A DNA stretch of 32,286 nt, from positions 1 to 32,286 of the forward strand of contig CACBCU010000011.1 in NCBI GenBank assembly GCA_902537895.1. The letters run 5' to 3'. The position numbers and the translations under genes are program-made. Shown here piece after piece: positions 1-32,286 of this stretch; the first letter of the stretch is position 1; each line of letters begins with the position of its first letter. The notes below the pieces were generated by a model, which worked only from the letters and a program-made list of their open reading frames with translations, was not told where the DNA came from and made no database searches. This DNA comes from an uncultured Pelagibacteraceae bacterium. GTDB lineage: Bacteria; Pseudomonadota; Alphaproteobacteria; Pelagibacterales; Pelagibacteraceae.

Positions 1-927
1 TCACCTGCCGAGGCTAAGGCAACAATTACTGAATTATTTACATCAGTTGGATCAGGTGCAAGTTTCGTTCCAATACAAGTTACTGAAGAAAAAACAACAA
101 GATCGATTATTGTCAGAGGTAAAGAAAAAGATTTAGATATTGTTGATAAGGTTATAAGAGAGATAGATAAAAGAACTCAACAAGTTTTGATAGAAGCTTT
201 TATTGTTGAGGCAACTTCATCTTTTGAACAAGCTTTAGGAAAAAAAATGGGTGCGGCTTATACTAGAAAAGGTGTAAGAGTTGGAGGTACTCAAGGCGGA
301 AGTTCTGTTGGTGCACCTTCAGGCTCTGGTTCAGAGCTTTCGGATACTACTAGTGCATTCTCAACTGGAGCTGGAACAGATAATCTTTTCAGCTTTGGTA
401 CAGCTGGTGCCACAAGTGGTATAGGTATATTAAGAAAAACAGGCTCAGCAGTATTAAAATTAGAGCTAGATGCACTAGAGTCCCAAGGTCTTGGTAAAAC
501 AGTTTCTAATCCAAAATTATTTACTTTAGACAATCAAACAGCTAGCATTAAACAAGGTGAACAAATACCAGTTTCTGGAGGAGATGGCGCAGATACATTT
601 GCTGACGCGGCTTTGAAACTCACCGTAACTCCTAACATTATTGGCGACGGTAATGTTATGTTAACAATTGTAGTAAATAACGACACTCCAAATAGATCAA
701 CACCTGGTACTCCTGGAATAAATACAATGGAAATTAATACAAAATTATTAGTGGCAGATGGTGATATCGTAGTAATAGGTGGAATTAAAAAAAATAATGT
801 AGCCTCTGCTAAGCGTGGGGTTCCTGGTGCAAGCAATGTGCCTGTTGTTGGAAACTTGTTTAAGGGGTCCTCTCAGTCTGATACTATGAATGAACTTTTG
901 GTATTTATAGCTCCGAGGATTTTGTAA
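1..927 (+). CDS. Type IV pilus / type II secretion secretin, C-terminal part (5' end outside window)
   Basis: The reading frame is open from base 1, so this is the C-terminal ~308 residues of a larger protein; a TTG at 187 is only an internal codon. The first ~60 residues look like a secretin N1-type ring domain ending in RGKEKDLDIVDKVIREIDKR, followed by VLIEAFIVEAT, the usual entry into the secretin beta-barrel domain. A Gly/Ser-rich stretch follows (the gate region in this family). The C-terminus carries the secretin signature IGGIKKNNVASAKRGVPGAS, then VPVVGNLFKG and ELLVFIAPRIL. Secretins form the outer-membrane pore through which pili or substrates pass. The stop overlaps the ATPase start (TAATG), so they are co-transcribed. 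PilQ, MshL and GspD cannot be told apart without the N-terminus; the neighbouring prepilins favour a pilus system. Confidence 0.9.
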   Translation, partial: SPAEAKATITELFTSVGSGASFVPIQVTEEKTTRSIIVRGKEKDLDIVDKVIREIDKRTQQVLIEAFIVEATSSFEQALGKKMGAAYTRKGVRVGGTQGGSSVGAPSGSGSELSDTTSAFSTGAGTDNLFSFGTAGATSGIGILRKTGSAVLKLELDALESQGLGKTVSNPKLFTLDNQTASIKQGEQIPVSGGDGADTFADAALKLTVTPNIIGDGNVMLTIVVNNDTPNRSTPGTPGINTMEINTKLLVADGDIVVIGGIKKNNVASAKRGVPGASNVPVVGNLFKGSSQSDTMNELLVFIAPRIL

Positions 928-2678
928 TGTTAAAAATTAGTAGAGAAAGTGAAATAAATTTAGTCAATGTTTTAATTGATAACGATATTATTTCAGGCAA
1001 AGATTTAATTAATATTAAAAAAGTAAGCAGTGAGAGTAATAAGTCTCAAATTGATGCAATTTTTGAATTAAAACTTACCGATGAAAAAAAAATTATAGAT
1101 TTACTAATAAAAGAGCAAAATCTAGAAACTGTCGATTTAAAAAAAGTAGAAGTTACAGATGATATAAAAACAGTTTTGCCATCAAATTACATTAAAGTAA
1201 ATTTTGTTGCACCATTCAAGATTGATGGAAAAACTTTACACATTGCTATTTCAGATAGTTCAAAACTAGGACTTATGAGAAATTTAAAAGCAATTACAAA
1301 AAAAAACATTGAATTACATGCAGCTAAAGTTTCAGACATATCAGAATTTATTGAGAAATTGTCTAGTGATAGCGATGAAGTAACAATTGCATCCATCAGA
1401 GATGAAAATAGAAAAAAGATAAAAACTTTTGATTCTGATTTGGGGGAAGCAGGTGAAGTTTTAGAAAAAGCTCCAGAGGAAGATATCGAGGCAATAGAAA
1501 ACGAATCTGAAGTAATTAAGTTTAGTACAGCCGTTGTCGCTGAAGCAATTAAAATGGGAGTCAGTGATATTCATATTGAGCCTTATCGATTTACTTCAAG
1601 AGTTCGATACCGATTAGATGGAATGCTTTCAGAGCAAGAGCAATACAAACAGTTTCTTCATGATAACTATGGTGCAGTAGTTACCAGATTTAAAATTATG
1701 GGTAAACTAGATATTGCAGAAAGAAGATTACCACAAGACGGAGCAATTAATTTTAAAATAGACAATAAAGTAGTAGACCTTCGTTTATCTATTTTACCAA
1801 CAGCAAGTAATGAAAGAATTGTAATGCGTATATTGAACAAGGACGCAGGAGACATTAAACTTGAACAATTGAATTTTGAAGAACAAGATTTAAAAAATCT
1901 TAGAAAAGCAATTAATAGTACTCAAGGATTAATATTAGTAACTGGACCAACGGGATCTGGAAAATCAACGACTTTGTACAGTATCTTAAAAGAAGTAAGT
2001 CGTCCTCATTTGAATATTTTAACAGCTGAAGATCCTGTTGAATATGATTTAGAGGGTGTGGGGCAAGTACAAATTAAAGATGATATTGGTTTAACTTTTG
2101 CATCAGCCTTAAGATCATTTTTAAGACAAGACCCAGAAATTATTCTTGTAGGAGAGATGCGGGATAAAGAAACCGTCGATATTGGATTGAAAGCTGCTTT
2201 AACTGGTCACTTAGTATTTAGTACCCTGCACACTAATGATGCACCAAGTACAATTACAAGATTGCAAAACATGGGAACGCCTGATTATTTAATTAGTGCA
2301 GCTTGTCAACTTGTAGTAGCTCAAAGATTAGCTAGAAAAAATTGTAAAGAATGTAGAGTGCCGGATGATGATGTCACACCTAAGGTTTTACAAGACTTAG
2401 GCTTTACGGCTGAACTCGCTTCAAGAGTAAAAGCTTTAAAAGGTAAGGGTTGTGGTAAATGTAACAACACTGGTTACAAAGGTCGACAAGGTATTTATGA
2501 AATTTTAGTAGTAACCAAACCACTTAAAGAAGCAATTTTAAGACAAGCAACAACTCCTGAATTAAGAGAAATAGGTGTCAAAGAGGGCTTTCAAACAATG
2601 CAAGATATGGGTAGGAGATTAATTGCTTCTGGCGAATTAAATTTTAGAGAATTCGAGCGGGTTCTTTCTGGAGAATAA
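927..2678 (+). CDS. pilB: PilB/GspE-type secretion/pilus extension ATPase
   Basis: A 583-residue cytoplasmic AAA+-like ATPase that powers pilus or pseudopilus assembly. The N-terminal ~150 residues resemble the MshEN/GspE N-terminal domain. The motor domain follows: Walker A GPTGSGKST at residues 340-348, Asp box TAEDPVEY (~373-380), Walker B IILVGEMRD (~408-416) and His box TGHLVFSTLHTNDAPS (~426-441). Two CxxC pairs (CKEC and CGKC, ~472-512) form the zinc-binding C-terminal subdomain found in extension ATPases and usually absent from PilT retraction ATPases. Length is normal for PilB/GspE. It starts inside the secretin stop codon and ends 5 bases before the platform protein gene, so it lies mid-operon. 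All catalytic motifs are intact. Confidence 0.95.
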   Translation: MLKISRESEINLVNVLIDNDIISGKDLINIKKVSSESNKSQIDAIFELKLTDEKKIIDLLIKEQNLETVDLKKVEVTDDIKTVLPSNYIKVNFVAPFKIDGKTLHIAISDSSKLGLMRNLKAITKKNIELHAAKVSDISEFIEKLSSDSDEVTIASIRDENRKKIKTFDSDLGEAGEVLEKAPEEDIEAIENESEVIKFSTAVVAEAIKMGVSDIHIEPYRFTSRVRYRLDGMLSEQEQYKQFLHDNYGAVVTRFKIMGKLDIAERRLPQDGAINFKIDNKVVDLRLSILPTASNERIVMRILNKDAGDIKLEQLNFEEQDLKNLRKAINSTQGLILVTGPTGSGKSTTLYSILKEVSRPHLNILTAEDPVEYDLEGVGQVQIKDDIGLTFASALRSFLRQDPEIILVGEMRDKETVDIGLKAALTGHLVFSTLHTNDAPSTITRLQNMGTPDYLISAACQLVVAQRLARKNCKECRVPDDDVTPKVLQDLGFTAELASRVKALKGKGCGKCNNTGYKGRQGIYEILVVTKPLKEAILRQATTPELREIGVKEGFQTMQDMGRRLIASGELNFREFERVLSGE

Positions 2679-2683
2679 AATTA

Positions 2684-3919
2684 ATGGAAGCTTTTACTTA
2701 TAAAGGAATTTCTGATGGCAAATATGTTCAGGGTGACATTGAGGCTATAAACCTTGATGAGGCTTCTCATTTATTAAAAGAGCAAAAAATAATAATTACC
2801 AACATTGTAAAATCAAAAAAAAAGAAGGCTGATACTAAGAAAAAATCAAGCAGTTTTTCATTCTTAAGCAAGAAAAAGAAAGTAAAAATGGAAGACATTC
2901 TTATATTTTCAAAACAATTTGCGACCATGGTTAAGGCGGGTTTGCCAATTTTACAAGTTTTAGCAATGCTAAGAGACCAAATGGAAAATCCAGGAATAAA
3001 AGATATAATTGAGGATATCAGAAAGAGCTTGGAAGGTGGAGTAAACCTATCTAAATGTTTCGAAAAATATCCACAACATTTTGACAATGTATATGTGAAC
3101 TTAATAAAGGCAGGTGAGGCCAGTGGTAAGCTGGATGTCTTTTTATTGAAGATTGTTGAGTCATTAGAAAAGAGAGAAAAAGTAAAGAAAAAGATTAAAT
3201 CAGCTTTGATGTATCCTGCAATAATGTTCACAGTAGCAATCACTGTAAGTGCATTTATGTTAGTCAAAGTAGTACCCGTATTTGCAAAGATGTACGATGG
3301 TATGGGTTTAGAGTTGCCAGCAGCTACAGCTACAATTATGGCTATGAGTGATTTTTTAAGAGGAACAGGTGGAAAAATAATTTTATTTGGTGGGTTAGCT
3401 GGTTTTTTTGGTTTTAAATTTATTACAAAAAAAAATGCTGCTGTTCGTTTTAGATGGCATAAGCAAGTATTAAAATTACCTCTTTTTGGAGATATGATTT
3501 TAAAATCTCTGCTCGCAAGAATTTCACTAATATTAGGAAACTTAAGTGCTGCGGGTGTAAATTTATTGGAAAGTTTAGAAATTGCAAAATCAGTTAGCAA
3601 TAATGATGTTGTCACTGATGCTTTAGAGAATGTTAAAAAAGGTGTTTTTTCAGGTGATACACTGACAAAACTTTTTCTGAAGGAACCATTATTTCCTCCA
3701 ACTTTTAGTCAATTAATTTCAGTTGGAGAACAAACGGGTCAACTAGATGAAATGTTCAATTCCGTAGCTGCTTATTATGAGGAGGAATTTGATACCACTG
3801 TAGACAATATGTCTAGTTTGATAGAACCAATCATGATTGTTTTTATGGGTGTAATGATTGGTGGATTAATGATAGCGATGTACTCACCAATATTTAACGT
3901 TGGTGCTTTAATCAATTAG
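2684..3919 (+). CDS. pilC: PilC/GspF-type inner-membrane platform protein
   Basis: 411 residues with two T2SSF domains (about residues 75-200 and 275-400), the usual length and layout for PilC/GspF. It anchors the ATPase and passes pilin subunits into the growing fibre. An N-terminal cytoplasmic domain is followed by a lysine-rich patch at ~44-70. Three membrane segments are visible: ~174-200 (ALMYPAIMFTVAITVSAFML), ~227-245, and ~383-405 near the C-terminus. The motif FSKQFATMVKAGLPILQVL opens the first repeat. The likely ribosome-binding site GGAG lies within the end of the ATPase gene. It is the last gene of the operon; the convergent kinase gene ends one base away, leaving no room for a separate terminator. 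Confidence 0.94.
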   Translation: MEAFTYKGISDGKYVQGDIEAINLDEASHLLKEQKIIITNIVKSKKKKADTKKKSSSFSFLSKKKKVKMEDILIFSKQFATMVKAGLPILQVLAMLRDQMENPGIKDIIEDIRKSLEGGVNLSKCFEKYPQHFDNVYVNLIKAGEASGKLDVFLLKIVESLEKREKVKKKIKSALMYPAIMFTVAITVSAFMLVKVVPVFAKMYDGMGLELPAATATIMAMSDFLRGTGGKIILFGGLAGFFGFKFITKKNAAVRFRWHKQVLKLPLFGDMILKSLLARISLILGNLSAAGVNLLESLEIAKSVSNNDVVTDALENVKKGVFSGDTLTKLFLKEPLFPPTFSQLISVGEQTGQLDEMFNSVAAYYEEEFDTTVDNMSSLIEPIMIVFMGVMIGGLMIAMYSPIFNVGALIN

Positions 3920-3920
3920 T

Positions 3921-4358
3921 TTAGAGTTGTTTAGTTAAAACTAGATGGTTGATCCAAGGTTTTTTTCCATCTTTAAATTCTACAGCATCCATTATTTCTT
4001 GAATAAAAAATGTTCCTAAACCTCCTGGTCTAATATTATCTAATTCTCGGTGTTTTACTTTTTCAGGATCAACTGGAGTACCTCTGTCATAAAAAGCAAT
4101 TTTAAGTTTGTTATTTACACAACTTACCTCTACAACCATAATGTCATTTGAGCTTGGGTTGTCTTTATATGCATGTTTGACAATATTTTGAGCAGCTTCT
4201 GCAATTGCTAAAACTAATTCATCTTTTAAATTTTGATCAATCTCAAGTTTTTCGAATACTTCTCTGCAAAAAGTCCTGACATCTTTTAAGCTAGAAGTTT
4301 TTACTAAAAAAGCTTTTTTTTCATTATGGTTCATTTGTGCAATAGATGATCCATTCAT
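3921..4358 (-). CDS. RsbW/SpoIIAB-like anti-sigma-factor serine kinase (HATPase_c)
   Basis: 145 residues, the size of RsbW/SpoIIAB kinases. The Bergerat ATP fold is complete: N-box around E54 and N58 (AIAEAAQNIVKHAY), G1 box with D91 (DRGTP), G2 box PGGLGTFFI at ~111-119. In known partner-switching systems such a kinase phosphorylates a STAS antagonist and, when free, sequesters a sigma factor or other target. It is the third gene of a minus-strand operon, 7 bases after the second STAS gene. No alternative sigma factor lies in the window, so the downstream target is unknown; the neighbouring pilus operon or a distant sigma factor are both possible. Family assignment is firm; function in this organism is inferred. 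Confidence 0.9.
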   Translation of the reverse strand: MNGSSIAQMNHNEKKAFLVKTSSLKDVRTFCREVFEKLEIDQNLKDELVLAIAEAAQNIVKHAYKDNPSSNDIMVVEVSCVNNKLKIAFYDRGTPVDPEKVKHRELDNIRPGGLGTFFIQEIMDAVEFKDGKKPWINHLVLTKQL

Positions 4359-4365
4359 AAAAAAT

Positions 4366-4665
4366 TTATTCCAAATTTAATATTTGTTCTAATTTTGCCA
4401 TCATGATTACTTTTAGAACAGATTTACTTACATCTTTAACAATAAGCTTCGTTCCTTTTTCTAGAGCTTTTTGGTGACTTTCAATTAGAACAGAGATTCC
4501 TGAAGAATCCATATATTGAACGTTGCTTAAGTTTAAGTTCACATTCTTTCCAGCATCTATAAGAGGAAAAATAACTTCTTTAGCTCCCTCGGTTTTATCC
4601 ATATCTATTTCACCATCTAAAAAAACAGTGCTAGTATCACCTTCTTCTGTCACTTTATATGTCAT
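4366..4665 (-). CDS. STAS-domain anti-sigma factor antagonist (second paralogue)
   Basis: 99 residues consisting of a single STAS domain, like SpoIIAA/RsbV. The phosphorylation motif MDSSGI is present with S54/S55; in SpoIIAA the second serine of this motif is the phospho-acceptor. Its start overlaps the stop of the preceding STAS gene (ATGA), with AAGGA as a plausible ribosome-binding site, so translation is probably coupled. It is very similar to its neighbour (shared FLxGEIDMD, EVIFPLID, VQYMDSSGIS), which implies a tandem duplication. Expected role: the unphosphorylated form binds the RsbW-like kinase and releases its target. Confidence 0.92.
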   Translation of the reverse strand: MTYKVTEEGDTSTVFLDGEIDMDKTEGAKEVIFPLIDAGKNVNLNLSNVQYMDSSGISVLIESHQKALEKGTKLIVKDVSKSVLKVIMMAKLEQILNLE

Positions 4666-4946
4666 AAAAATTTCCTTGCCATAGCCAAAACCTTTTCAAC
4701 TGGTTGGCTCACTTCTTTTAATTCAACTTTAGTATTTTTTTCTTTTGCTCTTTGATTACTTTCTACAATAACTGATATTCCTGATGAGTCCATGTATTGA
4801 ACATCTTTCATGTTTAAATGGACTTCTTTTCCTGAGTCGATTAATGGAAATATTACTTCTCTAACATTATCAGCAATATCCATATCAATTTCACCATTGA
4901 GGAAAACTGTACTTATATTTTCATTTTCTGTAACTTTAAACTTCAT
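4662..4946 (-). CDS. STAS-domain anti-sigma factor antagonist (first paralogue)
   Basis: 94 residues, one STAS domain, with the phospho-acceptor motif MDSSGI (S54/S55) at exactly the same positions as in the next gene. It is first in the minus-strand operon STAS-STAS-kinase. The two paralogues diverge mostly in the C-terminal helix (ends KVLAMARKFL here), the face that usually decides partner specificity, so they may answer to different phosphatases. The upstream 170 bp is shared divergently with the prepilin gene and holds the only room for a promoter of this operon. Confidence 0.92.
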   Translation of the reverse strand: MKFKVTENENISTVFLNGEIDMDIADNVREVIFPLIDSGKEVHLNMKDVQYMDSSGISVIVESNQRAKEKNTKVELKEVSQPVEKVLAMARKFL

Positions 4947-5117
4947 AAATATAATCTTTATTATTAGCTAATAACAAAAAACCTTATAAAATTAAACCCA
5001 ATTTGATCAAGATAAGCTAATAATCCTGTAATTAAAGGTAAATTATTAGTTTACATTAGTAATAATTTAAATAAGTTTTAGTTATTAATTAATTAATTAG
5101 TATAAAGAGGAAGAAAA
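4947..5117. promoter_or_regulatory. Divergent regulatory region between STAS operon and prepilin gene
   Basis: 171 bp between divergent genes. It holds a perfect 14-bp palindrome TTATTAGCTAATAA (4961-4974), a repeat of half of it, AGCTAATAA, at 5015-5023, and an inverted repeat AAATTATTA/TAATAATTT (5040-5048 / 5060-5068). A weak sigma70-like pair, TTGATC (5003-5008) and TGTAAT (5027-5032, 18-bp spacing), points toward the prepilin. An ATTA tandem run (about 5085-5100) precedes a good ribosome-binding site (AAGAGGAAG, 5105-5113). The repeats could be operators or an mRNA hairpin, but AT-rich DNA makes chance palindromes common. No sigma54-type GG/GC promoter was seen. Confidence 0.4.
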
Positions 5118-5651
5118 ATGAAAAATAATAAAGGATTTACACTTATTGAATTATTGGTGGTAGTCGCGATTATTGGTATATTGGCTGCTGTTGGAACAGT
5201 TGCTTACCAAGGTTACACATCAGGCGCAAAAAAGAATGCAACAAAATCTAATCATGCATCAGTAGTAAAATTTATAGCTGCTGAATTAGCAAAATGTAGT
5301 ATGGGACAAAGCGCAGTTATGTCAACTTCAAGTTCTAGTACTAGCACTGATGCTAGTGGTGCAACTACTACTACTAGTACAACCACAGAATTTGATTGTT
5401 CTTCAGGTACTGCTAGTGACGTTCCAGCGGCAGCTGCTGGAGCTTTGGCTGATTTCAAAAATGCATACGATACAGCAGATGCAGCAGTGGCAGATTCCTC
5501 AACTTTAGTAAAAGGTCAAACTAATGTTGAAGGAGATGATGCAACTAAGACAGTGACCGTAACAACTTGTTTTGATGAAGTTGGGGATACTCCAGCGTGT
5601 ACCGCTGATAACGACGACTCCACAATGAAAAACGAAATACTGGTCGAGTAA
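5118..5651 (+). CDS. Type IV prepilin, Ser/Thr-rich
   Basis: 177 residues with a textbook prepilin leader: MKNNKG cut before FTLIELLVVVAIIGILAAVG, with Glu at mature position 5, which prepilin peptidase and assembly require. The hydrophobic helix (residues ~7-30) is the pilus core. The globular part has four cysteines (in AKC, FDC, TTC, PAC), enough for two disulphides, and a low-complexity Ser/Thr stretch (~residues 68-93), which may be a flexible or glycosylated surface loop. The ribosome-binding site is strong, suggesting high expression. It sits downstream of the pilus ATPase and platform genes, separated by the divergent STAS operon. Probably a major pilin, though major versus minor cannot be decided from sequence. 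Confidence 0.93.
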   Translation: MKNNKGFTLIELLVVVAIIGILAAVGTVAYQGYTSGAKKNATKSNHASVVKFIAAELAKCSMGQSAVMSTSSSSTSTDASGATTTTSTTTEFDCSSGTASDVPAAAAGALADFKNAYDTADAAVADSSTLVKGQTNVEGDDATKTVTVTTCFDEVGDTPACTADNDDSTMKNEILVE

Positions 5652-5681
5652 TTACTTAAAGTCTTGCTTATAAAAAAATTT

Positions 5682-6137
5682 ATGGCTACTAAAAGTTCTG
5701 GCTTCAGTTTAGTCGAACTTTTAGTAGTTGTAGCAATACTTGGAATTTTATCTTCTGTTGGAATTTTAACATATACTGGGTACGTTAAAGGGACAAAAAT
5801 ACGTGCAGCAAAAGCTATAATGCAGCAAATATCATTGGCTCAAACGGAAGAGTACTCAAACACCGGTAATTATTTTTCTAATGCGGATGAGGGTGGTTGT
5901 TCTCCATCTGCTGCAATCACAAGAGATATTGAAATTAATTTATTAGGCAGACTAGCTTATGAATTGGACGCTGTTACTCCCATGAGCCAAATTGGAAGAG
6001 AAACAGGTTATGAAGTCTGTATTGAAAATACAGGAACAAATAATTTTATAATAATTGCCGAAGAAATTGGTGGTGGTACAAACGCCTGTGAACTTACATT
6101 ATCTCGTAATGGACAGACTACTGAAACCAATTGTTAG
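5682..6137 (+). CDS. Second type IV prepilin
   Basis: Choosing ATG 5682 gives 151 residues with the short leader MATKSSG before FSLVELLVVVAILGILSSVG (Glu at mature +5). A TTG at 5664 would add six residues but has no better ribosome-binding site. The mature protein has cysteines in EGGCSPS, EVCIENT, NACELT and the C-terminal NC. The motif QQISLAQTEEYSNTGNYF resembles the region after the helix in PilE/PilA-type pilins. It follows the first prepilin by 30 bases, so they are probably co-transcribed. The last codons (Glu-Thr-Asn-Cys-stop) are repeated in frame 24 bases downstream, a small tandem duplication past the stop. Confidence 0.92.
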   Translation: MATKSSGFSLVELLVVVAILGILSSVGILTYTGYVKGTKIRAAKAIMQQISLAQTEEYSNTGNYFSNADEGGCSPSAAITRDIEINLLGRLAYELDAVTPMSQIGRETGYEVCIENTGTNNFIIIAEEIGGGTNACELTLSRNGQTTETNC

Positions 6138-6165
6138 TAATAATTAGAAACTAATTGTTAGTAAT
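6123..6165 (+). repeat. Tandem duplication of the prepilin 3' end
   Basis: GAAACCAATTGTTAGTAAT (6123-6141) recurs with one mismatch as GAAACTAATTGTTAGTAAT (6147-6165). The 24-bp offset keeps it in frame, so the second copy again reads Glu-Thr-Asn-Cys-stop. It lies outside the coding region because the first stop is intact. Confidence 0.8.
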
Positions 6166-6169
6166 TAAG

Positions 6170-6204
6170 CTCAAAATGGATAATTTTTCAGTTTGAATTT
6201 TGAG
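6170..6204 (+). terminator. Possible hairpin after prepilin genes
   Basis: CTCAAAAT (6170-6177) and ATTTTGAG (6197-6204) form an 8-bp inverted repeat with a 19-base loop. There is no T-run afterwards, so it may be a weak terminator or an RNA-stabilising stem; the call is tentative. Confidence 0.3.
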
Positions 6205-6226
6205 ATATATGAATTAATTACGGACT

Positions 6227-6517
6227 ATGAAAAAAATTTTATTAATTTTTTTATTAATTCCTTTATTAAATAATTGCACTCAATACACAGCAATGGTCGG
6301 ACCCAGTCTTACTTTAGTTGAAACTGGAAGTATTTTACAAGCAACAGGTTCATATTCTAGCTCTTTGGCGATGAACAATGTAAAGCAAGGTTTAGTTGAC
6401 GAAATTAATGCCGAAAAAATTTGTCCAACAGTTCACACTTCAGAATTAAACGAAATATTCTTTGAAACTTTAGAGCACATGGATTGCATTTATGATCCGA
6501 TGAGCGTTTTAAGATAA
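6227..6517 (+). CDS. Small lipoprotein of unknown function
   Basis: 96 residues. MKK plus a leucine/isoleucine core leads to LLNNC, a lipobox-like site with Cys17 as the lipidated residue, so this is a predicted lipoprotein. The rest (TQYTAMVGPSLTLVETGSIL..., then two more cysteines in EKICPTV and MDCIYDP) matches no function I can name. I recall similar short lipoproteins in Pelagibacterales, but this is memory only. It ends 10 bases before the ammonium transporter-phosphatase gene and is probably co-transcribed with it. Confidence 0.75.
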   Translation: MKKILLIFLLIPLLNNCTQYTAMVGPSLTLVETGSILQATGSYSSSLAMNNVKQGLVDEINAEKICPTVHTSELNEIFFETLEHMDCIYDPMSVLR

Positions 6518-6527
6518 AAATTTTTAA

Positions 6528-8681
6528 ATGATGGCTCAAGACGTGATCGATATACTAACAAGTAATATCGATACATTGTGGGTTATCGATTGTGCAATTC
6601 TTGTTTTTATAATGCAAGCAGGTTTCATGTGCATGGAAACCGGATTATCAAGACATAAAAATAGTATTAATGTGGCTTTAAAAAATGCTGCTGATTTTGG
6701 TGTTTCAGTAGTTATTTTTTGGATTTTTGGATTTGGCTTGATGTTTGGTACCTCGTACTATGGTTTTTTCGGTACTGATTTATTTTTTTTTAAAACAAAC
6801 AAAGCTGAATATATGACTTATTTCGTATTCCAAGCAATGTTCGTCGCAACAGCTGCAACAATTATTTCTGGAGCTGTTGCAGAAAGAATGAAATTTAATG
6901 GTTATTTAATCATGACTGTTTTGGCTACCGGAATAATATATCCAATAGTTGGTCATTGGGCGTGGTCTTCAAGTTATCTCTCAAAATATGATACGGTCGA
7001 TCAGTTATTAGTTGTTACTGGCTCAGTAAGAACAACAGGTTGGTTGTCTGATATGGGCTTTGTTGATTTTGCGGGAAGCACAATTGTACATTCAGTTGGT
7101 GGATGGATTGCTTTGGCTGCAGTAATAATTTTAGGACCAAGAATTGGCAAATACTCAGATGCTAACAGAGGAAAATTTACTGGTTCGAGTTTCCCACTTG
7201 CTGTTTTAGGTACACTTATTTTATGGTTTGGTTGGTTTGGTTTCAATGGTGGAAGTAACGGTGCAATGGATGAAGTAGTGCCTTTAATTTTAATTAATAC
7301 ATTTCTAGCAGCTGCTTTTGGTTTATTAACTGGATTAGGTATTTCATATTTTAAACATAAAAAACCCGATCCTTTTTATATTATTTTGGGTCCATTAGCA
7401 GGTTTGGTTGCAATCACAGCAGGATGTAATTCAATGACATCAGTCACTTCAATTTTTGTTGGTATCATCGGTGCGATTATTGCAATTTTTGTAAACGAAC
7501 TTTTAAACAAATTTGAAATTGATGATGTTGTTGGTGCTGTCCCAGTTCATTTAGCAGCAGGAATTTGGGGAACTTTAGCTGTGGGTTTTTTTAGTGATCT
7601 TAGTATTTTAGATACGGGCCTTGATAGATTTTCACAAATTAAAATTCAAGTAATTGGAATTTTAGCCGTTGGATCTTTTACTTTTATTTCTTCATATGTA
7701 ATTTTAAATATTTTTAATAAGTTTTATCCATTAAGAGTAAGCACTGTTCAAGAAGAACTAGGATTAAATATTGCAGAACATAACGCAGTTTCAATTGAGC
7801 ATGATTTAATTTCTATTTTAAACAAACAATCGGAATCTGGAGATCTTAAAGTAAGGGGACCTCAAGATCCGTTCACCGCTGGCGGTGTAATTGGTCTTTA
7901 TTATAATAAGTTAATGAGTAAGCTTGAAACAACAGAGGAAGAAAAAAATAAATGGCGTGAAAGAATTTCTAAAGAGGTTAAATTAGCGGTAAAAGTTCAG
8001 GAAAACTTCTTACCAAAAAGAAATTTAAAAAATTATCCTGTGCACGGCATCAACCTATCAGCGAGAGAGGTCTCAGGTGATTTCTTTAGCTTCTATCCTC
8101 ACAATGATAGCATTTATTTTATAATTGCTGATGTTGCTGGCAAAGGTATTCATGCTGGAATGGTTATGGCAAAAGCATCTACATTATTTGAAGTTCTATC
8201 CCAATCAAAAGTAGATCCAGATGAAATGGTTTTACATATGAATAATGATTTAAATAATACTAAAACTGGTGGAATGTTTGTAACCTCAATAATTGGTGAA
8301 TATAATTTGATTACTGATGAAATTAGATGGGTAAATGCAGGTCATCAGCCTGCAATAGTTCGAAATGATAATGGAAAATACGAACAGTTTCAAAGTTCAG
8401 CACCTCCCTTAGGTGTTATTAAACAGAAAGACAAAAGTATTTATAATATTAATAAGATGAAACTAAATGGCTCAAGATTTTATGCTTTTACTGATGGATT
8501 ATCTGAAAGCTTAAATGATAATGGACAAGAAATAGGTATCGACGGATCAATAGATATAATTGAGACCAATTACAACAAAGATACAAAACAACAATTAAGT
8601 GACATAACTAGAATGGTAGTAAACACGAGCAAAAATCAAAAACTGACTGATGATTTAACAGTAATAAGTATCGGAAAATAG
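6528..8681 (+). CDS. amt: Ammonium transporter fused to SpoIIE-type PP2C phosphatase
   Basis: 717 residues with two domains in one frame. Residues ~10-405 are a complete Amt/Mep/Rh transporter with eleven predicted membrane helices. Both pore histidines are visible: H188 (in STIVHSVGGW) and H341 (in AVPVHLAAGIWG), equivalent to the AmtB twin histidines. The usual cytoplasmic tail motif LRVS...GLNIAEHN ends the transporter. A linker (~425-500, partly helical) leads to a SpoIIE/PP2C domain with the metal ligands intact: D518 (SGDFF), D535 (IADVAGKG), D656 (TDGLSE) and D708/D709 (TDDLTV). Ordinary Amt proteins are ~400-450 residues and have no catalytic tail. The simplest reading is an ammonium sensor (transceptor) whose occupancy controls dephosphorylation of a phospho-STAS protein; the STAS/kinase cassette at 3921-4946 is the obvious partner. 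The domains are certain, the coupling is inferred. Confidence 0.95.
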   Translation: MMAQDVIDILTSNIDTLWVIDCAILVFIMQAGFMCMETGLSRHKNSINVALKNAADFGVSVVIFWIFGFGLMFGTSYYGFFGTDLFFFKTNKAEYMTYFVFQAMFVATAATIISGAVAERMKFNGYLIMTVLATGIIYPIVGHWAWSSSYLSKYDTVDQLLVVTGSVRTTGWLSDMGFVDFAGSTIVHSVGGWIALAAVIILGPRIGKYSDANRGKFTGSSFPLAVLGTLILWFGWFGFNGGSNGAMDEVVPLILINTFLAAAFGLLTGLGISYFKHKKPDPFYIILGPLAGLVAITAGCNSMTSVTSIFVGIIGAIIAIFVNELLNKFEIDDVVGAVPVHLAAGIWGTLAVGFFSDLSILDTGLDRFSQIKIQVIGILAVGSFTFISSYVILNIFNKFYPLRVSTVQEELGLNIAEHNAVSIEHDLISILNKQSESGDLKVRGPQDPFTAGGVIGLYYNKLMSKLETTEEEKNKWRERISKEVKLAVKVQENFLPKRNLKNYPVHGINLSAREVSGDFFSFYPHNDSIYFIIADVAGKGIHAGMVMAKASTLFEVLSQSKVDPDEMVLHMNNDLNNTKTGGMFVTSIIGEYNLITDEIRWVNAGHQPAIVRNDNGKYEQFQSSAPPLGVIKQKDKSIYNINKMKLNGSRFYAFTDGLSESLNDNGQEIGIDGSIDIIETNYNKDTKQQLSDITRMVVNTSKNQKLTDDLTVISIGK

Positions 8682-8741
8682 TAATAATTCACAAAAAAAT
8701 ATTAATTGAAAAAAAAAATAGACTTAATATCTTTCACTTTT

Positions 8742-10043
8742 ATGAATTTAAATAGTAACAAGCTAATATTTGTTTTAATCTCAACTTTGTTGCTGATGAC
8801 AACCTTTGCTGTCTCTTCAGAAAAAAATATTACGTACATGCAAATTTTACAAAAACCAAATGATTTGGATTTAAATTTAAAATATGCCCAGCAACAAGGT
8901 AAAATGGGAAACTTTAAGCAGACAATTTCTACACTTGAAAGATTGAATATGCTTTATCCTGATAATACCGAAATCAAATTATATTTGTTATCAGTTTTGG
9001 TCCAAGTTGACTCACCAGAAAAAGCATCAACCATTATTGAAGAAATGAAATTAAGAAGGGATCTATCTTCTGAAGACTTAGAAACATTACAAGAAATCGA
9101 GGAAGAGTTAAAGGATCGAGAACCAAGTCTTTGGACTTTTGCTGCAGATTTTTCTGCTGGGGTAATCGCCTCTGATAATGTTAATAGTGTTTCAAGTACA
9201 AGATTTAAAGAGTCATCTGGAGTTCGTGAAGCTTTCGATTCCCCAAAATTTGATAGAACTTTAAGTGGCAGTATGGGATTATCTGCATCTAGACCTGTAG
9301 GCGAGGAGTCTTCATTACTTATTAATTTATCTCAAACTACATCTGAACAATATTTTGAAAGTGATGATGATTATCAAAGCTATGGTTTAACAATTGGTTT
9401 AGATTCAGTTTTTTTGGGACAAAGTATCAGTCCATACTACATCTTAAGTAAATCAGACTATCAACACGATGCTGATAGTTTTTCAAAGATGTATGGTTTA
9501 GGAGGCTTCTTTTCAGTTGGTGAAAGAAATTCTTTTAGTTATGGATTTTCATATTCAAACTCAAAGGGAAATAATAATGAATCGGACACTACTGCTAATG
9601 AAACAAACGCAAGTGGTCATAGTATGAATTTAGGCCATGACTTTATAGTAAATCAACTGATCACAACTAATATTAGTTTAGGTTACAGTGATACAGATTC
9701 AAGAGTTGATGATGGAAATGATTATGAAAACTACGATGTAGGTTTTGGAATTAACTTTGCATTTCCTTGGGCTTATATCGCAGTAAGTAATAGTATGAGT
9801 TTTAATGATTATAAAAAAGCTGATACATCGGTTAATGACACAATAAGATCAGACTTCACAAATACATTTGACATAATGTTAACAAAAGCTATTGGAGACA
9901 TTTTTCCAGGAATAGATCCTAACAGAAGCCTTTTTATAAATTTATCTTACGAAAAACTTTTTTCTGAAGCGAATATTATTAATTATGATTATATCGCAGA
10001 TTCCTTTTCTTTGAGTTTTTCAAAATCTTTTAGGTTAAATTAA
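8742..10043 (+). CDS. Exported protein: N-terminal helical (TPR-like) region plus outer-membrane beta-barrel-like C-terminus
   Basis: I chose ATG 8742, which gives a clean signal peptide (MNLNSNKLIFVLISTLLLMT... cut near AVSS); a TTG at 8706 would add 12 residues. About 434 residues. Residues ~30-125 are helical with TPR-like spacing (LKYAQQQGKMGNFKQTISTL, then LYPDNTEIKLYLLSVLV). The C-terminal ~300 residues alternate polar and hydrophobic residues in many strand-like blocks (SSLLINLSQTTSEQYF, NSFSYGFSYSNSKGN, LITTNISLGYSDTDSR), as in outer-membrane barrels. The architecture recalls TPR-plus-barrel surface-assembly proteins (DUF560/Slam-like), but I cannot assign a family. It sits between Amt-PP2C and the FecR protein in one orientation. 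Confidence 0.7.
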   Translation: MNLNSNKLIFVLISTLLLMTTFAVSSEKNITYMQILQKPNDLDLNLKYAQQQGKMGNFKQTISTLERLNMLYPDNTEIKLYLLSVLVQVDSPEKASTIIEEMKLRRDLSSEDLETLQEIEEELKDREPSLWTFAADFSAGVIASDNVNSVSSTRFKESSGVREAFDSPKFDRTLSGSMGLSASRPVGEESSLLINLSQTTSEQYFESDDDYQSYGLTIGLDSVFLGQSISPYYILSKSDYQHDADSFSKMYGLGGFFSVGERNSFSYGFSYSNSKGNNNESDTTANETNASGHSMNLGHDFIVNQLITTNISLGYSDTDSRVDDGNDYENYDVGFGINFAFPWAYIAVSNSMSFNDYKKADTSVNDTIRSDFTNTFDIMLTKAIGDIFPGIDPNRSLFINLSYEKLFSEANIINYDYIADSFSLSFSKSFRLN

Positions 10044-10069
10044 TTTTTTTAATCAATATTTAATTTTTT

Positions 10070-10090
10070 GGTTAGATTAACCTTAGTTTT
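10070..10090 (+). terminator. Weak hairpin upstream of the FecR gene
   Basis: GGTTA-GAT-TAACC (10070-10082) is a short perfect hairpin followed by TTAGTTTT. It lies in the 119-bp gap after the barrel protein and may attenuate transcription. Five base pairs only, so low confidence. Confidence 0.25.
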
Positions 10091-10162
10091 ACTGCGTTTT
10101 TTTTAACCCATAATGAACATTAATTATTCCTATTTTCATCTAAATTTGCTAGTTTCTTGGAG

Positions 10163-11413
10163 ATGAAAAAAATATTTAGTGCAGCCATTGGGCTATTTTT
10201 AATTCTTTCTTCTCAAGTGAATTCTGCTGAGAAGCTTAGCATTGAAAAACAACTTGTTGGAATAGTTGGAGCTATTTCTGGAACAGTAAAAACTGAAACA
10301 AGAGAATTAAAAGCTGGAGACAAAATTTACTTAAATGAAACAATTTATGCTGCACCAGGTTCGGGTACGCAAATTTTACTATTAGATCAGTCAACTTTTA
10401 CAGTTGGTGAAGACTCTGAAGTTGTGATGGATACTTTTATTTTTGATCCAGAAACAAATGATGGAAAAATCGTTGCAAGCGTAAAACAAGGAAGTCTAAA
10501 AGTTATCTCAGGGTTAATTAGTAAAAAAAATCCTGACAGCCTTACGGTTGAAGTTCCTGAGGGAACTTTAGGTTCGCGAGGAACAGAATTTCAAACTATA
10601 GTTTCAAAAGGAAAAACAGATACATTATTAATCGGTCCTGGAAAAAATAATACCCTAGGTATGAGACCAGGAGCGGTTTTAGTTGGAAATAATCTTGGTC
10701 AAACTTTATTAGATAACCCATATAGTATGACTTCGATGACCAAAGGAAAAGCGCCAGGTCAAGCGAAAAAAATTACTAAAAATCAATTAAAGAAATTTAA
10801 CAAAAAGATGAAAGCGTTGAGAGTTGCGAAACTTTCACCAAATGAAACTAAAGCTGAGAGAAAACAATTACGAAAAGCTCTTAAAAAAGAATTAAAAGCT
10901 CTTGGTTTTGAAAAAGAAGAAATTAAAACGATAATCAAAGAAAACATTAAAAAAGATAAAGAGAAAAAAGTAGCAATTAAAGCTGAAAGAGCAGAAAAGA
11001 AAAAAGCTCAGAAAGCAAAAGCTAAAGCTAAAAAGCAAAAGAAAAAAGCTAAATTAGACGAAGGTAAGAAAAAAGGTAAGAAGAAAAAAGCTAAAGCAAA
11101 AAATAAAAAAGGCAAAAAGAAAAAAGCTAAAGCTGAAAAGAAAAAAGGCACTAAGAAAAAAGCTACTAAGAAAAAAGCTACTAAGAAAAAAGCTACTAAG
11201 AAAAAAGCAGTAAAGAAAAAACCAGCTAAAAAGAAAAAAGTAGTTAAGAAAAAAGCAAAAAAGAAAAAAGTGGTTAAGAAAAAACCTAAAAAGAAGAAAA
11301 AGATAGTTAAGAAAAAACCGAAGAAAAAAGTAGTGAAAAAGAAAAGAGTGGTGAAGAAGAAGAGAGCTGCTAAGAAGAAAAAAGCTAAAAAGAAAAGAAG
11401 AAGAAAAAAATAA
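10163..11413 (+). CDS. Exported FecR-domain protein with ~200-residue polylysine tail
   Basis: Start ATG 10163 gives the signal peptide MKKIFSAAIGLFLILSS..., cut near VNSA; a TTG at 10157 would add only two residues. Residues ~33-150 form a FecR domain (VGAISGTVKTETRELKAGDK, QGSLKVISG, VEVPEGTLGSRGTEFQ), a periplasmic beta fold. Residues ~205-416 are almost pure Lys/Ala/Val/Arg, with KKKAT repeated (four exact 15-bp DNA repeats at 11151-11210) and then VVKKKPKKKK-type blocks. The tail resembles histone H1-like or AlgP-like basic tails, yet here it is attached to an exported protein; it could bind LPS, peptidoglycan, extracellular DNA or other polyanions. FecR-domain and CHASE2 proteins are often adjacent in bacteria, as here, so a role in periplasmic sensing with the next gene is plausible. 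Confidence 0.85.
   Translation: MKKIFSAAIGLFLILSSQVNSAEKLSIEKQLVGIVGAISGTVKTETRELKAGDKIYLNETIYAAPGSGTQILLLDQSTFTVGEDSEVVMDTFIFDPETNDGKIVASVKQGSLKVISGLISKKNPDSLTVEVPEGTLGSRGTEFQTIVSKGKTDTLLIGPGKNNTLGMRPGAVLVGNNLGQTLLDNPYSMTSMTKGKAPGQAKKITKNQLKKFNKKMKALRVAKLSPNETKAERKQLRKALKKELKALGFEKEEIKTIIKENIKKDKEKKVAIKAERAEKKKAQKAKAKAKKQKKKAKLDEGKKKGKKKKAKAKNKKGKKKKAKAEKKKGTKKKATKKKATKKKATKKKAVKKKPAKKKKVVKKKAKKKKVVKKKPKKKKKIVKKKPKKKVVKKKRVVKKKRAAKKKKAKKKRRRKK
11151..11210 (+). repeat. Four tandem 15-bp repeats (KKKAT codons)
   Basis: The unit CTAAGAAAAAAGCTA repeats at 11151, 11166, 11181 and 11196, the last copy with one changed end base. It encodes Lys-Lys-Lys-Ala-Thr in frame in the basic tail. Such repeats can expand or contract by slippage without breaking the frame. 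Confidence 0.9.
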
Positions 11414-11472
11414 ACAGATCTTTCGTAAATAAGATTTATTTACTTTAATCCAATTACCTATAAATTTGATTT

Positions 11473-13524
11473 GTGAAAGAAATTTTACACAAAAATCTAA
11501 ATTACGTAGTTTTCTTAGCCCTACTTATTATCTTAATTTTTTTAAAAATTCTTAACCCGAGTTTTATAAAATCAATATCATTTTTAAGTTTTGATCTTTA
11601 CCAAAAAGTATTTGCAGAGAAAAAAAATTCAGATGTTGTAATTATTGATATTGACGAAAAGAGTTTAGGAAAATTTGGTCAGTTTCCATGGAATAGAATT
11701 GTCTTTGCCGAAATCCTGGATAAGCTTAATGAATCAAATCCAAAGGCAATAGGTTTTGATATTTTTTTTACTGAAAAAGATAAACAATCGCCTGATGCTG
11801 TAATTAAATCATATGGTTTAATTCCATCTGATATAGCAGAACTTCAGAATTTAAAAAGTCCGGACGATATATTTTCTGAAAAACTGAAAGAGTCTAAATC
11901 AATAATTGCTGTTTTAGGTAGCAACGTTCCATCTCATTCAAATTATGATCGAAAAGCAAAAGCTAGATTTTTATCTAAAGGTGGTGAACCAAAGCAATTT
12001 ACATATTCTTATCCCTATTCCATAGGTTCGCTAGAAGTATTAGAGAAAAATGTCAAAGGTTTAGGATCTATTTCTTTTTTAGATCAATTAGATGGTATCA
12101 TTAGATCTCTACCTTTAATTGTGCAATTCAATAAAAAAATGTATCCAACCATGGGTTTAGAAATGGTTAGAGTTGGTTCTAAACAAAAAAATATTTATGT
12201 AGAATTAAATGAAGTTGGAATTCAAAGAATAAGTGCAAGACCTCACAAAATCGACTCTGATCCTAATGGGATCATTTGGATTAAATATAAAAAGTCAGAT
12301 AAAAACCAATATATTTCTGCGGGAGATGTTTATGATGGTAAATTTCAAACAGACTTTTTTAAAGATAAATATGTTTTGATTGGTGCCTCAGCTCAAGGTT
12401 TATTCGATTTAGTTAAAACTCCTCTTGGAGTGACTATTCCAGGAGTTGAGGTTCATGCAAATGTTATCGAAAATATTTTAGATCAATCGTATTTGGTCAG
12501 AAATCCAAACACATATATATTCGAGTTATTGTTCTCTATTATTGTTGCCTTAATCACATTTATTTTATCTCAAAAAGTAAAACCAAAATTGAGTTTATCC
12601 ATTTTCTTTGGAAACATTTTAGCAATTATAATCATTGGATTTTCTATTTATAAATTCAGATCTGAGTTAGTAGATATGAGTTATCCTATATTTATTGTAA
12701 CTGTTACTTTTTTAACGGGTCTTTATTTTAGATTTATTGAGGAAAACAAAATAGCTTTAGATAATTTACAAAAAGAAGCAAAATTATTAAAAGAACGAGA
12801 GCTTGCAGCAGGGGTTCAAAAAAGCTTATTCCCAGATATATCTAAATTTGAAAATTTTATTTTTGCAAGAAACGTTCCTGCAAGAGATGTATCAGGAGAC
12901 TATTTTGACGTTGTGAGATCCACTCCTGAAGAATATTTTTTTACATTAGCCGATGTATCTGGAAAAGGGGTTAAAGCTGGTATGTATATGGCAAAAGCAT
13001 CGTCCATATTTAGAACACTTACTAATTTAAAATTCCCTTTAGAAAAAGTTGTCTTTGGAGTGAACAATGAGCTTGTTGAGGCTAAATTTAAAGGAATGTT
13101 TGTTACTGCTGTTTTTGGAAAATTAAACATTAAAACTGGAGAACTGGTTTTCATCAATGCAGGTCATGAAAGTATTTTGACCTTTGATCAAAATAAAAAT
13201 TATGAGTATATCAAGTCAGAAATGCCACCCATTGGAATTGTTAAATATTTTACAGAGTCTATGGTTAAATCCAATACTATGAACCTTAAGGATAAAACAT
13301 TTGTTGTTTATACTGATGGTGTAACAGAAGGTTATCTGAAAAATGGTGAGGAGTTGGGAGCAGAAGGAGTACAAAAAATCATAGATGGCATGTCAGAAGT
13401 GACACCAAAAACTATTGTCGAGTCTATTGAGAAAGAATTAAACTGGGGTGCTGAGAAATTAAGAGATGATATTACTTGTATGGCTATAAATATAAATAAT
13501 ACTGAGCTTATAAAAAAGAAATAA
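11473..13524 (+). CDS. CHASE2-domain membrane sensor with SpoIIE-type PP2C phosphatase
   Basis: 683 residues from a GTG start. One N-terminal membrane segment (~8-28) is followed by an extracytoplasmic CHASE2 domain (~40-330; DIDEKSLGKFGQFPWNR, then AIGFDIFFTEKD, then VLIGASAQGLFDLVKTPLG). Three membrane helices lie at ~345-425. A short coiled linker (EENKIALDNLQKEAKLLKER) leads to the phosphatase. Metal ligands are intact: D476 (SGDYF), D494 (LADVSGKG), D615 (YTDGVTE), D665/D666 (RDDIT). It probably senses an envelope signal and dephosphorylates a STAS protein. Its phosphatase half closely parallels that of the Amt fusion (MAKASS/MAKAST, GGMFVTS/KGMFVTA, INAGH/VNAGH), so the two likely act on the same class of substrate. 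It ends convergently with carB. Confidence 0.93.
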   Translation: MKEILHKNLNYVVFLALLIILIFLKILNPSFIKSISFLSFDLYQKVFAEKKNSDVVIIDIDEKSLGKFGQFPWNRIVFAEILDKLNESNPKAIGFDIFFTEKDKQSPDAVIKSYGLIPSDIAELQNLKSPDDIFSEKLKESKSIIAVLGSNVPSHSNYDRKAKARFLSKGGEPKQFTYSYPYSIGSLEVLEKNVKGLGSISFLDQLDGIIRSLPLIVQFNKKMYPTMGLEMVRVGSKQKNIYVELNEVGIQRISARPHKIDSDPNGIIWIKYKKSDKNQYISAGDVYDGKFQTDFFKDKYVLIGASAQGLFDLVKTPLGVTIPGVEVHANVIENILDQSYLVRNPNTYIFELLFSIIVALITFILSQKVKPKLSLSIFFGNILAIIIIGFSIYKFRSELVDMSYPIFIVTVTFLTGLYFRFIEENKIALDNLQKEAKLLKERELAAGVQKSLFPDISKFENFIFARNVPARDVSGDYFDVVRSTPEEYFFTLADVSGKGVKAGMYMAKASSIFRTLTNLKFPLEKVVFGVNNELVEAKFKGMFVTAVFGKLNIKTGELVFINAGHESILTFDQNKNYEYIKSEMPPIGIVKYFTESMVKSNTMNLKDKTFVVYTDGVTEGYLKNGEELGAEGVQKIIDGMSEVTPKTIVESIEKELNWGAEKLRDDITCMAININNTELIKKK

Positions 13525-13541
13525 TCTTAAACTTTCTTTTT
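13513..13541. terminator. AT-rich bidirectional hairpin between convergent genes
   Basis: AAAAAGAAA (13513-13521) and TTTCTTTTT (13533-13541) form a perfect 9-bp inverted repeat with an 11-base loop, overlapping the stop of the CHASE2 gene and the stop of carB. The A-rich arm gives a T-tract on the minus strand, and the T-rich arm one on the plus strand, so it could stop transcription from both sides. The stem has one G-C pair only. Confidence 0.4.
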
Positions 13542-16500
13542 AAATATTTTGTAAAGCAGTCACCTCTAATTTTTTGGTTTTTAGAGATTTTATTGCCTCT
13601 AAACAGGCATATGCAGTTGACATATTTGTGCAATAAGGAACTTTATTTTTTAAAGTAGCTCTTCTTAAAGCTATGGCATCACTAACTCGATGTTCACTGT
13701 TACCACCACCAGTATTAATCACTAGAGCAATTTTTTTAGCGTCTAAAACATCCACAATGTGAGGAGTGCCTGAGCTAACTTTATTAATTTTCTTACACTT
13801 CATACCAAATTTTCTAATATATTCAGCAGTTCCTTTTGTTGCACATAATTTAAATTTAAGTTTGATCAATTGTTTTGCTAAATCGATTCCTTCATCTTTA
13901 TGTGCATCTTTTAATGATATAAAAGCCAAACCATCTTTTGGTAAAGAATTAGCAGATGCAATTTGGCTCTTAGCAAATGCCATTCCAAAATTTTTATCAA
14001 AACCCATAACTTCACCGGTTGACTTCATTTCAGGACCTAAAAGTAAGTCACTGTTTGGAAATTTATTAAATGGAAAGACAGCTTCTTTAACAGCATACAT
14101 TCCATTTGATTTATCTTTTAAATTAAATCTAGATAATTTTTCTCCTGCCATAATTCTTGAGGCAATTTTTGCAAGAGGTAGACCTTTTGCTTTTGATACA
14201 AAAGGCACAGTTCTACTTGCTCTTGGATTTACTTCAATTACATAAATTTGGTCTTTTTTAATTGCAAATTGGATATTCATAAATCCTTTAACCTTAAGAG
14301 CTAAAGCTAACTTTTTTGTTTGATTTTCTATTTCTTTAATTAAATATGGTTTGATTGAAACAGGGGGCAGGCTACATGCCGAGTCTCCAGAGTGAATTCC
14401 AGCTTCTTCAATATGTTGCATGATACCTGCAACAAATACATCTTTACCATCAGATAATGCATCCACATCAACTTCCATTGCTTGATTAATAAATTTATCA
14501 ATTAAAATTGGATTATCCTCTGCAGCTTTGAAGGCTTCTTCAACAAACTTTTTTAAATCATTTTTTTCATATACAATTTCCATAGCTCTTCCACCTAAAA
14601 CATAAGAGGGTCTTACAATTAGGGGTAAACCAATTTTGTCAGCAATTTTTATTGCTTGTTTATAAGTTTTAGCAATTCCACTTTCAGCCTGTTTTAATTT
14701 TAATTTATTTAAAAGATTTCTAAATCGATCTCTATCTTCAGCAAGATCAATTGAAGTGTATTGCGTTCCTAAAATTGGAAGATTGTTTTGATATAAAAAT
14801 TCAGCCAACTTTATAGGAGTTTGGCCACCAAATTGTGCTATTACTCCAATTAAGTTTCCTTTCTCTTGTTCTTTCTTAATGATGTTGAAAACATACTCTT
14901 CTTTAAGCGGTTCAAAATATAATCGATCACTTGTGTCATAATCTGTTGATACAGTTTCTGGATTACAATTGACCATGATCGTTTCAAAACCTGCGTCTTT
15001 TAAAGCGAAACTTGCTTGGCAACAACAATAATCAAACTCAATTCCCTGACCAATTCTGTTGGGGCCGCCACCCAAAATAATTATCTTTTTTTTTTGAGTT
15101 GGTTCCGCTTCACACTCGGAGTTGAGTGAAAAATTTCTTTGATAACTTGAGTACATATAAGGTGTAAAAGATTTAAATTCTGCAGCACAAGTATCCACTT
15201 TTTTATAAACAGGTAATACTTTTAAAGCCATTCTTCTTTTTCTTACGACATTCTCAGAAATTTTGGTTAATTCGGATATTTTTTTATCTGAAAAACCAAT
15301 AGACTTAATACGATTGAATTCAATAAAGTCTCTCGGAACACCTTTGTTTTTAAGTTTATTTTCGTTATCAACGATCTCTTTAATTTGTTCTAAAAACCAG
15401 GGATCGATCTTTGATAAATTTTGAATTCTTTTTATATTGATTTTTTTCCTAAAAGCCTCTGCCACAAGTAAAAGTTTATTAGGGATATTTTCTCTAAGTT
15501 TTTTTTCTATTTCTTTTTTATTAATATTAAAAACTCTGTCTAAACCTGAGTATCCCGTCTCAAGAGAAACTAATGCTTTTTGTAAAGACTCTTTAAAATT
15601 TCGACCTATTGCCATAGCTTCACCAACAGATTTCATTGACGTGCCTAAAATTGCAGGCGAGGTTGAAAATTTTTCAAAAGTAAATCTTGGAATTTTTGTG
15701 ACCACATAATCAATGGTTGGTTCAAAAGATGCAGGAGTGACTTTTGTTATTTCATTTTTTAATTCATCTAAAGTGTAACCGACAGCAAGTTTTGCAGCAA
15801 TCTTAGCAATCGGAAATCCTGTTGCCTTTGATGCTAATGCGGATGATCTTGATACTCTTGGGTTCATTTCAATAATAACCATTCGTCCATTTTTCGGATT
15901 TATGGCAAACTGAACGTTAGATCCTCCTGTTTCAACTCCAATTTTTCTTAGACATGCAATAGATGCGTTTCTCATTACTTGGTATTCTTTATCGGTAAGT
16001 GTTAACGCCGGTGCAATTGTAACAGAGTCACCTGTGTGAATTCCCATTGGGTCAATATTTTCTATTGAACAAATAATAATACAATTATCTTTCTTATCTC
16101 TCACAACCTCCATTTCAAATTCCTTCCAACCCTCTAAACATTCTTCAACTAGAACTTGGCTTACAGGAGACTCATGTAATCCATTTCTTATTATTTTATA
16201 AAACTCTTTTTTTGTTTTAGCTATTCCACCTCCAAGACCACCAAGCGTAAATGCAGGTCTAATAATTGCAGGTAGACCAATTTGTTTTAAAACTTTTGAT
16301 GCTTGATTGAATTTATTAACAACTTTTGATTTTGGTAAATCTATACCAATATCCATCATGTTCTTTCTAAATTTTTTTCTATCTTCAGCATTAGAGATTG
16401 CTTTTGAATTGGCTCCAATTAGTTCTATTTTGTATTTTTTAAGAACTCCCTTTTTTTCTGCTTCCATTGCTAAATTCAATGCTGTTTGACCACCCATGGT

Positions 16501-16764
16501 TGGTAAAATTGCATCAGGTTTTTCTTTTTTTAAAATTTTTTCAAGTATTTCTAAAGTAATTGGTTCTATGTAAGTTTTATCTGCAACATCTGGGTCAGTC
16601 ATTATTGTTGCTGGATTCGAATTGACTAAAATTACTTTATAACCCTCATCCTTTAATGCCTTACATGCTTGAGTGCCTGAGTAATCAAATTCACAAGCTT
16701 GACCAATTATTATCGGACCAGCTCCAACAACTAAAATTTTTTTAATATCTTTTCTTTTTGGCAT
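13540..16764 (-). CDS. carB: Carbamoyl-phosphate synthase large subunit
   Basis: 1074 residues, the normal length. Two homologous ATP-grasp halves are visible. The first begins [20 protein letters not shown] and contains [21 protein letters not shown] and [18 protein letters not shown]. The second begins [18 protein letters not shown] and contains [24 protein letters not shown] and [16 protein letters not shown]. The C-terminal ~140 residues are the MGS-like regulatory domain, ending in a region with [20 protein letters not shown]. It makes carbamoyl phosphate from bicarbonate, ammonia (channelled from CarA) and two ATP, for arginine and pyrimidine synthesis. It overlaps the end of carA by 23 bases, so translation is probably coupled. 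Confidence 0.98.
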
Positions 16765-17938
16765 TTTTTTTAATGTTGTTTATAAATTCTTGAAAAAGGT
16801 AAACACTATCCTGAGGTCCCGGATTTGACTCTGGATGATATTGAACAGAAAAAACTGGTTTATTTTTTAAGCGAATTCCCTCTATGCCTCCATCAAATAA
16901 AGACTTATGAGTAATTTCCAAATTTCTTGGTAAACCTTCTTTAACAATTTCAAAACCATGGTTTTGACTGGTAATTTCAACACTATCATTAATAAAGTTT
17001 TTTACAGGATGATTAGCTCCACGATGTCCAAGTTTCATTTTTTTAGTTTTTGCTCCTAAGGCCAAGCCAAGCAATTGGTGACCAAGACAAATCCCAAATA
17101 TTGGAAAATTTTTTTTAATAAGATTTTTTATTATTCCAATAGCATATTTACCTGTTGCAGCAGGATCACCAGGACCATTTGATAGAAATATTCCATCAGG
17201 TTTTAGTGATGAAATTTTTTCATAACTAGCGTTACATGGTACAACTGTAACTTTACATTTAAAGTCAGAAAAATATCTTAAAATATTTTTTTTAATTCCA
17301 TAGTCTATGGCAACGATATGAAAAGATTTTTGTTTATTCTTTTGGTAGCCAGTTTGTTTTTTCCAAGTTTTAAAACCTTTCCAAAGATAATTTTTTTTTG
17401 TTGTTACCTCTTTTGCAAGATCTAAATTATTTAATCCACTCCATTTCGTAGTTAAATTGATAATCTTATTTATATTAAATTTTCCGGTTTTTGAGACTGA
17501 TATTGTGCCTTTAGGTGCCCCTTTATCTCTAATAAAATTAGTTAAATTTCTTGTATCTAATCCAGTGATTCCAACTATTTTGTTTTTTTTGAGCCAAGCA
17601 TCTAGGTGTAAAAAAGATCTATAATTTGAGGGTGATGTTATTTCCGAATTAAATATAACACCTTTTGTCCAAATTTTATCAGACTCATGATCTTCATTAT
17701 TGGTACCCACATTACCAATATGAGGAAAGGTAAAATTGATTATTTGTCCAGCATAAGATGGATCAGAAATTATTTCTTGATAACCTGTGAGAGAAGTGTT
17801 GAAGCAAACTTCTCCAGTGGCAGTTCCTTGGTAGCCAATACCAATGCCTTTAAAAATTTTTCTATTTTCAAGAACTAAAATACCTGTTTGTTTATTTGAG
17901 ATTTTTTTTGAGTTAGTTTTTTTTGCTTTTTTGATCAA
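16742..17938 (-). CDS. carA: Carbamoyl-phosphate synthase small (glutaminase) subunit
   Basis: 398 residues. The N-terminal CarA domain ([20 protein letters not shown], then [20 protein letters not shown]) is followed by a class I glutamine amidotransferase with the full triad: C284 in [11 protein letters not shown]368 and E370 in QYHPES. It releases ammonia from glutamine for CarB. The start is TTG at 17938, directly after an in-frame stop (TAA TTG), so no longer form exists; an extra basic ~15-residue N-terminus ([10 protein letters not shown]) precedes the conserved domain. Its promoter must lie in the 125-bp divergent gap shared with yqeY. Confidence 0.97.
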
Positions 17939-18063
17939 TTACAACTCATAAGTTAAAGGTTAATACAATAATTGGATTATTATCGCAACAGAGATGTATT
18001 ATAAAATTGAAAAAAAACAATTTTTCTTTTGAGAATTTTTTGCTTTAAAGTAGATTAAAAATT

Positions 18064-18528
18064 ATGTCTTTAAAAGAAACAATTGAAACTGAATATAAAA
18101 ACGCACTAAAATCTAAAGATAAAACAAAAATATCAACTTATAGGTTAATTTTATCATCCATCAAAGATTTAGATATTCAAAATAGATCTGGTCCTAACAA
18201 GAAAGAGACAGACGATGAGGATATTAAAAAATTATTTAAAAAAATGGTTAAGCAAAGAACCGAATCAATTGAAATCTACAAAAAAAATAATCGAACTGAT
18301 TTACTTGAAGTTGAGCAAAATGAATATGACATTATATCAAGTTTTTTACCGAAGGTTTTAGGTGATGAAGAAACAAAAAAAATATGTGAGGAAATTATAA
18401 CAAAATTAGGCGCTTCTTCACTCAAGGATATGGGTAAAGTTATGGGTGAACTAAAAAAAGAACATTCTGATAAAATTGATTTCGCTAAAGCGGGATCTCT
18501 TATCAAAGAACTGTTAAATAAACAATAA
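18064..18528 (+). CDS. yqeY: GatB/YqeY domain protein
   Basis: 154 residues matching stand-alone YqeY (GatB/YqeY, Asn/Gln amidotransferase-like) proteins in length and pattern: MSLKETIETEYKNALKSKDK, TYRLILSSIKDLDI, an EYDIISSFLPK motif and a C-terminal MGKVMGELKKEH. Members share the tRNA-binding tail fold of GatB, but the cellular role is not well established. The stop overlaps the dnaG start (TAATG). The order yqeY-dnaG-rpoD is common in many bacteria and supports the assignment. Confidence 0.93.
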   Translation: MSLKETIETEYKNALKSKDKTKISTYRLILSSIKDLDIQNRSGPNKKETDDEDIKKLFKKMVKQRTESIEIYKKNNRTDLLEVEQNEYDIISSFLPKVLGDEETKKICEEIITKLGASSLKDMGKVMGELKKEHSDKIDFAKAGSLIKELLNKQ

Positions 18529-20303
18529 TGAAATATCCAAAAGAATATCTTGATGAAATCAAAACTAGATTAAAGGTTTCTACAGTTGTATCTAAATTTG
18601 TAAGTCTAAAAAAAAGAGGAAAAGAATTCGTAGGTCTTTCACCTTTTAAAAATGAGAAAACACCATCTTTCACAGTTAACGATGAAAAAGAATTTTACCA
18701 TTGTTTTGCAACATCTGAACATGGCAACATTTTTGATTTTGTAATGAAAACACAAAATCTTAGATTTGGCGAAGCTGTAAAGTATCTTGCAAATTTGGCT
18801 GGTATGCAACCTTATACGTTTACAAAACAAGATGAAGAAAGAGAAAAAAAATGGAAAGAGTATTGTTTGATTTATAGTCAATATGTTGAATTTTACCATG
18901 ATGAATTAATTAAAAATGAAACTCATGATAACGCAAGAAATTATTTAAAAGAAAGAAATATTAACAAAGATCAAGTTAAAAAATTTAAAATAGGATATAT
19001 AAAAAAAAATCCAAATTTTTTTGAAAAATTAAAAAATGATTTCAGTGAAGAAATTTTAATAAGTACTGGGTTATTTTATTTTGATGAAAAAAAAAAAATT
19101 TATGTAGAGAGATTTAAAGGACGTTTAGTTTTTCCTATTAATAATATTTCTGGCCAACCAATTGCACTTGGCGGAAGAATAATTGAAAAAAGTGATTACC
19201 TTGCCAAATATATTAATTCTCCTGAAACTCCCTTTTTCAAAAAAGGTTCAAATTTATATAATTTAGATCAGGCTAGAAAATTATCCAATAAGATAGATCA
19301 TATTTTTCTTGTTGAGGGATATATGGATGTTGTTGGATTAGCAAAAAATAGTATAGAAAACGTAGTTGCTAACTTGGGGACTTCACTTACTGATAGACAA
19401 ATCTTAACATTAAATCAATTTTTCGATGATATTATAATTTGTTTTGACGGGGATGAGAGTGGTTATAAGGCAGCTTTAAGAGCAGCAGAAAATTCTATTA
19501 TTTATTTAAAACCAGAAAAACAAATTTCATTTCTATTTTTACCTGACAAAGAGGATCCTGATAGCTTTGTTAACAAAAATGGTAAAGATTATTTTTTAGA
19601 TTTTGCAAAAAAGAGTAAAATTTCGATACATCAGTTTATTTTTGCACACTACAAAAAACAAACTCAAAATAATCCATCATCTATGGCAATTTTTGATAAA
19701 AAGCTTAGGTCTATAGCAAACACTATTAAGGATGAATATATTAAAAGATATGTTTTAGAGTATTTCTTGGAAAAAATTTCAGAGTTAGCACCACATACTA
19801 ATTTAAGTAAAAAATTCAATTACGTAAGAAAAGTTAAATCTCTTGAAACAACAAAAAAATACTTTAATGAAAGTAAATCTTTATCAGCAATAGAGCTTAA
19901 AGAGTTTTCACTACTCTATCTGTTAATGAACAATCTAGAATTAATGAGAGAAAACTTCCATCTAATTGAGAATGTGAATTTATTTACTGAAGTTAATAAG
20001 CAAATTTTTTTAAAAATTTTATCAAAACTTAAACTTGATAAAAGATTTACACTTAAAGATTTAGAAATTGATAAACAATTAATTGAAAAAATTGATAAGT
20101 TTGCTCCAATTAAATATATTTTAGGTAAAAAGAATAAAAATGAACATGAGATAATTGGACTACTAGATGACATTAATAGAGATCTTAATAGCTACAATCT
20201 AGAACTAAGAATTCAAGAGTTAGAATCAAAGTTTTCTAAAGACCTTAGTGAGACGACGTTTAATGAGCTAAAAGAGCTCAAAAAAAAGCAAAATATCAAT
20301 TAA
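18528..20303 (+). CDS. dnaG: DNA primase
   Basis: 591 residues, a normal length. It makes RNA primers at the replication fork. The N-terminal domain aligns with the CHC2 zinc finger (GLSPFKNEKTPSFTV, then FYHCFATSEHG), but of the usual Cys-His-Cys-Cys ligands only C59 remains; the others are S38, K41 and T62, so this finger probably does not bind zinc. The TOPRIM catalytic core is complete: E in FLVEGYMDVVG, the DGD of CFDGDESGYKAALRA, and the basic KGRLVFPI/GQPIALGGRIIE strand region. The C-terminal ~150 residues are lysine-rich and weakly conserved, as expected for the DnaB-interacting domain. I recall similar finger loss in some alphaproteobacterial primases. Confidence 0.96.
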   Translation: MKYPKEYLDEIKTRLKVSTVVSKFVSLKKRGKEFVGLSPFKNEKTPSFTVNDEKEFYHCFATSEHGNIFDFVMKTQNLRFGEAVKYLANLAGMQPYTFTKQDEEREKKWKEYCLIYSQYVEFYHDELIKNETHDNARNYLKERNINKDQVKKFKIGYIKKNPNFFEKLKNDFSEEILISTGLFYFDEKKKIYVERFKGRLVFPINNISGQPIALGGRIIEKSDYLAKYINSPETPFFKKGSNLYNLDQARKLSNKIDHIFLVEGYMDVVGLAKNSIENVVANLGTSLTDRQILTLNQFFDDIIICFDGDESGYKAALRAAENSIIYLKPEKQISFLFLPDKEDPDSFVNKNGKDYFLDFAKKSKISIHQFIFAHYKKQTQNNPSSMAIFDKKLRSIANTIKDEYIKRYVLEYFLEKISELAPHTNLSKKFNYVRKVKSLETTKKYFNESKSLSAIELKEFSLLYLLMNNLELMRENFHLIENVNLFTEVNKQIFLKILSKLKLDKRFTLKDLEIDKQLIEKIDKFAPIKYILGKKNKNEHEIIGLLDDINRDLNSYNLELRIQELESKFSKDLSETTFNELKELKKKQNIN

Positions 20304-20369
20304 TTTACATTATTTATTAATGGATTTTTATAAATTTAACACTATATAAGACTCTTCAAAATAATTGCT

Positions 20370-22193
20370 GTGGAAAGAATTATTACAAAATCATTTGCTA
20401 GACTAATGGGTCGTGGAACCCATAGAGGTTTCATCACTTACGAAGAATTAAGCAAATCTCTAGGAAAGAGAAATTTGTCTGATGAAAATCTTGCTCAAGC
20501 ATTTATTCATATTCTTGATGAAAAAGTAACTCTGGTAGAAAAAAAATCAGATTTTAAAGTTCTAAGAAAAAAAGACAGTTCATCCAAAGAAGAGGGTAAA
20601 ACAATCGAGAAAAGCGATGATCCTATAAGAATGTATCTAAGAGAAATGGGCGGTGTTGAGTTATTATCAAGAGAAGGTGAAATAGCTATCGCTAAAAGAA
20701 TTGAAGCTGGAAAAGATGTAATGTTAATAGCGTTATCTCAAAGCCCTATAACAGCTCAACAATTTTTTGAATGGAATGAAAAACTTCAGAAAGATGAAAT
20801 TTTAGTTCGAGAGATTATTGATATTGATACAAATTATATGGAAGATGAATCAACAGGACCCAGTGCAAAGCAAAAAAATTCAGGAGAATTAGAAAAAGAA
20901 GAAAGCGCTGTCGAGGAAGAAGAAGATTTCAATCCCACACTCGCTGCAATGGAAAGTGAGATAAAACCTAAAGTATTAAAAACAGTTAATTTATTAACTA
21001 AAGAATATAATAAGCTTATCAAGTATCAAAAAGAAAAATTAGATTGTGTGTTAAATTCTAAGACTTTTTCGCCTGCAAAAGAAAAAGGCCATGATAAAAT
21101 TGTTAACGATATTCTAGAAAATATTAAATCTCTTCAATTGTCGCCATCTGTTTTAGAGGAGTTGGTTCAAAAACATTACGTAGAGAATAAGAAAATTGTT
21201 TCATTAGAAGGAAATTTACTCAGATTAGCTATAAATCAAAACATTTCTCGAAATGAATTTATAAAGTTTTATATAGGTAATGAAATTAACCCTAATTTAA
21301 AAAAGTTTTTAGATACAAATTCTTTATGGAAGCAATTTTTTTCAAAAAATAAAAGTGAATTTAAAAATATTAGAGATAGATTAGTTGAAATAAGTCATAA
21401 ATTAGGAATGTCAGTAACTGACTATAAAAAGTTAGTTAGCAGAGTACAAAAAGGAGAGAAAGAGTCTAGAATTGCCAAAAAAGAAATGGTTGAAGCAAAT
21501 TTGAGACTAGTTATCTCGATTGCCAAGAAATATACAAACAGAGGTTTGCAATTTTTGGATTTAATACAAGAGGGTAATATAGGATTGATGAAAGCAGTTG
21601 ATAAATTTGAATATAGAAGGGGTTATAAATTTTCTACTTATGCTACATGGTGGATAAGACAAGCAATAACGAGATCCATTGCCGATCAAGCAAGAACAAT
21701 TAGGATCCCAGTTCATATGATTGAGACTATAAATAAGATTGTGAGAACTCAAAGATTAATACTTAGTGAATTTGGAAGAGAAGCAACTCCAGAGGAATTA
21801 GCAAAAAAATTAAGAATGCCACTAGATAAAGTGAGAAAGGTTTTAAAGATTTCAAAAGAACCAGTATCTTTAGAAAAACCAGTTGGCGATGAAGAAGATA
21901 GTAGTCTAGGAGATTTTATAGAAGATACCAAAGCTCTTGCTCCTCTAGAACAAGCGATTAAATCTAACTTAGGAGAAGCTACAACAAAAATATTATCAAC
22001 TCTTACACCAAGAGAAGAAAGAGTTTTAAGAATGAGATTTGGAGTTGGAATGAATACAGATCACACTTTGGAGGAAGTTGGTCTACAATTTTCAGTAACA
22101 AGAGAGAGAATTAGGCAAATTGAAGCTAAAGCTTTGAGAAAATTAAAACATCCAAGTAGATCAAAACAGCTAAAAAGTTTCTTAGAAAGTTAA
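20370..22193 (+). CDS. rpoD: Primary RNA polymerase sigma factor (sigma70)
   Basis: 607 residues from a GTG start. A region 1.1-like N-terminus ([20 protein letters not shown]) is followed by region 1.2 (~86-118, [20 protein letters not shown]) and a long acidic non-conserved spacer. Region 2 (~375-440) has [36 protein letters not shown] and [10 protein letters not shown], the promoter -10 reader. Region 3 follows, and region 4.2 is [20 protein letters not shown] for -35 recognition. It follows dnaG with 66 bases between, as in the classic macromolecular-synthesis operon. It is the only sigma factor in the window, so it is a conceivable but unlikely target of the RsbW-like kinase. Confidence 0.97.
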
Positions 22194-22204
22194 GAATTAT
22201 TTTT

Positions 22205-22279
22205 GGGCCGTTAGCTCAATAGTAGAGTACTGCATTGACATTGCAGGGGTAGTTGGAGCGTAACCAACACGGCCCACCA
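22205..22279 (+). tRNA. tRNA-Val (GAC), with atypical D- and T-loops
   Basis: 75 nt including encoded CCA. All four stems pair perfectly: acceptor GGGCCGT/ACGGCCC, D stem GCTC/GAGT (one G-T), anticodon stem CTGCA/TGCAG around loop TTGACAT (anticodon GAC), and T stem GTTGG/CCAAC. The D loop is AATAGTA and the T loop AGCGTAA, so the usual G18, T54, T55 and A58 are replaced by A18, A54, G55 and T58, while G19 and C56 remain. Perfect stems and encoded CCA argue that it is a working gene. It lies 11 bases after rpoD. Confidence 0.85.
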
Positions 22280-22352
22280 TAAAAATTTCAATAGTAAAAA
22301 GATCTATTCTTGTTTAATGTATTGATTTATTAGAATAAATTATTCTATAAAA

Positions 22353-22429
22353 GGGCCTGTAGCTCAGTTGGTTAGAGCAGTACACTCATAATGTATTGGT
22401 CCCAGGTTCGAGTCCTGGCGGGCCCACCA
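22353..22429 (+). tRNA. tRNA with CAT anticodon (elongator Met, or Ile2)
   Basis: 77 nt with encoded CCA. Acceptor GGGCCTG/CGGGCCC (one T-G), D arm GCTC/GAGC with canonical GTTGGTTA loop, anticodon stem GTACA/TGTAT around CTCATAA, variable loop, and a T arm with canonical TTCGAGT loop. It is paired at 1-72 (G-C), so not an initiator. Elongator Met and lysidine-modified Ile2 both read CAT at the gene level and cannot be separated safely by eye. Confidence 0.92.
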
Positions 22430-22446
22430 ACATATGTAAAATTGAA

Positions 22447-23031
22447 TTACTTTGAAGAAAATTCTTTTAATGTTTTAAATAAGGATTCGATATTACCATT
22501 ATTGGAGTTTAATATTGATGCAAACTCCTCCTTTTGCGTTCTTGCTAAACTTAAGCCCTCTATTATTAGGTCTCTTATAAGTGGGTTATCCTGATTTTTT
22601 GTATAAATTCTCCAATCAATTTTCACTTCAGGTCTTTCAGAGGTTTCTTTTAGGATACTATTCACAATAGTATAGTTTTCACTCAAAACTTTTTTTGATA
22701 TCACATCAATTTCTGGATTCGTATATTCTGATAATCTACTAGAAAAACTTTTTAAAAAATAATCTTCAAATAACTGTAAATACCGAATTTTTTCCTCCTC
22801 ACTTAAGTTTTTTCTTGCTGATCCAAGAGAATAAAAACCTACACCCTGAATATCAACAGTTTCTTTAGCTATCACCTTCAACTTATTGATTTTATCCTCT
22901 TGTGAGATATCTTTAGCTAATATTTCTGATGCTCTGTTGACTGTGGATTGAACAAATACATCTGGTTCAACAGAAAAAACATGAATGAAATTAAAATTTA
23001 AAAATATTAAAATTAAAAAAAATTTTTTCAT
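22447..23031 (-). CDS. mlaC: MlaC/Ttg2D periplasmic phospholipid-binding protein
   Basis: 194 residues with a signal peptide (MKKFFLILIFLNFNFIHVFS). The mature part follows the MlaC/toluene-tolerance Ttg2D pattern: AKETVDIQGVGFYSLGSARKN, then EEEKIRYLQLFEDYFLKSFS, then VKIDWRIYTKNQDNPLIRDL and IEGLSLARTQKEEFASIL. It shuttles phospholipids between the outer-membrane MlaA complex and the inner-membrane MlaFEDB transporter, keeping outer-membrane asymmetry. It lies 23 bases after mlaA; the MlaFEDB genes are not in the window. Its 3' end faces the CAT tRNA. Confidence 0.92.
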   Translation of the reverse strand: MKKFFLILIFLNFNFIHVFSVEPDVFVQSTVNRASEILAKDISQEDKINKLKVIAKETVDIQGVGFYSLGSARKNLSEEEKIRYLQLFEDYFLKSFSSRLSEYTNPEIDVISKKVLSENYTIVNSILKETSERPEVKIDWRIYTKNQDNPLIRDLIIEGLSLARTQKEEFASILNSNNGNIESLFKTLKEFSSK

Positions 23032-23054
23032 CTCAATTTAATTTAGATAAACTT

Positions 23055-23849
23055 TTAGTTATTATCTATTTCTTCCCAATCTTCCTCATTTTTGTATAAA
23101 ATCTCGATATTTCCTTTTCTAACATTGCTAATTTTATTTTCTCTGTCTTGCAAATACAAACTTTTTACTGAAGCATAAAAGTCAATGGAATTTATTTCTA
23201 GGTTATCAAATGACTCAATATTATTTGATCTAAAATCAATACCCTCTACAGCCTTTGTTGCCATATAAAAACCTTCACTTAAATATTCGTTATTTCCGTG
23301 CACAGAGGCGTTATAGTAAGGATCACCTCCTAATACATTCATGAAAGAACCAGTTGTATCTCTTAATGTCGATGGTCCCAAAACTGGTAAAACAACGTAA
23401 CAGCCTGGTCCGACTCCCCAAGCGCCTAAAGTTTGACCATAATCCTCTTTTTCGTATTTTGGAAAACCCATTTGATTTGCAACATCGATAGTACCTAATA
23501 TTCCAACAGTTGAGTTGACCGCAAGCCTTGCCGTATTAATTATTGCTAGCTTGATATCACCCTGTAAAATATTATTAGGTATTGTAACCAAACTTGATAA
23601 ATTTGTAACAAAATTATGAGTACCTTTTTGGATAGGATCCGGTAAACTTCTATAACTTTCAGCAAGAGGTTTTATTACAGCTTTGTCAAGACTTTGATTA
23701 AATGCAAAAGTTGCTCTGTTTAAATTTTTAAAACAATCCTTAACTTTTTTCGGATCTTTTTCTATCTTTAATTCACCATCAGAACCAGCATTTGCATCCA
23801 ATGTTAATAAAAAAATTGAAATTAAAATTATTGGTAATTTTTTTAACAT
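23055..23849 (-). CDS. mlaA: MlaA/VacJ outer-membrane lipid-asymmetry protein
   Basis: 264 residues. Family motifs are clear: FKNLNRATFAFNQSLDKAVI, LPDPIQKGTHNFVTNLSS, TARLAVNSTVGILG, then DYGQTLGAWGVGPGCYVVLP and VLGPSTLRDTTG. It removes misplaced phospholipids from the outer leaflet and passes them to MlaC. The signal peptide ends in LDANA-GS with no lipobox cysteine, so unlike E. coli MlaA it is probably not a lipoprotein. It is first of the two-gene mlaA-mlaC operon, whose promoter lies in the 106-bp divergent gap with ampD. Confidence 0.95.
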   Translation of the reverse strand: MLKKLPIILISIFLLTLDANAGSDGELKIEKDPKKVKDCFKNLNRATFAFNQSLDKAVIKPLAESYRSLPDPIQKGTHNFVTNLSSLVTIPNNILQGDIKLAIINTARLAVNSTVGILGTIDVANQMGFPKYEKEDYGQTLGAWGVGPGCYVVLPVLGPSTLRDTTGSFMNVLGGDPYYNASVHGNNEYLSEGFYMATKAVEGIDFRSNNIESFDNLEINSIDFYASVKSLYLQDRENKISNVRKGNIEILYKNEEDWEEIDNN

Positions 23850-23955
23850 ATAGGCCTATTTTATATATTATTGATAGTCATGTAAATTAACATTTAATAA
23901 TAAAAAATGTCCATAAAATGTTTATAAATAGCCCAAAATTGTATTAATATTAATA

Positions 23956-24684
23956 ATGGATAAAATTTATGATTATTCACCAAATTTTAGCTTGCCAAAA
24001 AGACCGAAAAAAAGAATTAAATTTATAATCATTCATTACACAGGTATGAGAAAAGAATCAGATTCAATTAAGAGACTGCAGAGTTCTAGGTCTAAAGTTA
24101 GTTCACATTACTTAATAAAAAAAAATGGTGTAATATTAACTCTAGTTCCTGATCTTTATGAAGCTTGGCATGCTGGTTTATCAAATTGGAAAAATCATAA
24201 ATATTTGAATAAGAACTCAATTGGTATCGAAATTACCAATCCAGGTCACCGGCATGGTTACAAAAATTTTTCAAGGAAACAGATTTTTTCATTAAAAAAA
24301 CTTCTAATATCTTTAATTAAAAAATTTAAAATTAAAAAAAAGTATATACTTGGTCATTCAGATGTATCTCCTGATCGAAAAAAAGACCCAGGTGAAAAAT
24401 TCCCTTGGGTAAAGCTGGCTAAAAACGGTTTAGTTTGGTGTCATAATTTAGACTTAAAAAAAATTAAAAAACTTAGAAAAATTAAACTTTCATCTAAATT
24501 TGAGGAGAACATTTTTCTTAAAAATCTTTATAAGATTGGATATAAAAAGATAGAAGGTCTAAAATCGGAAAAAAATATAGAATATCTCACAAAGGCTTTC
24601 CAAAGGAGATTCAGACAAGATTTAGTTGATGGTAAAATAGACCAAGAGTGTTTGATAATAAGTAAAAATCTTGTCTCTCATTAA
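23956..24684 (+). CDS. ampD: AmpD-like N-acetylmuramoyl-L-alanine amidase
   Basis: 242 residues. Amidase_2 zinc ligands are visible: His in FIIIHYTGM, His in ILGHSDVSPDRK, and Asp in KKDPGEKFPW; also WHAG and NSIGIEITNPG. The C-terminal ~70 residues (EENIFLKNLYKIGYKKIEGL, then TKAFQRRFRQDLVDGKID) look like a peptidoglycan-binding helical domain, as in AmiD-type enzymes. It cleaves the amide between N-acetylmuramic acid and the stem peptide during wall recycling or remodelling. No signal peptide is seen, so it is likely cytoplasmic. It lies 44 bases before the RNase P RNA gene. Confidence 0.93.
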   Translation: MDKIYDYSPNFSLPKRPKKRIKFIIIHYTGMRKESDSIKRLQSSRSKVSSHYLIKKNGVILTLVPDLYEAWHAGLSNWKNHKYLNKNSIGIEITNPGHRHGYKNFSRKQIFSLKKLLISLIKKFKIKKKYILGHSDVSPDRKKDPGEKFPWVKLAKNGLVWCHNLDLKKIKKLRKIKLSSKFEENIFLKNLYKIGYKKIEGLKSEKNIEYLTKAFQRRFRQDLVDGKIDQECLIISKNLVSH

Positions 24685-24694
24685 AAAATTAAAC

Positions 24695-24722
24695 TTGAAA
24701 TTCTTTGATTAAATTATAGATT
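24695..24722 (+). promoter_or_regulatory. Candidate promoter of rnpB
   Basis: TTGAAA (24695-24700) and TAGATT (24717-24722) with 16-bp spacing, six bases before the 5' end of the RNA predicted from its P1 helix (24729). Spacing and position fit a sigma70 promoter. Confidence 0.4.
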
Positions 24723-24728
24723 ATTATT

Positions 24729-25082
24729 GCCAGATGAACGATTTATCGCTTTAAATTTTTTAAAGAGGAAAGTCCGGACTCTACAAGAATACAGTGCCAG
24801 GTAATTCCTGGCGGGGGCAACCCTAGGGATAGTGCCACAGAAAATAAACCGCCATAACATGGCAAGGGTGAAAAGGTGTGGTAAGAGCACACCGGTTCTA
24901 TTGGTAACAATGAACGCTGGAAAACCCCACTGGGAGCAAAACTAAGTAGAGATGACAATGTTAAAAAACTAAAAGCAATTCTTGGCTAGTCATCAGGGTT
25001 AGTTGCTTGAGCTCAAAAGTGATTTTGAGCCTAGATAAATGATAAATTTAAATGACAGAACCCGGCTTACAGTTCATCTGGC
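24729..25082 (+). ncRNA. rnpB: RNase P RNA (class A)
   Basis: The ends pair as helix P1: GCCAGATGAAC (24729-24739) with GTTCATCTGGC (25072-25082). Conserved regions appear in order: GAGGAAAGTCCGGACTC, then GGGGGCAACCCTAGGGATAG, GCCACAGAAA..ACCGCC, AAGGGTGAAAAGGTG with GGTAAGAGCACACCGG, and near the end ACAGAACCCGGCTTACAG. It is the catalytic RNA that matures tRNA 5' ends. The layout is bacterial type A with a small AT-rich variable region near 24960-25050. Confidence 0.97.
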
Positions 25083-25114
25083 TACATAATAATTTAATCA
25101 ACATAAATGTTCAC

Positions 25115-25143
25115 GTTTTGATTCATTTTTGATCAAACTTTTT
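25115..25143 (+). terminator. Possible rnpB terminator
   Basis: GTTTTGAT (25115-25122) can pair with ATCAAAC (25132-25138), with one bulged T, and is followed by TTTTT (25139-25143). It resembles a weak intrinsic terminator and overlaps the possible mraZ -35 box. Confidence 0.35.
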
Positions 25144-25158
25144 ATCTATTTCTATATT
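25129..25158 (+). promoter_or_regulatory. Candidate promoter of the mraZ-dcw operon
   Basis: TTGATC (25129-25134) and TATATT (25153-25158), spacing 18 bp. Transcription would begin near 25165, about 20 bases before the MraZ boxes, the expected place for repressor sites in this operon. Confidence 0.4.
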
Positions 25159-25187
25159 AACCTAAGTATTGACTCATCCATTAAAAA

Positions 25188-25222
25188 CCCATAATATCCC
25201 ATAAATTCCCAAATTATGGGAA
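25188..25222. promoter_or_regulatory. MraZ operator (TGGGN boxes)
   Basis: On the minus strand three TGGG boxes occur at exact 10-bp steps (CCCA on + at 25188, 25198 and 25208), the arrangement known for MraZ binding. A fourth box TGGGA on the + strand (25217-25221) makes the palindrome TTCCCA-AATTA-TGGGAA (25206-25222). It lies just upstream of mraZ, consistent with autorepression of the division cluster. Confidence 0.8.
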
Positions 25223-25239
25223 AATAAATTTTATGGCTT

Positions 25240-25695
25240 ATGTTTTTATCGATGTACGAAAACAAACTAGACAAAAAAGGAAGGGTGTCTGTGCCTGCAA
25301 GTTTTAGATCGTATTTATCTAATCTTGGTTATAACGGGATAATTTGTTATCCTTCTTTCAACAATCAATCAATAGAGGCATGGCCTCAAGACAGAATAGA
25401 AAAAATTTCTAATACAATAGATGCTTTAAGTCCATTTGAAGAAAAAAGGGATTTTTTTGCAACGTCAATTTTATCTGAGAGTACAAATTTACAGTTTGAT
25501 AGTGAAGGCAGGGTTTCACTAACTTCAAAATTACTAAAACATGCGAAAATAAAAAATAATATGATTTTTGTTGGTCAAGGAAAAACTTTTCAAATTTGGG
25601 AACCAACAATTTTTGAAAAATTTAGGGCAAACGCTAGAAAAAAAGCAAATTTAAATCGTTCAAGTCTTAAATGGGAGAGTCAATTTAATAAATAG
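25240..25695 (+). CDS. mraZ: MraZ transcriptional regulator of the dcw cluster
   Basis: 151 residues with the two AbrB-like SpoVT/MraZ half-domains, each carrying the DxxGR motif: DKKGRVSVPASFR near residue 11 and DSEGRVSLTSKLL near residue 87. MraZ is a DNA-binding ring that represses the division and cell-wall cluster from TGGGN repeats; such repeats are present directly upstream. The ATG at 25240 gives MFLSMYENKLDKKGR, the expected N-terminus. It is the first gene of the cluster, 17 bases before ftsZ. Confidence 0.96.
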   Translation: MFLSMYENKLDKKGRVSVPASFRSYLSNLGYNGIICYPSFNNQSIEAWPQDRIEKISNTIDALSPFEEKRDFFATSILSESTNLQFDSEGRVSLTSKLLKHAKIKNNMIFVGQGKTFQIWEPTIFEKFRANARKKANLNRSSLKWESQFNK

Positions 25696-25712
25696 AAAAA
25701 AGAGGGGGATAA

Positions 25713-27188
25713 ATGACAATTAACTTTAAAGTACCAGAGATTAAAGAATTAAAACCTAGAATATTAGTTCTTGGAGTTGGAGGAGCTGGAGGCAATGCGA
25801 TAAATGAAATGATTGATGCGGGTGTGGAAGGGGTTGAATTTGTTGCAGTAAACACTGATGCTCAAGATTTGAAAACAAGCAAATCAAAAACAAGGATTCA
25901 ACTTGGAATTAATTTGACAAAAGGTCTAGGTGCTGGAGCAAAGCACGAGATAGGTTTAGCAGCAGCCAATGAATCTCTAAATGATATAATTGATATTCTT
26001 AAAGGTGCAAATATGGTTTTTATTACGGCTGGAATGGGTGGTGGAACTGGCACTGGAGCAGCACATGTAATTGCTAGAGCAGCTAAAGAATTAAATATTC
26101 TTACAGTAGGTGTAGTAACACTACCATTCTTATATGAAGCACCTTCACGAATGAGAAGAGCACAGGAGGGCCTTGAGGAACTAAGAAAACATGTAGATAC
26201 TATTATAGTAATTCCTAATCAAAACTTATTCAAAGTTGCAAATGAGCAAACTACTTATAAAGAGTCTTTTCAATTATCAAATAGCATCTTAAGACATGGA
26301 GTTCAAAGTGTAACAGATTTGATGGTAAAAGATGGTTTAGTTAATTTAGATTTTGCCGATGTTGAAACTGTTATGAGCTCAATGGGTAAAGCTATGATGG
26401 GAACAGGGGAAGCTGAAGGTGAAGGTAGAGCAGATAAAGCTACTGAATTAGCTTTGAATAATCCACTAATTGATGAGTATTCTTTGAAAGGTGCAAAAGG
26501 TTTACTAATAAATATTACTGGCGGTGAAGATTTAAAACTTTTTGAGGTAGATGAAATCGTAAATAAAATAAGATCTGAAGTTGATGTAGAGGCTGAAATA
26601 ATAAATGGATCAATTATTGATCCATCTTTGGATGGTAAAATCCGAGTTTCAATTGTTGCCACTGCTTTAGATGGAAAGCAACCCGAATCAAAATCTGTTA
26701 TCAATATGGTTCACCGGATTCAAAATAGAAATACTGGTTATTCAGATTTTTCAAACGTTAATGCAACTCAATCATTCCATTTTTCCAGTAACAATTCAGA
26801 ACCAGTTTCCCATGGAGCTAATGCTTTAAAACTTGAGAATGAAGTTGTTACTGAAAATACGAGTGAGCTGATCAATTCACAATCCGTTGATGAAGTTAAT
26901 AACCAATATCACGAAGAATTTTTAAAAAACCAGGAAATTGAGAAATTGAAGGACACTGTTCCAGAAAGTAATGAAACATATTTTTCTAATGAAACTTCAG
27001 TTTCTTTAGAAAAGGAACAAGATAATCAAAATGATCTTAGAGAATTTGGAGTTGATACAAATGAACCAGATTTATTTAGTTCTGAAAATGATAATTCAGA
27101 GCCAAACGATCTTCTGAATTCATCAAAAGATGACAAAGAAGATGATGATCTAGAAATTCCTGCATTTTTAAGAAGACAAAAAAATTAA
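25713..27188 (+). CDS. ftsZ: Cell division protein FtsZ
   Basis: 491 residues with a strong ribosome-binding site (GAGGGGG). Tubulin-fold GTPase motifs: [13 protein letters not shown] (~19-31), the GGGTGTG signature at 109-115, and the T7-loop [20 protein letters not shown]. The core ends near residue 325, followed by a ~150-residue acidic, Asn/Ser-rich linker and the conserved C-terminal peptide [10 protein letters not shown] that binds FtsA and membrane anchors. It polymerises into the division ring. It sits between mraZ and rsmH, whereas ftsZ is usually at the far end of this cluster after ftsQ-ftsA. Confidence 0.98.
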
Positions 27189-27206
27189 TGATCTTCGAGA
27201 AAATAA

Positions 27207-28217
27207 ATGGAAGCCACCATAATACCGGATAGATTAAATCACTATCCAGTATTGCTAAAAGAAATCATTAGCATTATCTCCCCTCAAGATGGTGGCACAT
27301 TTATTGATTGTACTTTTGGCCAAGGTGGATATTCAAAAGAGATACTTAAATTTTCAAATACTAAAGTAATTGGTATAGATAGAGATGTTAAGTGTAAAAG
27401 AATAGCAGACCAAATCAGCAGAAATTTTGAAGATAGGTTTTTTTTTAAAAATATTAAGTTTAGTCAATTAAATAATTTAAAGCTAAAAAATGAAAATATT
27501 AAAGGAGTAATTTTTGATTTGGGTTATTCTTTAAATCAAATCAGAGATGATGAGAAAGGATTATCATTTAGTTCTAAAGGCCAACTAAACATGAAATTAG
27601 GTTTAAATGATTTTTCAGCAAAAGATGTGGTCAACAAACTAGAGTCAGATGACTTACAAAAAATTTTTAAATATTTTGGTGAAGAGAAAGATGCAAGAAA
27701 GATTGCAAAGAGAATAGTGAACGAAAGAGTAAAGCACGATCTTGATACACAAAATTTAGTAAATATTATCGACTCTATAAAAAGAAGAGATAATTCTAAA
27801 ATTCATAACTCAACGAAAGTTTTTCAGGCAATTAGAATATTCGTAAATAAAGAAATTAGTGAATTAATTCATGGATTAATAAATGCTGCAAAGATTCTAA
27901 AAAAAGATGGAATATTAGCAGTAGTTAGTTTTCACTCATTAGAAGATAAGATTGTAAAATATTTTTTTAGGAGTTTATCACAAAATAAAAGTATCTCACG
28001 GTACCAACCCAAAATGATTCAGTCAGAACCTTTATTTCTCACAAAACAGAGAAAGCCTATCGTTCCAAATAAAAAAGAATTAAGTGAAAATATATCATCT
28101 AGATCTGCAAAATTAAGATTCATTATAAAAAAAAAAAATTTTTATAATTTTGACACTGATATATTTGAGAAATTTAAATCTTTAATTGAAGTAGAAAATA
28201 TAAGTAATAAATTATGA
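27207..28217 (+). CDS. rsmH: 16S rRNA (cytosine-1402-N4) methyltransferase RsmH
   Basis: 336 residues. The start is [11 protein letters not shown] followed by the SAM-binding [16 protein letters not shown]; further motifs are [56 protein letters not shown] and a C-terminal SRSAKLRFI. It methylates C1402 of 16S rRNA with S-adenosylmethionine. The FQAIR motif has Phe-Gln-Ala-Ile-Arg as in the family. Its last codons overlap the next start by four bases (ATGA). Confidence 0.96.
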
Positions 28218-28531
28218 GAAAAATTGTAGTAATTATTTTTATATTTTTATTAATATTTTCTACTGCAATAATAAAAAACTCTACAAAAAAAATTGAAGAT
28301 AAAATTTTTGTAGTAGAAGAAAGTTTAAGAACTTTTGAAAATGAACTAGGTAATACTAGATTAGAATTTGAATATTTAAGTTCAATAGAAAAATTACTTG
28401 ATTATCAATCAAAGTATTTTGAAAAAGATCTAATTCAGAAGGATATAAATTCAATAAAAATATTAATTAAAAAACCTAATGATTTATTTATTGGTGACTT
28501 AAATACTTTCGAAATAAATGAAAAAAAATAA
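28214..28531 (+). CDS. FtsL-like cell division protein
   Basis: 105 residues. One N-terminal membrane segment ([17 protein letters not shown], ~4-20) precedes a helical, coiled-coil-like stretch ([20 protein letters not shown], then [12 protein letters not shown]), the bitopic layout of FtsL. Position between rsmH and ftsI is the classic ftsL slot, and that is the main argument, since FtsL sequences diverge greatly. It overlaps ftsI by 14 bases. FtsL joins FtsB and FtsQ in the divisome and activates FtsWI. Confidence 0.8.
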
Positions 28532-30206
28532 TTTAAATATTATCTTAGAGGATCAAAAAAATGACTTTTGGTATGAAAAAAGTAAATCAAATTTAAATGT
28601 TTCATTTAATAGAATAAGTTTCATTTTTTTTATTTTTTTTATTATTTCGATCATTTATTCTATTCAACTAACTCATCTAGGTTCAAGAAAGGATAATGGA
28701 ATAACTAATTTAAATTTACTAAATCCAAATCACAAACTTTATAGAGCAGATATAGTTGATAGAAATGGTAAATATTTAGTTAAAACTGTAAATTCTATTG
28801 ATATCGGCATTAGTTCAAAAAAGATTATTAACAAAGATAAACTAATTTTAAATTTAAAATATATTTTTCCAAATAAAGATTATGAACTAATCAGAAAAAA
28901 AATGGAAAAAAAGAATTTTTTCTATTTTGAAAAAAAAGTATCACAAGAAAATTATGAAAAAATAATGAAACTGGGTGATAAATCTATTCAACCAGAGGAT
29001 AGACTAATAAGAATATACCCTGAAAAAAATCTATTCAGTCACATTATAGGTCAAATTGATGATAACAATACAGGTATTTCTGGTTTAGAAAAATCTTTTG
29101 ATGATAAACTCAAAATTTCAACTGAGCCAATCGTGTTAACTTTAGATAAAGATATTCAATACCTAATAAGAAATGAATTAATCAAGTTCAATAAAATTTT
29201 TGACACCAAAGGGAGTGCTGCAATTTTAATGAATGTCAATAGTGGCGAAATCTTATCTTTAATTTCTTTACCAGACTTTAACCCAAATAAAAGAGAGAGA
29301 ATTACTGATATAAATTATATTAATAGAGCAACAAAAGGAGTTTATGAATTTGGTTCAGTTTTTAAAACATTTACTCTAGCTGCAGCTTTTAATGAGAGAA
29401 CCATAGAGCCAGATACTAAATTTTCAAATTTACCAAAATCTTTGAGATGCGCTGGATTTTCAATCAGAGAGTATGATAAAAAAATCCCCTCAGATCTTAC
29501 AGCTGAACAAATTTTAATAAGATCTGGAAACATAGGATCTGTTAGGATTGGCCAAAAAGTTGGAGAAGAAAAATTTAAATTATTTTTATCTAAACTTGGT
29601 GTATTAAAAAAAATTGAATTTGATATTGAAGAAGTTGGCAAACCAATCGATTTTAAGTGGGGAAAATGCCCGTTAGCTACAGCATCTTTTGGTCATGGTA
29701 TTACAACCACATTACTTCAAGTTGTTAAGGCATACTCAATTATTGTGAATGGAGGCTATTATATAAACCCAACTCTCGTTAAAATTGATAAAAAAATAAA
29801 GGCTGAAAAAGTTTTAGATGAAAATATTTCAAAAAAAATTTTACCAATTTTGAGAAAAATTGTTTCTACTGATGAGGGGACAGCTAAATTAGCTGACATT
29901 TATGGGTACGATATTGGTGGTAAAACAGGGACTGCAAATAAAAGCCTAAAAGGCGTTTACTCAAATGAAAAAGTTAATACTTTTGTTTCAGTTTTTCCTA
30001 CAAAAAAACCGAAGTTTATTTTAGCAGTTATGTTAGATGCACCCAAAATAAATAATGATTATATTTATAATTATAGAGATGGATCAAATTTTAAATTGAA
30101 AGGAAGCCCAAGAAACACTGCTGGTTGGAACAGTGTGGAAGCAGCAGGTCATATCGTAGAAAAAATTGGGCCTATTTTAGCCACAAAGTATGGTGAAATT
30201 AATTAA
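28518..30206 (+). CDS. ftsI: Division-specific transpeptidase FtsI (PBP3)
   Basis: 562 residues. A short cytoplasmic N-terminus, one membrane anchor (~31-50, ISFIFFIFFIISIIYSI), a PBP dimerisation domain (ADIVDRNGKYLVKT, then SHIIGQIDDNNTGISGLE) and a transpeptidase domain with all active-site motifs: SVFK with S280, SGN (IRSGNIGSVRIG), and KTGTANK (IGGKTG). It cross-links septal peptidoglycan. It overlaps the FtsL-like gene and is followed by murE after three bases. Length and motif spacing are normal for the family. Confidence 0.96.
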   Translation: MKKNNLNIILEDQKNDFWYEKSKSNLNVSFNRISFIFFIFFIISIIYSIQLTHLGSRKDNGITNLNLLNPNHKLYRADIVDRNGKYLVKTVNSIDIGISSKKIINKDKLILNLKYIFPNKDYELIRKKMEKKNFFYFEKKVSQENYEKIMKLGDKSIQPEDRLIRIYPEKNLFSHIIGQIDDNNTGISGLEKSFDDKLKISTEPIVLTLDKDIQYLIRNELIKFNKIFDTKGSAAILMNVNSGEILSLISLPDFNPNKRERITDINYINRATKGVYEFGSVFKTFTLAAAFNERTIEPDTKFSNLPKSLRCAGFSIREYDKKIPSDLTAEQILIRSGNIGSVRIGQKVGEEKFKLFLSKLGVLKKIEFDIEEVGKPIDFKWGKCPLATASFGHGITTTLLQVVKAYSIIVNGGYYINPTLVKIDKKIKAEKVLDENISKKILPILRKIVSTDEGTAKLADIYGYDIGGKTGTANKSLKGVYSNEKVNTFVSVFPTKKPKFILAVMLDAPKINNDYIYNYRDGSNFKLKGSPRNTAGWNSVEAAGHIVEKIGPILATKYGEIN

Positions 30207-30209
30207 TTT

Positions 30210-30953
30210 ATGCAGCTCAAAGATTATATTCCAAAAATTAAGGCAGAATATTCTAAATTTTTTTTCTCTGGTATTACTTTTGAAAGTTCTAAGATTAAGA
30301 GAAATAATATTTTTTTTGCAATTAAAGGAAATAATTTTGATGGTAATGATTTTATATCAGTTGCAATAAAAAGAGGTTGCAAAATTATTGTAACTGAAAA
30401 AAAAATCAAAAAGAAATTTAAGGGAATCTTATTCATTTACTCTGAAAATATTAGAAAATTATTGGCAGAAGTTTCTTTTAAAATTTATAAAAATCGACCA
30501 AAAAATTTAATTGCGGTTACCGGAACAAATGGGAAATCATCTGTTTCCGACTTTTACTATCAAATATTAAAATTGAACAATAAAAAAGTTGCTTCTATTG
30601 GAACGTTAGGGGTTAAGTCTAATGGTATCAACTTAAATTTATCTAATACCACAATTGATCCAATTAGTTTAGGAAAAATATTGGATAAACTCAAAAAAAG
30701 AGGAGTTCAATATGTTATTATGGAGGCTTCAAGTCACGGTCTTAAACAAAACAGACTTGATGGTTTGTTATTTAATTTGGGAATATTTACAAATTTTTCC
30801 CAAGACCATCTAGATTATCATAAAAATTTAAGAAATTATCTTAAAGCAAAACTTTACTTATTTGAGAATCTCATCAAAAAATCTGGTCATATTATAACAG
30901 ATGATAAATTACCAGAGTTTAATAAAATTAAAAAAATTATCATCAGCGTTTAA
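30210..30953 (+). CDS. murE: MurE, N-terminal half, interrupted by an inverted junction
   Basis: The first ~240 residues of UDP-MurNAc-tripeptide synthetase: a Mur ligase N-terminal domain (SGITFESSKIKRNNIFFAIKG), the ATP-binding loop TGTNGKSS at residues 104-111, and substrate-site motifs SNTTIDPIS, MEASSHGL and GIFTNFSQDHLDYH. It adds the third stem-peptide residue to the wall precursor. The native frame runs to about base 30930 and then enters antisense murF sequence, stopping at 30953. The missing half is found on the minus strand at 31613-32286. As written this reading frame would be inactive, since the ligase C-terminal domain is absent. Confidence 0.93.
   Translation: MQLKDYIPKIKAEYSKFFFSGITFESSKIKRNNIFFAIKGNNFDGNDFISVAIKRGCKIIVTEKKIKKKFKGILFIYSENIRKLLAEVSFKIYKNRPKNLIAVTGTNGKSSVSDFYYQILKLNNKKVASIGTLGVKSNGINLNLSNTTIDPISLGKILDKLKKRGVQYVIMEASSHGLKQNRLDGLLFNLGIFTNFSQDHLDYHKNLRNYLKAKLYLFENLIKKSGHIITDDKLPEFNKIKKIIISV
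30909..30953. other. Inverted junction joining murE (+) to murF (-)
   Basis: Left of this point the + strand encodes murE; right of it the minus strand encodes murF and then the rest of murE. The two coding sequences overlap here by about 45 bases in opposite directions, and the AT-rich tract at 30918-30944 could belong to either. An 8-bp inverted repeat, GATGATAA (30900-30907) / TTATCATC (30937-30944), flanks the crossover. Confidence 0.85.
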
Positions 30954-31556
30954 TACTACAAAACCACCTTGTTTGGTGTTTTGAATAATTTCAGACTTAG
31001 CAATTGCAATCTGCTTGATATTTTTAAAATTTTTAGCATGAGCAAAATTAACATTTGTAATTACACTTACATCTGGTTGTATGACACTACTTAAATAATC
31101 TATTTCACCTTTTTTATCCATTCCAACTTCTAAAACTCCAAAATCATCATTCTCTTTTAAGTTTAATAAACTTAAAGGAACTCCAAATTTATTATTATAA
31201 GATCTTGGAGAAATACTTACTTTGGAGATTTTTTTTAAAGTTTCCCCTAATAATTCTTTAAGTGTTGTTTTTCCACAACTTCCGGTAATAGCTATTAAAT
31301 TTGTACTTATGTTTGTCCTAAAAATTTTTGAGACATTAGTTAAAAATTTTAATGTATTCCCTACTTTTATTTGCCTATTAACTCGCAATTTTTTTTGAAT
31401 TCGATTCACTACTGCAATTGAGGCTTTATTTTTAAACGCATGATCTACAAATCTATTTCCATCATTTTTCTTTCCTTTAATTGCAAAAAAAAAATCATTT
31501 TGTCTTACCTCCTTTGAATTTATTCTAGCAAGATTCAAAGGCAACTTTTTAGGCAA
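30909..31556 (-). CDS. murF: MurF, N-terminal half, interrupted by the inverted junction
   Basis: UDP-MurNAc-pentapeptide synthetase, N-terminal ~230 residues: INSKEVRQNDFFFAIKGKKN, the ATP loop TGSCGKTTLKELL, NNKFGVPLSLLNL, VLEVGMDKKGEIDYLS, VITNVNFAHAKN and VVLNADDNFF, after which the frame runs into antisense murE. The TTG at 31556 is the first usable start codon, but MurF-like sequence continues upstream in frame (SLSDNLKLNILKELSHNKK) to within the murE stop, where no ATG, GTG or TTG exists. So either the start is unusual, or the gene is joined to murE through the A-run at 31618-31627. It would add D-Ala-D-Ala to the wall precursor. As drawn, the C-terminal half is missing. Confidence 0.88.
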   Translation of the reverse strand: MPKKLPLNLARINSKEVRQNDFFFAIKGKKNDGNRFVDHAFKNKASIAVVNRIQKKLRVNRQIKVGNTLKFLTNVSKIFRTNISTNLIAITGSCGKTTLKELLGETLKKISKVSISPRSYNNKFGVPLSLLNLKENDDFGVLEVGMDKKGEIDYLSSVIQPDVSVITNVNFAHAKNFKNIKQIAIAKSEIIQNTKQGGFVVLNADDNFFNFIKLW

Positions 31557-31612
31557 CTTTTTGTTGTGTGATAATTCTTTTAAGATATTTAATTTTAGGT
31601 TATCGGATAAAC

Positions 31613-32286
31613 TTAGATTTTTTTTTTGATTGAATCTAAAATAACTTGTTTGTCTGAAAAATAAATTTTTTTATCACCTAAGTCTTGTGTTTTTTCATGA
31701 CCTTTTCCTGCAATAAGTAATATTTCACCTGAATTTAAATTTTCAATCGCTTTAAATATTGCTTTAGATCTATCAGATATTTCAGTAATTTTTTTTCTAT
31801 CTATTCCTTTTTTTATATCTCTTCGAATTTTTTTTGGATCTTCATATCTTGGATTATCATCTGTAAGATAAATTTTATCAGAATAGTTTGATGCGATCTT
31901 ACCCATTTTAGATCTTTTATTTTTATCTCTATTTCCACCACATCCAAAAAGTAAAGAAATTTTTTTATTCTTAAATTGCTCTCTTAAATTTAACAAACAT
32001 GTCCTCAAAGCCTCTGGAGTATGAGCATAATCAAGGATTACTTTTGAATTATTTTTAATTCTACCAATTTTTTCGGATCTTCCCTCAACCGGTTTTATTT
32101 GTGGTAGAACTTTAAAAATTCTGTCTAGACTTAAATTACTTTTTTGTGCTGCAGTGATTGCCATCAAAATATTCTTTAGTTGAATCTTTCCAATTAAATT
32201 AAGTTTTACAATTCTAATTGATCTTTTATATTTTATTTTTATTACTTGCATCTCTCCTTGATATGAATGAGATAAAATTTTAAATG
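31613..32286 (-). CDS. murE: MurE, C-terminal half (runs off the window edge)
   Basis: The frame stays open to base 32286, so the ATG at 32251 is internal. It contains the MurE central and C-terminal motifs: LNLIGKIQLKNILMAITAAQ, VEGRSEKIG, ILDYAHTPEALRTCL, LFGCGGNRDKNKRSKMG, LTDDNPRYEDP (the DNPR motif is typical of enzymes that add meso-diaminopimelate) and IAGKGHEKTQ. Together with the + strand fragment it makes a nearly complete MurE of roughly 465 residues, lacking perhaps 15-30 central residues. It is followed by murF on the same strand, the expected dcw order, which shows that this whole end block is inverted relative to ftsI. Confidence 0.92.
   Translation of the reverse strand, partial: FKILSHSYQGEMQVIKIKYKRSIRIVKLNLIGKIQLKNILMAITAAQKSNLSLDRIFKVLPQIKPVEGRSEKIGRIKNNSKVILDYAHTPEALRTCLLNLREQFKNKKISLLFGCGGNRDKNKRSKMGKIASNYSDKIYLTDDNPRYEDPKKIRRDIKKGIDRKKITEISDRSKAIFKAIENLNSGEILLIAGKGHEKTQDLGDKKIYFSDKQVILDSIKKKI

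Follow-up and report, generated by a model that had tools for sequence, protein, structure and literature searches.

The tRNA-Val(GAC) gene described here is real and conserved, and it probably encodes a working elongator tRNA with a matched alternative elbow; its expression, folding, charging and geometry are inferred. It lies in the window, the whole stretch of DNA that was analysed (32,286 nt, contig CACBCU010000011.1 of GenBank assembly GCA_902537895.1, from an uncultured Pelagibacteraceae bacterium), together with the following features.

20370..22193, plus strand: rpoD, the upstream syntenic gene, used as locus marker and tree gene (NCBIfam RpoD, 773 bits)
22205..22279, plus strand: gene for tRNA-Val(GAC), CCA included, with the putative alternative elbow (ARAGORN, Rfam RF00005, 100% identity in 39/101 genomes)
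22218..22224, plus strand: D loop AATAGTA, i.e. A14 A15 U16 A18 G19 U20 A21, with A18 for the near-universal G18
22237..22239, plus strand: anticodon GAC (sequence, ARAGORN)
22251, plus strand: A48 facing A15, purine-purine versus the usual R15-Y48 Levitt pair (sequence, covariation)
22257..22263, plus strand: T loop AGCGTAA, i.e. A54 G55 C56 G57 U58 A59 A60 (sequence, couplings)
22353..22429, plus strand: tRNA-Met(CAT), downstream, with canonical loops, used as internal comparison (ARAGORN, Rfam)

The gene starts 11 bases behind rpoD and meets the cloverleaf criteria for an elongator tRNA-Val(GAC), with all 21 of 21 stem pairs intact (acceptor 7/7, D 4/4 including one G-U, anticodon 5/5 and T 5/5), the GAC anticodon, A73 and an encoded CCA. 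The D loop lacks position 17, and the canonical elbow set (G18 G19 / U54 U55 C56 A58) is not met, only G19 and C56 being kept. A sequence-only reading had described perfect stems, A18/G55 and A54/U58 swapped and G19/C56 kept, and all of this held; its list of departures was incomplete, as A15/A48 (for R15/Y48) and A60 (for Y60) also deviate. Scoring and isotype assignment, for which it had asked, gave Val(gac) by ARAGORN and 53.6 bits with RF00005, versus 72.7 for the adjoining tRNA-Met. Further along the window, at 24730-25085 and downstream of mlaC-, mlaA- and amidase-like genes, a class A RNase P RNA was found (290.5 bits).

The window's genome (1.0 Mb, 84% complete) yielded 28 tRNA matches, with one GAC and one UAC gene for valine. 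Judged by its size and gene content and by how large the group is, it is taken to be SAR11 (Pelagibacterales). In a complete relative (G012), 32 tRNAs were found and the swapped tRNA is the sole Val-GAC, which argues, by inference, for valine charging and ribosomal use; any tRNA straddling a junction between two of the 68 stretches of G012 would escape this count.

When 101 genomes, 61 of them members of the window's genus, were searched, 49 contained a match to the tRNA-Val(GAC), and the identical 75 bases were found in 39 (the window's own genome included), all belonging to the genus. Diverged copies change in pairs in the acceptor, anticodon and T stems, and both loops stay fixed. A pseudogene, or a sequencing or assembly error, in which the loops are damaged and the RNA unused, would account for the loss of near-universal bases and for the Rfam score falling below that of the neighbour. 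Against this stand the identity across so many genomes, the covarying stems with fixed loops, the status of the gene as the only Val-GAC in G012 and the occurrence of the same loops in unrelated tRNAs. The sequence-only reading had named canonical loops at the same locus in relatives as a refuting result, and such loops do occur, in a minority that includes at least five genomes of the genus. In these relatives both loops, D and T alike, are of the canonical type, which indicates concerted switching rather than read error. Damage or error is all but excluded, having been ruled out by the conservation and by the absence of mixed forms among the Val-GAC genes of the order set out below.

In a family sample of 397 genomes, 158 matched the Val-GAC pattern, and all but six of the rows listed had the swapped T loop. 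A wider Val-GAC pattern matched 257 of 297 genomes sampled across the order, and every listed row from the second family of the order has the canonical elbow. Among 80 chosen genomes of the window's family, 53 matched. Where the Val-GAC pattern found no match, 21 genomes were searched with a covariance model, and the six candidate places that were fetched proved to be tRNA-Gly.

From the order search, the 80-genome family search and the fetched loci, 53 distinct Val-GAC bodies were compiled, of which 21 are swapped, 32 canonical and none mixed. The check that had been proposed, whether 54/58 and 18/55 covary in the tRNA-Val next to rpoD, was thus answered in the affirmative, and the covariation supports the earlier claim of compensation at interacting positions rather than decay. 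All 21 swapped bodies have A18, A54, G55, R57, U58, A60 and A48, with a T loop of the form AGCRUNA. Positions 16 and 59 are U/A in 13 and A/U in the remaining eight, with no uncoupled combination. That reading is refined in that 18/55 and 54/58 are separate modules, and in that 16/59, 15/48 and position 60 join the change.

Both forms have rpoD upstream, as do the fetched canonical copies from within the genus (G037, G208, G363, G440 and G535), at a greater distance in G535. An rpoD tree of 50 rows (44 swapped and six canonical) gave six changes of state. Two canonical rows nest among swapped rows on starred branches (L176 with a swapped row, 95/91, and L173, 97/89). The tree is poorly resolved, with only 9 of 47 inner branches starred and the bootstrap not settled, and neither its root nor the direction of change is fixed. 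The number of switches is possible only as a rough figure and, as the sequences are related, the counts overstate the number of independent events.

It could be argued that the swapped gene is phage-borne and has spread by recombination at the locus rather than by mutation in place. The same elbow is indeed seen in tRNA-Val(GAC) genes of phages (L249, L251, L262 and L265), and the change is always complete. Against this origin, the 75-base gene had no BLAST match in 50,697 phage records, its last 30 bases had no exact (attP-like) copy in the viral contigs, and swapped and canonical copies share their acceptor and anticodon stems (L061 versus the majority form, and L176 versus L177). We consider phage transfer unlikely.

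One half of the change, A18-G55, was also found without the other. In 46 tRNA-Phe sequences, obtained from the 80 chosen genomes (47 pattern matches, one a non-tRNA that was left out), 31 have A18-G55 with U54 kept (UGCG) and 15 have G18-U55, again with no mixed form. In G012, A18-G55 is present in three of the 32 tRNAs, namely Val, Phe and Thr(GGT), and the tRNA-Phe carrying it is the only Phe tRNA found there. Canonical 54-58 accompanies A18-G55 in the tRNA-Phe of G000 (L015, L020) and in the tRNA-Thr(GGT) of G012 (L661:11481-11555), the T loops being TGCGAAT and TGCAAGT. In two genomes of the genus (G174 and G126), the tRNA-Phe has a different anticodon stem and canonical loops, and is perhaps an acquired gene.

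These findings bear on the possibility that the tRNA-Val serves a role apart from translation, its elbow having been altered to avoid the ribosome or EF-Tu. Altered D- and T-loop bases mark the non-proteinogenic staphylococcal tRNA-Gly used for cell-wall synthesis. The likeness to those loop changes favours such a role, as does the second valine tRNA (UAC) in the window's genome. An extra isoacceptor with the same anticodon, a criterion for a non-proteinogenic tRNA, was not found, as there is a single GAC gene in both G012 and the incomplete G000. Moreover, the tRNA-Phe with the A18-G55 half must translate, and canonical and swapped forms replace one another at one locus. A role outside translation is therefore very unlikely, and we retain the reading of a translating elongator tRNA.

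To examine how widely the elbow occurs, the full swapped-elbow pattern, with the middle base of the anticodon not A, was run over 84,980 species genomes. Of the 55 matches, 22 were tRNA-His(GTG) with 21/21 pairs, four belonged to a tRNA-Thr-like gene whose T stem is irregular, and the other 29 were no tRNAs. The tRNA-His(GTG) genes lie in genomes of Microgenomates (CPR) type, and their records were titled Daviesbacteria, Levybacteria/Levyibacteriota, Gottesmanbacteria, Amesbacteria, Blackburnbacteria or Microgenomates in 21 cases, and bacterium in one. The tRNA-Thr(TGT)-like genes with swapped elbow and irregular T stem were in L205, L234, L235 and L237 (titled Cyanobacteriota, Obscuribacter or bacterium). 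In the dense arrays of tRNA genes on two of these contigs (L205 and L237), A18 is combined with a TGC T loop in several further tRNAs.

The same pattern with any anticodon gave 19 matches in IMG/VR, of which 15 had 21/21 pairs and three had 18-19, making 18 plausible tRNAs; the isotypes of these phage tRNAs are Val, Lys, Asn, Met and Ile. In the named phage records that were inspected for the swapped elbow, the tRNAs looked at had canonical loops. The viral contig L249 contains, besides a swapped tRNA-Val(GAC) and many tRNAs, a permuted tmRNA (about 274-711, minus strand; RF04321, 85 bits).

Within the class, a sample of 337 genomes contained a real swapped-elbow tRNA in three, all of the window's genus, and seven more matches in six genomes were judged by eye not to be tRNAs. 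Because the pattern used for the class demanded GG at 45-46, tRNA-Phe escaped it, and the result is uninformative on tRNA-Phe in the class. In a phylum sample of 349 genomes, only the window's genome contained a real swapped-elbow tRNA, the nine other matches being non-tRNA by eye.

The coupling between elbow positions was examined in the CPR and viral loci, which were parsed into 475 distinct tRNA-like sequences; 229 of these combine a D loop of seven bases with R18 G19. In these 229, positions 18-55 are G-T in 172, A-G in 55 and G-C in two, and positions 54-58 are T-A (116), A-T (83), G-G (16), C-A (8), C-C (3) or A-G (3). The class sizes are biased by the design of the viral scans, which allowed only G57 and A60 and limited the choice of bases at 54 and 58; positions 55, 16 and 59 were left free. 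In control scans in which U54 and A58 were kept, A18-G55 was found in at least 77 distinct tRNAs, A18-U55 in seven and G18-G55 in one, and exceptions to the 18-55 coupling thus exist. Taken together, the controls and the class tables indicate that 18-55 and 54-58 are two modules, with 16-59 belonging to the second.

For 16-59, the 25 distinct loop combinations of the A18/AG.U class comprise A-T (15), C-C (5), T-T (3) and T-A (2), with a mutual information of 0.903 that was reached by none of 5000 shuffles. The coupling is weaker in the G18/AU.U class (29 combinations; 0.417, reached by 63 of 5000 shuffles), and in the canonical class (61 combinations) the value was 0.06, reached by 4599 of 5000. 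Nearly every sequence with a changed 54-58 has A at position 60, and nearly every canonical one has T or C there, though many of the sequences came from scans that required A60. In the CPR and viral tRNAs a purine at 48 accompanies a purine at 54 (58/89 versus 27/247 distinct combinations, Fisher 4.5e-22). The couplings repeat in independent sets, namely tRNA-Phe, the CPR tRNA-His and the phage tRNAs. In phage tRNA-Ile(GAT) genes (L304-L420), A54-U58 is often found with G18-U55 kept and 16-59 is mostly A-T or T-A; among those examined, A16 tends to be accompanied by G48 and U16 by C48. Phage tRNAs L256, L273, L299 and others have yet another, third form of elbow, in which A18-G55 is joined by the T loop GGCRGNA (G54 and G58).

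The covariation shows that the first module is the exchange of G18-U55 for A18-G55, and the second that of U54-A58 for A54-U58 (or G-G) with A60 and covarying 16/59. A different arrangement would replace the interdigitated elbow by a short Watson-Crick helix between refolded D and T loops, with the pairs 19-56, A18-U58 and 16-59. In its favour, U16-A59, A18-U58 and G19-C56 can all pair in the window's tRNA, and 16-59 covaries. Against it, no coupling is seen between 18 and 58, where A-U, G-U, A-G, G-G and A-C all occur in the table for the 229 tRNAs, in contrast to the tight coupling of 18 with 55 and of 54 with 58. The A18-U58 Watson-Crick pair was rejected on this ground, and the helix is very unlikely.

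Under the preferred reading, of an elbow with exchanged contacts, the covariation shows that A18 goes with G55, replacing G18 with U55, and A54 with U58, replacing U54 with A58, and that G19-C56 is retained. In the second form, D-loop position 16 goes with T-loop position 59, as U-A or A-U here and as C-C or U-U elsewhere, with A60 and usually a purine at 48. It is inferred that G55, C56 and R57 with the docking A18 form a composite GNRA-like arrangement as in the UGNRA T-loops of other RNAs, that 54-58 remains a trans pair with its edges exchanged, and that 16-59 is a trans Watson-Crick pair bracing the loop.

The loss of the substrates for m5U54 and pseudouridine-55 formation had been claimed for this tRNA, which overlooks that all ten genomes of the genus searched are without a TruB match or a TrmFO match above cut-off. 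TruB_N (PF01509; pseudouridine-55) had no match in any of the ten, nine of which are at least 99% complete, and all 14 controls were positive. For TrmFO (m5U54), only matches far below the cut-off were seen in the ten, in a frame of 624-640 residues that we take to be MnmG. A motif scan of G012 found TruA- and RluA-like frames and no TruB-like frame. TrmA was sought by motif only, without a positive control. The one SPOUT frame found is closer to TrmL than to TrmH, its match lying below cut-off. Some Mollicutes are known to have lost TruB (PMC4014445).

Without TruB and TrmFO, U54 and U55 would lose one reason for their conservation, and enzyme loss is likely to have permitted the elbow change, a causal role that is inferred. 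TruB was tested only in genomes with the swapped tRNA-Val, the canonical relatives and CPR bacteria being outside the sample, so cause and effect cannot be separated. The history may have been that the enzymes modifying U55 and U54 were lost, the bases were freed and the elbow then changed over repeatedly, each time as a unit.

We lean, without great confidence, towards a bolder reading, in which there is a second self-consistent elbow code (A18-G55; A-U, G-G or C-C at 54-58; A60; A-U, U-A, C-C or U-U at 16-59; purine 48). It would have separate origins in SAR11-type bacteria, CPR tRNA-His and many phages; the loss of the enzymes for pseudouridine-55 and m5U54 would have opened the way to it, and it would toggle as a unit with the canonical one. 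G18, U54 and U55 are treated as universal and underlie textbooks, tRNA finders and the biology of modification. Their natural and conserved replacement shows which contacts are truly required, namely 19-56 plus a matched 18-55 and a matched 54-58, and the swapped elbow provides a ready comparison for the roles of pseudouridine-55 and m5U54, for translocation and for EF-Tu recognition. The host group is apparently among the most abundant bacteria of the ocean, and the swap is repeated in CPR bacteria and phages.

No prior description of an A18-G55/A54-U58 elbow was found in the freely licensed PMC literature searched, and a paper on SAR11 tRNA signatures (PMC3937112) held no relevant passage on the swapped tRNA-Val. 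The nearest published case is eukaryotic tRNA-Ala, which combines A54-A58 and R15-A48 with R60 and may form a trans pair between 16 and 59 (Y16-Y59), the pairs being stated to be absent from bacterial and archaeal tRNAs (Westhof et al. 2020, PMC7566577). A purine at 54, 48 and 60 and the possible 16-59 trans pair are common to both. When tested for a tRNA-Ala-type elbow, the window's tRNA met R15-A48, purine 60 and purine 54, and failed A54-A58, as 58 is U. Eukaryotic tRNA-Ala keeps A58, and no 18-55 change is described for it in the relevant sections of PMC7566577, whereas the window's tRNA is bacterial and has A54-U58 and A18-G55.

In the UGNRA T-loops and lonepair triloops of riboswitches and rRNA, a UGNRA triloop that accepts an A from outside becomes a composite GNRA tetraloop, and the bulged T-loop bases may form long-range pairs (PMC2258182). 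A18-G55 is matched there by the G in the second loop position and the A from outside, the long-range pairs to the two bulged bases resemble 16-59, and both contacts fit this arrangement. Those T-loops are not from tRNAs. The tRNA-Phe (UGCGA with A18) fits UGNRA in sequence, and the window's tRNA-Val (AGCGU) does not, having G2, R4 and the docking A18 and lacking U1 and A5. In tRNA-Sec, the C16-C59 or U16-U59 contact corresponds to two of the four 16-59 combinations found here, though tRNA-Sec is otherwise described as keeping canonical D/T contacts (PMC7609411). The eukaryotic initiator tRNA likewise has A54 for U54, and differs in its A54-A58 pair and in being an initiator only (PMC7912444). 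Finally, suppressor tRNAs with altered 54-58 or with a D/T double helix are reported to have been engineered by the Steinberg laboratory, the elbow reportedly tolerating other contacts; those were laboratory selections, whereas the tRNA-Val described here is a natural conserved gene.
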